Source of the DNA: Anaerolineae bacterium
GTDB lineage: Bacteria; Chloroflexota; Anaerolineae; Aggregatilineales; Phototrophicaceae
Direction: 5' to 3'
Length of the DNA stretch: 64,000 nucleotides
Assembly: GCA_022841825.1 (NCBI GenBank)
Contig: JALHQT010000003.1
Span: 124,001-188,000 of the forward strand
A model generated the notes under the pieces. The model did no database searches. It saw nothing but the letters and a program-made list of their open reading frames with translations, and was not told the DNA's origin. The translations under genes were made by a program, and so were the position numbers. This document shows positions 1 through 64,000 of the stretch, piece by piece. Position 1 is the stretch's first letter; each line of letters begins with the position of its first letter.

Positions 1-416
1 GCCAGGAAGGTGCTGCCGGAAAACGCATAGCCGAGGCTGAACGCCAGCAGAGCCAGGCTGATGACTGCCCATGCCGCGAAGTCCGCCGGGTTGCCGCGCG
101 CCAGATGCGCCGTGATCGCGCCCAGGACGACGATGCTGACCGCCATCACCCCGCGTCCCAGCCAGATCCAGAACAGCCGCCGAAAGCCGCCAATGGCGCG
201 CCGGTCGGACATGCGCCCCGCCCAGACGCCGAGTGGCGCGAGGAAGTAGCGCAGGGCGACCAGCAAGCCGACGGCGGTCGCACTGAAGCCAAGATCGCTG
301 ATCATGATGCGGTTCCAGACGCCCGTCGTGATGACATCCGCCATCCCGGAGCCGAGATGGAAGAAGCCGATCTTGATGTTGCGGGCGACGCTGAGGTTTG
401 GTTGGGGGTCAGACAT
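1..416 (-). CDS. MFS transporter, PucC/BCD family-like (partial, 3' end outside window)
   Basis: The first 138 codons of a membrane transporter read leftward off the window. The N-terminus MSDPQPNLSVARNIKIGFFH is followed by a helix-rich segment with an RYFLAPLGVWAGRMSDRR stretch typical of the loop between the first helices of the PucC/BCD branch of the major facilitator superfamily. Known members include bacteriochlorophyll-associated PucC proteins, but related proteins also occur in non-phototrophs, so no photosynthetic role is claimed. I see no clear ribosome-binding site before the ATG. A strong dyad operator lies directly upstream at 431-484, suggesting repressor control. The family assignment rests on the N-terminal third only. 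Confidence 0.7.
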   Translation of the reverse strand, partial: MSDPQPNLSVARNIKIGFFHLGSGMADVITTGVWNRIMISDLGFSATAVGLLVALRYFLAPLGVWAGRMSDRRAIGGFRRLFWIWLGRGVMAVSIVVLGAITAHLARGNPADFAAWAVISLALLAFSLGYAFSGSTFL

Positions 417-430
417 TGTGGAGGATGCTC

Positions 431-484
431 TATAGATTTCTGTAGATTTATCGCTCAATCATACAGAAATCTATAGAAATCTGT
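431..484. promoter_or_regulatory. Dyad operator upstream of the PucC-like gene
   Basis: A perfect 14-bp inverted repeat, TATAGATTTCTGTA (431-444) against TACAGAAATCTATA (462-475), is extended by further half-sites: TAGATTT at 443-449 and AAATCTG at 478-484. The half-site is therefore present four times, two in each orientation. It lies between the start at 416 and the 3' end of the reductase gene at 528. Tandem inverted half-sites of this kind are typical of dimeric repressor operators. The regulator is not identifiable here. Confidence 0.7.
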
Positions 485-527
485 CAATGTGGGAAACTGG
501 CTCTCGTTCCAGATGGGAGCGTTTTCC

Positions 528-1166
528 CTATTTCCCATTCACCATCGGCATCTTGCGAATCCACTGCGATTGAGGCTGCGTCGCCTGCTCGACCATGAAC
601 GCTGCAAGGTCGGCGCGTGTGATCTGCGTGCCGCTCTCCGCGCCCACATAGCCGACGCGGATGCTGCCCGTCTTCGCGCCATCCGTCAGGCGCGGACCTC
701 GCACGACGATCCAGTCGAGCGGCGTCGTACGCACCAGCGCGATGCTCTCCGCCGAGTCCTTCAGCACATCGCCAGCCGTCACCTTGAGCAGGAAGCCGAA
801 GATGTGATCGATCAGCTTCGGCTGATCATGCGGGTCACGCACGCCCGCGCCCGTCAGCACGATATACCGTTTGACGCCCGCGCCCAGCAGCGCCTGCGTG
901 ATGTTGCGCTGCGCCGTCACCAGCAGGTCTTTGGGCGAGCCTTTGACAGGACCGAGCGCGCTGATCGCCGCCTGTGCCCCGGCGACCGCCTGTGCCACCG
1001 ATGCGGCGTCGCTGCTGTCGCCCTGTACGATCTTCAAGCGTTCGTGCGCGTTCACCAGCTTCGCAGGGTCACGCACGAAGGCGGTGACGGTATGCCCCGC
1101 CGCCAACGCTTCATCGATGACCAGACGCCCGGTGCGACCAGACGCGCCGAATACAACCAGGTTCAT
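528..1166 (-). CDS. NAD(P)-binding SDR/NmrA-like reductase
   Basis: A 212-residue protein with an N-terminal Rossmann nucleotide-binding motif, VVFGASGRTGRLV (residues 4-16), followed by FVRDPAKL and the acidic QGDSSD turn. This pattern belongs to the atypical short-chain dehydrogenases of the NmrA / biliverdin-reductase-B type (NAD(P)H-binding). The middle carries YIVLTGAGVRDP and WIVVRGPRLTDG, also characteristic of that group. Length is normal for the family. The ATG at 1166 follows a GAGG about 10 nt upstream. Substrate is unknown; members act as redox sensors or quinone/flavin reductases. It is flanked upstream by the fold-back element at 1205-1382, which separates it from the DsbA-like gene. 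Confidence 0.85.
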   Translation of the reverse strand: MNLVVFGASGRTGRLVIDEALAAGHTVTAFVRDPAKLVNAHERLKIVQGDSSDAASVAQAVAGAQAAISALGPVKGSPKDLLVTAQRNITQALLGAGVKRYIVLTGAGVRDPHDQPKLIDHIFGFLLKVTAGDVLKDSAESIALVRTTPLDWIVVRGPRLTDGAKTGSIRVGYVGAESGTQITRADLAAFMVEQATQPQSQWIRKMPMVNGK

Positions 1167-1204
1167 GGATTGAGTCCTCGCTAACTTATAGATGATTCGA
1201 TTTA

Positions 1205-1382
1205 AGGCTTGTCCGATAGTCCGGAAGATCCTCTCCCGTCCGCCGACCGTTAAAACGGGTCGGCTACAGGACTCAAGCCCACCGAAGGGGGCTGAGGAAA
1301 TGCCGAGTCTTCGGCAGCGCCTTCAGTGCGCCCGACGCGCTTTAGCCGTCGGCGCGGCGGGCGTTGAGTATCGGACAAGCCT
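1205..1382. mobile_element. MITE-like fold-back element
   Basis: A 178-bp non-coding segment bounded by perfect 14-bp terminal inverted repeats, AGGCTTGTCCGATA (1205-1218) and its complement (1369-1382). A second imperfect inverted pair lies inside (1241-1257 against 1338-1354, 14 of 17 matching), so most of the element can fold into one long hairpin. No transposase is encoded. The flanks are TTTA and ATTT, so no clear target duplication is visible. I infer a non-autonomous transposon-like element. Confidence 0.65.
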
Positions 1383-1404
1383 ATTTTGGGTGAGGGTTTT
1401 TCGA

Positions 1405-2043
1405 TTACGTTTTCGCGGTCTCCATCGCCGCCACGCGCTCCATCACCTGCTGTAAAACCTGCGGCGGCTGCGCCCCGCTGACGGCATAACGCCCGTTGAA
1501 GACGAACAGCGGCACACCGCTCACGCCGCGCATTGCGCCCTCGCGCGCTTCCGCCTCGACCTCCTCGCGCGCGGCATCGGTGGCGAGCTGCGCGCGCAGC
1601 GCCGCCGCGTCCACGCCCGCGCGTTCCGCTGCCCGCGCGATCACCTCGATGTCGCCTACGTCTTCGCCAAACTCGAAGTAGGCGTCATAGAGCGCATCGA
1701 TCATCGCCGCCCGCCGATCCTCCGGCGTCAGGCGGATGGCGCGGTGTGCCAGCAGGGTGTTGGGTGCCTTCTCGATTCGCTCGAAGTTGAAGGTGATGCC
1801 CGCCGCCGCGCCCATCTGACGCGGCGCGTCGAACCACATCTCCAGGTCGGGGCTGCCGCCGCCTTTGGCGCGCATGTATTGGCGGAAGTCGTAGCCCTCT
1901 GGCGGAATATCGCCATTCAGGAAGAAGGTGCGATAGGTAACGCTGACCGGCTCGCCCTGCCAGCTTTCGAGCGCGTTCGCCAGATGCCGCTTGCCAATCC
2001 GACACCAGGGGCACGCGATGTCCTGATACACTTCGATCTGCAT
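1405..2043 (-). CDS. DsbA family oxidoreductase (FrnE-like)
   Basis: A 212-residue thioredoxin-fold protein with the redox motif C-P-W-C near the N-terminus (IACPWCRIGK) and a helical insertion typical of FrnE/2-hydroxychromene-2-carboxylate isomerase-like DsbA proteins. The C-terminal SGVPLFVFNGRYAVSGAQPP contains the conserved cis-proline region (GVP) and the substrate-facing SGAQ. No signal peptide, so it is cytoplasmic. The ATG at 2043 is chosen because a GAGGTG lies 7 nt upstream; a longer frame would begin with sequence derived from the heptamer repeat at 2066-2093. It is divergent from the HxlR regulator, a common arrangement in which HxlR controls redox genes. Its physiological substrate is unknown. 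Confidence 0.9.
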   Translation of the reverse strand: MQIEVYQDIACPWCRIGKRHLANALESWQGEPVSVTYRTFFLNGDIPPEGYDFRQYMRAKGGGSPDLEMWFDAPRQMGAAAGITFNFERIEKAPNTLLAHRAIRLTPEDRRAAMIDALYDAYFEFGEDVGDIEVIARAAERAGVDAAALRAQLATDAAREEVEAEAREGAMRGVSGVPLFVFNGRYAVSGAQPPQVLQQVMERVAAMETAKT

Positions 2044-2065
2044 ACGATACACCTCAGTCATGATC

Positions 2066-2093
2066 GTGCGTGGTGCGAAGTGCGCAGTGCGAA
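2066..2093. repeat. Heptamer array (GTGCGNR x4), single arm
   Basis: Four consecutive heptamers, GTGCGTG, GTGCGAA, GTGCGCA and GTGCGAA, lie 23 nt upstream of the DsbA-like start. The same unit recurs at seven other loci in the window, usually with an inverted partner. No inverted partner is obvious here. Confidence 0.85.
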
Positions 2094-2124
2094 TCTGCAC
2101 AGATCGCCACAAAATTCGTTATAG

Positions 2125-2146
2125 GGGCGCACCGATGGGTGCGCCC
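2125..2146. repeat. Small palindrome of the GGGGCG family
   Basis: A 9-bp stem, GGGCGCACC (2125-2133) pairing with GGTGCGCCC (2138-2146), is preceded by ATAG. It matches the dispersed palindromes found at many intergenic sites here. It lies in the divergent promoter region of the DsbA-like and HxlR genes. Confidence 0.7.
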
Positions 2147-2230
2147 GATGCTCATGCGTACGCCCCCTTCATCGCCGAATGCCATTGTCGCCGAGCACAT
2201 TGGAAATAACAATTACGCATCTTTTTCTGG

Positions 2231-2251
2231 TATAGTATGAAAATCATACTA
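2231..2251 (+). promoter_or_regulatory. Operator and -10 region of the HxlR gene
   Basis: A perfect dyad with 8-bp arms and a 3-bp spacer, TAGTATGA-AAA-TCATACTA (2233-2251), overlaps a -10-like TATAGT (2231-2236). It ends 12 bp before the ATG. HxlR/DUF24 repressors bind such short palindromes, so autoregulation and control of the divergent oxidoreductase are the likely function. Confidence 0.75.
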
Positions 2252-2263
2252 AAGGATCAACCT

Positions 2264-2581
2264 ATGTCCCCCGCACCCGAAAAATGCCCGGTCGAGACGA
2301 CGCTGGAGATCATCGGCGGCAAATGGAAGCCGCTCATCCTCTTCTACCTGCTGGAAGGCACGCATCGCTTCGGCACACTGCGGCGGCGCATCCCCGGCAT
2401 CACCCAGCAGATGCTGACGCAGCAGCTCCGTGAGCTGGAGGCGGATGGAGTCGTCCAGCGCCTCGTCTACGCAGAAGTGCCGCCGCGCGTGGAATACTCG
2501 CTGACGGAGCGCGGGCGCTCGCTCGAACCTGTGCTGCAGGCGATGCTGGCATGGGGATTGGCGCGGCGCGCGGAGGGCTGA
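2264..2581 (+). CDS. HxlR family transcriptional regulator
   Basis: A 105-residue winged-helix protein. [19 protein letters not shown] near the N-terminus is the signature of the HxlR/DUF24 family, with the conserved early cysteine. It is followed by [20 protein letters not shown], the recognition helix, and the wing [16 protein letters not shown]. In this family the N-terminal Cys often senses oxidants, quinones or aldehydes. The ATG at 2264 is chosen over an upstream ATG at 2237 because it follows AAAGGA and because the earlier codon lies inside the operator palindrome. Divergent orientation to the DsbA-like gene suggests that gene is its target. Confidence 0.93.
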
Positions 2582-2728
2582 ACGAGAACACAGGCGACAC
2601 GTCAGGACACCTACCCACATCTCCTCCGAAAGTCCAGGCGCTGCTCCGCCGCCTATCGGATTATCTCCGAGGGCGACATATTTTATTCTGGGAACATCGA
2701 ACGCAGGTTGTTTCCAGGAGTATCTCCC

Positions 2729-3523
2729 ATGAAGTTCCGCTTCTTGCTCATCGCACTGATCGTGATGATGGCAGTCGTCATACCCGCCGCCGCGCAAAGC
2801 GCGGAGACGCTGGTCGTCTCGACGGGCGGCATCCAGCTCACCATCGACAAGGACTTTGCCACTGGCGTCAGCATCAACACGCTGCCCGCCGATGACCCCG
2901 CGCCGGGTCCCGGCTTCGCCGAACCCGCCAGCACGCAGATTGCTTTCATCAACCCGCCGCCCGGCTTCGCGCCGGAGTCGATCTTGACCGTGCGTCTGTA
3001 TCGCACGGCGGATTTTGAGGGCTATCCCGAACATCAGGCGCGGATGACTCAGCTCCAACTGCTGCTCGAAGACATGACGCCTGAGGCGCTGACGCAGTTC
3101 ATGCAGCCCGCTGCGACGATGGACGGCAACCCACCGCTGCCCTTCATTCCAGTCTATCCGCATGGTTCGGCATTGCAGGCGCGCGCGGAATTCTTCGAGA
3201 CGCCGATGTTCCGGGGCGTCCGCTACATCGGGGCGTTCGCCGCCGCCGCCGAGCCGTTCAACAGCCGCAGCTTCCTCTATACCTATCAGGGAATTTCAAG
3301 CGATGGCTCGCTCTATCTGTCGGCGCAGGCGTTCGTCAACACGACGCTCTTCCCGGACGAGCCAGGTCCCATCGACCCCGCGACGTTTATGGACAACTTC
3401 GGGCAGTATGTCCAGGAGAGCATTGCCACGATCAACGCCGGGACGCCGGAAGACTTCTCGCCCAATCTGGCGGATGTGGATGCGATTGTCCAGTCGATCA
3501 CCGTCACGCCGATTGTGCCGTAA
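2729..3523 (+). CDS. Secreted protein of unknown function
   Basis: A 264-residue protein with a clear signal peptide: basic MKFRF, a hydrophobic core LLIALIVMMAVVIPAA and a probable A-Q-S cleavage region near residue 23. The mature part has no cysteine-rich or catalytic motif I recognise. It is rich in Pro/Phe/Ala, with PPPGFAPESILTVRLYRTADF and ARAEFFETPMFRGVRYIGAF resembling beta-rich extracellular domains. GGAG lies 8 nt before the ATG. The gene stands alone, and a perfect 28-bp palindrome after its stop probably serves as bidirectional terminator with the convergent gene. Function unknown. Confidence 0.85.
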   Translation: MKFRFLLIALIVMMAVVIPAAAQSAETLVVSTGGIQLTIDKDFATGVSINTLPADDPAPGPGFAEPASTQIAFINPPPGFAPESILTVRLYRTADFEGYPEHQARMTQLQLLLEDMTPEALTQFMQPAATMDGNPPLPFIPVYPHGSALQARAEFFETPMFRGVRYIGAFAAAAEPFNSRSFLYTYQGISSDGSLYLSAQAFVNTTLFPDEPGPIDPATFMDNFGQYVQESIATINAGTPEDFSPNLADVDAIVQSITVTPIVP

Positions 3524-3546
3524 GGAAAACGCCCGGACCGGGGGTG

Positions 3547-3574
3547 GTAGGGGCGACCCATGGGTCGCCCCTAC
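3547..3574. repeat. Perfect 28-bp palindrome (GGGGCG family), probable bidirectional terminator
   Basis: Two uninterrupted 14-bp arms, GTAGGGGCGACCCA (3547-3560) and TGGGTCGCCCCTAC (3561-3574), lie between convergent genes ending at 3523 and 3579. There is no T-tract, so termination is inferred from position. The same core recurs across the window. Confidence 0.85.
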
Positions 3575-3578
3575 GGAT

Positions 3579-5039
3579 TCACGGATTTTCTAGCGTTGTC
3601 GCGCCGTCTTTGAAGAGGAACAAGCGCTCTTCTTCCAGCCGCTCCAGCATGACGAGCACTTCGTCCTGTGAAGTCCAACTGTTGTAGAAGAAGTGCATCT
3701 GCTGACAACGCGGATCAGCTTCCAGGCGCGTGAGAAAACACTGTTCCATGACTGCGTTATGGCTCTCGCCCATCTCGAACGCGCGCAGGGTGTTGGCGGC
3801 GTAGCCGACGACCAGGAAGATGGTGCTGAGTGCCATTGCGCCGATGATAGGTCTTCGCCAGCGCCGCAGGCGGCTTCGCGTTGAGAGGAGATAGCGCAGA
3901 TTGGGGATCATCAGGGCAATGACGGCGATCCAGAAGGGAATCACGAGCGTGATATACCGCGCGACCAAAGCACCTGTCAGTTCGCCGCCGCGCCCGATGG
4001 TGAGCAGCAGCCCGTTCGCCAGGCTAAAGCCGATCAGCAGCAGCCATGGGCTGAGGTCGCGCAGGGAAACGCGGCGGACAAAGATTGCCAGCGCGAGATT
4101 GCCACCCAGCAATCCGATGCCGAGCAGACCCATGCTCACCGGGATGAGCGGCTGGAACCAGCCGCTGCTGCCGTTGAAGTTATGCAGCAGGTGCAGTGTC
4201 TGACCTGAAAGCGCATTGCCGAGGTACGCAAGGGCATAGCGCACATCATGGGCGTCGAACACATTGTTCCATGAGGGTTGGTCAGAGGTTTCCGGGACAA
4301 ACCCGCTCACATAAAATCCTGTGCTGATACCCGCGATGACCAGCCACATCAGATAAAACGTCCAGCGACGATAGCCGTTAAGCCATAACGCAATCGGGAT
4401 GACGCCCCAAAGGACGTTGCCGCTCAGAAACGACCATGCCGAAAGCCATGTGCAGCCCACACAGATCCAGAAGGCGCGTAGGCTGCGCGGAAAACGACCG
4501 ATTGCCCAGGCGGAGACATAGGTACTGAGCATCATCAGGAAGATGACCTTCTGGTGTCCCCAAATCCAGTTCTCCCGCTGCCCGAACGAGAAGAGCAGGA
4601 TGGCGGCGGGCACCAGGAAAATGAGCGCTTCGCTGCGGGAAGACGTTTGATGACGGTAGAGGTCGAACATCAGCAGCAGGCTGATGACCATGATCAGGAT
4701 GCTGAACGCCAGTTCCCATCGCATGTCGCCGCCGTTCAACGCGGCGAGCAGGACAGAAATCACATACGGGATGACGTGGCGATGATCGCTCAACTGCACG
4801 AAAAACTCCGCGAACGTCAGCGTGCCATCCCGCTGCATGAGCACTAGCGGCACCATGCGCGTGTATTCATCCAGCCAGGGCACGGTATACCCGTAGCGCA
4901 CGACATACAGGATGAGGGCGATCAGGGGGATCGTGGCGATGAAGACGAGTCCCCATTCCAGTTTGGTAAGCGAACGTGAGCGCATCAGCGCCGGCGTTCC
5001 AGCAGGATGGGTGAGCGGTGCGGCGGGGGCGCTCGTCAT
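3579..5039 (-). CDS. Polytopic membrane protein, GT-C-like (paralogue 1)
   Basis: A 486-residue protein with about ten membrane helices. After the first helix comes RYGYTVPWLDEYTRMVPLV. The acidic WLDEY loop is reminiscent of the first-loop Asp/Glu of GT-C glycosyltransferases, but I cannot place it in a named family. Other features are GGDMRWELAFS, FGQRENWIWGHQK and a soluble C-terminal tail. It is a close paralogue of the next gene upstream (5182-6660) and shares its start context ATGACGAGCGC. A 131-bp relic of the GT2 gene tail lies directly before its start, showing that the two copies arose by tandem duplication. The context with a GT2 enzyme suggests a role in cell-envelope glycan assembly (inference). 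Confidence 0.8.
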   Translation of the reverse strand: MTSAPAAPLTHPAGTPALMRSRSLTKLEWGLVFIATIPLIALILYVVRYGYTVPWLDEYTRMVPLVLMQRDGTLTFAEFFVQLSDHRHVIPYVISVLLAALNGGDMRWELAFSILIMVISLLLMFDLYRHQTSSRSEALIFLVPAAILLFSFGQRENWIWGHQKVIFLMMLSTYVSAWAIGRFPRSLRAFWICVGCTWLSAWSFLSGNVLWGVIPIALWLNGYRRWTFYLMWLVIAGISTGFYVSGFVPETSDQPSWNNVFDAHDVRYALAYLGNALSGQTLHLLHNFNGSSGWFQPLIPVSMGLLGIGLLGGNLALAIFVRRVSLRDLSPWLLLIGFSLANGLLLTIGRGGELTGALVARYITLVIPFWIAVIALMIPNLRYLLSTRSRLRRWRRPIIGAMALSTIFLVVGYAANTLRAFEMGESHNAVMEQCFLTRLEADPRCQQMHFFYNSWTSQDEVLVMLERLEEERLFLFKDGATTLENP

Positions 5040-5166
5040 CCGATGTTGCCGCCTGACTCTGCTTCCACCTGGAAACGGATTTCGTCGGGGAAACGGCGCT
5101 CGTCGGGCTGTGCCTGTGCGGATGCGCCGTTTTCGTCATGCCAGGGGATGAAGACATCGTCGCTGG
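5036..5166 (-). pseudogene. Relic of the GT2 glycosyltransferase 3' end
   Basis: This segment closely matches the last 43 codons of the GT2 gene (6658-6787) and is readable in the same frame, with changes such as Thr to Ala, Asp to Gly, Leu to Phe and Pro to Ser. It ends in a TGA overlapping the ATG of the membrane protein at 5039, as the intact copy does at 6660. It is the footprint of a tandem duplication of the unit GT2 tail plus membrane-protein gene. Confidence 0.9.
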
Positions 5167-5181
5167 CAACGCGGAGTTGTC

Positions 5182-6660
5182 TCACGAGCCAGCCTCTCCA
5201 CCGCCAGCACCGCGGAAAAGGAACAAGCGATGGGCATCGAGCTGATCGAGCAGTACGATGACTTCTGCTGGGTCAAGCCATATGAAAAAGTGAGATTCGC
5301 GACAAAGGTCGCTGGCTTCCAGTCGTGTGAGAAAACACTGCTCCATCATATCATTGAACGTTTCGCGCAGAACGAGCGCGCGGTACGTGTTGGTGACGAA
5401 GCCAAAGAGCACAATACATGCGGTGACCGCGGACAGAGAAATGAAGCTCTTCCAGCGCCGTCGGAGAGATTTTTCCCGCATGAAGTCCGCCAGATTGTGG
5501 ACTGCGAGAGCAGCAATGGCGATCCAGAACGGGACAACGAGGGTGATGTAATGGGCTGTAAGCGCGTTTTGGATATCGCTGCGTCCCAGGAGGAGGAGCA
5601 GTCCGTTTGCCCATGTGAAGCCGATAAGGAGCAGCAGGGGGCTGAGAAGGCGCAGTGCGACACGCCGAACGTGCAGCGCGGCGAAAAGGTGGATGCCCAA
5701 CAGCACCATGCCCAGGGTTCCCATCAGCATCGGCATTCTCACATCGAAGGTCGGTCTGCCTTCGATGAGTTCATCGAAGGTCGGTCTGCCCTCGATGAAC
5801 TCCTGAAGAAAATGGATCGTTTCTCCGGAGAAGGCATGCCCCAGATACGTCAAGAAATAGCGAACGTCCTCTGCGCCCAGCCCAGTGTTCCACAGTACCG
5901 GATAAGTCGTGTCACGCGCGTATCCAATCACATACAACGTGATGTTGACCGTGGCAATCACCAGCCAGATCGCATACATGGACGGGCGGCGGAAGCCGTT
6001 GAGCCACATGGCGATGGGGATGACGACCCAGAGGACGTTTCCGCCCAGAAATGACCAGGCAGCGATGATCGTCGCAGCCACGCAAATCCAAACTGCGTGC
6101 CAACTGCGCGGAAAGCGCCCCATCGCCCAGGCGGAAAGATACGCACCAAACATCATCAGAAACATCTGCTTCTGATTGCCCCAGATCCAGTTCTGCCGCT
6201 GCCCGAGCGAGAACAGCAAAAAGGCGGCGATGGCGGCAAAGATGAGCGTTTCTGTCCGGCTGCTGCTGATGTGGCGATAGAGATCGACCAGCAGCGCGAA
6301 GCTGACCAGCATCAGCAGAAGGCTGAATGCCAGCTCCCAGCGCATGTCGCCGCCGCTGAGGACGGCAAACAGCACGCTGATGCCATAGGGGATCGGCAGC
6401 CGGTGGTCGCCGTACTGCACGAGCAGATCGCCGAGGGTAAACGTCCCTGCCTGCTGTCTGAGGACGAGCGGTACCATGTTGACATATTCGTCGAGCCACG
6501 GGACAGTGTAGCCGTAGCGGGCGACGAAAGTGATCACGCCGATGATGGGGAGAGCGGCGAGCAGGAGCAGTCCCCATTCCAATCTGGTAAACGCTCGCAA
6601 ACGGAGCAGCGGCGGCGTTCCAGCAGGATGGACTGTCGGTGCAGCGGGAGCGCTCGTCAT
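5182..6660 (-). CDS. Polytopic membrane protein, GT-C-like (paralogue 2)
   Basis: A 492-residue paralogue of the protein at 3579-5039, with the same order of motifs: YGYTVPWLDEYVNMVPLVL, GGDMRWELAFS, FGQRQNWIWGNQKQM and RFPRSWHAVWIC. Its ATG shares one base with the stop of the GT2 gene (TGATG), so the two are translationally coupled. It differs by a 10-residue in-frame tandem repeat (EFIEGRPTFD/ELIEGRPTFD) in a loop near residue 300 that the other copy lacks. The likely location is the cytoplasmic membrane. A joint role with the coupled GT2 enzyme, such as use of a lipid-linked sugar, is plausible but unproven. Confidence 0.82.
   Translation of the reverse strand: MTSAPAAPTVHPAGTPPLLRLRAFTRLEWGLLLLAALPIIGVITFVARYGYTVPWLDEYVNMVPLVLRQQAGTFTLGDLLVQYGDHRLPIPYGISVLFAVLSGGDMRWELAFSLLLMLVSFALLVDLYRHISSSRTETLIFAAIAAFLLFSLGQRQNWIWGNQKQMFLMMFGAYLSAWAMGRFPRSWHAVWICVAATIIAAWSFLGGNVLWVVIPIAMWLNGFRRPSMYAIWLVIATVNITLYVIGYARDTTYPVLWNTGLGAEDVRYFLTYLGHAFSGETIHFLQEFIEGRPTFDELIEGRPTFDVRMPMLMGTLGMVLLGIHLFAALHVRRVALRLLSPLLLLIGFTWANGLLLLLGRSDIQNALTAHYITLVVPFWIAIAALAVHNLADFMREKSLRRRWKSFISLSAVTACIVLFGFVTNTYRALVLRETFNDMMEQCFLTRLEASDLCRESHFFIWLDPAEVIVLLDQLDAHRLFLFRGAGGGEAGS
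5742..5801. repeat. Two-copy 30-bp in-frame tandem repeat
   Basis: Units at 5742-5771 and 5772-5801 differ at only two or three bases and encode a 10-residue repeat in the membrane protein at 5182-6660. The paralogue has no equivalent, so the duplication is recent. Confidence 0.85.
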
Positions 6661-7517
6661 CAGATGTTGCCGCCTGGCTCTGCTTCCACCTGCAAACGGA
6701 TTTCGTCGGGGAAACGGCGCTCGTCGGGCTGTGCCTGTGCGGATGCGTCGTTTTCGTCATGCCAGGGGATGAAGACATCGTCGCTGGTGCGGCGGTGGTC
6801 GTTGCGGATCAGCAGCCACTCAAACCAGACTGTCAACAGTGTGAACAGATAGCGACTGCCCTGCTCTTTCAGCTTAAGCTGGGAGACGCCAAGATCGCGG
6901 TTGCGCCACGAAATCGGCAGCACCTTGTACGAGTAGCCGCGCACGATGCACTTGAGCGGGATTTCGATGGTCAGGTTGAAGTGCGGCGAGACGAACGGGC
7001 GACAGCCGTCGATGGCGCTGCGACGGTAACCCTTGAAGGCGTTCGTCACATCGTTGAAGCGCAGTTGGAACATGATCTGGATCGCCAGATTGGCGAGGCG
7101 GTTGACCAACAGCTTGAAACGCGGATAGTCGATCACCCGCGAGCCGCGCAGGAAGCGCGACCCGAACACGCAGTCCGCGTCGTCGCGCAGGATCTGATAG
7201 TAGCGCACCACATCCTCTGGCGCGTCGGACATATCCGCCATGTAGATGACGACGGCGTCGCCCGTGTAATGCTCCAGCCCGTAGGCGACCGCGCGCCCGA
7301 AGCCGTTGCGCCCTGGATTGCGGATGACGCGGATGCGCTCGTCCTGCTCATGCTGCGCGAGAATCAGGTCATACGTCCGGTCACGGCTGCCGTCATCGAC
7401 GACCAGGATCTCGAACGTCGAAATCCCCGCCTGATCGAGATGGTCGCGCAGGGCAAGCGTGGTGCGATCCACGTTGCCCTCTTCATTGCGGGCGGGGATG
7501 ACAATCGAGAGTTTCAC
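6660..7517 (-). CDS. Family 2 glycosyltransferase (DPM1/GtrB-like)
   Basis: A 285-residue GT-A fold enzyme. It starts with MKLSIVIPARNEEGNVD, then has ILVVDDGSRDRTYD (nucleotide-sugar-binding Asp pair), GFGRAVAYGLEH and VIYMADMSDAPEDV in the place of the usual DxD region. DVTNAFKGYRR and FNLTIEIPLK fit polyprenyl-phosphate sugar transferases, which pass a sugar from a nucleotide donor to undecaprenyl or dolichyl phosphate. The C-terminal 40 residues are hydrophilic; no membrane helix pair is evident, so it may be peripheral. It is coupled to the downstream membrane protein by a one-base stop/start overlap. A diverged copy of its tail is at 5036-5166. Confidence 0.9.
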   Translation of the reverse strand: MKLSIVIPARNEEGNVDRTTLALRDHLDQAGISTFEILVVDDGSRDRTYDLILAQHEQDERIRVIRNPGRNGFGRAVAYGLEHYTGDAVVIYMADMSDAPEDVVRYYQILRDDADCVFGSRFLRGSRVIDYPRFKLLVNRLANLAIQIMFQLRFNDVTNAFKGYRRSAIDGCRPFVSPHFNLTIEIPLKCIVRGYSYKVLPISWRNRDLGVSQLKLKEQGSRYLFTLLTVWFEWLLIRNDHRRTSDDVFIPWHDENDASAQAQPDERRFPDEIRLQVEAEPGGNI

Positions 7518-7591
7518 AGCAGTGCCTCGCTATCGTGTGCATACTCACGATGATAAGCGCTATCTGGCGAATCTTCCGTCAAGAAAACGGC

Positions 7592-9412
7592 TTAGAACTT
7601 CGCCGGGTAGACCTGCCGTGCCAGCGCTTCTTCCTGCTCGACCATGGCACGCAGGATCGCCAGCCCCTCGTTCCAGAAGCCAGGATCGCTCAGGTCAACG
7701 CCGATCTTCGCCAGGATGCGTTCCGGGTAATCGCTGTCGCCCGCCGCCAGCACGCCCAGGTAATCCGGCACGAACGATGCCCCACGCTGCTTGTACAGGT
7801 TGAAGAGCGCCAGCACGAGCAGCTCACCAAAGCTGTAGGCGTAAACGTAGCCGGGTGTAGCCAGGAAATGCGGGATGTAGCTCCACCAGTGGCTGTATTC
7901 GTCGCGCAGCGTCACGCTGTCCCCGAACATCGCCCGCTGCGTCTCCATCCACAGCTCGCCGATCTTCGCGCTGCTCAGTTCACCCTGCGTGCGCCGCGCG
8001 GTATGCAGCCTGTCCTCAAAGCGATTCATCGAAATCTGACGGAAGATCGTCGCGAAGCTGTCTTCGACCTTGCCTGCCAGCATCGCCAACCGGGTCGCCG
8101 GGTTCGGCTCCTGCGACATCAGGTCGTCAAAGACCAGCATCTCGCCAAACGTCGATGCCATCTCCGCCGTCGTCAGCGGCGTGTACAAGCCTGTGATGCC
8201 CTGCGCCTGCGCCGAGAGGTACATATGCAGTCCGTGCCCCAGTTCATGCGCCAGCGTCATCACGTCGCGCGTCTTGCCGGTGTAGTTGACCAGCACGAAC
8301 GGATGCGCCGAGGGTACGGTGGGCGAGGCGAACGCGCCGCCGCGTTTGTTGGGCAGCAGCGCCGCGTGAATCCAGTTCTCGTTGAAGAAGCGCTCGACGG
8401 CTTCGCCCGCTTCCTCGCTGAACTTGCCATAGGCATCGCTGACGACCTTGCGCGCTTCGCCCCAGGTGTAATCGCGCTCGGCGTTCTCAATCGCCAGCGG
8501 GGCGTAGCGGTCGTATTCGTAGAGCGATTCGTAGCCCAGCAGGGCGCGCTTCAGGCGGTAGTGACGGGCGACCAGGTCGTACTGCGAGGTGACCGCCGTG
8601 ACCAGCGCTTCGACGACCGTATCCGGCGCTTTGTTGTCCAGATTGCGCTCGCTGATCCACGAAGGGAAGCCGCGCCGCTTGTCGTCGCTCGCCTTGTCCG
8701 CCACCAGCGTGTTGAAGATGTAGGTCAGCTCCATCGACTTGTCGCGCAGCGTCTTCGTGATGCTGTCGGCAGCGATGATGCGCACCTCGCGCTGCGGTTC
8801 GTAGAGTAGCTTGAGCACCTGCGATTGGGTGAGCGCCTTGCCTTCGTAATCGAAGCGCGCCGCGCTGATGATCTGCGTGAAGAAGCGCGTCCAGGCGCTG
8901 CGCCCGGTGACGGATTTTTCGATCAGAAGCTGTTCTTCCGTCTCGCTCAGGGTGTAGGGTTTATAGCGTCGTTCTGCTTCCAGCGGATGCTGATACTTAC
9001 CGAGCACGGGGTCATTCAGGATGCGCTGCGCGGCGGCATCATCCATCGCCTTCCATTCCAGGTTGAAGAAGATGGTTTGCTGTTGAAGCGCGGAGATCCA
9101 TTCGGTCACATGCTGGACGAGCGCGCCATAGGCAGGGTTGCTGGTATCGGTCGTGAATGTCAGGTTGGCGTAGGACTGGATGCGCCCGCCCTGGTCGATC
9201 AGCGCCTCGTACATCTGCATCGCCTGGACGAATTCCGCCGCCGTAAGCTGCGCCACCCGTCCACGATATTTCTCGACATACGCCTGCACATCGTGCGCGA
9301 CGACATCCATGTCGCGCTGGATAGCCGGATCATCGACGCCGCTGTAGAAAATCGAGAGATCCCACACCACCTCTTCCGCACCGGTCGTCTTTTCCAGGAT
9401 CATGTCCGTCAT
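7592..9412 (-). CDS. pepF: Oligoendopeptidase F family protein (M3B metallopeptidase)
   Basis: A 606-residue protein with the M3 zinc motif H-E-L-G-H (His389-Glu390-His393) in DVMTLAHELGHGLHMYLSAQ and the downstream zinc-ligand glutamate in TTAEMASTFGEML. The N-terminal helical lobe (WDLSIFYSGVDDPAIQRDMD onward) and the YTGKTRDV segment are typical of PepF. Length matches the family. These cytoplasmic enzymes cleave short peptides of about 7-17 residues and help recycle peptides or signal peptides. No operon partner is obvious: the GT2 gene begins 75 nt downstream, separated by a small inverted repeat. Confidence 0.95.
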   Translation of the reverse strand: MTDMILEKTTGAEEVVWDLSIFYSGVDDPAIQRDMDVVAHDVQAYVEKYRGRVAQLTAAEFVQAMQMYEALIDQGGRIQSYANLTFTTDTSNPAYGALVQHVTEWISALQQQTIFFNLEWKAMDDAAAQRILNDPVLGKYQHPLEAERRYKPYTLSETEEQLLIEKSVTGRSAWTRFFTQIISAARFDYEGKALTQSQVLKLLYEPQREVRIIAADSITKTLRDKSMELTYIFNTLVADKASDDKRRGFPSWISERNLDNKAPDTVVEALVTAVTSQYDLVARHYRLKRALLGYESLYEYDRYAPLAIENAERDYTWGEARKVVSDAYGKFSEEAGEAVERFFNENWIHAALLPNKRGGAFASPTVPSAHPFVLVNYTGKTRDVMTLAHELGHGLHMYLSAQAQGITGLYTPLTTAEMASTFGEMLVFDDLMSQEPNPATRLAMLAGKVEDSFATIFRQISMNRFEDRLHTARRTQGELSSAKIGELWMETQRAMFGDSVTLRDEYSHWWSYIPHFLATPGYVYAYSFGELLVLALFNLYKQRGASFVPDYLGVLAAGDSDYPERILAKIGVDLSDPGFWNEGLAILRAMVEQEEALARQVYPAKF

Positions 9413-9499
9413 CGTCGTTCCGCCTCTTCAGGTTCATCTGATGTGTGCATCAGAGTAACGGATTACGAGGCGTGTTTCAATCGCGATGTACATCCAGAG

Positions 9500-9592
9500 T
9501 TCAACACGGAGGAACGAAGGAGGCTAAGGTTCACGAAGGAATTGAAACATTTCCTCCGTGCACCTCCGTTCTCTCCACCCCGTCGCGTTGAA
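9500..9592. repeat. Inverted word-array element (ACGGAGG type)
   Basis: A 93-bp segment bounded by TTCAAC (9500-9505) and GTTGAA (9587-9592). The left arm is built from ACGGAGG/ACGAAGG-like words; the right arm (TTTCCTCCGTGCACCTCCGT) is their inverse. It lies between the divergent pepF and dehydratase genes. A related single arm (CGAAGGAGCGCAGAAGGCGA) occurs at about 26540. Confidence 0.65.
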
Positions 9593-9666
9593 CAAAATTC
9601 ATGCGCTGCTCAGTCACGCCACCTATCATGGATGGCAGCATAGATTCAAACAAGGAGACTGTAAAT

Positions 9667-9966
9667 ATGGCGCGCAGCGTACTATCCCCCGAACAGATCG
9701 CCGAGCGGCTGCCGATGCTTAACGGCTGGGCAGTTGAGGACAACGTGTTGAGCAAGACCTTCCCGATGGAGACGTATCTGGCGGGTGTCGCCTTCGCCTC
9801 AGCCGTCGGCATCGTCTGCGAAGGACTCGATCATCATCCGGACATGCATATCGGCTGGCGTAAGGTGAAGGTGGCGTTCACCACGCACGACGCGGGCAAT
9901 GCACTGACGGAGTTCGATTTTAAGGCGGCGGCGGCGGTCGATGCGCTGAAGTATCCAAAAGCGTAG
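9667..9966 (+). CDS. 4a-hydroxytetrahydrobiopterin dehydratase (pterin-4a-carbinolamine dehydratase)
   Basis: A 99-residue protein of normal family length. The active-site signature is present as LDHHPDMHIGWRKVKVAFTTHDAGNALTEFDF: adjacent histidines, the distal Trp/Tyr-Arg position, and a THD turn followed by a conserved LT..D. The enzyme dehydrates 4a-hydroxytetrahydropterin to the quinonoid dihydropterin during regeneration of the cofactor of aromatic amino acid hydroxylases. Related proteins also act in molybdopterin or other pterin contexts. AAGGAG lies about 8 nt before the ATG at 9667. No hydroxylase gene is nearby, so the partner is unknown. Confidence 0.93.
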   Translation: MARSVLSPEQIAERLPMLNGWAVEDNVLSKTFPMETYLAGVAFASAVGIVCEGLDHHPDMHIGWRKVKVAFTTHDAGNALTEFDFKAAAAVDALKYPKA

Positions 9967-9969
9967 AAC

Positions 9970-10950
9970 CTATCTGTATACCCAGACCCCATCGTGCTCT
10001 TCCCGTTGCAGATCGCCGCGTAAGCGCAGATGCTCCAGGTGTGCCAGCGCCTCGGCGACGGCGAAACGCTGCTCGTGCGGCGTGAAGCGCTCGAACGGGA
10101 AGATCGCCAGGGCGACCTGGAACGCGGTCGCATCCTGCGCCGCCGCGCGGATGAGCGCCAGCCGTTCGTCATGATGATGCAGCAGCTCGTCGATGCGTCC
10201 GCGCCAATCGTGGATCAGCGCCTTGTGCCCCGGCAGCGCGAGGCGCACGGGCAGGTCGCGCAGCGCCGTGAGCGATTCGATGAAGCGCGCCAGCGGGTCG
10301 GCGTCCGAACCTGGCCACAAGCCGACATTCGGTGTGATCTTGAGCAGCACATGATCGGCGGAGAGCAGCAGCGCGTCGGCTTCGTCGTAGAGCAGCGCCT
10401 GCCCGACGCTGTGCCCCGGCGCTTCGAGGACGCGGAACGTCCGCGCGCCGATGCGCAGCACGTCACCGTCGTGGAGCGTTTCGATGTTGACCGGCGCGGG
10501 GCGGGTGCGCGCGCGGATTTGTGCGGTGATAGCGATGAAGCTCGTCAGCATTGCATCGCCCACGCCCGCCTGCCGCGACAGCACGCTGAATTCCTCACGC
10601 TGCCCGTCGTCGCGCCACCACACCTGCCGGATCATCGCCAGTTCGCGCGCCATGATCCGGACGGGGATGTCACGCTTGTTCCATTCGCACAGCCAACCCG
10701 CCATGCCGTAGTGATCCGGATGATGATGGGTGACGACGATCTGCGTCAGGTCGCCGGGTGTGATGGCGAGCGTATCGAAGGCAGCGCGCCATGCCGCTTC
10801 GCCCTCGTCTGTATGCAGCCCGGTATCGACGACCGCCCAACCGCCTCCGTCGCGGATCAGGTAGACGTTGACGATACGCAGCGCGAAGGGCAGCGGGAGC
10901 TGCACCTGCACGATGTCGGGCGTAATCGGATGCGTGACGGCGTGGGTCAT
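9970..10950 (-). CDS. MBL-fold metallo-hydrolase
   Basis: A 326-residue metallo-beta-lactamase fold protein. The metal site motif is T-H-H-H-P-D-H (His75, His77, Asp79, His80), with the later metal ligands in EAPGHSVGQALL, LLSADHVL and ALPGHKALI. A C-terminal helical domain follows (winged-helix-like, EALAHLEHLRLRGDLQR), as in the hydrolases related to LACTB2. The ATG at 10950 is preferred to an upstream GTG because GGAG is correctly placed. Substrate unknown; a thioester or nucleic-acid ester is possible. It follows the M24 peptidase by 27 nt and is probably co-transcribed with it. Confidence 0.9.
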   Translation of the reverse strand: MTHAVTHPITPDIVQVQLPLPFALRIVNVYLIRDGGGWAVVDTGLHTDEGEAAWRAAFDTLAITPGDLTQIVVTHHHPDHYGMAGWLCEWNKRDIPVRIMARELAMIRQVWWRDDGQREEFSVLSRQAGVGDAMLTSFIAITAQIRARTRPAPVNIETLHDGDVLRIGARTFRVLEAPGHSVGQALLYDEADALLLSADHVLLKITPNVGLWPGSDADPLARFIESLTALRDLPVRLALPGHKALIHDWRGRIDELLHHHDERLALIRAAAQDATAFQVALAIFPFERFTPHEQRFAVAEALAHLEHLRLRGDLQREEHDGVWVYR

Positions 10951-10977
10951 ACGGGAAGCTCCGGGCGTCTCCACCGC

Positions 10978-12210
10978 TTATGCCCCGCCGTTGAGCGGGA
11001 TCACCAGATCGCGGTGGAAGGGCGTCAGAGAGACAAGACCCGCGTCCGCGCTCAGATAGTAGCTGTCTTCGACGCGCATTCCGAAGCCGCGATCCGGATA
11101 ATACAAGCCCGGCTCAATCGTCACGACATTGCCGACCGCGAACACGTCATTCGAGAGATGGCTGAGTGAAGGGCGCTCATGGATGTTCATGCCAATGCCA
11201 TGACCGAGAGAATGGACATAGCCTTCATTTGTGCCGGGGTGGCTGCGTGTGGTCTTGTGCCCCTTGTCCTCCAGGTAGGTTTGCACCGCCTCCTGCACCG
11301 CTTTCGTCGCCATGCCCGGACGAATCACCTCGACCGCCATGTCGAACGCTTCGACCACCTCATCATAGGCGCGCAGCACGTCGTCGCTGGCGTAACCAAT
11401 CGACCAGGTGCGCGTGCAGTCGTGGAAGTAGCCGCCGCCCAGCTCGCGCGGGAACAGGTCGAAGACAATCGCCTGCCCCAGTCTGAGCGCCTCGCGCGAT
11501 TCGCCCCGGCTGTGCGGGAAGCCTCCATCGCGCCCCTGCGCGAAGATCATGCCGTGTTCTTCCAGCTCGCGGTCGAGCAGGGCGCGGCGCACGAAGCGCT
11601 TGACATCGCCGATCAGCAGCGGCGCGCCGTCCGCCTTGACGACTGTTTCGCCCTCCGCGCGGTGCGAGGCGATGTAGTCCCAGGTCTCCGCCAGCACTTC
11701 CGCGGTGCGCGCGCCGATAGAGGTGAGGCGGGCAATCTCGTCGGCATCTTTCGTCAGATATGCCTCTTCAAAGATCGTCATGCCGCTTTCGCCGCTGAAC
11801 TGGTAACGCGGGTAGGCAGCGCCAACGCGCGCCACGACATCGAGGATTTCGTTCAGGCTGCCGACGCCGTAGATGCCGATCTTACCCGCCTCGATCCCCG
11901 CTGCCTGCAAACAGCGCTCCCAGAACGGCACCTCGGCATTGACCCAGACGCCTTCCGCCGCCTTGACCAGATCCTGCCAGCCGAGGTCGGTGAGCGTCAG
12001 GGTGCGCAAGCCGCTTTTCTTGCCCTCCTCGATCTCCATCGGATTGACGATCAGGATGGGGGCAGTGCCGGGCTTTTTGACGATCTTGCCGCCCGTGATT
12101 TGAACGCCGCCGGTCAGGTAATCGCGTTCAGCGCTGAAGGCTTCGCTGCATTCGATGATCAGCCCATCCAGCTCGCGCGTGATCATCAGTTGGTCAAGGT
12201 CAGATTTCAT
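10978..12210 (-). CDS. M24 family metallopeptidase (Xaa-Pro aminopeptidase-like)
   Basis: A 410-residue pita-bread-fold peptidase. All five dinuclear metal ligands can be placed: Asp in IVFDLFPRE, Asp in FHDCTRTW, His in SLGHGIGMNIHERP, Glu in VTIEPGLYY and Glu in MRVEDSYY. The N-terminal creatinase-like domain (about 170 residues) fits the Xaa-Pro aminopeptidase/prolidase branch that removes residues before proline. Two adjacent ATGs are possible; the one at 12210 has GAGG at better spacing. It sits between the MBL hydrolase and the PP2C-like membrane protein in the same orientation. Confidence 0.93.
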   Translation of the reverse strand: MKSDLDQLMITRELDGLIIECSEAFSAERDYLTGGVQITGGKIVKKPGTAPILIVNPMEIEEGKKSGLRTLTLTDLGWQDLVKAAEGVWVNAEVPFWERCLQAAGIEAGKIGIYGVGSLNEILDVVARVGAAYPRYQFSGESGMTIFEEAYLTKDADEIARLTSIGARTAEVLAETWDYIASHRAEGETVVKADGAPLLIGDVKRFVRRALLDRELEEHGMIFAQGRDGGFPHSRGESREALRLGQAIVFDLFPRELGGGYFHDCTRTWSIGYASDDVLRAYDEVVEAFDMAVEVIRPGMATKAVQEAVQTYLEDKGHKTTRSHPGTNEGYVHSLGHGIGMNIHERPSLSHLSNDVFAVGNVVTIEPGLYYPDRGFGMRVEDSYYLSADAGLVSLTPFHRDLVIPLNGGA

Positions 12211-12273
12211 CATTTCCTCTCTGACGAATATCCGGACGAGGCGTGCATCGTCCTCCAAAAAACGCTGTTCGCC

Positions 12274-14478
12274 CTAACCGTCATCCCGGCGGAACGCGAA
12301 CACCGAGTTCCCGGACAGAGCGTAAATGAGATTCAGGTCGCTGCTCACCAGCACATCCGCCAGCGACTCGAAGTAGGGTTCGTTGGTCGGTCGGTAGTTG
12401 TGGACGAACGTGCCGCCGACAAGCGTCTCGTAGACCGCTCGGCTGCCTCGGCTGCTGATGTAGATCGCCGGGCGCAGCGGGCTGGTGCTCAGGTAAAAGG
12501 CGTTTGCCTCTCCCAGGACCTGACCCTCTGGGAAGCCCGCGTAGGCGAAATCGACACGCTCACCGCCCCGGAATTTGTACATCGTCCCGTTCGCCAGCAG
12601 AACATAGACGACACCTTCGGTGTCGATGGCGAAATCGACCGCCGTGCGGATGTCCGGGCGTCCTTCGCCGGAGAAGTATTCGAGCGGGGCATTGGGCAGC
12701 GCGCCTGAGTTGGCACCGGGAGGGTCATAGCGCCAGAGCTGGTTCGCGCCGGGGTCGAGCACGTACAGCCGCCCGTTCCAGATCTGAATGGCGGCGGGCG
12801 AGAGCCAGTTTTCGACACCCTGCAAACGCTGGGTGCCGCAGGTATCGGTGAAGCGCGGCGCGCAGTCGATCACCAGCCCGCCGCTGTCGACGGCGACCAG
12901 GACATTGTCCTGGCTCAAGCCGCTGCCGTCCTCCGCCCAGGCGATGTCGATCAGATCGCCGACCTGGTACTCGTTGACCTGCGCAGTGCGGCGCATGAAC
13001 GCCAACGCCTGGCGCGAGTTGGGCTGCATCGCCAGCCCATCATCCGTCAGCGTGACACGGTAGACCTGATCGTTGCCGTTATCCAGCACATACAGATCCT
13101 GCCCCTGCAGGACACCGCGCGAAAGCCCAGCCTGCGGGAACGAGGCGACAATCGCCAGATCGCGGCGCGTGATGACCTTGAGCCGGTCATTGACGACCTG
13201 TGCTTCGGCAAGCAGCGTGGTCAGCGTTTCCGACGGTACATCCGGGCGCAGGCGCTGGCATTCGGTCGCAATCTGTGTCGCCGCGTTCCAGCCGTTGATG
13301 GTGCCGTTGACATCATTCGAGGGGACGGTGCGCGCGGTCTCCGCTGCCGCCTGCGCCTGCCGCACACACAGGTCAAAGGCGCTTTCGCCCGTGCCTGTCA
13401 CCCACATCACGAAGACCACCGCGACGACCGCGACCGGGATCAGGATGGCGGCGAGCGCTGTGCCGGATGACCCCAGAGGTCCCTGCCTGCCTTCCGCAGG
13501 CGACGGGGCGATGCGGTCAAGCAGTTTGAGCGCACTATTTGCGCCGCTGCCGAGCACCTTCGCGCCGTTCGCCAACCCCTCCTGTACGGGCAGAGGCAGT
13601 CCCCGACTGCGTGGCTTGGGCGGCAGCGGAATGGGGGGAACCTCGGCGACAACCTCATCCCCCGTCGGCGAAGTAGCGGTGGAAGGTGCGCCGACGAGTT
13701 CGGGGGCGCTGACCGCGGGGGGCGGCACGGGTGCAGTCGTGACGGGGGGCAGATCGCGCGTCGATTCAGTCGTGCGCACGGGGACTGGCACCACGACTTC
13801 CGGCGGCACGAATTCGACCGCCATCAGCGTAAGCTGGAGCGGTACCTGCGCCTTGAGCGCGGTCAGGACCGCGCCAATATCGCTCGCCCCCATGCACCCA
13901 CCGACCTTCGCCATCTCCAGGTCTGCCAGCCCGGGGTCGGCGAGCAGCAGGCGCGTGCCGGTTGCGACGCGCGTGGTCATCATCTTGACATCCGGCACGG
14001 GCTGGACGCCGAGCGGCGGACCATAAAGCGCGTCATCGTCGTCAAAGGGTGCTGGGAAAGGCGTCAGCGCGCCTTCATGCCGCAGCAGCGCCACGCCCGC
14101 GCCCGTTCGCGCCAGGATCAGCTCGGCGCTGCGCAGCACGGCGCAGATCAGCGTTGCTTCGTAGCGGCGTTTGTCGTTGCTATTGTGCTCGTAGAGATTC
14201 TCGTTGATGTGGTTGAAGACCGCGCGCAGCGCCGAGGTGACGCTGCCAGGGGTCTCGAAGTATTTTTCGGCGGCGAGTTCCGCCATCTGCTCGTAAAAGG
14301 CGGCTGGCGCGGTTGTCTCGCCGCTGGGCAGCACGAGCGTGAAGAAGGTATCGGTCTCACGCCCACGCGCGGCTTTGCGCGGCGCGACTTCGACCAGCGC
14401 GCCAGGCGGCGCATGGCTGATGGCACGCCCGCCGACGACGACCAGATGACCGACCAGAGCTTCGTATTCAAACGCCAT
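12274..14478 (-). CDS. PP2C-like domain / TM helix / propeller-like membrane protein
   Basis: A 734-residue protein in three parts. Residues 1-230 resemble a PP2C phosphatase core: RRYEATLICAVLRSAELILA and RTGAGVALLRHEGALTPF align with the family's central sheet. However the acidic metal-binding motifs (DGMGG and the late DGL..D) are replaced; RLLLADPGLADLEM stands where SDGL..D is expected. A Pro/Val-rich linker leads to one membrane helix (ALAAILIPVAVVAVVFVMWV, about residue 370). The C-terminal half has repeated strand patterns (DLYVLDNGNDQVYRVTL, GRLYVLDPGANQLWRYD, VVYVLLANGTMYKF) like a beta-propeller. It is probably an inactive phosphatase-like sensor with an external propeller. The function is inferred. 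Confidence 0.7.
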   Translation of the reverse strand: MAFEYEALVGHLVVVGGRAISHAPPGALVEVAPRKAARGRETDTFFTLVLPSGETTAPAAFYEQMAELAAEKYFETPGSVTSALRAVFNHINENLYEHNSNDKRRYEATLICAVLRSAELILARTGAGVALLRHEGALTPFPAPFDDDDALYGPPLGVQPVPDVKMMTTRVATGTRLLLADPGLADLEMAKVGGCMGASDIGAVLTALKAQVPLQLTLMAVEFVPPEVVVPVPVRTTESTRDLPPVTTAPVPPPAVSAPELVGAPSTATSPTGDEVVAEVPPIPLPPKPRSRGLPLPVQEGLANGAKVLGSGANSALKLLDRIAPSPAEGRQGPLGSSGTALAAILIPVAVVAVVFVMWVTGTGESAFDLCVRQAQAAAETARTVPSNDVNGTINGWNAATQIATECQRLRPDVPSETLTTLLAEAQVVNDRLKVITRRDLAIVASFPQAGLSRGVLQGQDLYVLDNGNDQVYRVTLTDDGLAMQPNSRQALAFMRRTAQVNEYQVGDLIDIAWAEDGSGLSQDNVLVAVDSGGLVIDCAPRFTDTCGTQRLQGVENWLSPAAIQIWNGRLYVLDPGANQLWRYDPPGANSGALPNAPLEYFSGEGRPDIRTAVDFAIDTEGVVYVLLANGTMYKFRGGERVDFAYAGFPEGQVLGEANAFYLSTSPLRPAIYISSRGSRAVYETLVGGTFVHNYRPTNEPYFESLADVLVSSDLNLIYALSGNSVFAFRRDDG

Positions 14479-14561
14479 TGCCGGATTTGATTCCTCCCGC
14501 CGCGAACCTGCGAGCATTGTACCAGCAATAGCGGGTGGAGGCACGATGGGCGATATCCTTT

Positions 14562-15230
14562 TTACGGAGGCTCGGGCGTGTTGGTTGGTGTATCGGTCAC
14601 AGTCGGTGTTGGCGGGATAGGTGTATTGGTTGGTGTATCGGTCACAGTTGGTGTTGGCGGGATAGGTGTATTGGTTGGTGTATCGGTCACAGTTGGTGTT
14701 GGCGGGATAGGTGTATTGGTTGGTGTATCGGTCGCCGTTGCAGTCGGCGGCAATGGGGTGTTGGTCGGTGTGTTGGTCGGTGTTGGCGTCACGCAGCGCG
14801 GCGAGTTCTTGCTGGCAGTGGCGGTCAACTGTCTGCGGGAAGTCACGCGCCAGGTCAGGCTCGTCACCTGGCTTGTACCAAGAAAATCGACTGTGAAGAC
14901 GGCTGTCTGTCGTCCCGCCAGGAAAGTCGTCACCTGTCCTCGTGCCTGGGGTGCCGGGCTGAAGCGGTTGCTCGTCCCAACAGGGATGACGGTGGCTGCG
15001 CCGGAATTGGCATAGCCGAAGACGGCGCGGAAATTACCCCCACCCAGGTCAACGACACATTCCAGGATCGGTGTGATGACAGGCAGCGTATAGGCGGCGG
15101 CGGGGTCCTGAATGAGCGAGGTTTCTGCCGCTGCACTGCGTTGAGTGCTGGCGAGGCTCACGCCGATGTTGAGCAGCCCAACCCCCAACAGGAAGGTGAT
15201 GAGAACGGTTGTAATCGTTCGCAGGTTCAC
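14562..15230 (-). CDS. Secreted/anchored protein with a Thr-Pro repeat stalk
   Basis: A 222-residue protein. The GTG start at 15230 follows GGAG at about 9 nt. A hydrophobic N-terminal segment (TTVLITFLLGVGLLNIGVSLA) is a signal peptide or anchor. Residues 35-145 form a beta-rich domain with cysteines at about 57 and 145, suggestive of a disulfide. The last 75 residues are Thr-Pro repeats with a 15-residue period (TDTPTNTPIPPTPTV). Such stalks are common cell-wall spacers and glycosylation targets. Nothing catalytic is visible. It lies upstream of the PP2C-like membrane protein in the same direction. Confidence 0.85.
   Translation of the reverse strand: MNLRTITTVLITFLLGVGLLNIGVSLASTQRSAAAETSLIQDPAAAYTLPVITPILECVVDLGGGNFRAVFGYANSGAATVIPVGTSNRFSPAPQARGQVTTFLAGRQTAVFTVDFLGTSQVTSLTWRVTSRRQLTATASKNSPRCVTPTPTNTPTNTPLPPTATATDTPTNTPIPPTPTVTDTPTNTPIPPTPTVTDTPTNTPIPPTPTVTDTPTNTPEPP
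14581..14760. repeat. 45-bp tandem repeat encoding the Thr-Pro stalk
   Basis: Four consecutive 45-bp units start at 14581, 14626, 14671 and 14716. The first three are nearly identical and the fourth is more diverged. Each encodes 15 residues of the protein at 14562-15230. Copy number is likely to vary between strains. Confidence 0.92.
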
Positions 15231-15542
15231 GATAATTTCTCCAGGGCGTGAAGTAACTACGATCTTCCAAGCACCATTTTAGAAAGACCCTGATCAATTA
15301 CAAGTCATTACAATGACGCGCCACAGGGTCGACTCTCGTATACAGCATTGAGAGGGCATGAAGTGTGTAAAAGCATGAGAGCATAAGTTATTGAGTGCAC
15401 TGATTGTCGTGCGACACAGGGCAAGGAAGCGAAGGCGTCAATAAAGGATCGTTGGCGCGAACACCTGGGCGCGCACGAAAACCCAATAGTCACTCAAGCC
15501 TTACAATTGCGTTAGAGATACTCAACCATCGCCCAGCATCAG
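15231..15542. other. Non-coding gap without recognisable content
   Basis: About 310 nt between the start of the stalk-protein gene and the end of modB. I find no convincing gene, tRNA, hairpin terminator or repeat-family copy. It is more A+T-rich than the flanks and presumably holds the stalk-protein promoter. Confidence 0.5.
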
Positions 15543-16331
15543 TTACGCCTCAGACGTCAGCGTGTCTTCCCGCCGCAGCCAGCCCGCGACCAGCAGCGCC
15601 GCCAGCGCGATTCCCACCAGGAGCAGCCCCGTCCAGATCGCCGCATCGATGTCGCGCTCGATCACGTTGTAGATCAGCAGCGGCATGGTCTGCGTCCGCC
15701 CTTGCAGGCTGCCCGCGAACAGGATCGTCGCGCCGAATTCGCCCAGCGCACGCGCCCACGACAAGACCAGCCCCGCCGCCAGCGCACGCAGCGAGAGCGG
15801 CAGCGTGATATACCAGAACAAACTCGCACCCCCCGCGCCATCCACCCGCCCGGCATCCTCCAGCTCACGCGGCACGCCCGCGAAACCGACCGCCGCCGCC
15901 CGCACGTAGAACGGCGCGGCGACAAACGTCTGCGCCATGATGACGGCGGCGAGCGTGAAGGGGATCGTAATGCCTAGCTCGTCCAGCGGCGCGCCTAGCA
16001 GCCCGCGCCGCCCGAACGTCAGCAGCAGCGCCAGCCCGGCGACGGCGGGCGGCAGCACAATCGGCAGCTCGACCAGCACATTGATCAGCCGCTTGAACGG
16101 GAATCGCCGCCGCGCCAGGACATACGCCAGCGGCGTACCGAAGGTTATGGTCATGATCATGCTGACGAGCGTCGAAGCGAAACTCAACCAGATCGCATCC
16201 GGGATCGCCGTGCCTGGGATGTTCGCCCATGCCTGGTTTTGGAGCGCGCGGATGATGAGCGCGGCGAGCGGCAGAGTGAGGAAGAGGATCGCGACGGCGG
16301 CGAGGAAAATGACACCATTTCTACCCACCAC
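15543..16331 (-). CDS. modB: Molybdate ABC transporter permease ModB
   Basis: About 262 residues with five to six membrane helices. The permease-ATPase contact (EAA) region reads RELEDAGRVDGAGGASLFWYITLPLS, followed by WARALGEFGATILFAGSLQGRTQTMPL, a hallmark of ModB/CysT-type permeases. PLAYVLARRRFPFKRLINVLVELPIVLPPAVAGLALL is equally diagnostic. The open frame extends upstream inside modA, but translation most likely starts at a GTG at 16331 (or 16328), which has GAGG about 7 nt upstream and overlaps the modA stop. It forms the membrane channel for molybdate or tungstate delivered by ModA. No ATPase gene follows. Confidence 0.92.
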   Translation of the reverse strand: MVGRNGVIFLAAVAILFLTLPLAALIIRALQNQAWANIPGTAIPDAIWLSFASTLVSMIMTITFGTPLAYVLARRRFPFKRLINVLVELPIVLPPAVAGLALLLTFGRRGLLGAPLDELGITIPFTLAAVIMAQTFVAAPFYVRAAAVGFAGVPRELEDAGRVDGAGGASLFWYITLPLSLRALAAGLVLSWARALGEFGATILFAGSLQGRTQTMPLLIYNVIERDIDAAIWTGLLLVGIALAALLVAGWLRREDTLTSEA

Positions 16332-17124
16332 AGCCCACCCTCGCCACGAACCCCCACCGCGCCAACACCGCCTGTCCATCGCACGAACGCACGTAAGCGA
16401 CGAACGCCTGCGCAAGTTCGGGCTGCGCGCTGTCGCTGATGATGCCGATGGGATAGCGGGCGAGGGTGTTGAGCGCATCGGGGATCGGGATGGTGACCAC
16501 ATCGTCGGCGATGTCGGGCGTCACGTCCGAGGCGTAGACGATGCCCGCGTCGCCTTCGCCCAGCGCGATCTTCGCCGACACCTGGCGCACATTCTGCTCT
16601 TCCGAGACGACATTCGCCAGCACCCCGGCACGGTATTCCTCGCCGTAGGCGGGATCGGCGGCGAGGCGTTCCAGCATCGCATCGGTGTACGTCCGCACAG
16701 GCACATCCGGCGCGGCGAGCAGGAGCTGCACGCCGTCGGTCGCCAGATCGCGCAGCGATGTAATGCCCGCTGGATTGTCCGCCGGGACAATCAGGATCAG
16801 GCGATTGCGGGCGAAGATGCGCGCGCGCCCTGCGATGCGCCCCGCTTCGCGCGCGACGGTCATTTGCCGCGTGTTGGCGCTGGCGAAGACATCGGCGGGC
16901 GCGCCCTCGGCAAGCTGCGCCGCCAGATCGGACGAGCTGGCGAAGTTAAGGAGCACCTCGACGCCGCGATTCGCCGCCTCGAATGCCGTGCCGATCTCCT
17001 CGAAGGCGTCACTCAGCGATGCCGCCGCGTAGACGACCAGCTCGCGCGGCTCCTGGGCGCGGGCGGGAGAGGCAAGGGAGAAGAAGAGAGCCAGCAGAGT
17101 CAGAAAACGAACAGCGGATACCAT
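16321..17124 (-). CDS. modA: Molybdate ABC transporter substrate-binding protein ModA
   Basis: A 267-residue periplasmic-type binding protein. The signal peptide (FLTLLALFFSLASPARAQ) is followed by the family start ELVVYAAASLSDAFEEIGTAF, the oxyanion-binding LNFASSSDLAAQLAEGAPADVFASAN, and GEGDAGIVYASDV near the C-terminus. These identify ModA, which captures molybdate or tungstate outside the membrane for ModB. The ATG at 17124 directly precedes the signal peptide. It lies at the edge of an inverted-repeat element (17123-17168), so the ribosome-binding region could be locked in a hairpin. There is no good Shine-Dalgarno sequence. Confidence 0.93.
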   Translation of the reverse strand: MVSAVRFLTLLALFFSLASPARAQEPRELVVYAAASLSDAFEEIGTAFEAANRGVEVLLNFASSSDLAAQLAEGAPADVFASANTRQMTVAREAGRIAGRARIFARNRLILIVPADNPAGITSLRDLATDGVQLLLAAPDVPVRTYTDAMLERLAADPAYGEEYRAGVLANVVSEEQNVRQVSAKIALGEGDAGIVYASDVTPDIADDVVTIPIPDALNTLARYPIGIISDSAQPELAQAFVAYVRSCDGQAVLARWGFVARVGCGG

Positions 17125-17168
17125 GAATGGCGTCCCTACATACACGCTGCTGTAGGGACGCCATTCAT
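17123..17168. repeat. 18-bp perfect inverted repeat overlapping the modA start codon
   Basis: ATGAATGGCGTCCCTACA (17123-17140) and its exact complement (17151-17168) are separated by 10 nt. On the right a further ATGGCGTCC continues. The same structure, with one mismatch, is inside the gene at 33352-35292. The left arm covers two bases of the modA start codon, so in the mRNA the start can fold into the stem. Confidence 0.9.
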
Positions 17169-17297
17169 GGCGTCCGTTGTGGTCTTGATCGTCACTTTGG
17201 GTCATTATGTGCAATTGGTGACTGTTCCAGAATACCATCCGTCAGTGTCCCATCCGCTTAGTATACCCCGCGAGCCAAGCCATCATGACCCCTTCCC

Positions 17298-17327
17298 TTG
17301 ACACAGCGCCCTTCCCAGGATGATAAT
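17298..17327 (+). promoter_or_regulatory. Promoter of the pheS T-box transcript
   Basis: A -35 TTGACA (17298-17303) is followed after 18 nt by a -10 GATAAT (17322-17327). It lies just before the T-box leader and points at pheS. Confidence 0.75.
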
Positions 17328-17334
17328 CGCCCGC

Positions 17335-17634
17335 AAAGCTGTGATGGAGACCATGCGCGCATTATTGCGCCTACAGAGAGCCGGACGCCTTAGGCTGTGA
17401 GCGTCGGCAGGTAGCAAGCGCGGAATTCGCTCCGGAGCTGGATACGTGAACCGGTTCCATAGGCGCGCAATCTATTGCGCCCCTACATCCCACAATAGCG
17501 TATCCCGTCCGTCCGAACGACATCGGATAACGAAGCGGGCTGTCGCACATTCTTGCGACGGTCAAGCAGGGTGGTACCGCGGGAGGCTTTACGACGCTCT
17601 CGTCCCTGAACCATGGGGGGCGAGGGCGTTTTTT
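17335..17634 (+). ncRNA. T-box leader of pheS (probable Phe UUC specifier)
   Basis: The T-box core AGGGTGGTACCGCGG (17568-17582) is followed by a 13-bp terminator stem with a run of T (17594-17634). Upstream, GAGAGCCGGACG and GGCTGTGAGCGTCGG resemble Stem I. A GAATTCG at 17424-17429 supplies a UUC codon (17426-17428) followed by a purine, the expected specifier for phenylalanine. The leader senses uncharged tRNA-Phe, which stabilises the antiterminator and lets pheS be transcribed. A copy of a dispersed palindrome (GCGCAAT-CT-ATTGCGC, 17465-17480) lies between Stem I and the antiterminator, an unusual insertion point. Confidence 0.9.
17594..17634 (+). terminator. Attenuator terminator of the pheS T-box
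   Basis: A 13-bp stem (two G-U pairs), ACGCTCTCGTCCC against GGGGCGAGGGCGT, is followed by a run of T. It is mutually exclusive with the AGGGTGGTACCGCGG antiterminator just upstream. Confidence 0.85.
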
Positions 17635-17647
17635 GTTGCGAGGAAGC

Positions 17648-17805
17648 GAAGAAGCAAATTAGCGAAGAAGCAAATTAGCTTTTTAGCTGGATAGCCTGAT
17701 AGCTTGCCTGAATGATCGTAACGGTTCGGTAAAGCGTTCCAGCTATCCAGCTATCAGGCTATCAGGCTAATTTGCTTCCTTGCTAATTTGCTAATTCGCT
17801 AGCGA
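17648..17805. repeat. Long inverted array of octamer-like words before pheS
   Basis: Left arm about 17648-17704 and right arm about 17740-17800 are imperfect complements of roughly 60 nt. They are composed of tandem words such as AGCAAATT, AGCTGGAT and AGCCTGAT. The element sits between the T-box terminator and the pheS ribosome-binding site, so readthrough transcripts carry a large hairpin. It has the same architecture as the heptamer elements but unrelated words. Confidence 0.8.
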
Positions 17806-17820
17806 GCGAAGGAGATGGAA

Positions 17821-18855
17821 ATGCAGGATGCACTAGAGACACGCTACGCGCAAGCCGCCGCCGAACTGGACGCCATTGGCGATGGCGACGGGCTGCGCGC
17901 CTGGGAAGCGGCGACGCTGGGCAAGAAGGGCTGGCTGACGGAAGCGCTGCGCGCCATCGGCAGCATCGCGCCGGAGGGACGCGCGGCATACGGCAAGCGC
18001 GTCAACGAGATGAAGCAGGCGCTGACGGCGGCATACGAGGCGCGCGAGACGCTCGTCCGCGAACAGGCACTGGCGCATGACCTGGAGACGAACCAGATCG
18101 ACGTGACGCTGCCGGGGCGTCCGCGCCCGACGGGCGGCATCCACCCCAGCACGCAGACGCTGCGCGACTTCTACGACATCTGGGCGGACATGGGCTTTCA
18201 GGTCTATCGCAGCCGCGACGTGGAGGACGACGACACCAACTTCACGCTGCTCAACATCCCGCCGCATCATCCGGCGCGCGACATGCAGGACACGTTCTAT
18301 ACGACCGACCCGAACATCATCCTGCGCACGCACACCTCGCCGGGGCAGATCCGCTCGATGCGCGACCTGGGCGAGAACGGCACGCAGGCGATCCGCGTCA
18401 TCCTGCCGGGCATGTGCTACCGCTACGAGCAGATCACGACGCGCAGCGAGATCCAGTTCCATCAGGTCGAAGGCATCGCGGTCGGGCGCAACATCCGCAT
18501 GACCGATCTCAAGGGGACGATTGCGGCGTTCGCCCAGCGCATGTTCGGCGAAGGCGCGCAAGTGCGCTTCCGCGCGTCGTACTTCCCGTTCACCGAGCCG
18601 AGCATGGAGGTCGATGTCGAGTGCTTCCTGTGCGGCGGCGATGGCTGCCGCGTATGCAAGTACAGCGGTTGGCTGGAGATCGCGGGCAGCGGCATGATCC
18701 ACCCGACGGTGCTGCGCAACGGCGGCTACGACCCCTCGGTGTGGAGCGGCTTCGCCTTCGGCATGGGACCCGAACGCATCACGATGCTCAAGCATGGCAT
18801 CGAGGACATCCGCTACTTCTGGGGGAACGATTTACGGTTTCTGGAGCAGTTCTGA
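17821..18855 (+). CDS. pheS: Phenylalanyl-tRNA synthetase alpha subunit
   Basis: A 344-residue class II synthetase subunit that charges tRNA-Phe as part of the alpha2-beta2 enzyme. The N-terminal coiled coil (about residues 1-85) precedes the catalytic core with GGIHPSTQTLRDFYDIWADMGFQV (motif 1), HPARDMQDTFYTTD and LRTHTSPGQIRSM, PGMCYRYEQITTRSEIQFHQVEG (motif 2) and GMGPERITMLKHGIEDIRYF (motif 3). A zinc-type cluster CFLCGGDGCRVCKYSGW is present. ATG 17821 is preferred to 17815 because GGAG is then 6 nt away. It is controlled by the T-box leader. Unusually, two unrelated membrane genes lie between it and pheT. Confidence 0.97.
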   Translation: MQDALETRYAQAAAELDAIGDGDGLRAWEAATLGKKGWLTEALRAIGSIAPEGRAAYGKRVNEMKQALTAAYEARETLVREQALAHDLETNQIDVTLPGRPRPTGGIHPSTQTLRDFYDIWADMGFQVYRSRDVEDDDTNFTLLNIPPHHPARDMQDTFYTTDPNIILRTHTSPGQIRSMRDLGENGTQAIRVILPGMCYRYEQITTRSEIQFHQVEGIAVGRNIRMTDLKGTIAAFAQRMFGEGAQVRFRASYFPFTEPSMEVDVECFLCGGDGCRVCKYSGWLEIAGSGMIHPTVLRNGGYDPSVWSGFAFGMGPERITMLKHGIEDIRYFWGNDLRFLEQF

Positions 18856-18857
18856 TC

Positions 18858-19241
18858 ATGAAACTCAACGAGGACTGGCTGGCGACAATCATCGGCTTGG
18901 CGCTGGTGGCGGTCGTGGCGCTGGGGCTGCTCGGACCCGGTCCGCAGAACGTGACGATCACGGCGGAGCCAGGCGAGATGACCAGCAGAGAGGTGATCGA
19001 CCGCGAGAACGCGCGCGTCACCGGGCGCATCGGCGAAGACAGCGTGCAGATTGAGGGAAATGGCTCATCTGCGTATGCCTGCGAGAACGCGGTGCTTCGG
19101 GCGCTGTCTTCGGATGCAGCGGTGGTCGCGTCTGGTCGTGTGACGCTGACGCTCGACAACCAGTGCGACCAGCCCGCTTCAATCACCTATCGCACCGACG
19201 CGGCGCTCCGCTGGCCCTTGTTCAACGTGCTGGGGCGGTGA
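18858..19241 (+). CDS. Small single-pass membrane protein, unknown
   Basis: A 127-residue protein starting 3 nt after the pheS stop, so probably translationally coupled. Residues 7-28 (LATIIGLALVAVVALGLLG) form one membrane helix. The external part has two cysteines (YACENAV and DNQCDQP), possibly a disulfide, in a beta-rich domain. I recognise no family. The immediate coupling to pheS and the following YeiH-type transporter put it in the T-box-controlled unit. It may be an accessory of the transporter (inference). Confidence 0.75.
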   Translation: MKLNEDWLATIIGLALVAVVALGLLGPGPQNVTITAEPGEMTSREVIDRENARVTGRIGEDSVQIEGNGSSAYACENAVLRALSSDAAVVASGRVTLTLDNQCDQPASITYRTDAALRWPLFNVLGR

Positions 19242-19265
19242 TGGAATGAATGAATTGCGGAATAC

Positions 19266-19333
19266 GGGACGACACATGGGTCGTCCCCTACAGGCGCGTT
19301 GGCTTATTCGTAGGGACGAGGCGTGCCTCGTCC
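19266..19333. repeat. Two small palindromes of the GGGACG family
   Basis: GGGACGAC/GTCGTCCC (19266-19273 and 19280-19287) and GGACGAGGC/GCCTCGTCC (19314-19322 and 19325-19333) lie between the small membrane protein and the YeiH-type gene. They could act as mRNA processing or attenuation hairpins. Confidence 0.8.
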
Positions 19334-19349
19334 GTGCCTGGGAAATATC

Positions 19350-20417
19350 ATGACCACAATCTCCACAACGACTCCGCCCCGCTCCCCGCGCGGCGGCGTG
19401 ATCGTCGGCGCGGTGCTGCTCGTGGCGCTGACGCTGCTGGTTTCGGAACTCGACAGCGGCATCGCGGCGTTCTTTCGCGGGCAGGGCGTGGCGCAGAACC
19501 CGCTCGAATACCCGCTGACCGCCGTCGTCGTCGGCTTGGTCGCCAACTTCGTCCTGCACCGCCTGGGGTTGTACCAGTGGGTGCGCCCCGCCATCCGCAC
19601 CGAACTCTTCCTCAAAATCGGGCTGGTGCTGCTCGGCGCGCGCATCAGCTTGGGCGATCTGCTGGCGACCGGCGCGGGCGGCTTGATCCAGGCGCTGATC
19701 CTGGTGACGGCGGTCTTCGGCTTCACCTGGTGGCTGGGTGGGCGCTTCAAGCTGCCGGAGACGCTCAAGGCAGTCATGGCGTCCGCCGTGTCGATCTGCG
19801 GCGTGAGCGCGGCGATTGCGGCGGCGGGGGCGGTTCATGCCCGCAAGGAGGAGGTGTCGTATATCACGACCCTCGTCATCCTGACGGCGCTGCCGCTGAT
19901 GGTGCTGATGCCGCCGCTGGCGCACGCGCTGGGGCTGTCCCCGGTCGTCGCGGGTGCATGGTTCGGCGGCAACATCGATACGACGGCATCGGTGGTCGGC
20001 GCAGGCACGCTCTACGGACCGGAAGCGCAGGCGACCGCGTCGGTCGTCAAGCTGGCGCAGAATGTGTTGATCGGCTTCGTCTCGTTCGCGCTGGCGCTGT
20101 ACTTCGCGCTGCATGTCGAACGCGGCAGCGAGCGCCCCAGCCCGCGCCTGATCTGGGAGCGCTTCCCTAAGTTCGTCATTGGCTTCGTGATCGCATCGCT
20201 GCTGGCGACGACGGGCGTGCTGACGCCGGGGCTGGTGCGCGAGCTGAACACGCTGACGCAGTGGATGTTCGCCCTGGCGTTCGTCTGCATCGGGCTGGAT
20301 TTTTCGCTGGCGTCGCTGCGTGAGGCGGGCTGGAAGCCCGTCACGGTCTACCTGAGCGCGACGGTCTTCAACACGCTGCTGGCGCTGGCGGCAGCGGTGG
20401 TGATATTTGGACGATAA
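19350..20417 (+). CDS. YeiH-type putative sulfate exporter family transporter
   Basis: A 355-residue protein with about ten membrane helices. RTELFLKIGLVLLGARISLGDLLATGAGG, the core KAVMASAVSICGVSAAIAAAGAV, VVAGAWFGGNIDTTASVVGAG and VVKLAQNVLIGFVSFALAL are conserved in the UPF0324/YeiH family. Members are annotated as putative sulfate exporters linked to taurine/sulfonate breakdown, but the substrate is not firmly known. The ATG at 19350 was chosen because it precedes the first hydrophobic segment. Its position between pheS and pheT places it under the tRNA-Phe-sensing leader, with no obvious metabolic reason. Confidence 0.88.
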   Translation: MTTISTTTPPRSPRGGVIVGAVLLVALTLLVSELDSGIAAFFRGQGVAQNPLEYPLTAVVVGLVANFVLHRLGLYQWVRPAIRTELFLKIGLVLLGARISLGDLLATGAGGLIQALILVTAVFGFTWWLGGRFKLPETLKAVMASAVSICGVSAAIAAAGAVHARKEEVSYITTLVILTALPLMVLMPPLAHALGLSPVVAGAWFGGNIDTTASVVGAGTLYGPEAQATASVVKLAQNVLIGFVSFALALYFALHVERGSERPSPRLIWERFPKFVIGFVIASLLATTGVLTPGLVRELNTLTQWMFALAFVCIGLDFSLASLREAGWKPVTVYLSATVFNTLLALAAAVVIFGR

Positions 20418-20429
20418 AGGACTCACACT

Positions 20430-23015
20430 ATGCAAATCCCGCTTTCATGGCTGAAAGAATTCGTCGAAATCGACATCCCGCCCGAACTGCTGGCGGAAAA
20501 GCTGACCACCGCCGGGCTGGAAGTCGGCGCGATCACCTACATCGGCGTGCCGCAGACCGACGCTGAGGTCATCCGCAGACAACACAGTGTTAACATCCGA
20601 TATCCCAAATCTGATCATCTCGTTTGGGATAAACAGCGCCTGCTCTGGGGCGCAGTCCACGAGGTCAAGCCCCATCCAGGCGCGGATCGGCTCGTCCTGG
20701 CGATGGTCGATTACGGCGCGGCGGAGCTGGAGCAGTGCGTCACGGGCGCGCCCAACCTGTTCGAGTACAAGGGCGTGGGTCCGCTGCCCGCGCCGCTCTA
20801 CACCGTCATCGCGCTGGAAGGCGCGGAGGTGTGGGATGGGCACAGCGACGAACCCAAGCGCATGATCCTCAAGGAGAAGCCGCTGCGCGGCATCCCCAAT
20901 CGCAGCATGGTCTGTTCGGACAAAGAGCTGGGCATTAGCGACGAGCACGAGGGCATCATGCTCTTCCGCTCCGACCTCGGGCACAAGCCGGGCACGCCTG
21001 CGCAGGATGTCTTGGGCGATGTCGTCTTCCATATCGAGCTGACGCCCAACCTGGCGCGCTGCTACAGCGTGCTCGGCGTCGCCCGCGAGATCGCCGCGCT
21101 GCTCGACAAGCCGCTGCGCACACCCGACTACAGCGTCATCGCCGAGGGTGCGCCCATCGACGGGGCGGTCAGCGTCGAAATTCGCTCGCCCAAACACAAC
21201 CCGCGCTTCACGCTCATGCTGCTGCGGGGCGCGACGCTCCAACCGTCGCCCGACTGGATGCAGCGCAAGCTCAAGCTGTGCGGGCAGCGCCCGATCAACA
21301 ACATCGTCGATGTCACCAACTACGTGATGTTCGAGATGGGGCAGCCGCTGCACGCCTTCGACTATGACAAGCTGGTCGCCCGCGCGGGCGGCGGTGCGCC
21401 GAACCTGATCACGCGCTTGGCGAACGCGGGCGAAATCCTGAAGACGCTCGACGGCAAGGAGCGCCCGCTGGTGGAGACCGACGTCGTGATCGCCGACAAC
21501 CGCGACCAGGCGATCAGTCTGGCGGCGGTCATGGGCGGCTTCGACACCGAGATCGGCGACGACACGACCAACGTGCTGCTGGAAGCCGCGAACTGGGATT
21601 TCATCAGCGTCCGTCGCACGATGCACGCGCAGAAGCTCTTCAGCGAAGCCGGCACGCGCTTCAGCCGCGGCGTGCATCCCTCGCAGGCGGCGCTCGGCGT
21701 CCAGCGCGGCATCGATCTGATGCGCCAGGTCGGCGGCGGGACGGTCGCAAAGGGCATGGTCGATGCCTACCCGCTGCCCGCGCCCATCATCACCCACACG
21801 CTGACGACCGACGAGATCGAACGCATCATGGGCATGCGCTTCACGGCGGACGAGGCGGCGGCGCTCCTGCAGCGCGGCGGCTTCACGGTCGATGCCCAGG
21901 GCGATGCGCTGCGCGTGACGGTGCCGGATACGCGGCTCGACATCGACCGCGACCCGGTGATCGGCGCGGCTGACCTGATCGAAGAGATCGCCCGCATCAG
22001 CGGCTACGAAGGCATCCCGACGACCATCATCGCCGACGAAATGCCGAAACAGCGCCCCAACCCGTCGCTCGAACGCGAAGAGGCAGCGCGCGACCTGCTC
22101 GTCTCGCTCGGACTGCGCGAGAACATCAGCTACCGCATGACGACGCCCGAACGCGAGGCGCAGCTCGTCCCAGCGGGCATGACGCCCAGCTTCGAGACGA
22201 GCGCCGAGAGCTACGTCCGGATCGCCAACCCGATCTCGGCGGAGAAGACCGTGCTGCGTCACACGCTGCTGGTCAACCTGCTGGAAAACGCGGCGGGCAG
22301 CGCGCGCTACGCCGAACGTATCCAGGTCTTCGAGATCGGTAACGTCTACCTGCGGCGTCCGGGGCAGCCGCTGCCGGATGAACCGCGTAAGCTCGGTCTG
22401 CTGCTCATGGGCGGTCGCAGCGCTGCGAGCTGGGTCGGCGGCGACACGTCAGCCGTCGATTTTTATGATCTGAAGGGTGTTGTCGAGGGCTTGCTTGCCG
22501 GGCTGCATGTGCGCGGCGTTGGCTATGGGCGCGCAGCGCATTCGTCGTTCCATCCGGGGCGCTCGGCAGAGGTGAAGATCGACGGGCAGGCGGTCGGCGT
22601 CATCGGCGAGCTGCATCCGGCGGTCGCGGCGGCGTTCGATTTCGAGGGCATCACCGTGCTGGCGGCGGAACTCGATCTTGAGGCGCTGCTCAATGCTGCC
22701 AATCCGCTGCATCGCATCCGCCCGCTGCCCGTCACGCCGTCGGTCTACCAGGATGTGGCGCTGGTGGTGCGCGACGAAGTCAGCGCGGCAGAAGTCGAGC
22801 GCGTCATCCGCATGATCGGTGGCAAGCTGCTGCGCAGCGTCGCGCTGTTCGATGTCTACACGGGCGACCCGGTGCCGGCAGCGCATCGCAGTCTGGCGTA
22901 TGCGCTGGCATACGGCACGGACGAGCGCACGCTGACGGACAAGGAAGTGGCGGCGCTGCACGCCAAGATCGTCAAGGCGTGCGAGCGCGAGCTGGGGGCG
23001 ACGCTGCGGGCGTGA
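20430..23015 (+). CDS. pheT: Phenylalanyl-tRNA synthetase beta subunit
   Basis: An 861-residue subunit of normal length with the full domain order: start MQIPLSWLKEFVEIDIPPELL, an EMAP-like tRNA-binding domain (about 40-165), B3/B4 editing region (about 210-380; NNIVDVTNYVMFEMGQPLHAFD, FSRGVHPSQA), B5 domain (about 400-480), a catalytic-like core, and the C-terminal anticodon-binding domain (TPSVYQDVALVVRDEVSAAEVE to the end). AAAGGA precedes the ATG. With PheS it forms the active synthetase and edits mischarged Tyr-tRNA-Phe. The last bases of the gene recur beyond the next gene (25106-25133). Confidence 0.97.
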   Translation: MQIPLSWLKEFVEIDIPPELLAEKLTTAGLEVGAITYIGVPQTDAEVIRRQHSVNIRYPKSDHLVWDKQRLLWGAVHEVKPHPGADRLVLAMVDYGAAELEQCVTGAPNLFEYKGVGPLPAPLYTVIALEGAEVWDGHSDEPKRMILKEKPLRGIPNRSMVCSDKELGISDEHEGIMLFRSDLGHKPGTPAQDVLGDVVFHIELTPNLARCYSVLGVAREIAALLDKPLRTPDYSVIAEGAPIDGAVSVEIRSPKHNPRFTLMLLRGATLQPSPDWMQRKLKLCGQRPINNIVDVTNYVMFEMGQPLHAFDYDKLVARAGGGAPNLITRLANAGEILKTLDGKERPLVETDVVIADNRDQAISLAAVMGGFDTEIGDDTTNVLLEAANWDFISVRRTMHAQKLFSEAGTRFSRGVHPSQAALGVQRGIDLMRQVGGGTVAKGMVDAYPLPAPIITHTLTTDEIERIMGMRFTADEAAALLQRGGFTVDAQGDALRVTVPDTRLDIDRDPVIGAADLIEEIARISGYEGIPTTIIADEMPKQRPNPSLEREEAARDLLVSLGLRENISYRMTTPEREAQLVPAGMTPSFETSAESYVRIANPISAEKTVLRHTLLVNLLENAAGSARYAERIQVFEIGNVYLRRPGQPLPDEPRKLGLLLMGGRSAASWVGGDTSAVDFYDLKGVVEGLLAGLHVRGVGYGRAAHSSFHPGRSAEVKIDGQAVGVIGELHPAVAAAFDFEGITVLAAELDLEALLNAANPLHRIRPLPVTPSVYQDVALVVRDEVSAAEVERVIRMIGGKLLRSVALFDVYTGDPVPAAHRSLAYALAYGTDERTLTDKEVAALHAKIVKACERELGATLRA

Positions 23016-23152
23016 GCGCAATGCTCTCCTTCCGACCCTGAGCACTGAGCGCGGGGGAAACCGTATGGGATCGTCGCGGGTGCTTGCGCCGCGTAAGACT
23101 CTCGGTCCCCCAGACCCTCTAATGTTCGTCATGGCATTAGGAGAGCGGCTAA

Positions 23153-25108
23153 ATGCAGAAGTACACTCTGTCGGAAATCCATCAGGCGGTCATGAATGCC
23201 ATGCCAGCGCAGGGGGAAACCCTGTGGCTGGCGCTGGGCGGAAATGCAACGCTGCTGCAAGCATTTGGCTATTACTCAGGGGTCGAAGAAGCCTTCTGGG
23301 TCTTGCGCGGATACGGCGGACCAGATCAGCCTAAGGAAGTGGCAGTTCGCTATCTTCAGGAGGCTGCCTACACGCCGGAGGAGCGCAGTAAACGACTCGC
23401 TGATGTTGAGCGGCATTATCCCTATCAGGGATTCGTGCTGCCAGACCCCGCAGACGCGCACAATCAGGCGCGTCGCACGCTGACCGATGACCCACGCCAA
23501 TACCTGCAACTGGCGCGGCACCCGCTGGCGCTGGAAACGCTCCTGGATCTCGTGCGCGAGTTCGGCATTCAGAGCTTGGATCATCGGACGCGCGCTTATA
23601 AGCGTATCGCAGACCGTTTGATTGAGGCTGCGGTCGCCGCGAAGGGCAAGGGTCTGTTTGGGCGTCGAGAATCGGCTGACCTGGTCTTTGCGGCATTGAA
23701 GGCGGTCGCAGGTGCCAGGTCTTCGCCCGTCTTCCGTGAAGCGACATCCGATGCGCAGCGAATTGTACGCAGCGACGCGGTTGACGCGGTGAGCCAGGCG
23801 CTCAACGTGAATGCTGGGCGGGCACAGGGGCTTCTCAATATCGCCGTTGAATCGGGCATCCTGTTCGAGCAGAAACAGTACGCCTTCGACAACATCGTAT
23901 GGCGTGAATACTTTGCATCTTTTGCTCTCGACAGCATCTTTGAGGCGAGCAGTTCCAAGGGCGGAGACGCCTGGGGAGGGGTGTTTGATCCCTTCTGGTA
24001 CCCCGGCAGCGCATTCCGCCTTGCACAACTGTTGGCTGAACGGCTGGACGCCCGCGATGCCGTGACGCTGTCTATCGCACCTCATGCGCCAGAAACTGCC
24101 CTGCGCTTGTGGATTGCGTATGATGACGTTTCTGCCCTCAAAACCTCACATCTGAACATGACGGGGGTGCTGCCGAAGGCTGTACATGACGCTTTGCTGG
24201 CAGGCGCGCACGGGCGCATCAACGAGCTGCATCCGCGTGGTCGGTCAACTGCGTGGAATGTCTTGTCCATCCTCGATGCCGATACGCGCCCAGGCATTGC
24301 CAACTTCGATTTCGCTGGCGCGTACTGGTGTGAGGTGGCGGCGGGAAACTTCACTTACCAGACCGACACGACGCTGATGCTGCCGCTCTATTTTGCCGCG
24401 AAGTATCTGGTGACAAACGCGCAGTGGAAAGCCTTCATGACCGCCGAGGATGGCTATCGTGATGCGCGCTGGTGGCTGGGGGGAGCGCCGCCGGAAATGC
24501 CGGTCTCTGCCAGTCACGAAAGTGATGTGCCGGGTCATGCTGTAAGTTCGGTGAGCTTACAGGCGGCACAGGCATACTGTCGCTGGTTAACCGCGCGCTG
24601 GCGCAGCGGCGCGCTTGCGGGTCCGGCGAATGCACCGGACGACTATGTGCTGCGGTTACCCACAGAACAGGAGTGGGAGAAGGCTGCACGCGGCACCGAT
24701 GGGCGGCGCTATCCCTGGGGGAACGAGTACATTTCGGGCTATGCCAACATCGATGAAATCGGAGGGGATGTCCGCCACCGCGATGCCTACGAAGGTCACG
24801 AACCTGCGACCACCAAAACTGCCCCGTACTTCGTGGCGACCAAGACGGTTGTCGGCATATTCCCACGGGAAAGCGACTCTCTCTATGGTCTGGCGGATCT
24901 CTCCGGCAATCTATCCGAGTGGACACTCAGCGACTTCGAGCAGACCGACGCGGATGCGCGGCTTGGGGTTGTGGCAAGAGTCGTGCGCGGCGGACACTAC
25001 ATATCCGGAAAAACGCGATGCCAGTCCACCCACCGCGAACGAAACCAGGGGGTACCTGGCGGTCCATCGCCTGCGCTGGGATTTCGCGTGTTCTGCGCGG
25101 TGCCCTGA
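23153..25108 (+). CDS. STAND-like helical region fused to FGE/C-type-lectin-fold domain
   Basis: A 651-residue protein. Residues about 110-280 resemble the part of NACHT/STAND proteins after the NTPase: LARHPLALETLLDLVREFGIQ, TRAYKRIADRLIEAAV and AFDNIVWREYFASFAL. No Walker A or B motif is present anywhere. The C-terminal 240 residues are a formylglycine-generating-enzyme-like domain: FAAKYLVTNAQWKAFM, YVLRLPTEQEWEKAARG, RYPWGNEY, LADLSGNLSEWTLSDF, VVRGGHYISGKTRCQSTHRE and ALGFRVFCAVP. It looks like a NACHT-FGE protein that lost its ATPase. Such proteins are often sensors in conflict or signalling systems. SD AGGAG lies upstream of the ATG. Flanking repeats of the pheT tail suggest insertion. 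Confidence 0.75.
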   Translation: MQKYTLSEIHQAVMNAMPAQGETLWLALGGNATLLQAFGYYSGVEEAFWVLRGYGGPDQPKEVAVRYLQEAAYTPEERSKRLADVERHYPYQGFVLPDPADAHNQARRTLTDDPRQYLQLARHPLALETLLDLVREFGIQSLDHRTRAYKRIADRLIEAAVAAKGKGLFGRRESADLVFAALKAVAGARSSPVFREATSDAQRIVRSDAVDAVSQALNVNAGRAQGLLNIAVESGILFEQKQYAFDNIVWREYFASFALDSIFEASSSKGGDAWGGVFDPFWYPGSAFRLAQLLAERLDARDAVTLSIAPHAPETALRLWIAYDDVSALKTSHLNMTGVLPKAVHDALLAGAHGRINELHPRGRSTAWNVLSILDADTRPGIANFDFAGAYWCEVAAGNFTYQTDTTLMLPLYFAAKYLVTNAQWKAFMTAEDGYRDARWWLGGAPPEMPVSASHESDVPGHAVSSVSLQAAQAYCRWLTARWRSGALAGPANAPDDYVLRLPTEQEWEKAARGTDGRRYPWGNEYISGYANIDEIGGDVRHRDAYEGHEPATTKTAPYFVATKTVVGIFPRESDSLYGLADLSGNLSEWTLSDFEQTDADARLGVVARVVRGGHYISGKTRCQSTHRERNQGVPGGPSPALGFRVFCAVP

Positions 25109-25133
25109 GCGCAGGGCTGCGGGCGTGAGCGCG
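25106..25133 (+). pseudogene. Probable copy of the pheT 3' terminal segment
   Basis: A 28-nt stretch at and after the stop of the STAND/FGE gene aligns with the end of pheT at 23 of 28 positions, with an exact 17-nt core GCTGCGGGCGTGAGCGC that includes the TGA. Short, so chance is not excluded, but the placement matches other duplicated gene tails in this window. Confidence 0.55.
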
Positions 25134-25183
25134 CGTCCAGTATCACCACCCCGCGAACATGCGCGAGTGCGTGGCTCTGGAAT

Positions 25184-25209
25184 CCCCTCCCCATTGCGAT
25201 GGGGAGGGG
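25184..25209. terminator. Strong hairpin between convergent genes
   Basis: A perfect 11-bp stem, CCCCTCCCCAT and ATGGGGAGGGG, encloses TGCG and is followed by a TTGGGGTGGGG tail. It lies between the convergent STAND/FGE and aldo-keto reductase genes. No T-run follows; a bidirectional terminator role is inferred, and it may be a dispersed repeat copy. Confidence 0.75.
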
Positions 25210-25254
25210 TTGGGGTGGGGATTTCGCTCGAATGTTTCGGTGACCTAATTGAAA

Positions 25255-26340
25255 CTATCGATTGAACCACTGGCGGAAGCGCAGATCCTGCCAGGTCTTG
25301 CCCTCCTCGTAGCGTTCGGGGTTGAGCACCTTCGGACGTGGGTCTTCCGCCTCGTCCAACTGCAAGACCATCCACTTAGGATAGGGCGTGCCGGGGTGCG
25401 ATGCCTCGTCCAGCAGCGTCCAGTCTTCGTCACTCAGTTTGAGATCGACTGCCTTGAGATTGTCGAGCAGATGCGCATTCGTGCGCCCGGCGACGATCAC
25501 GCTGGAGACTGGGCGCTGCGCCACCACCCAGGCGATGGCAACTGTCACAGGCGAGGTGTTGTTGCGCGCCGCCACCGTCTTGAGTGCGTCGATGACGCCG
25601 TAGCCGAAGTCGTCGTCGAACGGCACGAAGCGGTTGGCGTCGCCGAAGCGCGTGCCCTTGGGCGGCGGGTTCTCGCGGTCGTACTTGCCGCTCAGGAAGC
25701 CGCCCGCCAGCGCGCTCCAGACCAGGATGCCCATATTCGTATACTGGCTGAACGAGAACCAGTCATGTTCCAGGTCGCGCCCGACCAGGCTGTAATAGAG
25801 CTGCGCCGTCACATAGGGTTCGAGTCCAAGCTGCTTTTGCACGCCGAGCGCGGTCGCCGCCTGCCATGCCGTGTAATTACTCAAGCCGATGTAGCGCACC
25901 TTGCCCTGCCGCACCAGATCGTCGAGCGTGCGCAGCGTCTCTTCGAGCGGCGTGTTGCTGTCCCAGCCGTGAATCTGGTAGAGGTCGATGTAGTCGGTTT
26001 GCAGGCGCTTGAGGCTGCTTTCGACCCCGCGCAGGATATTGACGCGCTGCGCGCCGCTGCGGTTGAAGTTGTCGCTCATCGGCAGGCGGCACTTGGTGGC
26101 GATCACCAGTTCGTCGCGCATCCCTTTGATCGCCTCGCCGATCAGCGTTTCGCTTTCGCCCCGGCTGTAGACATCGGCGGTGTCGATGAAGTTGACGCCG
26201 TGATCGACGGCGAACTTGACCATCGCGGTCGTCTCGTCCTGCCCCAGGCGTCCGATGCCCATCGCCTGCCCGAACTGCATCGTGCCCAGCGAGAGCGCGC
26301 TGACGATCAAACCTGTGTTGCCCAAACGTCGGTACTGCAT
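25255..26340 (-). CDS. Aldo/keto reductase
   Basis: A 361-residue (alpha/beta)8 oxidoreductase. The catalytic tetrad is visible: Asp and Tyr in [15 protein letters not shown], Lys in LVIATKC and His in [22 protein letters not shown] and the NADPH-binding end [17 protein letters not shown] complete the pattern of the YajO/Tas-like subgroup. These enzymes reduce aldehydes or ketones with NADPH in the cytoplasm. GGAG lies 9 nt before the ATG at 26340. The gene is convergent with the STAND/FGE gene and divergent from fur, separated from it by a repeat element at 26382-26502. Substrate unknown. Confidence 0.95.
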
Positions 26341-26381
26341 GATGGAAGCTCCTCTTCTATGAAAAAGGTGATGAGGGAAAA

Positions 26382-26502
26382 AGGTGATGAGGTGATGAGG
26401 CAAAAGGTGATCAGGATTGTGCGTGGTGCGAGGTGCGTAGTGCGAACGAACAGCGTTCGAGATGCGACCCTCATCACTTCATGCCTCATCACCTCATCAC
26501 CT
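26382..26502. repeat. Inverted element with GGTGATGA arms enclosing a heptamer array
   Basis: Perfect 21-bp inverted arms (26382-26402 and 26482-26502) are made of GGTGATGA-type octamers. Inside lie four GTGCGNR heptamers (26419-26446) followed by a small hairpin CGAAC-AGC-GTTCG. One word family is therefore nested in another. It occupies the divergent aldo-keto reductase/fur intergenic region. Confidence 0.85.
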
Positions 26503-26570
26503 GGATACTCGTCGCCTGTCTATCTGCTTCTATTTAACCGCGAAGGAGCGCAGAAGGCGAAGATCATCCG

Positions 26571-26600
26571 TTGCCTTCATCCGACGCCGTCTCGTATAAT
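26571..26600 (+). promoter_or_regulatory. Promoter of fur giving a probable leaderless mRNA
   Basis: A -35 TTGCCT (26571-26576), 18-nt spacer and consensus -10 TATAAT (26595-26600) end 6 nt before the ATG at 26607, so transcription should begin at or next to the start codon. No Shine-Dalgarno sequence is present. Confidence 0.8.
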
Positions 26601-26606
26601 TCGCAC

Positions 26607-27044
26607 ATGAATGACGCAAATCTCTCTCCCCGCGCGGAAAAGCTGCGCGAAGCCGGGCACAAGCTCACCCACGCTCGCCTGACGGTGCTCGACGTGATCG
26701 AGCAGAGTGGTGGGCACATCACCTCGACCGAGCTGCTCGACCGCGTGAACGCCGCCGACGCCAGCATCGGGCGCGCCAGCGTCTTCCGCTGCCTCGACCT
26801 CTTCACCCGCCTGTCGATCATCCGCCCGACCTACATCGACAGCAGCGTGACGCCGACCTACGTGCTGATGCCAGACGGGCATCATCATCACATCATCTGC
26901 TCGAACTGCGGGCGGGTGATCGAATTCGAGGACTGCCATCTGGAGGGGCTGACGCGCGAGCTGGAAGCGCGGCTCGGCGTCAAGCTGACGGGGCACCTGC
27001 TGGAGTTCTACGGCACCTGCGCGGAGTGCAGCGGCAGTGTATGA
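26607..27044 (+). CDS. Fur family metal-responsive regulator
   Basis: A 145-residue regulator. The winged-helix N-domain (LREAGHKLTHARLTVLDVIE, GRASVFRCLDLF) is followed by the metal-binding dimerisation domain with the His-rich HHHHIICSNCGRVIEFEDCHLE and the second pair FYGTCAECSGSV, giving the structural zinc site CxxC...CxxC. Fur/Zur/PerR proteins bind DNA when loaded with iron, zinc or manganese; the subtype cannot be decided from sequence alone. Its promoter implies a leaderless transcript. The last 19 codons occur again, with mostly silent changes, at 28245-28308, on the far side of two low-G+C genes. Confidence 0.93.
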   Translation: MNDANLSPRAEKLREAGHKLTHARLTVLDVIEQSGGHITSTELLDRVNAADASIGRASVFRCLDLFTRLSIIRPTYIDSSVTPTYVLMPDGHHHHIICSNCGRVIEFEDCHLEGLTRELEARLGVKLTGHLLEFYGTCAECSGSV

Positions 27045-27055
27045 TCGGAATCTAG

Positions 27056-27574
27056 ATGGCGAAAAGATCCAGCGCCATGAAAATCGCTGTTATTTTGATA
27101 GGGTGCCTGGCGTTTCTTCTGACATCGGCATGTAATCTGGCTAGGTTTCCACGTGAATTCAATGCTTCTACTCCTCTAGGAACCATTGAACCTACGGTCA
27201 TTTCGGGAACTCGATTTCTTCTGAGTAGCGAATCGACGCCCACCTTCTTTGAGTACAGTATTTGTTTCGTGATCGACGTTCGTACCTTGTGGGAACCAGG
27301 CGATACGGCTGATCAACTTAACGACCATCTGACGTCTTCCACCGTGGTGATGGTTGATCACGTGTTGTATAGTCGCGACAGGATAGGCTGGTACTCGTAT
27401 TTGACCTATCAAGGCGTGCCGAACGAGACGGGTACCGACATGCTGGGGTCACATGGCGACATCAGTTTGTGTATCGATACCAGCAGCCTTGCTATCGGGA
27501 TGCATGAACTGACCGTGAGGATGATTACAACGTCGGGAATTGAACACGTCAACACGCTTAACTTCAGCAAATGA
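27056..27574 (+). CDS. Putative lipoprotein, unknown
   Basis: A 172-residue protein with a lipoprotein signal: basic MAKRSS, hydrophobic AVILIGCLAFLL and lipobox LTSAC with Cys26. The mature domain is beta-rich, with WYSYLTYQGVPNETGTD and HELTVRMITTSGIEHVNTLNF, which resembles immunoglobulin-like extracellular modules. I recognise no named family. Base composition is clearly lower in G+C than fur (27 G/C in 27061-27120 versus 40 in the fur segment 26641-26700). It lies between the two copies of the fur tail, so it was probably acquired together with the next gene. Confidence 0.7.
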   Translation: MAKRSSAMKIAVILIGCLAFLLTSACNLARFPREFNASTPLGTIEPTVISGTRFLLSSESTPTFFEYSICFVIDVRTLWEPGDTADQLNDHLTSSTVVMVDHVLYSRDRIGWYSYLTYQGVPNETGTDMLGSHGDISLCIDTSSLAIGMHELTVRMITTSGIEHVNTLNFSK

Positions 27575-27631
27575 TCGAGGGTGCACACGCAATTACGATA
27601 TGCTGCTCATTGAGGACGGAAAACACCGCCA

Positions 27632-28141
27632 ATGATCAAACCACCCAGAGCATCGCTGCAATTAGGACGCAGGGTGTCGCTGGATGTAGCGCTCCCATTT
27701 GCCGAGGTTCGCACGCGATTGGAGAAGCTGGTCAATCCTGAACACGGATTTATAAAGCACTGGCTCCCCAACCGAAGCCATCTCTCCGAGCTAGAGGTAA
27801 CACATGAGAGGCTGACATTCATCCTAAGCAACCATGGGATTCCCCGCGCCATGTTGCTGCTGATCGGAAGCGTGGAGGACGCGGGCGAGCAGAGCCGTAT
27901 TGTCAGCGCGGTGTATACGAATGGTGTTCCAAATTTCCTCGTGGCTCCGCTCGGGGCTTACCTCGTCTATTGCTTCTATACGCTGGCACAAGGTTGGAAT
28001 TACTTCGTAACCATCGTTGGACCCATGACGCTGTTCCTCAGCCCGATCTTCGCGCTTTATGCGCTCTTTATCCTCATAGCGTACATCCCCGTCCGGGATC
28101 GCCTTATTTCTGATCTCAAGAGTATTCTGCAAGAAACGTGA
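27632..28141 (+). CDS. Membrane protein of unknown function
   Basis: A 169-residue protein. The N-terminal 100 residues are soluble (SLDVALPFAEVRTRLEKLV, LTFILSNHGIPRAMLLLIGSVED), followed by two hydrophobic helices (LGAYLVYCFYTLAQGW and PMTLFLSPIFALYALFILIAYI) and a short cytoplasmic end. A START/coenzyme-binding-like fold followed by a membrane hairpin is possible but unsupported. It follows the lipoprotein by 57 nt and shares its lower G+C. Both sit between the fur tail copies. Confidence 0.7.
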   Translation: MIKPPRASLQLGRRVSLDVALPFAEVRTRLEKLVNPEHGFIKHWLPNRSHLSELEVTHERLTFILSNHGIPRAMLLLIGSVEDAGEQSRIVSAVYTNGVPNFLVAPLGAYLVYCFYTLAQGWNYFVTIVGPMTLFLSPIFALYALFILIAYIPVRDRLISDLKSILQET

Positions 28142-28200
28142 GGTGGGTTGGTTCCCCAACACAGCCCCACAATTATGAAGATGCGATGCGATAATGGGCA

Positions 28201-28220
28201 GGCGGACACATGGGTCCGCC
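28201..28220. repeat. Small palindrome of the GGGGCG family
   Basis: GGCGGAC (28201-28207) pairs with GTCCGCC (28214-28220), followed by CCTAC. It lies next to the duplicated fur tail. Confidence 0.7.
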
Positions 28221-28244
28221 CCTACGACGCATTAACGTGCGGAT

Positions 28245-28308
28245 GGGCGTCCGGCTGACGGGGCACCTGCTGGAGTTCTACGGGACGTGCGCGGAGTGCA
28301 CCCGCTAG
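28245..28308 (+). pseudogene. Displaced copy of the fur 3' end
   Basis: This segment reads GVRLTGHLLEFYGTCAECTR and a stop, matching the C-terminus of Fur (GVKLTGHLLEFYGTCAECSG). Most of the differences are third-position or conservative (Lys to Arg). The frame, zinc CxxC and stop are kept. It therefore derives from a functional fur-like gene rather than from random decay. No upstream part is present. Confidence 0.9.
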
Positions 28309-28314
28309 ACCCAC

Positions 28315-28797
28315 TCACACGCGCACGATGCGGAAGCACGGGTGCGCCGCCTGGATGGGTACAAAGGCGCTCACCGGCGCATCTTTATCGACCGCCACAT
28401 GCGGGCGTGCGCCGGGCGCGCGCTGAAGATAATTCTTGATGATCGGTGCGCGCTGCGCGACGGGCACTTCCTCCAACCGGACTTCATAACGCCGTCCCGC
28501 ACGGATATACGCCTTACCATTCGCCGCGCGCACATTCTGCACCCACTGTGCCCCATCGCCCAGCATCGAGACGAGATAACGCTCGCCATCGAGCAGCCCG
28601 ATGACGACGGGCAGAGCGATGATGCGCCCGGATTTGCGCCCGATGACTTCGAGCGTGACGAACCAGTTGGGGGCGATGCCCGACGACGCGACCCACGCAT
28701 AGACGCGATTGATTGCCTGAGCGAGCAGACCTGGGCGATTCTCTGGATAGAGCCAGCGCTTGGCGCGATACAACCAACCGCGAGCGTTGGTGTCCAT
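28315..28797 (-). CDS. Nitroreductase/deazaflavin-type protein (DUF385-like)
   Basis: A 160-residue protein. WFVTLEVIGRKSGRIIALPVVIGLLDGERYLVSMLGDGAQWVQNVRAANG is the core of the F420H2-dependent/DUF385 split-barrel family (Ddn-like): the GRKSG phosphate-binding motif, the SMLG stretch and WVQNVRA. These proteins use deazaflavin F420 or flavin to reduce quinones and other substrates. AGGAG is 9 nt before the ATG at 28797. A dyad operator overlaps its promoter at 28827-28846. It is convergent with the fur region. Confidence 0.88.
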   Translation of the reverse strand: MDTNARGWLYRAKRWLYPENRPGLLAQAINRVYAWVASSGIAPNWFVTLEVIGRKSGRIIALPVVIGLLDGERYLVSMLGDGAQWVQNVRAANGKAYIRAGRRYEVRLEEVPVAQRAPIIKNYLQRAPGARPHVAVDKDAPVSAFVPIQAAHPCFRIVRV

Positions 28798-28826
28798 GAT
28801 ACAGTCTCCTGACTTCATTCGACTAA

Positions 28827-28846
28827 GTACTCATATGGGTACTATA
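28827..28846 (-). promoter_or_regulatory. Dyad overlapping the promoter of the DUF385-like gene
   Basis: GTACTCATATGGGTAC (28827-28842) is a near-perfect palindrome that touches a -10-like TATAGT on the minus strand (28841-28846). Binding there would block transcription. The regulator is unknown. Confidence 0.6.
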
Positions 28847-28972
28847 CGTGACTTGTGTCAGAAGGTTTCATGGGCGTGATTATGATGTGGATGGCAAGGT
28901 TGGGCAGTGAGGATCGAGAGGAGATCTGTAGTCTGTGGCATCTGCCAGGCTGGTCATGAAACGCCTTCTCTT

Positions 28973-30721
28973 TCAGTACTGGTCGAACAACCCTGCCGGG
29001 CGCGGCGGCGCGGGCGCGAAGTCGTAGTACACGCGGTTGATCCCGACCTGCGCCACCTCGTAAGTGATCCCCGCCTCCGCAAACCGCGCCTCCAACATCG
29101 CGTCCAGCTCCGGGATGTTCGCCGTGATGTAGGCGATGTCCTCGCTGGCGTCGGTCGCCTGGCGGTAGGGCGCGTAACGCTCGAAGGCGGGTGTGTAGGC
29201 GAGGTCGGACTTGTCCGGCAGCGCCGCGCTCATCTGGATGCGCTCGCCGCTCAAAAAGGCGATCCGAAAGCTGATCCAGTAGGTGGTATAGCCATGCCGC
29301 AGACCGCGCGCATCCATCCAGGCGATCAGCGCCGCGTCATCGTCGTTCGGCAGATGAGTCTGTGCGACGAACTGCGTCGTAAAGCCGACCACCGACCGCG
29401 CCGCCGCGACTTGCCCCGCCGCGTGATAGCCGAGTACAAGCGCGACGATCAGCCACGCCGCCGCGCGCGGCAGTCGCACGACCCACGCCGCCAGCGCGAC
29501 CGCCAGCGGGAACGCCAGCGGCACGAAGTAGCGCCCGCTTGGATCGCTGGAAAAGCGCGTCAGCAGGAACAGGGCGCACAGTACGCCGATCATGCCGAAG
29601 ATCATGATAGGGACGAGGCATGTCGGGTCCGTGTGCGAGGCGCGTGGTGCGGGGTGCGAATGTGCAATTTCCGACGCATTTTCGTGCGGTGGCACTCTGG
29701 CATCTGGTTCTTTCTCACCACGCACTGCGCACCACGCACTCCTCCCCGCCTGATAGAGTGCTGCTCCATACAGCGCCACCACGACCACGCCAATCGGCAG
29801 CGCGAAGAAATCGCCCGCCCAGGGAGCGCGCAGCCCGACCGCCGATGGCAGCCCCAGCAGGAACAAGCCGATCACGCGCTGATCCCAGGGGATGGAGGGG
29901 ATGACCGCGCCGACGGTCTCGCGCCCGCCCAGCACCTCCGGCAGGAAGAAGCGAATCGGCGCGAGGTCATTCGCCAGCGCATACAGCCACCAGGGGGCGC
30001 TGCCGATCAGGAAGAAGAGGAGTGCGATGAGGACGTGCGTGGTGACCGGGTGCGTGGTGCGAAGTGCGTGGTGCGAACGGGCATCTGTCGTAGGGGCGGA
30101 GCCATGTCTCCGCCCGAACGCCCCGCGCAGCACGTACCACGCACCGATTGCCATCAGCGGCACGATGTAGACGACGATCAGCGCGTTCGTCCACCAGCCC
30201 ACGCCCGCGATCAACCCGATCAGCGCCCAGCGCCATGCGCCGCGCGCGCCGCCCATCGCCAGGGCGATCAGCAGATGTCCGAACAGCAGCGTCTCATTGT
30301 AGCCGCCGAGCGTCGCCGCCGTATACAGCGTGAGCAGCGGCGTGCCGACCGCGAACAGCAGCCCGACGATCAGCGCGGCGTCGATGCGCCGCAGCAGGGC
30401 GTGCGCGGCGGCGTAGGCGCTGGCGACGACACCCAGGTAAAGCAGCGCCTGCACGATGCGGATCGTCATGACCGATTCGCCAAGCAGGCGGAAACCCGCC
30501 GCCACCAGCCAGGCATCCAGGCTGCCCATGTATGCCTGCCCGAAGAAGAAGGTCGGCGGGTTACCCGCCAGGATGTGGCGCGCCATCAAGCCGACGATTG
30601 CCTCGTCGGAGTGAAACGACAGGCTGCCGCTGGCGAGCAGCAGCACGCGCCCGACCGCCGCCACGAGGACGCCGGCGAGCAGGCACAGCCAATAAGTACG
30701 TGTAAGGGGTGTCTGCGGCAT
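28973..30721 (-). CDS. GT-C/GT39-like membrane glycosyltransferase with repeat-derived insertions
   Basis: A 582-residue protein with about ten membrane helices and a soluble C-terminal domain. The first external loop has SFHSDEAIVGLMARHIL, the acidic catalytic-type loop of GT39/ArnT-like enzymes that use lipid-linked sugars. FFFGQAYMGSLDAWL and the later WWTNALIVVYIVPLM also fit. GGAG precedes the ATG at 30721. Two loops are built from dispersed repeats translated in frame: about residues 202-224 (SAPTTDARSHHALRTTH) and 328-363 (SAWCAVRGEKE...). The frame is intact, so the insertions are tolerated. Substrate unknown. Confidence 0.82.
   Translation of the reverse strand: MPQTPLTRTYWLCLLAGVLVAAVGRVLLLASGSLSFHSDEAIVGLMARHILAGNPPTFFFGQAYMGSLDAWLVAAGFRLLGESVMTIRIVQALLYLGVVASAYAAAHALLRRIDAALIVGLLFAVGTPLLTLYTAATLGGYNETLLFGHLLIALAMGGARGAWRWALIGLIAGVGWWTNALIVVYIVPLMAIGAWYVLRGAFGRRHGSAPTTDARSHHALRTTHPVTTHVLIALLFFLIGSAPWWLYALANDLAPIRFFLPEVLGGRETVGAVIPSIPWDQRVIGLFLLGLPSAVGLRAPWAGDFFALPIGVVVVALYGAALYQAGRSAWCAVRGEKEPDARVPPHENASEIAHSHPAPRASHTDPTCLVPIMIFGMIGVLCALFLLTRFSSDPSGRYFVPLAFPLAVALAAWVVRLPRAAAWLIVALVLGYHAAGQVAAARSVVGFTTQFVAQTHLPNDDDAALIAWMDARGLRHGYTTYWISFRIAFLSGERIQMSAALPDKSDLAYTPAFERYAPYRQATDASEDIAYITANIPELDAMLEARFAEAGITYEVAQVGINRVYYDFAPAPPRPAGLFDQY
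29633..29739. repeat. Heptamer inverted element inside a coding region
   Basis: The left arm of four GTGCGNR-type heptamers (29633-29660) and the inverted right arm (29712-29739: TTCTCAC, CACGCAC, TGCGCAC, CACGCAC) span 107 bp inside the GT-C gene. They are translated without a stop. Confidence 0.9.
30050..30115. repeat. Heptamer array plus palindrome inside a coding region
   Basis: Four heptamers, GTGCGTG, GTGCGAA, GTGCGTG and GTGCGAA (30050-30077), are followed by a GGGGCGGAG/CTCCGCCC palindrome (30094-30115). Both are inside the GT-C gene and contribute a hydrophilic loop. Confidence 0.9.
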
Positions 30722-30903
30722 CCAATCGCTCCAGGTGATGGTTTGATTGTATGAGAAAGCCGCGTGCAGCGGGGTAAAGACCGATGCGGAAGCGTCTTGA
30801 CCCGTGTACAAGAACGCCTTACAGTTGTCATTAAGCCGAGTACAAGGGCATCCCCCACCCGGCACATTTGATTCGTTTCATCTACCCCGAAACGAGGTTC
30901 ACT

Positions 30904-32766
30904 GTGTCGCTCTTTCTGTCTTATTCACGCCGCGAAGTCACCTTTGCTGACAGCCTATCCGATCATCTTGAGACGCTTGGCTACGAAGTATGGGTTGACT
31001 TCAAATCCATCCCCCTGGGGGATGACTGGCAATCTGCTATCGATGCTGGCATCGACAAAGCGGATACTTTCCTCCTGGTTGTCTCGTCCACCGCCCTCGA
31101 ATCGCCGTTTGTGCGCCACGAATGGGAAAGCGCACTTTCGCAGCAAAAACGGCTCCTACTGCTGATCTTCGAGGCAGCGCCTCTACCAGCGGAGCTGGCA
31201 GATCGTGAATGGATCGATTTTCGCAAGTCCTTTGATGCGGCGCTCGCTGACCTTCGGCAGCGGCTTGCAGACACAGAGGCAATCGCGCCAACCACGCTGC
31301 CGTCGCCCAGGCGAATCATTCCGCCCACGCCCCGCGCATTCATCACGCTGTCGCGCATGAAGTTCGCCATTCTTCTTTCCTGTCTGCCTCTGTTGAATTT
31401 CAACGCTGCTCGGGAGACAGCGCAAGAGTCCCTGCTGCTGCTGATAAGCGTGGTTCCGCTCGTGGTATTGGTTCTGGCTGTGACGATCTTCTCCGGATGG
31501 ATCGTGCCATTGCCCGAATGGCATCTCGGCGAAAGCAGCGTGTTTCGACGCGCGCACAATTTCGGGACGACCAGTTTATGGTTATGGATCTGGCTGGTCG
31601 GTGGCGCAGCATTGATCACCCCCTTCTTCTCGCCATTCCTGGATCAGCGCCCTCTGTTGACGCTCTACTATCAGTTATTGACTGTTTTTTATATCGTTGT
31701 CGTTTTGGCGCAGCAGATCCTCCTGCGTCGCCCTGGCATGTATCGCTGGGGTACTGAGAAAGGCGTTCATGTGCGCTCGTTGGAGCGCAGCGGCATGACG
31801 CCTGCGCGTTTTGTCATGCTGCTCATCATCATCTTCCTGATCCTGGCAATCATCCTGGCGCTATCGAGAGGCAGTGGTGCTTTTCTCCTGCTCTACCTGG
31901 TTGCTGCTTACCTGGGATGGCGCGCCTACCGCCGGCACTATGAGCAGGGAAACACACTGAACGTCACCTGGTCTCCCAACACCTTCCACATCGAATACGC
32001 CCACCCGGATAATTTTATCGCCCAGCAGATGGCGGTTCGGCTGACCGCCGCAGGGCACACCTGGGTGCGGAACCCCGACGAGGCGCGAACGCTGATCGTC
32101 CTGATGTCGCAGTACAACACCCGATCCGAGAAGACTCCGACCGCCCTTGAAAAGGGTCACCGCATCATCCCGGCGCTTGTCCAGCCCGTTGAGTCGCAAG
32201 TGATGGAGACGGAGCCTGCGTATCGCTTTCAGGCGCTGGATTTGCGTTCGGATATTCGTGCGCGTATCGAGTTGTTCGCACGCAACTTCCATGAACTGAA
32301 GCGCGCTCCGGCTGACCTGGCAATCATGCCGTTCAAACTGAACGTTCGCAAACCGAACATCGTCCGAAACGCTGAAGCCGTCTTTGGGATAGGTGTGATC
32401 CTCGGGGTGCTGACCACGGTCGCGGGACCATTCCTGCTGTATAACCAGTATCGGCAAGCCACGGCACTTATGCGCGACTCGCCAGGAATGTACACGCTCG
32501 ACGAAGGTGCCATCCTGCTGAGTGGCATTGGTATTGTGGTCAGCCTGATACTGGTCGCCCTCCAGTTCAACATGCGAAACATGCTCATCCGGCGCACGGG
32601 TTCGGTTGGGGAGTTTCGGACGCTCTTTGGCTGGTTCATCGGCATCATCATCATCGGGTTGGTGACGCGAATATTGACTGGTGGCGCTGGCATTTGGTTC
32701 CTGATGGCGCTCGCGGTTGGCATCTTCAGCAGCGACGAGATCCATTATTGGCTGCCGAACGAGTAA
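30904..32766 (+). CDS. TIR-domain multi-pass membrane protein with a second degenerate TIR-like domain
   Basis: A 620-residue protein. Residues 1-125 are a TIR domain: MSLFLSYSRREVTFADSLSD, GYEVWVDFKSIPLGDDW, and FLLVVSSTALESPFVRHEWE, with Glu73 at the NADase catalytic position. Five helices follow (about 175-342). Residues 360-460 then show a second, degenerate TIR-like pattern (AQQMAVRLTAAGHTWVRNPD, ARTLIVLMSQYNT, ALEKGHRIIPALVQPVE). Four more helices end the protein. The GTG at 30904 is chosen because GAGG is 6 nt upstream and family members start at this residue. A signalling or defence role is inferred from TIR biology. G+C is lower than in neighbours. Confidence 0.82.
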   Translation: MSLFLSYSRREVTFADSLSDHLETLGYEVWVDFKSIPLGDDWQSAIDAGIDKADTFLLVVSSTALESPFVRHEWESALSQQKRLLLLIFEAAPLPAELADREWIDFRKSFDAALADLRQRLADTEAIAPTTLPSPRRIIPPTPRAFITLSRMKFAILLSCLPLLNFNAARETAQESLLLLISVVPLVVLVLAVTIFSGWIVPLPEWHLGESSVFRRAHNFGTTSLWLWIWLVGGAALITPFFSPFLDQRPLLTLYYQLLTVFYIVVVLAQQILLRRPGMYRWGTEKGVHVRSLERSGMTPARFVMLLIIIFLILAIILALSRGSGAFLLLYLVAAYLGWRAYRRHYEQGNTLNVTWSPNTFHIEYAHPDNFIAQQMAVRLTAAGHTWVRNPDEARTLIVLMSQYNTRSEKTPTALEKGHRIIPALVQPVESQVMETEPAYRFQALDLRSDIRARIELFARNFHELKRAPADLAIMPFKLNVRKPNIVRNAEAVFGIGVILGVLTTVAGPFLLYNQYRQATALMRDSPGMYTLDEGAILLSGIGIVVSLILVALQFNMRNMLIRRTGSVGEFRTLFGWFIGIIIIGLVTRILTGGAGIWFLMALAVGIFSSDEIHYWLPNE

Positions 32767-32788
32767 CCATATGATGCAGTCGGGAATA

Positions 32789-32815
32789 CCCCAGACCACC
32801 CACGGTGTTCTGGGG
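32789..32815. terminator. Hairpin between convergent genes
   Basis: CCCCAGA (32789-32795) and TCTGGGG (32809-32815) form a 7-bp stem downstream of the TIR gene, facing a gene from the other strand that ends at 32835. A weak T-rich tail follows (CTATTCGTGTT). Confidence 0.6.
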
Positions 32816-32834
32816 CTATTCGTGTTCCTCAGCG

Positions 32835-33284
32835 CTACTCCTCGTCCGGCGTGGTCGGCAGGATCAGCCGCTCGGCGTCGTAGAAACCCTCTTCGTCCAC
32901 CTGAAGGACGCCGGGGTGATGGTCAAACAGCCAGTCCCACAGTTGTTCGAGGATGTCCTGGTTGATGTGACCCGCTTCCAGCACGCGCAGCGCCACGAGC
33001 GATTGCACGTTGTCCAGAATGCTCTGGATGAGCGGCTTGAGCGGGTCTTCAATCGGCGCGATCAGATCACGCAGTTCGTCAATATCCTCGGCGAAGACCT
33101 CATCGCCCGTGCGATTAAAGGCGATCTCGCCGAAGACCGTTTCGCCGTAGTAAAGGTCGCCGCTTTCGTGGTCGCTCGGATCGAACTGTACACGAAACTG
33201 CGGGTCAATGTCGTGGAGCGCCGCCTCGATCTGTTCGAGGTTTGCGGGGGCGCGAGTATAGAGATAGCGCATGAAATAGCTCAT
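32835..33284 (-). CDS. Acidic hypothetical protein
   Basis: A 149-residue, strongly acidic soluble protein (MSYFMRYLYTRAPANLEQIE at the start, GFYDAERLILPTTPDEE at the end). No signal peptide, membrane helix or catalytic motif. Alternating acidic helices (EDIDELRDLIAPIEDPLKPLIQS, ILEQLWDWLFDHHPG) suggest an all-helical or mixed fold, perhaps a regulatory or immunity-type protein. AGGA lies about 9 nt before the ATG. It is divergent from the GT-C gene at 33352 and convergent with the TIR gene. I recognise no family. Confidence 0.75.
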   Translation of the reverse strand: MSYFMRYLYTRAPANLEQIEAALHDIDPQFRVQFDPSDHESGDLYYGETVFGEIAFNRTGDEVFAEDIDELRDLIAPIEDPLKPLIQSILDNVQSLVALRVLEAGHINQDILEQLWDWLFDHHPGVLQVDEEGFYDAERLILPTTPDEE

Positions 33285-33338
33285 TGGCGCGGTTCCTATC
33301 GGGTGAGTGCATTTCGTTTTGTGCCATTATAACCGAGC

Positions 33339-33344
33339 TATACT
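33339..33344 (+). promoter_or_regulatory. -10 box implying a leaderless GT-C transcript
   Basis: TATACT ends 7 nt before the ATG at 33352 and no ribosome-binding site is present. The -35 region is weak (TTTTGT area around 33316). Same arrangement as fur and maf. Confidence 0.6.
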
Positions 33345-33351
33345 GAACCCC

Positions 33352-35292
33352 ATGCAATCCCATCGTCCTCACCGCTACTTCGTCACGTTGTGCGTCCTGT
33401 TCAGCTTCGGGATGAGTCTCTTCCTCGGCGATGTGGTTTTCGAGCGTCTGCCCCATCTGGAAGACGAGCTCGCCTACGTCTACCAGGCGCGCATCCTGGT
33501 GCGCGGGCAGCTCACAGTCGATTCGCCCGACCCACGCCTCGCCTTCTGGCAGCCATTCGTGATCGACCACGACGGGCAGCGCTTTGGCAAATACCCGCTC
33601 GGCTTTCCGGCGCAGCTCGCGCTGGGCGAGCTGGCGGGCGCGCCCTGGATGATCAACGCGCTGCTTGGAGCGCTGGCGGTCGCGCTGGTCTACCGCCTCG
33701 GCAGCGAGATCTTCCACCAGCGCGTCGGCATGATCGCCGCGCTGCTGCTGGCGTTTTCGCCGATGGCGCTGCTGCTCAACGCGACGCTGATGGGGCATAC
33801 GTCCGCTCTGTGCTTCACGCTGCTGTTCATGTGGGCGTATCGAAGGATAGTAGTGAGTAGGAAGACAGATGATGCGGCGGCGAATTTCGATGAGCCGTCG
33901 CGCGCGCTCGCGGACGCCATAAATGGCGTCCCTACAGGGTCGCCCGTAGGGATGCCATTTATGGCGTCCGTTTGGTGGGCGGTCGTCGCAGGCGTCGCCC
34001 TCGGGTTGGTCGTCGCCAATCGTCCGCTGGCAGCGGTCGGCATCGGGCTGCCGTACATCGCCTGGAGCATTCTGAGCCTGTGGGCGGCGTGGCGCGCGGG
34101 ATGGGGGGCGTTTTGGTGGACGCTGCGCCCGCTGGTGCTGATGGGCGCGATCGTGCTGGCGTTCGCGGCGACGATCCCACTCTTCAGCTATGCCACGACC
34201 GGCGATCCCGCGAGCAACTTGTACACGCTGGTCTGGCAGTACGACCGGGTCGGTTTTGGCGAATGCTGCGGGCGCAGCGGGCACTCGCTCGAACGCGCCT
34301 TCAACCACCTGCGCTATGACCTCTCGCTGCTGTCCGTCGATCTGCACGGCATCCAGATCGGGACATTCACGTCAGAGGTGATCGAACATCTGCTGCGCGA
34401 GGCGGACACGTACCCCAACCCCGGCTTGAGCCTCGTGCTGCCGTTGCTCGGCGTGCTGGTCGCCTTCTGGCGCGTGCGCGGGAGGTTGGCGCTCTGGGGG
34501 GTGGGCGCGGCGCTCTGGTGCGCGCTGCCGCTGCTGCTGCGCGACGCATTCCGCACGCCTGCGTCGGCGTGGGTGTGGGTGGGCGGCGCGGGGGGATGGG
34601 TATTGCTTGTGGGTGCGTGGTGCGTGGTGCGTGGTGCGAAGAAACAACGTGATAAAATCGCGTCCGTAGGGGCTCATCACGAGAATCGGTCGGCGCTGGC
34701 ACTTTCGCACCACGCACTGCGCACCACGCACCACAATTCACACACTTCGACCCTCCACGAACGTGTCGTCCTGCTCGCCGTCGCGCTGATGCCTGTCCTC
34801 GTCCACATGACCTACTGGGTGGGGTCGCAGCGTTACAGCACGCGCTACTACTACGAGGGCATCGGCGCGCTCGTGCTGTTCAGCGCGCTGGCGCTGGCAT
34901 GGCTGACGCAGCGGCTGCGCACACGCTGGACGCTGGCGCTCCTCGTGTTTGGCTGCGGGGTGACGTTCATCACCTACAGCCTGCCGCGTGTCGGCGCACT
35001 GCACGGCTTCAACAACGTTTCGCAAAGCTGGATCGACGGGGCGCGCGCGCGGGCGGGTGAGCATGACAAGCTGCTGGTGATCGTAACAGGGACGGAATTG
35101 AGCTGGCGGGCAGTGGGGTCCTTCATGGCGGTGACGAGTCCGTTTCTGGATAGCGAAATCGTCGGCGTCTATAACCGGGTGAGCGCGCCGGGTGAGATCG
35201 GGCTGCGAGAGCAGGTGATCGCGCAGTTCCCCGACCGCGCTGTTGTCGAGCTGACGGCGCGGGGCGAGGAGGCGCAGTTTGCGGGCGAGTAG
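33352..35292 (+). CDS. GT39-like membrane glycosyltransferase with repeat-derived insertions
   Basis: A 646-residue protein with about ten helices. The first loop carries LPHLEDELAYVYQARILVRGQLT, with the acidic DE pair typical of GT39/ArnT-like GT-C enzymes, then FGKYPLGFPAQLALG. The C-terminal soluble region follows the last helix at about residue 565. Two loops come from repeats: about 187-206 (ADAINGVPTGSPVGMPFMAS) from a palindrome element, and 421-460 (GAWCVVRGAKK ... ALSHHALRTTHHN) from a heptamer element. The peptides AWC[AV]VRG and SHHALRTTH also occur in the gene at 28973-30721. Likely a cell-envelope sugar transferase; acceptor unknown. Confidence 0.83.
   Translation: MQSHRPHRYFVTLCVLFSFGMSLFLGDVVFERLPHLEDELAYVYQARILVRGQLTVDSPDPRLAFWQPFVIDHDGQRFGKYPLGFPAQLALGELAGAPWMINALLGALAVALVYRLGSEIFHQRVGMIAALLLAFSPMALLLNATLMGHTSALCFTLLFMWAYRRIVVSRKTDDAAANFDEPSRALADAINGVPTGSPVGMPFMASVWWAVVAGVALGLVVANRPLAAVGIGLPYIAWSILSLWAAWRAGWGAFWWTLRPLVLMGAIVLAFAATIPLFSYATTGDPASNLYTLVWQYDRVGFGECCGRSGHSLERAFNHLRYDLSLLSVDLHGIQIGTFTSEVIEHLLREADTYPNPGLSLVLPLLGVLVAFWRVRGRLALWGVGAALWCALPLLLRDAFRTPASAWVWVGGAGGWVLLVGAWCVVRGAKKQRDKIASVGAHHENRSALALSHHALRTTHHNSHTSTLHERVVLLAVALMPVLVHMTYWVGSQRYSTRYYYEGIGALVLFSALALAWLTQRLRTRWTLALLVFGCGVTFITYSLPRVGALHGFNNVSQSWIDGARARAGEHDKLLVIVTGTELSWRAVGSFMAVTSPFLDSEIVGVYNRVSAPGEIGLREQVIAQFPDRAVVELTARGEEAQFAGE
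33912..33970. repeat. Palindrome element inside a coding region
   Basis: CATAAATGGCGTCCCTAC (33918-33935) pairs with GTAGGGATGCCATTTATG (33946-33963), 17 of 18 matching, flanked by extra GGACGCCAT/ATGGCGTCC units. It closely matches the element over the modA start (17123-17168). Here it is translated in frame. Confidence 0.9.
34613..34731. repeat. Heptamer inverted element inside a coding region
   Basis: The left arm (34613-34640) has GTGCGTG three times then GTGCGAA. The right arm (34704-34731) has TTCGCAC, CACGCAC, TGCGCAC and CACGCAC. The span is 119 bp. It adds about 40 residues to a loop of the GT-C protein without breaking the frame. Confidence 0.92.
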
Positions 35293-35410
35293 ACGAACGT
35301 CACCGCTTGCCCGTGACAAACGACACTACAGCGCGCGTGCGCAGGCTCGATAATAAGAGATAGGCAGTGTGTAGTTTGCCGAAAAGGTTGAAATCGAAGA
35401 CTGTTTTGTA

Positions 35411-35455
35411 GCGCTCGACCTGGCGACGAATCGCGGTCGGGCGCTTTTGTTTTTC
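35411..35455 (+). terminator. Rho-independent terminator after the GT-C gene
   Basis: GCGCTCGACC pairs with GGTCGGGCGC (one bulge) and is followed by TTTTGTTTTT. It lies about 120 nt after the GT-C stop and about 65 nt before the next gene, so it could also act as an attenuator for that gene if its promoter is upstream. Confidence 0.8.
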
Positions 35456-35519
35456 CCCATCTTTCCCTCAGACACACACCGCATTTACCCTTCATGTTCA
35501 CCTCTAGGGAGGTACTGTT

Positions 35520-35981
35520 ATGCGTAAGTGGCTGACCCTGTTGGTGGTCGTTGTCGGGGCGCTGATGCTGTTCAGCGCTGCTGCTGTGGTGGCGGGAGAC
35601 AAACCGACTCCGCCGCCAGTGTTCTTCGATGGGCGGCTGAACGCCTATGACACGGCTGCGCCGGTCGTCATCTACTACACCCACACGACGATCCCGATGA
35701 CGGGCTGGAATCAGTTCCGCCAGATTGACACGGGAATCGAACTGTATCATGTCGCCGGACGCGCCCCCGACCTCGGGGATCGTATCCTGTTCCTGACGGC
35801 TGCCGAGCTGAACGAGGCGGTTCAAGCGGGCATCATGGACTTTGAGACCACCATGCCCGGCTACGAACTGCATGTCGGCAGTGACGGCTGGATGTGGGTG
35901 AGCGGTCCGGATGTTGCGCCGAACAGGACCTACACATACTCGTGGGATGATAACGGGCGCCTGCTGAGTGCGCTGGGATAG
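35520..35981 (+). CDS. Small secreted protein, unknown
   Basis: A 153-residue protein with a typical signal peptide (MRKWLTLLVVVVGALMLFSAAAVVAG; probable cleavage near residue 25). The mature part has AAPVVIYYTHTTIPMTGWNQFRQIDTG and ILFLTAAELNEAVQAG and no cysteines. GGGAGG is well placed before the ATG. It is a single gene ending in a strong terminator. Similar short secreted proteins of unknown function are common in this type of genome (inference). Function unknown. Confidence 0.85.
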   Translation: MRKWLTLLVVVVGALMLFSAAAVVAGDKPTPPPVFFDGRLNAYDTAAPVVIYYTHTTIPMTGWNQFRQIDTGIELYHVAGRAPDLGDRILFLTAAELNEAVQAGIMDFETTMPGYELHVGSDGWMWVSGPDVAPNRTYTYSWDDNGRLLSALG

Positions 35982-36020
35982 CGCGACAGGCGAGCGGCAC
36001 GCAGTAAGCCGCAGCTTTTT

Positions 36021-36051
36021 CGCCGCCGAGGTCAATCCTGCCTCGGCGGCG
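36021..36051. terminator. Bidirectional terminator
   Basis: A perfect 11-bp stem, CGCCGCCGAGG and CCTCGGCGGCG, around a 9-nt loop is flanked by TTTTT on the left and TTGTTGT on the right. It suits the convergent genes at 35520-35981 and 36070-36222. Confidence 0.9.
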
Positions 36052-36069
36052 TTGTTGTGGTGAAAGGGA

Positions 36070-36222
36070 TCAACGCGGCTCGACGTAGTAGCGATCGCCC
36101 AAGCCTTCGGCAGTCCAGCCTTCCAGCCCGCCATACAGGAACGTCAGGAAGCCGAAGACGGTCGCCCGGGCTGTAATGCCACCCCAGAGAACTCTGCCAA
36201 TGGTCTTGCGTTGTTCACCCAC
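36070..36222 (-). CDS. Small single-helix membrane protein (50 residues)
   Basis: A GTG-started frame of 50 codons, reading VGEQRKTIGRVLWGGITARA, then a hydrophobic TVFGFLTFLYGGLEGW segment and a polar tail ending YYVEPR. AGGG lies 9 nt before the GTG. It ends 19 nt from a bidirectional terminator placed exactly between it and the convergent gene, which supports expression. Basic N-terminus, one membrane helix. No family recognised; it could be a small regulator of a membrane complex. Confidence 0.55.
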   Translation of the reverse strand: MGEQRKTIGRVLWGGITARATVFGFLTFLYGGLEGWTAEGLGDRYYVEPR

Positions 36223-36395
36223 GAGAGTCCACCCTTTCCGCCCTTAGCCGCCTGGCACCTTCACCCGTTGATAACGGTGGGTGTGTGTGGCTACTCCACT
36301 ATAGTATATGGAAAATGGGATGGGATGCGCCCTTCGACAGGCAGTACGCTATACTCCGCGCCCGCTCTCTATCTCAGTAGCACGGGAGTACGTCA

Positions 36396-37595
36396 ATGTC
36401 CCACTCGCCCCTTTTCACGCCGCCTCGCTTCTTCCAGAGTGTGACTTTCACCCGCCACACCAACCGTTCGATCTCGTGGCTGGAGCTGTTTTATGATCTT
36501 GTCTATGTCGGCACGCTGATCCAGATCGGCAATTTCCTCAGCGATAACACCAGCATCTTGGGCTTTGGACAGTTCATCGTCCTGATGATCGTCATCTGGT
36601 GGGCATGGACGGGCGAAACCTTCTATCAGAATCGCTATGTTTCTGATGACCTACTGCATCGCTGCCTGGTTTTCCTGCAAATGTTCGCCATCGCCTCGCT
36701 CGGCATCAGCGTCAGCCAGGCGTTCGGTGCGCTTTACGTGCAGTTCACGCTCGCCTATGTCGTCATCCGCCTGCTGCTGGTCGTCATGTACGCGCGCGCG
36801 ATGGGCAGCCATCCGGAAAGCCGCTCTCTCTCCTGGGGCTACGTGACCGGCTTTAGCCTCGGCGCGTTGATCTGGCTGGGGTCGCTGCTGCTGCCCGCCG
36901 AACTCCATTGGGTCGGCTGGATGGTTGGCATCGCCGTCGAGCTGTCCGTCCCGCTGATGCCGGGAATGCGCCGCTTGCAGGCGCAGCACACTTTCGATCA
37001 GCACCATCTGAAGGAACGCTTCGGCATCTTCACACTGATTGTGTTGGGCGAGGCGTTCATTAAGGTATTGGATGATGCGCAGGGAAGTCTCATCGGAATT
37101 CCGGAACTGGCATTCAGCACCTTCGGCTTGATCGTGATGTATGCGCTGTGGTGGCTCTACTTCTCGGAGGTTGATGAGACGCGGATTTCGCTGCAAGTGT
37201 CGCTGCGGCGACTTGTTTGGCTGTATTCACATTCTCTGCTTGTCATCTCGCTGGTGATGTTCGGCGTCGGCGCGAAGAAGCTGTTCGAAGCGGTTATCGA
37301 ACAGCCAGGCGAGGCGTTATATCCGCCGTATCGCCTGCTCTATATGGGGTCAATCGCGCTTTATCTTGTGGCGCTGGCGCTGATCGAATATGGGACGCAC
37401 GAAATCGTGTGGCGGCGCATCGTGCTGCGCCTGGTGGCTGCGGCAGTTGTATTTGTCTTCGGGTTGGTGGCGACGACGCTCGATCCGATTGGCTTTGTCA
37501 TCCCCATCGCCATCGTGATGGTCGCGCAGGTCGTGGACAGCATCACGATCAAGCGACCTGTCGAAGAGACGGTCCACATCGCGCATTCAACCTAA
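36396..37595 (+). CDS. Low temperature requirement protein A (LtrA) family membrane protein
   Basis: A 399-residue protein with about eleven helices. The family signatures are WLELFYDLVYVGTLIQIGNFL near the N-terminus, QHHLKERFGIFTLIVLGEAFIKVL in the middle and LWWLYFSEVDE. LtrA was found as a Listeria gene needed for growth in the cold; its biochemical role is unknown and homologues are widespread. GGGAG is 8 nt before the ATG. A -10-like TATACT is at about 36351. A stand-alone gene. Confidence 0.93.
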   Translation: MSHSPLFTPPRFFQSVTFTRHTNRSISWLELFYDLVYVGTLIQIGNFLSDNTSILGFGQFIVLMIVIWWAWTGETFYQNRYVSDDLLHRCLVFLQMFAIASLGISVSQAFGALYVQFTLAYVVIRLLLVVMYARAMGSHPESRSLSWGYVTGFSLGALIWLGSLLLPAELHWVGWMVGIAVELSVPLMPGMRRLQAQHTFDQHHLKERFGIFTLIVLGEAFIKVLDDAQGSLIGIPELAFSTFGLIVMYALWWLYFSEVDETRISLQVSLRRLVWLYSHSLLVISLVMFGVGAKKLFEAVIEQPGEALYPPYRLLYMGSIALYLVALALIEYGTHEIVWRRIVLRLVAAAVVFVFGLVATTLDPIGFVIPIAIVMVAQVVDSITIKRPVEETVHIAHST

Positions 37596-37646
37596 TTCGG
37601 CGCTACACTACCCGCCATTCTGGCATACGAACTCGGAGTATCCGCT

Positions 37647-39248
37647 ATGAACCCATCCGCACCCTGGTGGAAGAACGGCATCATCTATCAGGTCTACCCG
37701 CGCAGCTTCCAGGATAGCAACGGCGACGGTGTCGGCGACTTGCAGGGCATCATCCAGCGCCTCGATTATCTGGCGTGGCTGGGCATCGACGCCATCTGGA
37801 TTTCGCCGATCATGCGCTCGCCGATGGTCGATTTTGGCTACGATGTGAGCGATTACTACGACATCGATCCGCTGTTTGGCACGCTGGCGGATTTCGACCA
37901 GCTTGTCACAGAAGCGGCAGTGCGTCAGATCAAAATCGTCATCGACCTCGTGCCCAATCACACCTCCGACCAGCACCCCTGGTTCGTCGAGTCGCGCGCT
38001 TCGCGCGAGAACCCCAGGCGCGCTTGGTATATGTGGGCGGATGCCAAGCCGGACGGATCGCCGCCCAACAACTGGCTGGCATACTTCGGCGGCAGCGCGT
38101 GGACGTGGGATGCGATGACCGAGCAGTATTACCTGCACCTCTTCACGCCCGAACAGCCCGACCTCAACTATCGCAATCCGCTGGTGGTCGAGGCGATGAA
38201 GGGCGTCATCCGCTTCTGGCTGGGGCGCGGCGTGGCGGGCATCCGTGTCGATGTGATCGACCGCCTGCTCAAAGACCTGGAACTGCGCGACGACCCGCCT
38301 GATCCCAGCTATGTCGAAGGCGTCAGCAATCCGCAGTTCAAGTATCTGCGCGTCAACAGCGAGCAGCATCCGGATGTGTATGGGCTGATCCGCGAGCTGC
38401 GCAAGACGTTCGACGAATTCGGCGACCGTCCGATCATCGGCGAGATCGCCTACACGACCGACGTGGCGAAGATGGCGCGCTGTTACGACGACATGCAGGG
38501 GATGCAGCTTCCGTACAACTTCGCCATGCTGATGCTGCCCTGGGATGCCGCCGTGCTGCGCGATTTCATCGACCGCTACGACGCCGCCGTGCCGCCGGGT
38601 GGGCAGCCCAACTACGTCTTCAGCAATCACGATCAGCCGCGCATCGCCACACGTTACGGCGAAGCACAGGCGCGCGTCGTCGCCATGCTGCTGCTGACTC
38701 TGCGCGGTACGCCGACGATCTACTACGGCGATGAGCTGGGCATGCCGGAGGCGGACATCTCGCCGGAACTGTTCCAGGACCCGCAGGGAATCAACATCGG
38801 CATCACGCGCGATGGCTGCCGCACGCCGATGCAGTGGGATATGACGCCCAACGCGGGCTTTACGAACGGGACGCCCTGGCTGCCAACCTCGCCCGACTAC
38901 CTGACGCGCAATGTCGAGGCGCAGACGAACGACCCTGCGTCAATGCTGGCGCTTTACCGCCGCCTGATCGCGCTGCGCCGCGCGACGCCGACGCTGCTCT
39001 ATGGCAGCTATCGCTCGCTCGATACGGGGGTGGCGGATACGCTGGTCTACCTGCGTGTGCTGGGCGGCGTGCGCATGTGTGTCGCGCTCAACCTGAGCGA
39101 GCGCATGGTGTCGCTGGCACTGCGCGACCTGGGGAGCGGGCGCATCGTCGCCTCGACGCACCTGGATCGCACGGAGCCGGTCGATCTCGGCGCGCTCTAC
39201 CTGCGCGAGAACGAAGGTGTGGTGATCGATCTAGGGGCGCTGGCGTAG
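37647..39248 (+). CDS. Alpha-glucosidase, glycoside hydrolase family 13 (oligo-1,6-glucosidase type)
   Basis: A 533-residue (beta/alpha)8 amylase-family enzyme starting WWKNGIIYQVYPRSFQDSNG. The nucleophile is Asp202 (GIRVDVIDRL), the acid/base Glu266 (IIGEIAYT) and the transition-state stabiliser Asp329 (FSNHDQPRIA). The N-terminal calcium-type motif DSNGDGVGDL and TRDGCRTPMQWD place it with alpha-glucosidases or oligo-1,6-glucosidases that release glucose from short alpha-glucans. No signal peptide, so intracellular. GGAG is 9 nt before the ATG. The final 16 codons occur again at 40572-40620 and, more diverged, at 45591-45647. Confidence 0.96.
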   Translation: MNPSAPWWKNGIIYQVYPRSFQDSNGDGVGDLQGIIQRLDYLAWLGIDAIWISPIMRSPMVDFGYDVSDYYDIDPLFGTLADFDQLVTEAAVRQIKIVIDLVPNHTSDQHPWFVESRASRENPRRAWYMWADAKPDGSPPNNWLAYFGGSAWTWDAMTEQYYLHLFTPEQPDLNYRNPLVVEAMKGVIRFWLGRGVAGIRVDVIDRLLKDLELRDDPPDPSYVEGVSNPQFKYLRVNSEQHPDVYGLIRELRKTFDEFGDRPIIGEIAYTTDVAKMARCYDDMQGMQLPYNFAMLMLPWDAAVLRDFIDRYDAAVPPGGQPNYVFSNHDQPRIATRYGEAQARVVAMLLLTLRGTPTIYYGDELGMPEADISPELFQDPQGINIGITRDGCRTPMQWDMTPNAGFTNGTPWLPTSPDYLTRNVEAQTNDPASMLALYRRLIALRRATPTLLYGSYRSLDTGVADTLVYLRVLGGVRMCVALNLSERMVSLALRDLGSGRIVASTHLDRTEPVDLGALYLRENEGVVIDLGALA

Positions 39249-39266
39249 GCACTTTGCTGCCCCCTA

Positions 39267-40511
39267 TCACCACCATAAATCCTTCATCAATCCCGCGCCG
39301 CCCCAAATGCTGACCAGGTGCAGCCACCACCAGAATGCACCGAAGGCAGCATGCGCCAGCAAAACAGCGGACGTACCCCCCACGCGCATCCAGTGGAGCG
39401 CCGCGCTGCCCTCGCGTCTGAACAGTGCATCCAACAGGGTGCCCAGGTTGGTCAGAAAGAGGATGAGCAGCGCAACATACGCACCCCAAAAGAAATTCCC
39501 AGCGGGTGCCTGGTAGATCTCGGTGAACAAGATCGCCTGGGTAAGCGAAATGAGATAAATGCCCCACGCGAGCATATTCGGCGCGGAACGCAGCACCTGG
39601 CGAGAGAAAAGCAGCAGAACTGCCAGCGGGAAGAGACTGGACATCATGATCTTGAGGACTGCCGTGCCCAAATCGGGGCTGTACATCATCAGCACTGCAA
39701 ATGGATCAACCCTGATGCCACCGCGTTCATCATTCATGACAATCGATTGTAAGAGCAGCGCGAGGGTTGTTGGTATCCCCATCGCCAGCACGATACGCCA
39801 ATCCAGGTGCTGCCTGCGCAGCCCGTGATAAGCGACCCATATCCCCAGCATCGGCAAGAGCGCCAGGGCATAGTTTGGCTTTGTGTAGACGGCGACGAGT
39901 GACAGTGCTGCAACGCCGATCAGCAAGGGGATCTTGACTCTGGCAGGGCGAAGACTGTTCAGCAGGATCAGAAACTGCGCCAATGCAAGCGGGCGAAGCA
40001 GGATGGTGGTAGGATTGTGATATGTCGAAATATGCATGTAACCTATGTACAGATTTTGCTCGCTGAGGGTGAGTACGGCGACGGGTGCCACAAATTGAAT
40101 CAATGCCATGGGCACCGCAACCAGCCAACGTTGATAGTCAGCCTTCGGTGTGAAAAGATGCTCCGTCACGAGCTGGTAAGCGAGGATGCCAACCAGCGCG
40201 TAGGAACCGAGGTAAATGATCAAACCGGGAAACACCAAATTCTGCTCACCCAGCAGCCAATGCAGCGCCATCCACAACAAATGGTAGACAGGGTGTGGCA
40301 GCCCAGCGGGAGCTTGACCGCTGACAGACCAGGCTGCGGCAAGATGCTGATGAAAGCCGTGATCGGACCACTGCCCTAGCTCAAAGATCGCGGGAGCAAG
40401 CGCGATCACGGCGGAGAGCATCGCGCATAGAGCGGCAGGACCGTTCTCTTTCCAAAAAAGATGCAGAAAGCGTAGTATCATCATTGCTGGCTTGTGGAAA
40501 TTGATATTCAT
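39267..40511 (-). CDS. Polytopic membrane protein, unknown (GT-C-like?)
   Basis: A 414-residue protein with about ten helices, without a recognised family. The first external loop contains ELGQWSDHGFHQHLAAAWSVSG, which has the acidic/His character of GT-C enzymes but no clear DE pair. PTTILLRPLALAQFLILL and RGGIRVDPFAVLMMYSPD are other landmarks. The ATG at 40511 begins a basic N-terminus, without a clear ribosome-binding site. It is less G+C-rich than its neighbours, opposite in strand, and flanked by two copies of the GH13 gene tail, so it looks inserted. Confidence 0.75.
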   Translation of the reverse strand: MNINFHKPAMMILRFLHLFWKENGPAALCAMLSAVIALAPAIFELGQWSDHGFHQHLAAAWSVSGQAPAGLPHPVYHLLWMALHWLLGEQNLVFPGLIIYLGSYALVGILAYQLVTEHLFTPKADYQRWLVAVPMALIQFVAPVAVLTLSEQNLYIGYMHISTYHNPTTILLRPLALAQFLILLNSLRPARVKIPLLIGVAALSLVAVYTKPNYALALLPMLGIWVAYHGLRRQHLDWRIVLAMGIPTTLALLLQSIVMNDERGGIRVDPFAVLMMYSPDLGTAVLKIMMSSLFPLAVLLLFSRQVLRSAPNMLAWGIYLISLTQAILFTEIYQAPAGNFFWGAYVALLILFLTNLGTLLDALFRREGSAALHWMRVGGTSAVLLAHAAFGAFWWWLHLVSIWGGAGLMKDLWW

Positions 40512-40571
40512 GATGTGCCGATGCTGTGCCAGCCTGCGATTTTCGTAAAAGAGTTTATACCACATGAGGGT

Positions 40572-40620
40572 GCTCTACCTGCGCGAGAACGAAGGCGTGG
40601 TGATCGACCTGGGGGATTAG
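40572..40620 (+). pseudogene. Second copy of the GH13 gene 3' end
   Basis: It reads LYLRENEGVVIDLGD and stop, matching the GH13 C-terminus LYLRENEGVVIDLGALA. The three base differences within the shared codons are all silent. The copy is intact in frame over 15 codons, then diverges at the stop. Confidence 0.9.
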
Positions 40621-40701
40621 CGTAGGGCGTTGTGGAAAAGGTGAAGCGTGTGAAGCCACCCGCGAATCCTGCCACCCTCCTCAAGACTGACGAGAAATCC
40701 A

Positions 40702-41961
40702 ATGACAAACACCTCTTCCGATCTGCACAGCACCGAGATCGACCGACTGCGCGGGCAGTTGTGGGTCGGCTTTTTCGTGACCACTATCGTGGTGCTGATC
40801 ATCACGTCGGTCGCGCGCCGCATCATGGGCGAGGCGCAGCCGCCCCTCTCCTATGTCATTCTCATTACACTCATCTCCATCGCAGTGGCAGGTCTCTACC
40901 TGCTCCGAACACGGCACGCCAGACTCGTCCAGGGCATCTATGTCGTCTGCATTCATTTCGCTGTGCCGCCCGTCCTCATCCTCTATGGCGGCACACGCGG
41001 TTTTGGCGATATTGCGTTGTTGACCGCAGTCTTCGTCGCTTTGCTCTATGGCTGGCGGCGCTGGATGAATATCACGTTCGGGATTATGGCGATCACGCTC
41101 GTGTGGGTCTTGTACCATGACATCATTGGCGACCCGGTCGCGCCGCTGCTCAACTACTCGGCACAATTTACCTCTCTGAAGTTCTTCATTCTGATGCTGT
41201 TCACGATCTTCTTGCTGCGCTATTCCAATGCTTTTTATAACGGACTGTTGGACAGATACCGCCGCTTTGCCGAAGAGCAGGTGCATTTGAACCGGGAACT
41301 CCAGGTCTCCCGCCAGAAAATCGTGACCGCGCGTGAAGAAGAGCGCCGTCGGCTGCGCCGCGACCTGCACGATGGGCTGGGTCCGACCCTCGCCGCGCAG
41401 ATGTTCCGGGTGGGGGCAGCGCAGGACTTGATCCACAAGAACCCGGAAAAAACGATCAAAATCCTGGATGATCTCCAGGACGGCATTGAAGGCACGCTGA
41501 CCAGCGTTCGCCAGCTTGTCTATGAGCTGAGACCGCCCCTGCTTGACCAGATGGGGCTGGCGGGCGCGCTCAACGACTTTTTGAGCCGGCACGAAGGGGG
41601 CGGCGCGATTCACCTCAACCTGCCAAAGCAACTGCCCGTCGTGAACGCCGCCGTCGAAGTCGCCGCCTACCGCATTATGCAGACGGGTCTCGACAATGTG
41701 ATCAAACATGCGCAGGCGACTTCTTGTGATGCGCGATTGAGCTTTACGGAAGATAATCTCTATATCGAAATTGTCGATAACGGGATAGGGATCGCCGACA
41801 AGTACAGAGCCGGGGTGGGGCTGACATCGATGCGCGAGCGGGCAGAGGAGTTGGGCGGTACGTTCGCCATCGCGCCCACCCAGCCGCATGGAACTCGTCT
41901 ATCGGTCTCAATCCCGCTGCTTGCGCCATCGGATACCCGCAGGAATGAGGATGATGATTAA
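40702..41961 (+). CDS. Sensor histidine kinase, NarL-type (HisKA_3), copy 1
   Basis: A 419-residue kinase. The N-terminal 180 residues hold five to six membrane helices and may form the sensor. Residues about 215-290 are the phosphoacceptor helices: EEERRRLRRDLHDGLGPTLAAQ with His223. The ATPase part has the N box (YRIMQTGLDNVIKHAQAT), DNGIGIADKYRAGVGLTSMRERAEELGG and the terminal GTRLSVSIPL. It autophosphorylates and should pass phosphate to the response regulator that overlaps its 3' end. A close paralogue follows at 42654. The stimulus is unknown; a membrane-embedded signal is likely. Confidence 0.94.
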   Translation: MTNTSSDLHSTEIDRLRGQLWVGFFVTTIVVLIITSVARRIMGEAQPPLSYVILITLISIAVAGLYLLRTRHARLVQGIYVVCIHFAVPPVLILYGGTRGFGDIALLTAVFVALLYGWRRWMNITFGIMAITLVWVLYHDIIGDPVAPLLNYSAQFTSLKFFILMLFTIFLLRYSNAFYNGLLDRYRRFAEEQVHLNRELQVSRQKIVTAREEERRRLRRDLHDGLGPTLAAQMFRVGAAQDLIHKNPEKTIKILDDLQDGIEGTLTSVRQLVYELRPPLLDQMGLAGALNDFLSRHEGGGAIHLNLPKQLPVVNAAVEVAAYRIMQTGLDNVIKHAQATSCDARLSFTEDNLYIEIVDNGIGIADKYRAGVGLTSMRERAEELGGTFAIAPTQPHGTRLSVSIPLLAPSDTRRNEDDD

Positions 41962-42598
41962 AGTCTTTGTTGTGGACGACCATGAAATCTTTAGGGACGG
42001 GCTGCGTTTGTTGATCGAGTCATCGGACGATATGGTCCTGATCGGCGAAGCGGAGTCAGGTGCGGATGTTATGCCGCGGCTGGCGAGCGATCCGCCAGAT
42101 CTCATCCTGATGGACATCAACATGCCTGGCGAAAATGGCATCGAGGTCACACGCCGCATCAAACAGCGCTATCCGGGGATAACCGTGTTGATGCTGACCA
42201 TGTTCGAGGATGACAAATCGGTCTTTGCCGCCATGCGGGCAGGCGCATCCGGCTATGTGCTGAAGGGGATTAAGCACCGAGAGATGCTGCAAACGCTGCG
42301 TCTCGCTGCGGGGGGCGGTGCCGTATTCAGTCCGCAGATCGCGGGGTACATCATGCAGTGGTTCGCCAACATGGGTGCTGCCCATGACCAGCCCAGCGAC
42401 GAACTTCCGCAACTGAGCCGACGCGAACAGGACATCCTCACCTTGCTCGCCGCTGGCGACGACAATCCAACGATTGCGGAAAAGCTGGTTTTGTCCCCCA
42501 AGACCGTGCGCAACTACGTATCGCAAGTGCTGACAAAACTGGAAGCGAGCGACAGAATGGATGCCGCCGCAAAAGCACGGCGGGCAGGGCTGGAATAA
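41951..42598 (+). CDS. Response regulator, NarL/FixJ family
   Basis: A 215-residue two-domain regulator. The receiver (IKVFVVDDHEIFRDGLRLLIE) has the phospho-acceptor Asp55 in LILMDINMPGENG, the switch Thr in VLMLTMFED and Lys in SGYVLKGIKH. The LuxR-type HTH is LSRREQDILTLLAAGDDNPT through SPKTVRNYVSQVLTKLEASDR. The start overlaps the kinase gene by 11 nt; ATGs at 41945, 41951 and 41954 are possible, 41951 having AGGA 6 nt upstream. Its last 44 bases are duplicated after the second kinase gene (43956-43999). Confidence 0.95.
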   Translation: MMIKVFVVDDHEIFRDGLRLLIESSDDMVLIGEAESGADVMPRLASDPPDLILMDINMPGENGIEVTRRIKQRYPGITVLMLTMFEDDKSVFAAMRAGASGYVLKGIKHREMLQTLRLAAGGGAVFSPQIAGYIMQWFANMGAAHDQPSDELPQLSRREQDILTLLAAGDDNPTIAEKLVLSPKTVRNYVSQVLTKLEASDRMDAAAKARRAGLE

Positions 42599-42653
42599 GG
42601 GGATCGCGCATGACGTACTGAGAGCAGCGACGCTGATCGATTTGGGGATAACA

Positions 42654-43949
42654 ATGGTAAGCTACCAACAACCGTTAGCGCTTGCATCATCGTTACGGAA
42701 ATCTTCTACAACGACCTATTCCTCAGATTTGCACAGCGACGACATCAACCGATTGCGCGAGCAACTGTGGCTCGGTGTCTTTGTAACCACCATCGTCGTC
42801 ATCGCCATCACCTATGGCATCCTCCTCTTCCTCAATGATCCCTTTACGCTCTCATCACAGATGATTGTTGGCACATTATTCGCGGTGAGCTTTGCAAATC
42901 TGTATTTCCTCAGAACCCCCTACGCTCACCTTGCGCAAGGGGTTTATGTGCTGTGCATCCATCTTGCCGTGCCGCCCGTCCTCGTCTTGCATGGAGGCAT
43001 ACGCGGTTTTGGTGATCTCGCTTTAATGGTCGCAATCATCCTGGCGCTGCTGTATGGCTGGCGACGCTGGATGCTGATCACCTTCGGCATTTCGGCGATG
43101 ACCCTGATGTGGGTCCTGTATCGCGACATCATTGGCGAGCCATTGCCGCCGCTGTTTGCCGACTCGTCGCAGTTTATGAGTATCAAATTCTTCGCCATCA
43201 TGCTGGCGATTGTGCTTTTGGCGCGCTATTCCGTTGTTTTCTATCATGGACTGCTGGACAAATACCGACGCTTTGCCGACGAGCAGGTACGTCTCAACCA
43301 GGAACTCCAAGGCTCACGTCAGAAAATCGTGACCGCACGCGAAGAGGAGCGTCGCCGGCTGCGTCGTGACCTGCATGATGGGTTGGGTCCCACGCTTGCC
43401 GCCCAGATGTTTCGCATTGGGGCGGCACAAAGTCTGTTGCACAAGAATCCTGAAACCGCCGCCAAAATCCTGGACGAGTTGCAGTCAGACATCGAAGGAA
43501 CGCTCACCCATATTCGTCAACTCGTCTACGATCTGAGACCGCCTCAGCTCGATCAACTGGGGCTAATTGGCGCGGTCAGCGATTTCGTCAGCCAGCTTGA
43601 TGGCAGTGGGATGATCAAGCTGATCCTGCCATCACAGCTTCCGCCGCTCAATGCTGCGGTCGAAGTCGCTGCCTATCGAATCATGCAGACTGCCCTCGAC
43701 AATGTCATCAAGCATGCCCAGGCGACCGCCTGTGATGCACGGCTGACCCTCAAGGACGATCACCTGCACATTGAAGTGATCGATAAAGGGATTGGCATCG
43801 TCGAAAAGTATCGCGCCGGGGTCGGACTCACTTCGATGCGTGAGCGGGCAGAGGAGCTGGGCGGCACTTTTGCGATTGAGCCTATCCGACCGCATGGAAC
43901 TCGTCTGTTCGTCTTGCTGCCGCTGCTGCCAACATCTGACTCGCAGTAA
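42654..43949 (+). CDS. Sensor histidine kinase, NarL-type (HisKA_3), copy 2
   Basis: A 431-residue paralogue of the kinase at 40702. The motifs are conserved: EEERRRLRRDLHDGLGPTLAAQMFRIGAAQ (His241), YRIMQTALDNVIKHAQAT, DKGIGIVEKYRAGVGLTSMRERAEELGG. The membrane sensor half is more diverged, so the signal may differ. It has no complete regulator of its own; only 44 bases of a regulator tail follow its stop. Both kinases may act on the single regulator at 41951. Its origin is a tandem duplication of a kinase-regulator pair, with the second regulator lost (inference). Confidence 0.93.
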   Translation: MVSYQQPLALASSLRKSSTTTYSSDLHSDDINRLREQLWLGVFVTTIVVIAITYGILLFLNDPFTLSSQMIVGTLFAVSFANLYFLRTPYAHLAQGVYVLCIHLAVPPVLVLHGGIRGFGDLALMVAIILALLYGWRRWMLITFGISAMTLMWVLYRDIIGEPLPPLFADSSQFMSIKFFAIMLAIVLLARYSVVFYHGLLDKYRRFADEQVRLNQELQGSRQKIVTAREEERRRLRRDLHDGLGPTLAAQMFRIGAAQSLLHKNPETAAKILDELQSDIEGTLTHIRQLVYDLRPPQLDQLGLIGAVSDFVSQLDGSGMIKLILPSQLPPLNAAVEVAAYRIMQTALDNVIKHAQATACDARLTLKDDHLHIEVIDKGIGIVEKYRAGVGLTSMRERAEELGGTFAIEPIRPHGTRLFVLLPLLPTSDSQ

Positions 43950-43955
43950 GGATGA

Positions 43956-43999
43956 AATGGATGCCGCCGCAAAAGCACGGCGGGCAGGGCTGGAATAAG
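43956..43999 (+). pseudogene. Remnant of the response-regulator 3' end
   Basis: 44 bases identical to 42556-42599, including the last 14 codons and the TAA. The gap after the second kinase stop is only 6 nt. Identity implies a recent duplication and deletion. Confidence 0.93.
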
Positions 44000-44004
44000 C
44001 ACGA

Positions 44005-44658
44005 CTAAGGCATGGTGATGAGCGGCGCGATGATGGTCGCTGCGATGAGCAGCATGACCGTGCCGCTGACAAAATCCAGAATGCGCCAGGCAAGCAGCGA
44101 CTGGAAGACAGCGGCGAGTTTGCTCGCGCCATACGAGAGCGCAAAGAACCAGGTGGTGGTTGCCAGTACGGCACCAATCGCAAACGCCAGTCGTTCGTAG
44201 GCGTGATAGTTCAGGCTGGTGGAGCCGATGACCATCAGTGTATTCATGTAAATGGCGGGGTTGAGGAAGGCGAAACACAGGGCGGCGATGATGCTCGTCT
44301 GAATGCCACCCGTGGTCGCTTGCTGCGAGGCGAGCGTGAGCGATGCGGACTCTTTACTCCAGGTGCGGCGTAAGGCACTTGCACCCACGTAGGCAAGAAA
44401 GAGCGCTCCGGCGATGGTGATGCCAATCCGGAAGAACGGGTTGGTCGAGATGCCGGCGCTCAGACCGCCAACCGCCAGCGAAATGAGAAGCACTCTTGCC
44501 AGCGTGCTGAAGAAGGCGGTCGCAAAGACATGCTGCCGTCGCAACCCCTGACGCAGGATGAATATGTTTTGGGGTCCGACGGATGTGATGGTGATGGCAC
44601 AGAGGATGAACCCCTGAATGAAGGGGGTGATTGAGATGGGCAGCGTCATTGCGAACAT
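44005..44658 (-). CDS. LysE/ArgO family amino acid exporter, copy 1
   Basis: A 217-residue, six-helix exporter. TPFIQGFILCAITITSVGPQNIFILRQGLRRQHVFATAFF holds the conserved SVGPQN..ILRQGL motif of LysE/ArgO proteins, and FLNPAIYMNTLMVIGSTS the NP motif of the second half. These proteins export lysine, arginine or related amino acids to avoid build-up. The ATG at 44658 has a GAGAG upstream and aligns with the paralogue at 45356. Tandem with copy 2, same strand, 47 nt apart, so probably co-transcribed. Confidence 0.93.
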   Translation of the reverse strand: MFAMTLPISITPFIQGFILCAITITSVGPQNIFILRQGLRRQHVFATAFFSTLARVLLISLAVGGLSAGISTNPFFRIGITIAGALFLAYVGASALRRTWSKESASLTLASQQATTGGIQTSIIAALCFAFLNPAIYMNTLMVIGSTSLNYHAYERLAFAIGAVLATTTWFFALSYGASKLAAVFQSLLAWRILDFVSGTVMLLIAATIIAPLITMP

Positions 44659-44705
44659 GATGTTCTCTCGTTCTTCACATTCTCTTGGCATGACAACCGA
44701 GCAGG

Positions 44706-45356
44706 CTACAGAGTGCGGAGGAATGCGGGAAGCAGCGTACTGGCAATCGCCAACATCACCACGCCGCTCACGACATCCAGCACGCGCCATGCAATCGGCG
44801 AACGGAATATGGCGGTGAGGTTGCTTGCACCATACGACAGGATGAAGAACCAGCTCGTGGACGCCGTGACCGCGCCGACGCCAAAGATCAGGCGTTCGGA
44901 GGCGGAAAAGCTGAGGCTGCTGGAGCCGATGATCATCAGCGTGTCCACATAGGCAGCCGGATTCAGGAACGCAAACCCCAGCGCTGCCACGATGGTTGCC
45001 CCGATGCCAGCAGTGGTCTTGTGTGACGAGAGGTCGGGCGCTGCTGACCCGTTGCGAAAGGCACGGAGCAACGCGCAGCCGCCGTAGTACGCGAGGAAGA
45101 GCACGCCGACGACCGTGATGCCCATTTTGAACGTGCTGCTCGTCGCGATGATGGCGCTCAACCCGCCGACCGCCAGAAAGATCAGCACCACATCCGCCAG
45201 CGTGCTGAACATGGCGGTCGCAAACAGGTGCTGACGCCGCAGCCCCTGGCGCAGGATGAACAGGTTCTGCGGACCCACCGCGATGATGATGCTGGCGCAC
45301 AGCAGGAAGCCTTGAATGAAGGGGCTGATTGTGGGGGTTATCGTCATCGCGGGCAT
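44706..45356 (-). CDS. LysE/ArgO family amino acid exporter, copy 2
   Basis: A 216-residue paralogue of the neighbour. It shares SPFIQGFLLCASIIIAVGPQNLFILRQGLRRQHLF, GFAFLNPAAYVDTLMIIGSSS and the C-terminal AWRVLDVVSGVVMLAIASTLL. The chosen ATG at 45356 matches the paralogue alignment (IMPAMT against IMFAMT) and has AAGAG upstream. It probably exports a basic or neutral amino acid; a pair may broaden the range or form a two-subunit pump (inference). No LysG-type regulator is adjacent. Confidence 0.93.
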   Translation of the reverse strand: MPAMTITPTISPFIQGFLLCASIIIAVGPQNLFILRQGLRRQHLFATAMFSTLADVVLIFLAVGGLSAIIATSSTFKMGITVVGVLFLAYYGGCALLRAFRNGSAAPDLSSHKTTAGIGATIVAALGFAFLNPAAYVDTLMIIGSSSLSFSASERLIFGVGAVTASTSWFFILSYGASNLTAIFRSPIAWRVLDVVSGVVMLAIASTLLPAFLRTL

Positions 45357-45680
45357 GATCAACTCTTGTACTCGCTGTAGAAAATCGACGCGCAAAGGGA
45401 CACGGTCATCCGGTAGGATGATCCGAATGGCTGAGTTCGGTTTCGGCTGTCTTTATCGGCTGTGTCGGCTTGTTCGCCGTTGTGAAGCTGAAATCAGAGT
45501 AGCATACAATCATGGGGCACGGTGTCCCGATTGTGTCCCTGTCGTGTCCTTATTTTTGGGCTGGGAGTAGGCGCAGGTACCGTTATCATGCTGCGCTGCC
45601 TGCGCGGGAACGAAGGCGTGGTGTTCGATGTGGGGCGATGGCGTAGGGGCGACGACGTGTCATCGCCCCCGAATGTCTCG
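45357..45680. other. Intergenic region with diverged repeats
   Basis: About 320 nt upstream of the LysE pair and downstream of the esterase gene. It contains a diverged third copy of the GH13 tail (45591-45647) and a GGGGCGA/TCGCCCC palindrome (45646-45669). No gene, riboswitch or clear operator is visible in 45357-45590. Confidence 0.5.
45591..45647 (+). pseudogene. Third, diverged copy of the GH13 gene 3' end
   Basis: It aligns with the GH13 tail over the whole stretch (CTGCGCGGGAACGAAGGCGT against CTGCGCGAGAACGAAGGTGT) and through GGGGCGxTGGCGTAGG. In frame it reads LRGNEGVVFDVG. It is diverged, with non-silent changes. Confidence 0.75.
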
Positions 45681-46628
45681 CTAGAGGGTGGTCATGAACC
45701 AGGCGAGGCTGTTGAAGATCGCTGCGTCGAGCACTTCAGGTCCCGTCGCCAGCACGTCGAAGATGTGATCGCCATCCAGCACGATGAGCTGCTCATCGCC
45801 TTCGTGGTAGTTGAGGAATGTCTCGCCCATCTGCTGCGGCGGGAAGACGGTGGTATCACGGCTTCCCATGATCACCAGCATGGGATTGGCATAGCCCGTG
45901 ATCGCCGCGACCGGATTGACTGTGAACAGCTCCTCAAAAAACGGACGCTTCATACCCGTCTCTTCGCCCCAGGGCAGCGTGACGGGCAGCACTTCGTCAT
46001 CCGCCAGCGCCAGCCCCGCCAGGATCGTCTCCATCGGCAGGATGTTGGCGAAGTTCGAGGCGGGGTTGGCAGCGGGCGACCACAGCACGAGCGACTTAAC
46101 ACGGTCGTCCTGCCCCGCCGCCTCCGCGCCGACCAATCCACCCTGGCTCAAGCCGATGATGCCGATGCGTTCCGCGTCCACGCCCTCGAGCGTACCGGCG
46201 AAATCGAGCGCGGCGATAGCGTCGGCGATCTGCCCGGTGAAGGTCGTGTCTTCCCAGGCACCTTCGCTTTCGCCAGAGCCGCGGAACTCAATGCGCAGCG
46301 TGGCGATGCCGCGTTCGGCGAAGATGCGCGCGGTGCGGCTGAACATGGCTTCTTCGGTGTTCACGATGGGGAGTTCGTCGCGCTCGCCTTTGAAGCCGTG
46401 GAAGAGCAGCACCAGCGGCACTGCCTCATCGCTGTCAGGCATCGCCAGCGTGCCGATGATATTCAGACCGAGGTTCTCAAAATTGACGATGGTCTCGCCA
46501 TACTCAAACGATGGCTCAGACGCCATCAGTTCGGTGACCATCGCCTCCATATCTTCCTGGGCGGCGGCGGGCAGCACCCAGAGACCGACCAGCAGCAGTA
46601 GGCATATTCCTATAAACGCGCGGCGCAT
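45681..46628 (-). CDS. Secreted alpha/beta hydrolase (esterase/lipase-like)
   Basis: A 315-residue protein with a signal peptide (FIGICLLLLVGLWVLPAAAQ). The fold markers are LVLLFHGFKGERDELP (oxyanion loop), the nucleophile elbow G-L-S-Q-G-G with Ser161, an acid in VIMGSRDTTVFP and His in LDGDHIFD. This is the pattern of small secreted esterases and dienelactone-hydrolase-like enzymes. AAGGAG is 8 nt before the ATG. The substrate is unknown. It ends 65 nt from the kinase-like gene upstream, same strand. Confidence 0.92.
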   Translation of the reverse strand: MRRAFIGICLLLLVGLWVLPAAAQEDMEAMVTELMASEPSFEYGETIVNFENLGLNIIGTLAMPDSDEAVPLVLLFHGFKGERDELPIVNTEEAMFSRTARIFAERGIATLRIEFRGSGESEGAWEDTTFTGQIADAIAALDFAGTLEGVDAERIGIIGLSQGGLVGAEAAGQDDRVKSLVLWSPAANPASNFANILPMETILAGLALADDEVLPVTLPWGEETGMKRPFFEELFTVNPVAAITGYANPMLVIMGSRDTTVFPPQQMGETFLNYHEGDEQLIVLDGDHIFDVLATGPEVLDAAIFNSLAWFMTTL

Positions 46629-46693
46629 CTTTTTTGCTCCTTGTGAAGGTAAAGGCATTGGCAAGTCTAACGCCGAACCGCCGCGCCCGCATC

Positions 46694-47788
46694 TCACAGC
46701 CAGCGCAGCCCATCGCGCACCTGCTGGCTGTGCATCCGTAAAGTATCGCCGTTGTGTTTGCGACTGTCGGGGCTGTCATCCACCTTGTAGAAGTGCGCGC
46801 CGATCCAGCCAAGCCGCATCGTGTCGATCAGACAGCCCAGATCAACCATGATCTGCCAGTCACTATCCTCGAACGGGGTGCCCAGGTACGTCTCCAGGCG
46901 CTCGCGGTAGTAGCGAATCGCCGCTTCGCGTCCCATGCCCGCCTCGACCACCGAGCGATTCCGCATCAGTATCCACGCCAGGTCGATGGTCATCAGCGCG
47001 CAGCCCGCCTGCTGCCAATCGAAGACGACGGGGACGCCCGGCTCGACGTAGGCGAAATTGGCTTCTCGGTAATCGCCGTGAATCAACGTCGTGGGAAAGC
47101 GGCGCGCAGCATCGATGACCGGCTGCGAATCGTCGCACAAACGCGACAGATGCCTGTACACCTCATCGTCCAGCAGTTCACCCAGCGCTGCCCAACCGCT
47201 CTTAAACCATTCCGGGAGGGGGCTTGCCGAGTAGCGGGCATCTTCCCCGACGCTTCTCCATACAGCGACGTCCAGTATTTGTTCCTGGCGCGCAATGCCG
47301 AGTTCCGGGCTGCGCAGGCAGGGGTCGTTCCAGAATGTGGCATGGATGCGCGCCATCGCGTCGAGGTAAACCGGCAGGAGCGCGGGTGGCATGGGCTGCT
47401 TATCCCACGCGAACGTGCTGCCCGTCAGGTCTTCCATCAGCAGCGCCCACCCCGCGCCATCGCGTGCGCAGGCGATCATCTTGTGCGCCACATGCGGCAG
47501 CAGCCGATCCAGCAGCCCATACTGCCAGAGCGTGACCGAACGCCCCACCGTGTCGCGGCTGCTCGCCATAACGTAGTCCGTCTCAATCGACATGCGCTTG
47601 AGCACGTAACGCCCCGCGTTCGTCACTACATAGCTTAGATGACCCCCTCCGAGACCGCCATGCTCATCCATCGGCAGCAGCTCCACCTGCGTGATCGGCT
47701 TTGAGAGCAGCGCGCTCAGCGTGTCCGGCGCGAGCAGGTCTTCGATACGGTCAAAGATTTCGTATTTCGCTTCAAGCTGCCTGATCAT
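46694..47788 (-). CDS. Aminoglycoside-phosphotransferase/CHK kinase-like protein
   Basis: A 364-residue protein of the APH fold. The catalytic Brenner motif is TTLIHGDYREANFAYV, with HGD and Asn, and the metal-binding Asp lies in PVVFDWQQAG. A glycine-rich start (GGLGGGHLSYVVTNAGRYVLKRM) provides the ATP loop and Lys. These kinases phosphorylate small hydroxyl compounds such as antibiotics, choline or sugars; the substrate cannot be read. Its ATG overlaps the methyltransferase stop by 4 bases (ATGA), so the two are coupled. Confidence 0.9.
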   Translation of the reverse strand: MIRQLEAKYEIFDRIEDLLAPDTLSALLSKPITQVELLPMDEHGGLGGGHLSYVVTNAGRYVLKRMSIETDYVMASSRDTVGRSVTLWQYGLLDRLLPHVAHKMIACARDGAGWALLMEDLTGSTFAWDKQPMPPALLPVYLDAMARIHATFWNDPCLRSPELGIARQEQILDVAVWRSVGEDARYSASPLPEWFKSGWAALGELLDDEVYRHLSRLCDDSQPVIDAARRFPTTLIHGDYREANFAYVEPGVPVVFDWQQAGCALMTIDLAWILMRNRSVVEAGMGREAAIRYYRERLETYLGTPFEDSDWQIMVDLGCLIDTMRLGWIGAHFYKVDDSPDSRKHNGDTLRMHSQQVRDGLRWL

Positions 47789-48624
47789 GATGGTCTCTCG
47801 CTCTCGGATGCAGGTTTCTGCGCAACGGTCAGCAAAGCGGGCAGTTCAATACGGATCAGCTCATCGACCCGCAGCGCCTCGATCTGCGCAGCCATCGCCG
47901 CTCGGATGCGCGCTCGTATAGCCGACGATTGGCTCTCCAGGATCAGACGGCTGCGCACAGCGATCCGGTCGAGGATGTCGATTGCGGGCTGGGCGGTCGC
48001 GGACTGATGTGCGACGCCGATCCGCTCAAAGGAAGGCGTGACAAAGCCCGCCTCGCGAACGATCTGCTCGCACAAGCGCGCATCCGCGAAGCGCAGACGT
48101 GTCCATGCCTCTGGCAGCCTTGGGGGCGCGATGACATGCGCCGCCACCGCCTCGCGCGCGATGGCGAACAGGGTGCCGCCATCGTCGGGTCCGCACCACA
48201 GCGTGAAGGCAAAGCGCCCACCCGGACGCAGCACACGATACGCCTCCGCCACAGCCGCTTCCGGGAACTCCATGTGCGAAAGCCCGAAGGAACAGGTCAC
48301 CGCATCGAATGCCGCGTCGTCGTAGGGAAGCTGCGCCGCGTCCGCGACCTGAAAGCGCGCGCCAGAGTAATTCGCGCGCGCCAAGTCGATCATCGCCTGC
48401 GCGAAATCAACGCCTTCGCTGCCCGCGCCGCGCAGCGCCGCCGCCGCGACCAGATGCCCGGTGCCGCACGCCACGTCGAGATGCCGCGCTCCCTTCAAAT
48501 CGCCAATGCTGTCGAGAATTGGCGGGATCGCCTGGCTGGAGATACCCGCGAAAGTGTCGTCGTAGATCGCCGCGCGCTCCGACCATGCCTCCAGTTCGAT
48601 CTCGTGGAGTGTTTTTGTCAACAT
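47785..48624 (-). CDS. SAM-dependent methyltransferase
   Basis: A 279-residue class I methyltransferase. The AdoMet site is ARHLDVACGTGHLVAAAAL (motif I), GVDFAQAMIDLAR (motif II) and RFQVADAAQLPYDDAAFDAV (motif III), with the loop FGLSHMEFPEAAVAEAYRVLRPGG. It looks like the UbiE/small-molecule O- or C-methyltransferase group. ATGs at 48627 and 48624 are adjacent; the latter has GGAGG at a workable distance. It is coupled to the downstream kinase-like gene, perhaps for modification of one small molecule (inference). Confidence 0.9.
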   Translation of the reverse strand: MLTKTLHEIELEAWSERAAIYDDTFAGISSQAIPPILDSIGDLKGARHLDVACGTGHLVAAAALRGAGSEGVDFAQAMIDLARANYSGARFQVADAAQLPYDDAAFDAVTCSFGLSHMEFPEAAVAEAYRVLRPGGRFAFTLWCGPDDGGTLFAIAREAVAAHVIAPPRLPEAWTRLRFADARLCEQIVREAGFVTPSFERIGVAHQSATAQPAIDILDRIAVRSRLILESQSSAIRARIRAAMAAQIEALRVDELIRIELPALLTVAQKPASESERPS

Positions 48625-48752
48625 CATCGCCTCCTGTGTGCCTTCACCGAACACTCGACAGCATAGGGGATCGGGGCTAGTCGCGTCATCGAGAGGAGTC
48701 ACGATCTTGCCGCGGTGATGATGGGCACCCCTGCGCCACAGACTACGTATTT

Positions 48753-51731
48753 TTACGTAGTGAGAAGGTTGTGCTTCATGGCGAAGGCGCTGGCGGCGGT
48801 GCGGTTGTCGCAGCCCGTCTTGTTCAGGATGTTGGTGATGTGGGTGTTGACGGTGCGCGGGCTGATGACCAGCATATCGGCGATCTGCTGGTTGGTCGCG
48901 CCGCCCGCGACGAGCCGCAGGATTTCGACCTCGCGTTCCGTCAGTCCGGCGGGATATGCCACCCGAACTGGCGCGGCAGGCTGCACAGCAGCGTCACACT
49001 GCGCCAGCCATTCTGCCGCATCAAACGATGCCTGAAGCGGCGAGCCTGCCAGCAGCCGTGCTGCCTGACGAATCATCGCGCGCGCCTGCGCCAACGTCTC
49101 GTCCGGCGCTTCGCCGCTGCTTCGCTGCGCGCGCGCCAGGCTGATCCGGATTTTCCAGCGCAGCGATCCATGCGCGATCTCGTCGGCGATGCGGGCTGCC
49201 TGCTCCAGAGAGGCGCGCGCGGCTGCGTATTGACGCAGTTCCAGCAGCACCCGCCCTTCCAGCCAGTGACTGCGTGCGAGGTTCTTCGGCGCGTGATACT
49301 CCGTCGCCATCGCGCGCGCCTCGTGGGCATAGCTGATCGCCTCGTTGTATCGCTGTTCTGCAAGACGCAGTTCGCTCATCAGCAGCAGATAGCGGTTTTG
49401 ATAGCGGAAGCGCGCGTAATCGGGGTCGTTCTGCATCGCCTCAAAGCGCGCTGCGTATTCGTGCGCCTCCTCCAGCCTGCCGAGATGCAGCAGGTCGGTG
49501 GCGACATTCAGCAGGCTGTAGCGGCGCATTTCGTAGCGGCTGACGCCTTCGTTGTCGTAACTTGCCGCCAGCGCCCGTTGATCCCATTCCAGCGCCTGTG
49601 ATGCGTCGCCCAGCTCCAGATAGAGATAGCCCATCTGATTGCGCAGGCGCGTGAGCTGATGGTGATAATCTTCGCTGGTCCCGGTCAGGTCGAGCGCCGC
49701 ACGAATGCACTGGTGCGCTTCGGCATAATGTCCCGCTTCGATCTGGCTGAAGCTGAGGATTTGATAGCCGCCCGTGATCTGAAGCAGGTTGCCCGACTTC
49801 AAGCCGCATTCCAGGCTGCGCGCTGCATTGCGTTCGGCGTCGCCATAGCTGCCCGACCAGACATCCAGGTATGCCCGCTGGCGATACATATCGCTCTGAA
49901 TGACGAAATCGCCGCTCGATACGCCCTGTGCGGCGAAACGCTCAAAGTGCTCGCGCGCCTGCCCAGAATCGCCGCGAATGAGCCGCGCCATGCCGAGCAC
50001 GGCGTGCGCGCGTGCCAGCAGCGGATCGTCCAATTGCTCTGCGAGGGCGAGCGCATCCTGCGCCGTTTGCAGCGCTTGGCTCAGTCGATATTGCGAGACG
50101 CGAGTCTGCGCCAGATGGATCAGCGCCAGACATTGTGACGGCAGAGCGCCCATTCTGAGCGCGGTTTCGTACATCTCGGCGTAGGCATGCTCGGCATCAA
50201 CCAGTTGGTCAAGGACGCGGTAAGCATTTCCCAGGTGTTCATAGATGTCGATTTCCTCGCGCCCTATGGCTGAAGGGGCTTCGCGCCGCGCGGTCAACAG
50301 CGCACGCTCAAAAAGCTCAATCGCGCGATGCATGGCGAAGCTGCGCGCAGCCTGATCGCCCGCTACGAAGTGGTAATGCGCTGCCTTGCTCCAGACCTCC
50401 GCCTCCAGGAAGTGATACGCGATTCGCGCGCTGTCCAACGGTACTTGCGCTTCCAGGTAGTGCCCGATGCGCTCATGCAGCCGCCGGCGACGCCGGGGAT
50501 TCTGCTCGGAGTACAGAACCTCACGGATCAAGCCGTGTGTGAACTGGTAGCGCTCGTTCCGCTCGTCAAAGACACGGATCAGATCGGCTTTCAGTGCATT
50601 GTCCAGTGCCGCAAGCAGGGCATCCTCCGACACGTCGAGCAGATGTTCCACGACATGGAGCGCCCATGTCTCACCCACGAGGGAGGCATGGCTCAGGAGT
50701 GCTTCCGCCGTCTCGCCGAGCCGCGTCACACGCTGGAGGATGACCTGTCTGAGCAGCGTCGGCACTGGCACCGATTGATCCGGGGGCAGCCAAAGACCCT
50801 CTGCGCCGCGCGCCAGCAGTCGCTGATCGACCAGATCGTGCAGCAGCTCGACGGTGAACAGCGGATGCCCCTCGGCGCGCCCGTACAGGTAGTCCACCAG
50901 GCGCGGATGACACGCGCCATGATAGGCAGCCGCGAGCTGCGCGACATCGTCTTTCGTCAGCGGGCGCAGCCGCAGCGTCTCGGCTCTGTGATTGCGATGC
51001 AGGGTCGGTAGAAAACGATAGAGCGACTGCCCGCGCCAGGCTTCTTCTGAGCGATAGGTGGCGATGAAGAGGATCGGCTGATTTGCCAACGCACCCGTCA
51101 ACTGGTCGAGCACTTCCAGCGAGTCGGCCTCCGCCCAGTGCAGATCGTCGAGCAAAACGACGAGCGGGTGGGCGGCGGCGATGGCGGACAGCCAATCCCC
51201 CAGCGCTTGCGTCAGGGTGCGGAGCGAGCGGGCTTGTGGCGCTGCGCCGAAAGGCGCGGGCAGCTCATCCATCGCCACGCCTGTCGCCTTGTGGAGCGAT
51301 TGCACGACATCGCGCCACAGCCAGAAGGGCGAATCGCTCTGCACGTTGCAGCGTCCAAGGGCGAAAACCGCGCCTGCTCGCTCCGCCATCACTTCCTGCG
51401 TCATCGCCAGCGAGGTCTTGCCGATGCCCGAGATGCCCTCGATCAGGACGAGCGCGCCCTGCCCGCTCGCCAGGGCGCTTAAGCGGCGTTCCAGGCTCAT
51501 CAGCAAATCGGCACGGCTGCCGCTCAGGACGAATTGGTGGACGAGATGGAGATAGGCAGCTTCGTAGATGGGCAGGTGTGCTTGCCGCTGCCGCGCGAAA
51601 TCCAGAAAGCGAGTGAAGGACTGACGCTCTTCTGGAGCGGGATATCGATCCACGCGCACCAGCATCGCCTCATCCGGGTTGTGGGTCTGATATTCGCGTA
51701 ATAATGCCTGAAGTTGTTCAATCGTCCGCAT
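48753..51731 (-). CDS. Large ATP-binding LuxR-family (LAL/MalT-like) transcriptional regulator
   Basis: A 992-residue STAND-type regulator. Residues about 75-300 form an NTPase: Walker A EGISGIGKTSLA (about 99-107) and Walker B PLVVLLDDLHWAEADS (about 189-198). A winged-helix and TPR-rich middle follows (to about 910; for example AIELFERALLTARREAPS and ALQTAQDALALAEQLDDPLL). The C-terminal HTH is GLTEREVEILRLVAGGATNQ through SPRTVNTHITNILNKTGCDNR. Such regulators bind a signal with their helical repeats, oligomerise with ATP and switch genes on. Targets unknown. No operon partner. Confidence 0.93.
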   Translation of the reverse strand: MRTIEQLQALLREYQTHNPDEAMLVRVDRYPAPEERQSFTRFLDFARQRQAHLPIYEAAYLHLVHQFVLSGSRADLLMSLERRLSALASGQGALVLIEGISGIGKTSLAMTQEVMAERAGAVFALGRCNVQSDSPFWLWRDVVQSLHKATGVAMDELPAPFGAAPQARSLRTLTQALGDWLSAIAAAHPLVVLLDDLHWAEADSLEVLDQLTGALANQPILFIATYRSEEAWRGQSLYRFLPTLHRNHRAETLRLRPLTKDDVAQLAAAYHGACHPRLVDYLYGRAEGHPLFTVELLHDLVDQRLLARGAEGLWLPPDQSVPVPTLLRQVILQRVTRLGETAEALLSHASLVGETWALHVVEHLLDVSEDALLAALDNALKADLIRVFDERNERYQFTHGLIREVLYSEQNPRRRRRLHERIGHYLEAQVPLDSARIAYHFLEAEVWSKAAHYHFVAGDQAARSFAMHRAIELFERALLTARREAPSAIGREEIDIYEHLGNAYRVLDQLVDAEHAYAEMYETALRMGALPSQCLALIHLAQTRVSQYRLSQALQTAQDALALAEQLDDPLLARAHAVLGMARLIRGDSGQAREHFERFAAQGVSSGDFVIQSDMYRQRAYLDVWSGSYGDAERNAARSLECGLKSGNLLQITGGYQILSFSQIEAGHYAEAHQCIRAALDLTGTSEDYHHQLTRLRNQMGYLYLELGDASQALEWDQRALAASYDNEGVSRYEMRRYSLLNVATDLLHLGRLEEAHEYAARFEAMQNDPDYARFRYQNRYLLLMSELRLAEQRYNEAISYAHEARAMATEYHAPKNLARSHWLEGRVLLELRQYAAARASLEQAARIADEIAHGSLRWKIRISLARAQRSSGEAPDETLAQARAMIRQAARLLAGSPLQASFDAAEWLAQCDAAVQPAAPVRVAYPAGLTEREVEILRLVAGGATNQQIADMLVISPRTVNTHITNILNKTGCDNRTAASAFAMKHNLLTT

Positions 51732-51874
51732 AACATTTTTCCCCCCTCCCGTTAAAGATTATAACGATTGAGAAGATGTCGCATCACAGACCCTCCCTAT
51801 GCAGCCTGCGCGACTCGGTTTAGAATCGCACTATCACATTGACCCTCACGGGTCGTAGAGAGGGAATACCCGAA

Positions 51875-52450
51875 ATGCCGAATACAATCGCTGACGGCGT
51901 GGTTGTCAGTCTGAAGTACACGCTGGAAGTTGATGGGGCGACGGTCGCACAGACGGACGCCGAAGAACCGATGGAATATCTGCACGGCGCGGAAAACATC
52001 GTCCCCGGTCTGGAAGCGGCGCTGGCGGGCAAAAAGCTCGGCGATAAGATGAGCGTCACGCTCGCGCCCGACCAGGCATATGGCGACTACGATCCCGAAG
52101 ATATCGACGAGATCGACCGCGAAGACATGGCGCACATGGACGACCTCGAACTCGGCATGGCAATCGAGGTCGAAGATGAAGAGGGCGATGTTTACGTCGC
52201 GTTCGTCCGCGAGATTGGCGACGAAACCATCATCCTCGACTTCAATCCCCCCCTGGCGGGCAAGACGCTGACCTACCATGTCGAAGTGGTTGGGCTGCGC
52301 GATGCGACCGAGGAAGAACTCCAGCACGGTCATGTGCATGGCATGGACTGGATGGAGGACGAGGAGTGGGACGAGGACGACCTCGAAGACTACGACGATG
52401 ACGAAGACTGGGAAGAGGGCGACGCGGATAGCAACGGGAAGAAGGCTTAG
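51875..52450 (+). CDS. FKBP-type peptidyl-prolyl isomerase (SlyD-like)
   Basis: A 191-residue protein. The FKBP core is VVVSLKYTLEVDGATVAQTDAEEPMEYLHGAENIVPGLEAALAGKKLGDKM, with the inserted flap typical of SlyD, then GDETIILDFNPPLAGKTLTYHVEVVGLRDATEEE. The tail (about 155-191) is unusually acidic (DEDDLEDYDDDEDWEEG) and lacks the His-Cys metal-binding run of Escherichia coli SlyD, keeping one HGHVHG. It isomerises proline bonds and acts as a chaperone. The ATG at 51875 was chosen by homology, with GAGGG upstream at a long spacing. Confidence 0.92.
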   Translation: MPNTIADGVVVSLKYTLEVDGATVAQTDAEEPMEYLHGAENIVPGLEAALAGKKLGDKMSVTLAPDQAYGDYDPEDIDEIDREDMAHMDDLELGMAIEVEDEEGDVYVAFVREIGDETIILDFNPPLAGKTLTYHVEVVGLRDATEEELQHGHVHGMDWMEDEEWDEDDLEDYDDDEDWEEGDADSNGKKA

Positions 52451-52474
52451 GTAGGCGTCAGAGTCGACTTGACA

Positions 52475-52559
52475 GTGCGTGATGCGTAGTGCGCAGTGCG
52501 AACAAACAAAACGCGCTGCTGACAGAACCAATTGTTTGTCCGCACCCCGCACCGCGCAC
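52475..52559. repeat. Heptamer inverted element upstream of maf
   Basis: Left arm GTGCGTG, ATGCGTA, GTGCGCA, GTGCGAA (52475-52502); right arm TCCGCAC, CCCGCAC, CGCGCAC (52539-52559). The inner ends extend the pairing with AACAAACAA and TTGTTTGT. The right arm lies just upstream of the maf -10 box. Confidence 0.88.
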
Positions 52560-52564
52560 CCGCA

Positions 52565-52570
52565 TACAAT
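52565..52570 (+). promoter_or_regulatory. -10 box implying a leaderless maf transcript
   Basis: TACAAT ends 7 nt before the ATG at 52578, with no ribosome-binding site between. The -35 region would lie in the right arm of the repeat element. Confidence 0.55.
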
Positions 52571-52577
52571 ACACGAC

Positions 52578-53186
52578 ATGACCGATATGAATATTGCCCG
52601 AATTGTTCTCGCCTCCAGCTCGCCGAGGCGGCGCGAACTGCTCGCGTCGCTCGGCATCGCCTTCGAGATCGTCAAGCCGGATATTGACGAAACGCAGCAT
52701 CCGGGAGAACCGCCGTATGACTACGTGCATCGCCTGAGCCGCGAGAAGGCAGCCGCGGTCGCCGCACAAATCGCTGCGCCTGCCTGGGTGCTGGCGGCGG
52801 ATACCGTCGTCATCCTCGCCGCCGACACGATCGGCGTCCTGGAAGGCGACATCCTGGGGAAGCCCGCCGACGAGCACGAGGCGCGCGCGATGCTGCGGCG
52901 GCTGCGCGGGCGCGATCATGTCGTCTGCACGGCGCTGACGCTGCTGCGCCTGGGGGATGCGCCCCGCGACCCCGATACGCGCCTGACGCGGACGACCGTC
53001 ACCATGCGCGAGTATACGGACGACGAGATCAACGCCTATATTGCGACGGGTGACCCGTTCGACAAAGCGGGCAGCTACGCCATCCAGCACGAGGGCTTCC
53101 GCCCGGTGGCGCGCATCGACGGCAGCCACACTAACGTGGTGGGGCTGCCCATCGAGACGCTGCGCGAAATGCTGGGCTACGACTGA
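52578..53186 (+). CDS. Maf family nucleotide pyrophosphatase
   Basis: A 202-residue protein. The signature [30 protein letters not shown] opens it, followed by [11 protein letters not shown], the catalytic ADTVVIL segment and [38 protein letters not shown] and [14 protein letters not shown] close the family pattern. Maf proteins hydrolyse non-canonical or methylated nucleoside triphosphates (dTTP, UTP, m7GTP and others). It overlaps the convergent rhamnose-isomerase gene by 10 bp. A longer frame upstream reads through repeat DNA and is unlikely. Confidence 0.95.
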
Positions 53187-54394
53187 ATGCCGCCGCCCGC
53201 GCTCTGCGCCGTGCCGCGTTCCGCCGCCACCTTCGCCGCGTAACCATCCGCCAGATACGCCGCCATCGGGTCGAGCGGCACGCCCATCTCTTCGCGCACC
53301 TTCATCAGCAGCGGGCGCACATCCGTCTCGAAGGCATCGACCAGCACACGATGACCGCCGAGTACATCCCCGCTGTTCTGCAGCTCCGCCAGCCGTCTGA
53401 GCGGCACGATCAACGCCTTGGCATACGCGGTCTGGCAGTTGAGCACGCTGTGCAGCATCGCCTCCAGCTTCGGCTCGATGTTGTGGCTCTGGTCGATCAT
53501 GTACGCCACGTCCTTCGCCTTGTCTCCCGCCGCGACCAGCTCGACATAAATTTCGAACAGCTCGAACGGGTTGGCGCTGCCGACGATCAGGTCATCATCC
53601 GCGTAGCGGCGCGCATTGAAGTGGAAGCCACCCAGGCGCTCCTCGTCCAGCAGGAAGGCGACGATCTGCGCGATGTTTGTCCCCTGCGCATGATGCCCGG
53701 TATCGACCAGCACCTGCGCCTGCGGACCGCACTTGAGCGCCATCGCGTAGGCAGTCCCCCAATCGGCGAGGTCGGTGTGATAGAACGCTGGCTCGAAGAA
53801 CTTGTACTCGATCAACATGCGTGACCCGGCGGGCAGATGCTTGTGCGTCTCGATCAGCGCCTGCTCCATCATCCGCTTGCGCTTGCTCATGCTGTCCTGC
53901 CCGGCGTAATTGGTGCCATCCGCAAACCACAGGCTGAGGAGCGTGCTGCCCACCTTCGGCATGATCTCGCAGCATTCGATGATGTGGTCGAGTGCCATTT
54001 CGCGCACGCCCGCGCTGGGGTTGCAGACGCTGCCCAGCTTATAGTCGTAGTCCTGGAAGACATTCGGGTTGACCGCGCCAATGCCGATGCCCTGTTCGCG
54101 GGCATACTGCGTCAGCGCGCTGTAGTCATCTGCCTTATCCCAGGGAATGTGGATGGCGACGGTCGGCGCGATGCCGCACAAACGGTGGATGTAGCCCGCG
54201 TCCGCCAGCTTCTCGTAGATGTTGCGCGGCGCGCCCGGATACGGGAAGACCTGGAAGCGCGTGCCGCCGTTGCCATACCCCCACGACGGAGTCTCGATAT
54301 GCTGCGTTTTGAGCTTTGCCTTGACGGCGTTGACATCCACGCCCAGGGCAGACAGCTTCTCGACAAGGCGATCATAATCGGCTGCAAATGACAT
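53177..54394 (-). CDS. L-rhamnose isomerase-like sugar isomerase
   Basis: A 405-residue protein resembling the RhaI type of L-rhamnose isomerase, an aldose-ketose isomerase using two metal ions. Metal-site and substrate segments include [58 protein letters not shown] and [15 protein letters not shown]. It would convert L-rhamnose to L-rhamnulose, or act on related sugars. AAAGGA is 7 nt before the ATG. Divergent from a DeoR-family regulator, as sugar genes often are. No kinase, aldolase or transporter lies nearby, so the pathway continues elsewhere. Confidence 0.9.
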
Positions 54395-54424
54395 GGTGGT
54401 TTCCTTTGGAAAGAGAAAATCGTG

Positions 54425-54468
54425 TACAATGACCGAAATCGGAGTTTCTTTTGCTTTCAATAGCTTTC
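54425..54468 (+). promoter_or_regulatory. Divergent promoter with three phased TTTC motifs
   Basis: A -10 TACAAT (54425-54430) for the DeoR gene is followed by TTTC at 54445, 54455 and 54465, exactly 10 bp apart and thus on one face of the DNA. Repeated TTTC is typical of DeoR-family operators. Occupancy would block both the DeoR gene and the sugar-isomerase gene. Confidence 0.7.
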
Positions 54469-54491
54469 AGTTTAGAAGATTGGTGAGTTTC

Positions 54492-55277
54492 GTGTCAAAT
54501 TCTGTCCACCCCTTATTTGTCGAGGAGCGCCGCCGTCTGATCCTGGAGCAAATTCGCCAAAACGGACGGGTCTTCGTCAAGGAACTCAGCCACCATCTCC
54601 ATGTCAGCGCCGTGACCATCCGCCAGGATTTGCGGTCGCTGGAAGAAGAGGGGCTGTTGGAGCGCACCTACGGTGGAGCAGTACAGCGCGCGAACGCCGG
54701 GCTGTACCCGCCGGAGCTGTCGTTCGATGTGCGGCAGAGCAAGCAGGTAGAGGCGAAGGGCGCGATTGCCGCCACTGCCGCCGCGCATGTCCATGAAGGG
54801 GATGCCATCGCGCTCGACGCCAGCACCACTTCGTATGCGATGGTGCCGCATCTCAAAATGCTTGGCAAGCTGACGATTGTCACCAATAGTCTGATCATCG
54901 CGCAGAGCTTCATCGAAACGCCGAAGATCCAGGTGCTGATGCCGGGCGGGCGTTTGCGGCGCGATTCGATCTCACTGGTCGGCAAGCCGGACTTTCTGCC
55001 GGGGATCAACCTCAACCTCGGTTTTTTCGGCACACGCGGCATCAGCGCCCAGGGCAGCCTGACCGAAAGCGACGCCGACGAAGCGGCGATGAAGGCGGCG
55101 ATGGTCGCGCACTGCATGGCGGCGGTGGTGGTGGCGGATGCCAGCAAGTGGGGGCAGGTCGCGCCCTACACCTTCGCGCAGATCGACCAGATCGCCGCGA
55201 TCATCACCACGCACGATGCGCCGCACGAGATGACGGACAGCTTCGCAAGCGGCGGCTTGCGGATAGAGCGGGTCTGA
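54492..55277 (+). CDS. DeoR family transcriptional regulator
   Basis: A 261-residue repressor. The HTH is ERRRLILEQIRQNGRVFVKE and SHHLHVSAVTIRQDLRSLEEEGLLERTYGGAV. The sugar-phosphate-sensing domain follows with DAIALDASTTSYAMVPHL, KLTIVTNSLIIAQ, VLMPGGRLRRDSISLVG and VVADASKWGQVAPYTF. The GTG at 54492 fits a GGTGAG 5 nt upstream; another GTG is at 54483. It likely responds to a phosphorylated intermediate of L-rhamnose or a related sugar and represses the divergent gene. Confidence 0.95.
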   Translation: MSNSVHPLFVEERRRLILEQIRQNGRVFVKELSHHLHVSAVTIRQDLRSLEEEGLLERTYGGAVQRANAGLYPPELSFDVRQSKQVEAKGAIAATAAAHVHEGDAIALDASTTSYAMVPHLKMLGKLTIVTNSLIIAQSFIETPKIQVLMPGGRLRRDSISLVGKPDFLPGINLNLGFFGTRGISAQGSLTESDADEAAMKAAMVAHCMAAVVVADASKWGQVAPYTFAQIDQIAAIITTHDAPHEMTDSFASGGLRIERV

Positions 55278-55373
55278 GGTTTCGTTTCCGCCGGAAGACC
55301 TAGACGCCAAAATTCCTCCTCTCGCATACAATGGTAGAACCTGCCATCGACACCTTAGACACGAGGGTTTCCT

Positions 55374-58019
55374 GTGAAATCGGCACTGCGCATTTTGTTC
55401 GTCTTCGCTGTTCTGTTGTTCGCCATCGGTGCGCCAGCGCTGGCGCAGGAGCCGCTCCAGGCAGAAGGGGTGATCAACGACAGCACCCCCTCGGAATCGT
55501 TCGACCTGCAACTGCAAATCGGTGACATCGTCACCATCACGACCGAAGTGACGAGTGGCAACCTCGACACCACGCTTGCGCTTGCCGAGCCGGGCGGGCG
55601 CGTTATCGCCACCAATGATGATCGCGGCGACGGCACATACAACTCGCAAATCATTTACGTCGCCGAGCGCAACGGCACCTACACCATCACCGTCAGTCGT
55701 TACGACGGCACCACACGCGGCGAATACGACCTGACGGTCGAATTCGGCTTGGATGCTGCCGCGCCGGTCACGTTTATCGGCGGCGACGAGGAGACCCTGG
55801 AAGGCGAAGGTACGCTCGACGACATCATCCAATCGGAGTCCTACGAGATCGATCTGGATCGCGGGCATACCGTCACCATCACCACCGAGGCGACCAGTGG
55901 CAACCTCGACACCGTCTTGTTCCTCTTCGACCCCGACGGCAACGAGGTCGCCACCAACGACGACATCGTACGCGGCAACCTCAACTCCCAGATCGTCTAT
56001 ACGACCACGACGGGCGGTACTTATACCATTGAAGTCACGCGCTACGATGACACGTCACGCGGCGATTACACCATCCTGGTCGAGGTAGGGGGGGGCGAGA
56101 CGACCACGACGACCGGGGCGGACGGCACGACGACGACCGTCGCCGCAGAGCAGGAAGTCTTTAGCGGCACGGGCACGATCAGCGACAGCATTGAGAGCGA
56201 AAACTGGGAGATCCAGTTTGAGGCGGGCAGCGTCGTCGTCATCGACGTGTCGAAGACCTCCGGCAATCTCGACCCGACGGTGACACTGCGCGCGCCCAAC
56301 GGGCGGGAAGTCGCCTTTAATGATGATCGCGGCGATGGCACCCTCAACTCGGCGATCACGTATGAAGTGGAATCGAGTGGTACGTACACCATCATCGTCG
56401 AACGCTATGACGACAGCACGGCGGGCGATTACGAAATTGTCGTCAGTGTCGACCCGGACGCCACGCCCGACTTCAGCTTCGTGGATGTCGAAGGCAATGT
56501 GCTGGGGCAGGGCACGGGCACCATTCAGCAGCAGTCCGATGAATTCGAATTTGTGGTCAACCTGACGCAGGGGCAGAACGTCTACGCCTCGGTCGAAGCC
56601 ACCAGCGGCGACCTCGATACGATCCTCAGCCTGTTTGATCCGCAGGGTTCGCTGGTCGCCATCAACGATGATCGCGGCGACGGCACGCTCAATTCCGCGC
56701 TGGCGCATACCGCCGAGATGAGCGGTACGTACACCTTCACCGTGTCGCGCTACGATGGCAGCGAGACGACGGGCAGCTTTGTGTTCATCGCCCAGCAGGT
56801 CGAGCAGCAGGTCGTGGACGATATTCAGGACACCTCCAACCAGGCGATCAGTCTGAGTGGACCGAGCGAAATCATCGAGACCGACCACTTCCGCATCTAC
56901 TACACCCTGGCGGGCAGCGACGCGACCACGCCGGAATATGTGCGCGCCTTTGCCGAGACGCTCGAAGAAATGTACGAGGCGCAGATCAATCGCATCGGCT
57001 GGGCTGCGCCGCCTGCGGGCGATGACGGCTTGTACGAGGCATATCTGGCGGACGTGATCGGTACGGAAGCGGGTGCCCTGGCGTACGCGCGACCGATTGA
57101 TGTGGTGGGCGACAACCCCAATACCGACCGTATCGAGCAGCGCGCGGCAGATGCCATCCTGGTGGTCGATAACGACTATGTCTTCCCAGGGCAGGATGTC
57201 AGCGCGCAGACCCTGATGCGCGCATCGACCACGCACGAATTCAACCATATCATCCAGTTTGGCTACGATTTCGACGAGCCGCTGTTCTGGATCTTTGAGG
57301 CGACGGCGGTCTGGACGGAGACGGTGACCGTCGGCGATGAGCAGGACGCGACCGGCTATATCGAACGCAACCATGAATATCCGGAACTCTGCTTCGCTAC
57401 TGAGGATTTCGACGGCTCGCTGGCGTATGGCGATTGGACGCTGCTCGAAGTGCTGGCAGACCGCTACGGCGAAGGGATCGTCCTGCGTATCTGGGAAAAC
57501 GCCATCGAGTACGAGGGCTTGGACATCATTACCGAGACGCTCGACGAGGTCGGCACCACGCTGCCGGAGATGATCGCGATCTGGCGCGCTCAGAACCTGC
57601 TCATGGACTACGACCTTGGCGCGCTCTTCCCGCGCCCCGTCTGGCTGGAGAACACGATTGACGGCTTCGGCGACTGGTCGGCGCAGGGCAACGGCATTCA
57701 GGAGATGGGGGCGAATTACTTCGCGCTTGACCTGAACAACACCATCGACATCGCGCTGAATGGGTCAAACACGCTCGGCTTGTGGGTGATCGGCATCGAG
57801 GGTGACCAGGCAGAGGCATTCGCCCTGGGGCAGAGCGGGACGGTTGACCTGCAACCGTACAGCAGCGCCTACGCGATGGTCGTTTCCAGCGAGCAGCCGC
57901 GCGACCTGGGGTCGTGCAGCTTCCTGGATTACAGCATCAGCGTGTCTGGCGGCAACGGGGCAGCGCAGGCGACGCCCACGGAGACGTTCAGCGCAGTCTA
58001 CTATCAACGTCTGCGTTAG
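55374..58019 (+). CDS. Secreted protein with four PPC-like repeats and a HExxH metallopeptidase-type domain
   Basis: An 881-residue protein. The GTG start follows GAGGG. Signal peptide MKSALRILFVFAVLLFAIGA. Four repeats of about 110 residues (about 30-140, 145-240, 265-360, 380-475) share TSGNLDTTL..., NDDRGDGTYNSQI and GTYTITVSRYDGTT, typical of bacterial pre-peptidase C-terminal (PPC) domains. Residues about 500-881 contain T-T-H-E-F-N-H (His621, Glu622, His625), a zinc-binding HExxH, followed by an FDEPLFWIFEATAVWTE helix with a possible third ligand. It is probably a large secreted peptidase; unusually the PPC domains lead instead of trail. Confidence 0.82.
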   Translation: MKSALRILFVFAVLLFAIGAPALAQEPLQAEGVINDSTPSESFDLQLQIGDIVTITTEVTSGNLDTTLALAEPGGRVIATNDDRGDGTYNSQIIYVAERNGTYTITVSRYDGTTRGEYDLTVEFGLDAAAPVTFIGGDEETLEGEGTLDDIIQSESYEIDLDRGHTVTITTEATSGNLDTVLFLFDPDGNEVATNDDIVRGNLNSQIVYTTTTGGTYTIEVTRYDDTSRGDYTILVEVGGGETTTTTGADGTTTTVAAEQEVFSGTGTISDSIESENWEIQFEAGSVVVIDVSKTSGNLDPTVTLRAPNGREVAFNDDRGDGTLNSAITYEVESSGTYTIIVERYDDSTAGDYEIVVSVDPDATPDFSFVDVEGNVLGQGTGTIQQQSDEFEFVVNLTQGQNVYASVEATSGDLDTILSLFDPQGSLVAINDDRGDGTLNSALAHTAEMSGTYTFTVSRYDGSETTGSFVFIAQQVEQQVVDDIQDTSNQAISLSGPSEIIETDHFRIYYTLAGSDATTPEYVRAFAETLEEMYEAQINRIGWAAPPAGDDGLYEAYLADVIGTEAGALAYARPIDVVGDNPNTDRIEQRAADAILVVDNDYVFPGQDVSAQTLMRASTTHEFNHIIQFGYDFDEPLFWIFEATAVWTETVTVGDEQDATGYIERNHEYPELCFATEDFDGSLAYGDWTLLEVLADRYGEGIVLRIWENAIEYEGLDIITETLDEVGTTLPEMIAIWRAQNLLMDYDLGALFPRPVWLENTIDGFGDWSAQGNGIQEMGANYFALDLNNTIDIALNGSNTLGLWVIGIEGDQAEAFALGQSGTVDLQPYSSAYAMVVSSEQPRDLGSCSFLDYSISVSGGNGAAQATPTETFSAVYYQRLR

Positions 58020-58257
58020 CGTTTCCCGATGATCGTGGGGCAGGTAGTGTCCTGCCCCACCCTCGCTGCAACTCTGGTTGCTCCTCGCGCGTATAGGGTT
58101 GCAATACAAAATCGTCATGATGACTCGTGCAATCGCATACAGCGGACGAGGCAGTGCGAAGCCTCCCTGTGGGACGCCTCGTCCCTATATTTGCCCGACG
58201 AAGCCGTAGGGACGACGACATGCGTCGTCCGACTATTCTTGATGAGGAGATTGCCCC
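58020..58257. other. Intergenic region rich in small palindromes
   Basis: It contains the hairpin GTGGGGCAGG/CCTGCCCCAC (58035-58060), GGACGAGGC (58144-58152) with an inverse copy near 58172-58181, and GGACGACG/CGTCGTCC (58210-58217 and 58223-58230). All match the dispersed palindrome type. No gene is visible. A promoter for the ABC genes should lie here. Confidence 0.75.
58035..58060 (+). terminator. Hairpin after the PPC peptidase gene
   Basis: A perfect 10-bp stem, GTGGGGCAGG and CCTGCCCCAC, with a 6-nt loop lies 15 nt after the stop. No T-run follows, so it may act as a transcript end or stabiliser. Confidence 0.7.
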
Positions 58258-59280
58258 ATGCAGAACGGCAAAAATGGCACGTTAGTCGAGGTGCGCGACC
58301 TCGCCAAAACCTTTAAGGGCAAGAACGGCAAGGATGTCGCGGCGGTCAAGGGCGTCAGCCTCGACATCCGCCAGGGCGAGATCTTCAGCCTGCTCGGTCC
58401 CAACGGCGCGGGCAAGACGACGACCATCTCGATGATCAGCGGGCTGCTCGCGCCCACGCGCGGCGATGCCCGCATCGGCGGCTACTCGATCACCCGCCAG
58501 GGGATCGACGCCAAGAAGCTGATCGGCGTCGTGCCGCAGGAGATCGCGCTCTACCCCACGCTGACCGCGCGGCAAAATCTGGAATTCTTCGGCAGGATGT
58601 ACAGCATGGGCGGCGCGGAGCTAACGAAGCGTGTCGACGAAGTGCTCGACTTCATCGACCTGACCGACCGCCAGCACGACAAGATCGAAACCTTCAGCGG
58701 CGGCATGAAGCGGCGCGTCAACATCGGCGTCGGGCTGCTGCACAAGCCGCGCCTGCTCTACATGGACGAGCCGACCGTCGGCATCGACCCGCAGAACCGC
58801 CGCCGCGTCCTCGATACGGTCAAGCGCCTGCAAAGCGAGCAGGGCATGACTGTCCTCTATACGTCGCATCTGATGGAAGAAGTCCAGGAAATCAGCGACC
58901 GCATCGCCATCATCGATCATGGGCAGATCATCGCGGGCGGCACGCTCGGCGAACTCATCCAGCAGATCGGCGAGGAAGACCGCATCTTCCTCAAGGTTGG
59001 CGCGGCAGCCATCAGCGAGGCGCAGCTTGCGCAGCTCCGGCGCAGCGTCGAAGGCGTGACGAAAGCCACGCATGACCGCCGCGAGATAAAGGGCGAAGAT
59101 GACGCGGTCGTCGACGTGGATGGCGTGATTACGGTGCTGGCGAAGCGTGGGCGGAAGGCGCTGCCGCCGCTGCTTCAAGCGGCGGAAGAAGCGGACATCA
59201 CCGTGCTGTCGGTCGAGGTGCGCGAGCCTGACCTGGAAGCCGTCTTCCTGCACCTGACGGGTCGGGCGCTGCGAGATTAG
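58258..59280 (+). CDS. ABC transporter ATP-binding protein (DrrA-like)
   Basis: A 340-residue ATPase. Walker A LGPNGAGKTTTISM, Q-loop GVVPQEIALYPTLTA, signature FSGGMKRRVNIG, Walker B LLYMDEPTVGIDP and the switch His in YTSHLMEEV. A C-terminal extension (about 240-340) is typical of the drug/lipid exporters of the DrrA/NodI group. It follows a GAGGAG and is the first gene of a three-gene exporter with two ABC-2 permeases. Its TAG stop shares its last base with a heptamer element. Substrate unknown: drugs, lipids or polysaccharides are possible. Confidence 0.95.
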   Translation: MQNGKNGTLVEVRDLAKTFKGKNGKDVAAVKGVSLDIRQGEIFSLLGPNGAGKTTTISMISGLLAPTRGDARIGGYSITRQGIDAKKLIGVVPQEIALYPTLTARQNLEFFGRMYSMGGAELTKRVDEVLDFIDLTDRQHDKIETFSGGMKRRVNIGVGLLHKPRLLYMDEPTVGIDPQNRRRVLDTVKRLQSEQGMTVLYTSHLMEEVQEISDRIAIIDHGQIIAGGTLGELIQQIGEEDRIFLKVGAAAISEAQLAQLRRSVEGVTKATHDRREIKGEDDAVVDVDGVITVLAKRGRKALPPLLQAAEEADITVLSVEVREPDLEAVFLHLTGRALRD

Positions 59281-59402
59281 TGCGAAGTGCGTGGTGCGTG
59301 GTGCGAACATGCGCTTCTTGTGGGCGGGCGATTGCATGGCATTCGGGCGCATACACGGGTGCGCCCCTACGAACATGTTTGTTCGCACCTCGCACTACGC
59401 AC
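59280..59402. repeat. Heptamer inverted element starting at a stop codon
   Basis: Left arm GTGCGAA, GTGCGTG, GTGCGTG, GTGCGAA (59280-59307), beginning on the last base of the TAG. Right arm TTCGCAC, CTCGCAC, TACGCAC (59382-59402). Between them is a GGGCGCA/TGCGCCC palindrome (59345-59366). The element separates the ATPase and the first permease gene. Confidence 0.92.
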
Positions 59403-59423
59403 CCATAAACAAGGACATATCTG

Positions 59424-60752
59424 ATGTCGAAAATCCTCAACATCGCCTGGAAAGAACTCTACATCACCTATACCGACCGCAGCCTGCTGCTGGTCATGAT
59501 CGTCACGCCGCTGGCGCTGGCGACCATCATCGGCTCGGCATTCAGCGGCATGGTCGGCGGCGGCGGCAACGACATCCCGGTGCAGAATATCCCGACTGCC
59601 ATCGTCAACCTGGATGCTCCGACCGAATTCAACGGGCAGACCTTCAGCATGGGGCAGACCCTCGTCGATCTGTTTACGCCCTCCGGCGACGCCGCGCAGG
59701 ATGCCGATAATGTGCTGCTGGCGCTGACCGACGCCGCGATCCTGAGCGATGCGGAGGCGGCGCGGGCGGGCGTGGACGACGGCACGTACAGCGCCGCCAT
59801 CATCATCCCGGCGAACTTTTCGCAAAGCCTGACGGTGACGCAGGACAACCTGTCGCTGAACGTCGCGCCTGTCGAGGTCTACACCAGCCGCGCCGCGCCC
59901 GTCAGCGCCAGCATCATTAAAGCGGTGACGGAGAACATCGTCAGCCAGTTCGTCACGGGCGGCGTGACAGTCGCCGCCACCATCGGCGAGCTGGTCGAAC
60001 GCGCGCAGGAGGATGTGGGCTTTGGGCTGCAATTCGCCGTCGGCTCCGCGAACTGGCAGCCGGATTTCGCCCCCGCCTTCACGCCCGATAGCCAGCCGAT
60101 CACGATCAGCCAGCAGACGGTGAGCAGGCAGGTGGCGACGTTCAACCCGCTGGTGGCGTTTGGTGCCGCGCAGGCGCTCTTCTTCATGATCTTCACCGCC
60201 ATCCAGAGCGCCAACAGCCTGCTTTACGAACGGCGCGACGGCACCCTCCAGCGCCTGATCGCTTCACCGACCTCGCGCCTGACGATCCTGCTCGGCAAGC
60301 TGCTGGGCGCGCTGGCGAACTGCGTCGTGCAGGTGGCGCTGCTGTTCTTCTTCCTGAACATCGTCGGCATCGTGCTGTCCGGTCGGATGCAGATCATCTG
60401 GGGCGATAACTTGCTGCTGGTCGCAGCGGTCATCTTTGCCGGGTCGTTGGCAGCCTGCGGCATCGGCGCGGTCGTCACCGCCATTGCCCGCACGCCGGAG
60501 CAGGTCAATATCGTCGGCGGCTTGATCGCCATGTTCTTCGGCTTGTTCAGCGGCGCGTTCTTCGACTTGCGCAGCCTGGGCGACCTGGCGATCCTCGGAC
60601 GGGCGACGCCGAATTACTGGGCGGTCGATGCCTTCACGCAGCTTTCGCTGGGGCAGACAGCGATAACGACCAATCTGCTCGTCCTGCTCGTCATCGGTGC
60701 GGTGACGTTCGTCATCGGGCTGGGGCTGTTCGAGCGACGGTTGAATGTGTGA
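59424..60752 (+). CDS. ABC-2 type permease 1
   Basis: A 442-residue membrane protein. An N-terminal helix (LLLVMIVTPLALATIIG) is followed by a large external domain (about 45-235) and five helices. YERRDGTLQRLIASPTSRLTILLGKLLGA is the conserved coupling segment of ABC-2 permeases, followed by ACGIGAVVTAIARTPEQVN and GGLIAMFFGLFSGAFFDL. It forms the channel with the second permease and is driven by the ATPase upstream. The gene lies between two heptamer elements, so all three ABC genes are separated by repeats. Confidence 0.92.
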   Translation: MSKILNIAWKELYITYTDRSLLLVMIVTPLALATIIGSAFSGMVGGGGNDIPVQNIPTAIVNLDAPTEFNGQTFSMGQTLVDLFTPSGDAAQDADNVLLALTDAAILSDAEAARAGVDDGTYSAAIIIPANFSQSLTVTQDNLSLNVAPVEVYTSRAAPVSASIIKAVTENIVSQFVTGGVTVAATIGELVERAQEDVGFGLQFAVGSANWQPDFAPAFTPDSQPITISQQTVSRQVATFNPLVAFGAAQALFFMIFTAIQSANSLLYERRDGTLQRLIASPTSRLTILLGKLLGALANCVVQVALLFFFLNIVGIVLSGRMQIIWGDNLLLVAAVIFAGSLAACGIGAVVTAIARTPEQVNIVGGLIAMFFGLFSGAFFDLRSLGDLAILGRATPNYWAVDAFTQLSLGQTAITTNLLVLLVIGAVTFVIGLGLFERRLNV

Positions 60753-60756
60753 AGTC

Positions 60757-60827
60757 GTGCGAAGTGCGTAGTGCGTGGTGCGAAAAAGCACATTGTTTGT
60801 TCGCACTACGCACCGCGCACCACGCAC
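60757..60827. repeat. Compact heptamer hairpin between ABC permease genes
   Basis: Left arm GTGCGAA, GTGCGTA, GTGCGTG, GTGCGAA (60757-60784). Right arm TTCGCAC, TACGCAC, CGCGCAC, CACGCAC (60800-60827). The 71-bp unit begins 4 nt after the permease stop and would form a hairpin with 28-bp arms. It is the tidiest example in the window. Confidence 0.95.
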
Positions 60828-60870
60828 TTAAAGAAGAGATCATTGCATCTCCTGGGAAGAGGGACTAGCG

Positions 60871-62142
60871 ATGCGCAAAATCTGGGCGATTGCCCGTAAC
60901 GACCTGCGGATCATCTTCCGCGAAAAAGACATCTGGATCAACCTCATCGTCATTCCGGTCATCCTGTCATTCGTGATCGGGTATGCCAACGGCGCGGGAC
61001 GAGTCGCCAGCGCGCCGGAAGCGCCGGATGTCATCATCGACGTGATCGACGGCGACGGCAGCGCGACTTCGCAGGAATTCCTGGCGGCGCTGCGGGCGGC
61101 GAACCCGAATTTCGTCCTTTGCCCGGCGGATAACGACGACGGTGATCGCTGCGAACTGGGCGGCGCGGCGTTTGACGCGGCGCTGGCGGAGACGCGGCTG
61201 CGCGACCAGACGGCGCTGGCGCTGCTCGACATCCCGGCGGGGTTCGGCACGGATTTGGCTGCGGGGCAGAATGTCGAGATCATCTACCGCTCGAACGAGA
61301 ACGCGACCGCGCCGAGCTTCATCCTGCAAGCGGTGCAGGTGAGCGTACAGCGCCTGGGCGCGAGCATCGTCGCCGAGCGCGTGGGGACTGCCGCCGCGCT
61401 GACCGCGCCGGGCTTGACGCTCGACGAGGGCGAACAGGCGGCGCTCAAGAGCGACATTCGCAGCCGCGCGTCTGATCTGCTGGCGGCGCAGTCGAGCTAT
61501 GTCAACGAGGTCGTCAGCGAGACGGCAGGGACGCAGACCAATCCGGGCAGCGGGGGCTTCAGCCAATCGACGCCAGGCATGGCGAGCATGTACGTGATGT
61601 TCGCGGTTTTCCCTGCGGCGGTGGCGTTCATGACGGAGCGGCAGCAGGGCACACTCCAGCGGCTGGTGACGATGCCGATCACCCGCTGGCAGCTCCTGGG
61701 CGGCAAGCTGCTGGCACGCTTCCTGCTGGGGATGCTGCAATACAGCATCGTTTTTGCCTTCGGTTATCTCGTCCTCGGCGTGCGCTTCGGCAATGACCCG
61801 CTGGCGCTGCTGTTGACGATGATCGTCTTCACGCTCTGCATCACGGCGCTGACGCTGGCGCTGGCGACGCTGCTGCGCAGCGAGGCGCAGGCGAGCGCGG
61901 TCACGCTGCTGCTGACGCTGACGCTGGCACCCCTGGGCGGCGCATGGTGGCCCCTGGAGATCGTGCCGGACTGGATGCGCACGCTCGGTCATGTCTCGCC
62001 GGTCGCCTGGGCGATGGACAGCTACACCTCGCTGATCTTCTACAACGGTTCGCTGGCGACGGTGCTGCCGTACATCGGCGTGCTGGCAGGGATGGCGGCG
62101 GTCTGCTTCGCGTTCGGCGTAGCGCGCTTCAGGATCGAGTGA
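60871..62142 (+). CDS. ABC-2 type permease 2
   Basis: A 423-residue paralogue-like partner. First helix LIVIPVILSFVIGYANG, external domain (about 40-240) with NPNFVLCPADNDDGDRCELG (two cysteines), then the coupling stretch ERQQGTLQRLVTMPITRWQLLGGKLLAR and helices to the end (WPLEIVPDWMRTLGHVSPVAWAMD). Together with the first permease it should form the export channel. Two permeases of separate sequence suggest a heterodimer. The start ATG at 60871 begins the hydrophilic MRKIWAIARNDLRIIFREKD. Confidence 0.92.
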   Translation: MRKIWAIARNDLRIIFREKDIWINLIVIPVILSFVIGYANGAGRVASAPEAPDVIIDVIDGDGSATSQEFLAALRAANPNFVLCPADNDDGDRCELGGAAFDAALAETRLRDQTALALLDIPAGFGTDLAAGQNVEIIYRSNENATAPSFILQAVQVSVQRLGASIVAERVGTAAALTAPGLTLDEGEQAALKSDIRSRASDLLAAQSSYVNEVVSETAGTQTNPGSGGFSQSTPGMASMYVMFAVFPAAVAFMTERQQGTLQRLVTMPITRWQLLGGKLLARFLLGMLQYSIVFAFGYLVLGVRFGNDPLALLLTMIVFTLCITALTLALATLLRSEAQASAVTLLLTLTLAPLGGAWWPLEIVPDWMRTLGHVSPVAWAMDSYTSLIFYNGSLATVLPYIGVLAGMAAVCFAFGVARFRIE

Positions 62143-62185
62143 AAAAGTCTGCTACAATCGACATCATGTAGATGGAGTGTTGACC

Positions 62186-62776
62186 ATGCTTGTCGCAAGC
62201 CAGGAGAAACAGCGCTATACCATCGCCGATTACGAGGCGTTCATCGCCCTGCCGGAACATGAGGATCGCCGGTTCGAGCTGATCGACGGGGAGATGATCG
62301 AAGTGTCACCGAAGCTGCGTCATGGACAGGCAACGCTCAGACTGAGCAGTCGTATTCATGTCTGGTTGATGGACCATCCCATCGGCATCGTCGCCGTCGA
62401 AGTCGATCATCAGATGCCGAACGATCCCAACAACGCGCGCCGCCCGGACATCTCCTACATCAGCAACGAACGCCTGCGGGATGCCGACCCGGATGAGACG
62501 CTGCCCTTCATGCCCGATCTGGCGGTCGAGATCAAATCGCCGAGTAACAGCGTGAAGGGTATTCGTGGGCTGCGCGAAAAGGCACTTTATTACCTGGAGA
62601 ACGGTTCGCGGTTGGTGTGGTTGATCTACCCCGACCGCCAGAGCGCGGAAGCGTGCAGCCGCAGCGCAGAGGGGGCGATCCAGTTTGTCCCGCTCGGCAA
62701 AGATGACTCCCTCGACGGCGGCGACGTGCTGCCCGGCTTCAGCATCGCTCTGAGCGCGGTGCTGGGCGGAAGGTAG
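62186..62776 (+). CDS. Uma2 family endonuclease-like protein (DUF820)
   Basis: A 196-residue protein of the PD-(D/E)XK nuclease fold. RFELIDGEMIEVSPKLRHG (conserved Glu and GE), NNARRPDISYIS and MPDLAVEIKSPSNS (catalytic E-x-K) are the family marks. Uma2 proteins are extremely numerous in Cyanobacteria and Chloroflexota; their role is unclear, possibly DNA processing or mobile-element related. GGAG is 8 nt before the ATG at 62186, preferred to a GTG at 62177. A -10-like TACAAT is at 62153-62158. Confidence 0.9.
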   Translation: MLVASQEKQRYTIADYEAFIALPEHEDRRFELIDGEMIEVSPKLRHGQATLRLSSRIHVWLMDHPIGIVAVEVDHQMPNDPNNARRPDISYISNERLRDADPDETLPFMPDLAVEIKSPSNSVKGIRGLREKALYYLENGSRLVWLIYPDRQSAEACSRSAEGAIQFVPLGKDDSLDGGDVLPGFSIALSAVLGGR

Positions 62777-62943
62777 GCGTCAGGGCGTTGCGGGCAGCGC
62801 CTCGCCCCGCCCAAACAATGCTCCCCAATATGCCAGCACCATCGTCGTCTGCCTTCTACTGATCGGGATCGGGCGATAGGGATATACGCGCCATTACAGA
62901 TCATTGCTGCGGCGATAGCGCATGTGTCAGCCAGTCAAATCGG

Positions 62944-64000
62944 CTATTGTTCCCACATTTCCTGCTGCCGCTTGCGTTCGACTTCGCATAACTGCGTCAG
63001 CTTCGCGATAACCTGTTCACGAACCTCATCGCGCATCAACGTTCCCTGCCAGACATTCGCCAGCTCATCCGAAAGGCGTTCCAATCGCCAGATCGCAGTT
63101 GCGGGGTTTTCGACCTCGATGGATGAGTCGGTACTCGCCCATATTAGGGCGGGCGTAACCCACTTTTGTATTCCGTCAGCCTTCAGAAACTGCCCCAACC
63201 GCGCGGCGTTCCTACGAGCCTGCTCGCTCGGCTTTTGCTTCTGCCGTAAGCTTGACCATCGCCCCTTCTTCAGATAGAGCCAGTGGTCACCCTGATAGCG
63301 GTACGCGCCATTCCAGTTCTTGATCTCCAACGCCCATAATCCCGTAGGTCCGACCAGAATCATGTCGATGTCACCACTCTGCCCAGGGATCATGACATTG
63401 CGGAAGAGCGTCCACTGCCCGTCGAGAGTGCGTTCGATCACCTCTAACGCCCGCTCTTCGCCTTCCGCGCCACGCTCATGCTGTTTGATCTTCTTCTCTG
63501 TCCACTTTACACATGCCTCAAATGCAACATCAAATAGTTTTAAGCCTCCCAGTAGAATTCCTATGAAGATTACCACCCCGATGATCAGGATGGGGTTTGC
63601 GTTCATTTGATCGACCGCTGCACTTGGATTGAATTGATCGAGTGAACCAAGATTCCAGATCACTGCAACGCCCAATAATGTAAACAACGTACCGTAGAGC
63701 AAGCCCAACAAGAGTGTATATGCGTATGTCCGGCGGATGGCGAAGCTCTTACCGGACGAGACAACCTTTACCGACTCCATCAGGGGTGATGGCTCATCCA
63801 AAGCCTGTTCGAGCCGGGCGCTCATTAGTGTCATCGCTGCCTCGCGCACGCGCGCATTGCGGGCGCGCTCGACGGCGTAACCCAGATCTTTGAGCGTAAG
63901 CTGCTGCGTATCGATCAGCTCGCCCATCGATTGCCCTGCGAACGGTTGAAACGGCCAGGGTGTGCTGCGTGCGTCTGCGAGCGAAAGTCTTAGCTTCAAT
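62944..64000 (-). CDS. NERD-domain membrane protein (partial, 5' end outside window)
   Basis: At least 351 residues, open to the window edge; the first visible codon is not a start, so the beginning lies to the right. Residues 85-165 hold two membrane helices (TLLLGLLYGTLFTLLGVAVIW and PILIIGVVIFIGILLGGLKL). A NERD (nuclease-related) domain follows: RNVMIPGQSGDIDMILVGPTGLWALEIKNWNG, with the D and E-x-K of the PD-(D/E)XK fold. NERD proteins are predicted nucleases of unknown role. The lower strand and the A+T-richer sequence separate it from the Uma2 gene. Confidence 0.85.
   Translation of the reverse strand, partial: LKLRLSLADARSTPWPFQPFAGQSMGELIDTQQLTLKDLGYAVERARNARVREAAMTLMSARLEQALDEPSPLMESVKVVSSGKSFAIRRTYAYTLLLGLLYGTLFTLLGVAVIWNLGSLDQFNPSAAVDQMNANPILIIGVVIFIGILLGGLKLFDVAFEACVKWTEKKIKQHERGAEGEERALEVIERTLDGQWTLFRNVMIPGQSGDIDMILVGPTGLWALEIKNWNGAYRYQGDHWLYLKKGRWSSLRQKQKPSEQARRNAARLGQFLKADGIQKWVTPALIWASTDSSIEVENPATAIWRLERLSDELANVWQGTLMRDEVREQVIAKLTQLCEVERKRQQEMWEQ

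Follow-up and report, generated by a model that had tools for sequence, protein, structure and literature searches.

Copies of a dispersed heptamer hairpin element are probably translated as extra loops of two membrane proteins in an Anaerolineae bacterium

Results

Two membrane protein genes carry repeats in an open frame

The window, a stretch of 64,000 nucleotides from the genome of an Anaerolineae bacterium (GCA_022841825.1; hereafter G000), holds two membrane protein genes, here called A and B, which are open throughout and each bear two repeat insertions (Table 1). Matches were present in 28 (protein A) and 34 (protein B) of 40 other genomes. Protein B has a GT-C domain, matching PMT_2 (PF13231; E 5.1e-6; 27.2 bits vs. 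a cut-off of 26.1), and a sequence search of the PDB (E up to 1) returned no relative of it. Protein A had no match in Pfam or NCBIfam at the cut-offs used, PMT_2 and other GT-C domains included, and its label as GT-C-like therefore depends on hydropathy and an early acidic motif, which we take to be a sign of GT-C proteins. An earlier note on this DNA had placed heptamer and palindrome elements inside both genes without a break in the frame; the frames are indeed unbroken, and three of the insertions are heptamer elements, although the fourth (B residues 173-206) turned out to be a dimer of GTAG-type REPs. Coding scores in the gene's frame were 58.6 to 88.7 on both sides of all three heptamer elements. 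The "open" status is built into the gene finder, with which a frame-breaking copy would show up as two genes, and this weighs against our best explanation.

Table 1. Genes and repeat features of the window
Feature	Positions	Strand	Details
Single heptamer arm	2066-2093	+	Overlaps end of called gene; REP follows at 2122-2146
Single heptamer arm	26419-26446	+	Flanked by inverted GGTGATGA-type arrays
Protein A gene	28973-30721	-	Membrane protein of 582 aa, GT-C-like; ORF and gene call; hosts two heptamer elements
Heptamer element A1	29633-29746		GTGCG arm, middle, inverted arm; A residues 326-363; fold z -3.7
Heptamer element A2	30050-30144		A residues 193-224; encodes SHHALRTTH; private vs. homologues; fold z -5.3
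GTAG-type REP palindrome within A2	30091-30115	+
Protein B gene	33352-35292	+	Membrane protein of 646 aa, PMT_2 match; hosts one heptamer element and one REP dimer
Inverted dimer of GTAG-type REPs	33912-33969		B residues 187-206; fold z -11.3
Heptamer element B	34613-34731		B residues 421-460; arms 34613-34640 and 34704-34731; fold z -9.1
Intergenic heptamer element	52475-52559		Fold z -4.6
Heptamer element with REP in its middle (59345-59369)	59280-59402		Abuts called gene end; fold z -4.8
Short-form intergenic heptamer element without REP	60757-60827		Fold z -7.9

Anatomy of the heptamer element

Sites matching GTGCGTGGTGCG with at most one mismatch number 28 in the window against 1.21 expected, and 0 of 100 shuffles reached 28. 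The element is a hairpin: some four GTGCGNR units are followed, after a variable middle of 8-102 bp, by about four units in inverted orientation, and this middle frequently contains a GTAG-type REP or REP dimer. Among 54 pairs of arms in G000, four-unit arms were counted on the left in 42 and on the right in 43, and element lengths were 59-161 bp. The free dinucleotide of the unit is most commonly TG, AA, CA or TA, and the innermost unit is mostly GTGCGAA. Neighbouring arms at most 300 bp apart (400 kb) were ordered GTGCG then CGCAC in 16 of 16 cases. An RNA hairpin fold was predicted in six heptamer elements (z -3.7 to -9.1), and an Rfam search of the window gave no match. We also considered whether the left and right arms avoid matching at the free dinucleotide. 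At its second base, the arms of G000 agreed in 0.306 of left/right comparisons vs. 0.416 expected, a value as low as this arising in 0.002 of 2000 shuffles; in 39 pairs from other phyla, the number remaining after all loci of one Bacteroidota genome were dropped, agreement was 0.393 vs. 0.404 expected and adjacent units were more alike than chance. As the signal of G000 was not repeated there, the idea was abandoned.

A GTAG-type tag next to a short palindrome (TAGGG[AG] plus a stem of at least 7) was found in element A2 and in the dimer of B, whereas the heptamer arms have no such tag. No enzyme could be linked to the heptamer element in G000: a RAYT-like gene (C3:22381-23070) matched NF047646 with E 6.6e-18 and 65 bits, below the family cut-off of 80, and scored 24 bits vs. 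23 for Y1_Tnp, while not being among the five Y1_Tnp matches of a separate search.

Dispersal in G000 and absence from congeners

Three-unit matches numbered 220 in G000, one in 153 other genomes of the order and none in 14 congeners; with a slightly longer pattern, 9 of 399 other genomes in a sample of the phylum had 1-4 matches, and one strict element pattern found no stretch in viruses. The 54 pairs come from 1.196 Mb of G000, where 41 are intergenic, 9 overlap the start or the end of a gene, some of which may be genes broken by the copy, and 4 are located within open genes. Since about 90% of that DNA is coding and yet just 4 pairs fall inside called genes, the make-up of the repeat does not ease insertion. 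Other host genes in G000 encode an asparagine synthase, a PMT_2 protein, a polysaccharide flippase, as well as two proteins (769 and 799 residues) that match no Pfam family. Read as CGCAC, the arrays in hosts occupy phases 1 and 0; read as GTGCG, they occupy phases 1 and 2. Of 55 arrays in 740 kb of G000, 8 had other 7-nt units; in 720 kb, period-7 arrays (53) were, under the test used, similar in frequency to period-6 arrays (56), the latter being expected of coding DNA.

The repeats coincide with stretches private to A and B

For protein A, homologues came from 19 of the 28 matching genomes, of which 16 were aligned after three fragments shorter than 500 aa were dropped; for protein B, homologues from 19 of the 34 matching genomes were all aligned. 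The alignments revealed private stretches at residues ~205-223 and ~330-361 of A, and ~173-206 and ~424-466 of B, the residues of which are absent from every aligned homologue. In this comparison, which the earlier note had proposed, the four repeat stretches are the sole long segments private to the window proteins; the first stretch of B extends beyond the REP dimer. The receiving loops are short, basic and located between membrane helices.

Compared with the median homologue, the gain in length is 18.5 residues at A2, 32 at A1, 34 at the REP dimer of B and 39 at element B. Three of the four loops each have one homologue (L043, L037, L052) that is longer there than the window protein, with other sequence. 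The net gain at element B nearly equals its 40 codons; in A it is smaller than the span of the element (A2: 18.5 residues vs. 32 codons; A1: 32 vs. 38), so that the elements need not be clean insertions, a point against our best explanation, as is the finding of no empty site at high DNA identity for the elements. Together, the open frames, private stretches and length gain support the proposal that repeat DNA has supplied extra coding sequence at these loops, and, judged from sequence, translation of the repeat segments probably gives A and B additional loops.

Shared peptides and stop codons

The peptides reported previously are present, AWCAVRG and SHHALRTTH in A and AWCVVRG and SHHALRTTH in B, where element B encodes GAWCVVRGAK ... 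SHHALRTTH. A 7-nt unit passes through all three phases and so encodes one heptapeptide in whichever frame of a direction it is read, which is why the same peptides recur in unrelated proteins. A common loop function, which might be read from the shared peptides, was accordingly rejected, as the unit forces those words in any frame.

The heptamers had also been thought free of stops in all frames and on both strands, which holds for most arms read as CGCAC (all three frames open in 103 of 108) but for fewer of those read as GTGCG (open in 70 of 108); repeated GTGCGTA has a stop in every forward frame. All six frames are open in only 6 of 41 intergenic elements, while 50.4% of all 7-mers yield arrays open in six frames. 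The four intragenic pairs, with a mean of 3.5 of six frames open, are no more open than intergenic pairs (4.02), and stop-freeness as a special adaptation was therefore rejected. Being neither complete nor special, and with 4 of 54 pairs inside genes, it does not sustain the earlier suggestion that it makes insertions survivable.

Other phyla and other heptamer families

The same paired heptamer arrays are present in many phyla, where hosts include PrmC, BREX proteins and a fused dehydrogenase, and two genomes with host genes 77.7% identical have one insertion in common. Inserts of other heptamers or palindromes are found in 4 of the 19 homologues of B, at a different loop, and arrays of AGGACTG and ACTCAGC lie within two homologues of B. 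Among 31 genomes searched for each, AGGACTG arrays occurred in G006 only and ACTCARC arrays in G008 and G012 only. In 11 of 13 genomes of one family, 7- or 8-nt arrays of several sequences make up the interdomain linker of the dehydrogenase. The arrays at this linker differ while the linker's own length stays at 81-105 nt in one family, so that rewriting fits it better than insertion, another point against our best explanation. Arrays were few in the 200 kb from each of two genomes in which the linker's array was compared with the commonest one of the genome. That other heptamer families are common in congeners was not borne out in the stretches examined: six congeners (380 kb) and G022 (20 kb) together contained one period-7 array, and the evidence for such families is confined to the inserts in homologues of B and the AGGACTG and ACTCARC arrays.

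Discussion

The segments in A and B are likely copies of a dispersed, hairpin-forming DNA element that resides mostly between genes, with a few intragenic copies that leave the frame open, are probably translated and would persist through doing little harm. Direct observation covers how the element is built and dispersed, its lack in the sampled congeners, the open frames of its hosts and the extra length over homologues. The element would have spread through G000 by movement or copying, landing mostly between genes, with a Y1 REP-associated transposase acting on hairpin DNA and replication slippage or template switching about equally likely to have made the copies. A few copies may have settled in genes at sites where the protein tolerates additional residues, such as the loops of A and B, which would face the cytoplasm; copies that broke the frame would have been purged, and those remaining would be translated as ~32-40 residues and kept since the harm is slight.

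Alternatively, the arrays could have grown in place, with slippage expanding a chance heptamer and template switching at a hairpin adding an inverted copy; a linker would then be rewritten and not lengthened. The differing arrays of steady length in the dehydrogenase linker, the arrays of other 7-nt units in G000, the shortfall of the net gain in A and a polymerase-slippage proposal for heptanucleotides, cited in the heptamer sections of PMC4679880, all speak for this process. We nevertheless regard it as unlikely for A and B: the copies in G000 share a core, an inner AA and four-unit arms that congeners do not have, as befits a dispersed family, and at three of the four loops the window protein is longer than the median homologue by 32-39 residues. 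Less likely still, A and B could be decaying genes that gather repeats, their frames open by chance; two insertions in each gene would suit this, as would the rarity of intragenic copies, but the frames are full-length, coding scores flanking each heptamer element are gene-like, homologues of A and B are widespread, and copies elsewhere occupy conserved enzymes. Selection acting on the loop peptides as protein, for instance as Cys- and His-rich binding loops whose reuse causes the recurrence, is highly improbable: the same words do occur in several proteins, and one insertion is shared by two genomes, but the unit gives these words in any frame, most copies are intergenic, the hosts are unrelated, and aligned homologues do without the residues, some having other repeats in loops. 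Removal of the segments from RNA, or their bypass in translation, could draw on the strong predicted hairpins but is hardly credible, as the window has no Rfam match and the frame is open without removal.

Beyond this explanation by a dispersed element, we tentatively consider, with a chance just short of even, that inverted-arm hairpins of about four 7-nt (sometimes 8-nt) units form one cross-phylum class whose architecture is kept while the unit turns over between species, and that some loops and linkers serve as standing landing pads, refilled in frame by each species' own family. This reading derives from the presence of GTGCGNR in many phyla, the species limits of AGGACTG and ACTCARC, the arrays in homologues of B and the dehydrogenase linker; if it is true, protein linkers are rewritten from time to time by selfish DNA.

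The locus offers a case of repeat DNA turned into protein sequence whose age can be bounded: since the GTGCGNR family is absent from the sampled congeners, the loops are probably young, and in other lineages paired arrays are kept in open frames between related genomes. It also suggests a rule, namely that when the length of a unit is not divisible by 3, the frame is irrelevant to the peptide. By this rule, words such as VRSAKCEVRS or LRTSHFALRTS should recur across unrelated bacterial proteins, where they can lead annotation and homology searches astray.

The phenomenon is of a kind already known from Rickettsia palindromic elements (RPE), intragenic REPs and Xanthomonas heptamers, and we found no description of the GTGCGNR hairpin family in the literature. 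Tandem heptanucleotides of cyanobacteria are named STRR. Those of Calothrix are mentioned as tandem and multicopy in the heptamer sections of PMC4692102, which describe the GGGAATC / GGGANTN heptamers of Xanthomonas as mostly four units long, count 70 and 75 convergent inverted pairs in two genomes and place 89% and 93% between genes and a few in genes; "amino acid" and "in-frame" are absent from its main text. The GTGCGNR pairs resemble these Xanthomonas arrays, as there described, in having a 7-nt unit with conserved and free positions, about four units, convergent orientation and a mostly intergenic location (41 of 54), and differ in the unit itself, GTGCGNR in place of a GGGANTN unit able to form G-quadruplexes. 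The same sections point to G-quadruplexes, an explanation that cannot cover the GTGCGNR family in general, as most of its units lack G-tracts; the heptamer-pair architecture is thus set apart from it, and the question "why seven" becomes testable. The TAACTGA heptamers of Beggiatoaceae are likewise 7-nt, patchy across phyla and in some sets inside ORFs, where translation into repeating peptides is discussed (PMC4679880, heptamer sections); because stops close every forward frame, the sets within ORFs run in reverse, and, unlike the paired inverted arms of GTGCGNR, they are direct repeats with one inverted case. Borg tandem repeats make new disordered protein regions (PMC9879509) and similarly turn repeat DNA into protein sequence, but are direct and not paired hairpin arms. 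GTAG-tagged REPs, as outlined with their RAYTs in PMC3733652, have counterparts in G000, some of them intragenic and among them the dimer in B, and a RAYT-like gene scoring below its family cut-off is present; the heptamer element is distinct from these REPs, though it frequently surrounds one. The likeness to RPE drawn in the earlier note applies to behaviour, namely stem-loops (z -3.7 to -9.1) and in-frame residence in unrelated genes. RPE are ~105-146 bp long and lie in frame in genes for conserved proteins (PMC2229807, PMC3733652), a length that overlaps the broader range of the GTGCGNR elements (59-161 bp), and the RPE descriptions in the sections drawn on here make no mention of heptamer arms. 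The GTGCGNR elements, whose host belongs to another phylum, are set beside RPE by description and are not classed with them.

Repeat Elements Lie in Open Frame Inside the Genes of Two Membrane Proteins

The earlier note had placed repeat elements inside the genes of two membrane proteins, A (582 aa, GT-C-like) and B (646 aa), and this location was borne out: GTGCGTGGTGCG is over-represented in the window (28 copies with at most one mismatch, against 1.21 expected; none of 100 shuffles reached 28), with copies inside both genes. Using a gene finder that we made and trained on long ORFs of the source genome itself (G000), A and B were each called as a single gene, and the sequence flanking the three heptamer elements on each side scored 58.6-88.7 as coding in the frame of its gene. 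Protein B matches PMT_2; no family match was obtained for A at the cut-offs used.

Coordinates of the elements, their hosts and neighbouring features (window positions unless a contig of G000 is named)
Feature	Location	Strand	Remark
Gene of protein A	28973-30721	minus	hosts A1 and A2
Element A1	29633-29746
Element A2	30050-30144
Gene of protein B	33352-35292	plus	hosts the B element and the REP dimer
REP dimer	33912-33969		palindrome pair
B element	34613-34731
TIR-like protein	30868-32766		between genes A and B; TIR-like stretch at the N-terminus, plus hydrophobic segments; TIR matches in PADLOC (best E 4e-16)
Nested arrays	26361-26500		inverted GGTGATGA-type arrays around a GTGCG arm; two families
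Tandem repeat	14578-14783		45-nt unit, 3.6 copies at 97%
Further pair inside a gene	C2:200881-201023		host of 769 residues
RAYT-like gene	C3:22381-23070 (L072:2381-3070)		score under family cut-off; GTAG-type REPs in frame within its own coding sequence

To compare these proteins with homologues, we fetched 19 for A out of 28 other genomes with a match (three fragments were dropped and 16 aligned) and 19 for B out of 34, all of which were aligned. Stretches of at least 12 residues private to the window protein were found at ~205-223 and ~330-361 in A and at ~173-206 and ~424-466 in B; their residues occur in no aligned homologue, in keeping with the earlier proposal that the repeats supply extra protein sequence at loops. 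The loops gain 18.5 and 32 (A) and 34 and 39 (B) residues over the median homologue, and the heptamer elements span 32 (A2), 38 (A1), and 40 (B) codons, a close agreement in B and a poor one for A2. At three of the loops one homologue exceeds the window protein (L043, 59 vs. 56; L037, 73 vs. 69; L052, 60 vs. 58), with a sequence unlike that of the window protein. The remaining homologues have short, Arg- and Lys-rich loops at these places (e.g., LWRDKKGQRASL or LRGDVRQHG), from which the positive-inside rule suggests that the filled loops lie on the cytoplasmic side. The early loop with the acidic motif, which we take to be the GT-C motif, is untouched by the insertions.

Anatomy and Distribution of the Heptamer Element

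The element is a hairpin with a left arm of about four GTGCGNR units, a variable middle, and a right arm of about four inverted units (CGCAC). Over the initial 400 kb of contig C3, all 16 neighbouring arms at most 300 bp apart were ordered GTGCG then CGCAC. We recovered 54 pairs (59-161 bp) in 1.196 Mb of G000, comprising 0.74 Mb of contiguous sequence and a remainder picked around matches. Four-unit arms predominate (42 of 54 left, 43 of 54 right), and AA occupies the innermost free dinucleotide position in 45 left and 42 right arms, the other units having mostly TG, AA, CA, TA, CG, or AG. The unit core appears nearly fixed, partly by selection, as the finder accepted three units only with 13 or more of their 15 core bases intact. 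Middles measure 8-102 bp, the long ones frequently holding a GTAG-type short palindrome (REP) or REP dimer. Folded as single strands, six heptamer elements gave hairpins with z between -3.7 and -9.1, and the REP dimer one with z of -11.3.

Forty-one of the 54 pairs are intergenic, nine overlap the start or end of a gene, and four, three of them in the window, lie inside genes (at least 90 nt of gene on either side; the finder reports open genes only, and a frame-breaking copy would escape this count). Because the coding fraction is 0.87-0.95, region by region, pairs inside genes are strongly under-represented. Single arms inside genes numbered 20: fifteen of 21 nt, treated as chance, and five of 28-35 nt in four further genes. 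Of these five, one each lies in the genes for an asparagine synthase, a PMT_2 protein, and a polysaccharide flippase, and two lie in a gene whose 799-residue product has no Pfam match. Distribution over G000 is very uneven, the first listed match on contig C1 (1460108 bases) lying near 993230, with many on C2 and C3. A search for GTAG-type REPs gave 137 matches in 0.74 Mb, some palindromes being counted on both strands; 32 lie inside called genes, including those of AnmK, PhnI, aldehyde dehydrogenase, GMP synthase (where the REP-like match may be native sequence), and a gene resembling the REP-associated tyrosine transposase (RAYT).

Shared Peptides and Stop Codons

Because 7 and 3 share no common factor, tandem 7-nt units encode, apart from rotation, one and the same 7-residue repeat whichever frame of a direction is read; GTGCGTG gives VRGAWCV forward and HAPRTTH reverse, and GTGCGAA gives VRSAKCE and FALRTSH. 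The peptide words shared by A and B are therefore uninformative on kinship or function. In the CGCAC direction hosts A, B, C2, C3, and C6 use phase 1 and C7 phase 0; for the GTGCG direction the phase is 1 in A, B, and C2 and 2 in C1.

The suggestion that the heptamers are free of stops in all frames and both strands holds largely for arms read as CGCAC (103 of 108 open in three frames) and fails for many read as GTGCG (70 of 108). Repeated GTGCGTA brings a stop into all forward frames, a lone unit into one. On average an intergenic element is open in 4.02 of its six frames, vs. 3.2 for shuffles, and six of 41 are open in all six. Arrays of 50.4% of all 16384 heptamers are open in six frames, so this is a common property of heptamers, not a designed one.

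Lineage of the Insertions and Other Array Families

A three-unit pattern matched 220 times in G000 (overlaps counted), once across 153 other genomes of the order, and not at all in 14 congeners; given this absence, A and B probably acquired their insertions after the lineage had separated from these congeners. A phylum sample of 399 other genomes was searched with one extra free dinucleotide in the pattern; nine of them had 1-4 matches.

Four of the 19 homologues of B carry repeat DNA in open frame at a loop near residue 248, which differs from the loops filled in the window. These are inverted AGGACTG arms in G006 (0/200 codon shuffles equally periodic; 16-nt exact inverted repeat), ACTCAGC arms enclosing a REP in G019 (0/200; 14 nt), a palindrome in G005 (5/200; 12 nt), and a palindrome with no array in G004 (190/200; 14 nt). 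Near residue 524 the G006 homologue carries a further AGGACTG array, which lacks an exact inverted repeat. Among 31 genomes searched for each unit, a set outside which G019 falls, AGGACTG arrays occurred in G006 only and ACTCARC arrays in G008 and G012 only. Contig C5 of G012 begins, and its contig C7 ends, in long ACTCAGC arrays; assemblies break there, so array counts may be too low. Other families are sparse in the congener stretches read, given a single period-7 array in 380 kb of six congeners plus 20 kb of G022.

Paired GTGCGNR Arms in Other Phyla

The paired pattern was present in at least 79 stretches of named genomes, the matches listed including Thiohalocapsa, Methylomirabilota, Acidobacteria, Planctomycetota, Desulfobacterota, Anaerolineae, Hydrogenedentota, Bacteroidota, and others. 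Sixteen genomes chosen among them had 1-369 three-unit matches each, a reversed control pattern being also common in two. Our finder recovered 53 distinct pairs among the matches listed, 17 of them in ORFs with at least 80 codons on either side (22 readings); 19 readings were scanned by profile, and the five without Pfam match include some that are surely wrong frames. Profile matches flank the element on both sides in eight of these 17: PrmC (L226), an ADH-GFO/IDH/MocA fusion (L218, L223), and the BREX proteins BrxC (L204, L167), PglX (L199), BrxHI (L219), and PglZ (L244). These BREX-type defence genes of Desulfobacterota hold elements in open frames; L167 and L219 are on contig CAMNHX010000006.1, and three of the genes share one contig.

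The element occupies an identical site in PglX of L199 and L219, and likewise in the fusion of L218 and L223. The latter host genes are 77.7% identical (1671/2151). Counted on that alignment, the arms match at 39/40 core and 11/16 free positions, which gives only a hint of constraint, as the scan pattern favours intact cores.

The fusion protein was searched for across 298 genomes of the class, and the 30 loci listed were analysed. In one family, 11 of the 13 genomes have an interdomain linker made up of 7-nt (seven genomes) or 8-nt (four genomes) arrays, for which no more than 1/300 codon shuffles were as periodic (19 and 211 for the other two); none of 17 loci of other families reached this level, the lowest being 4, 5, and 10/300. 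Linkers in the array-bearing family are 81-105 nt long. The arrays (L218, L223, L289-L299) are of several sequences across genera, some close variants (CAATCGT, CCATCGT) and others unlike (GTGCGNR in L218 and L223; AACGTTCA). The linker looks like one rewritten at a standing site, the least expected result of our analysis.

Relation to Known Repeat Systems

Searching open-licence literature by heptamer strings and derived peptide words, we found no description of the GTGCGNR family. By architecture the nearest system is the Xanthomonas heptamers, described in PMC4692102 as degenerate 7-nt units, mostly four, in convergent pairs, 89% and 93% intergenic, with G-quadruplexes proposed. In contrast, most GTGCGNR arrays are unable to form G-quadruplexes, and therefore the common architecture needs another cause. 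The closest case that we found of heptamers considered as coding sequence is that of the TAACTGA heptamers of Beggiatoaceae (PMC4679880). In mode, the GTGCGNR element is like Rickettsia palindromic elements and intragenic REPs, being likewise a palindromic repeat tolerated in a predicted coding frame.
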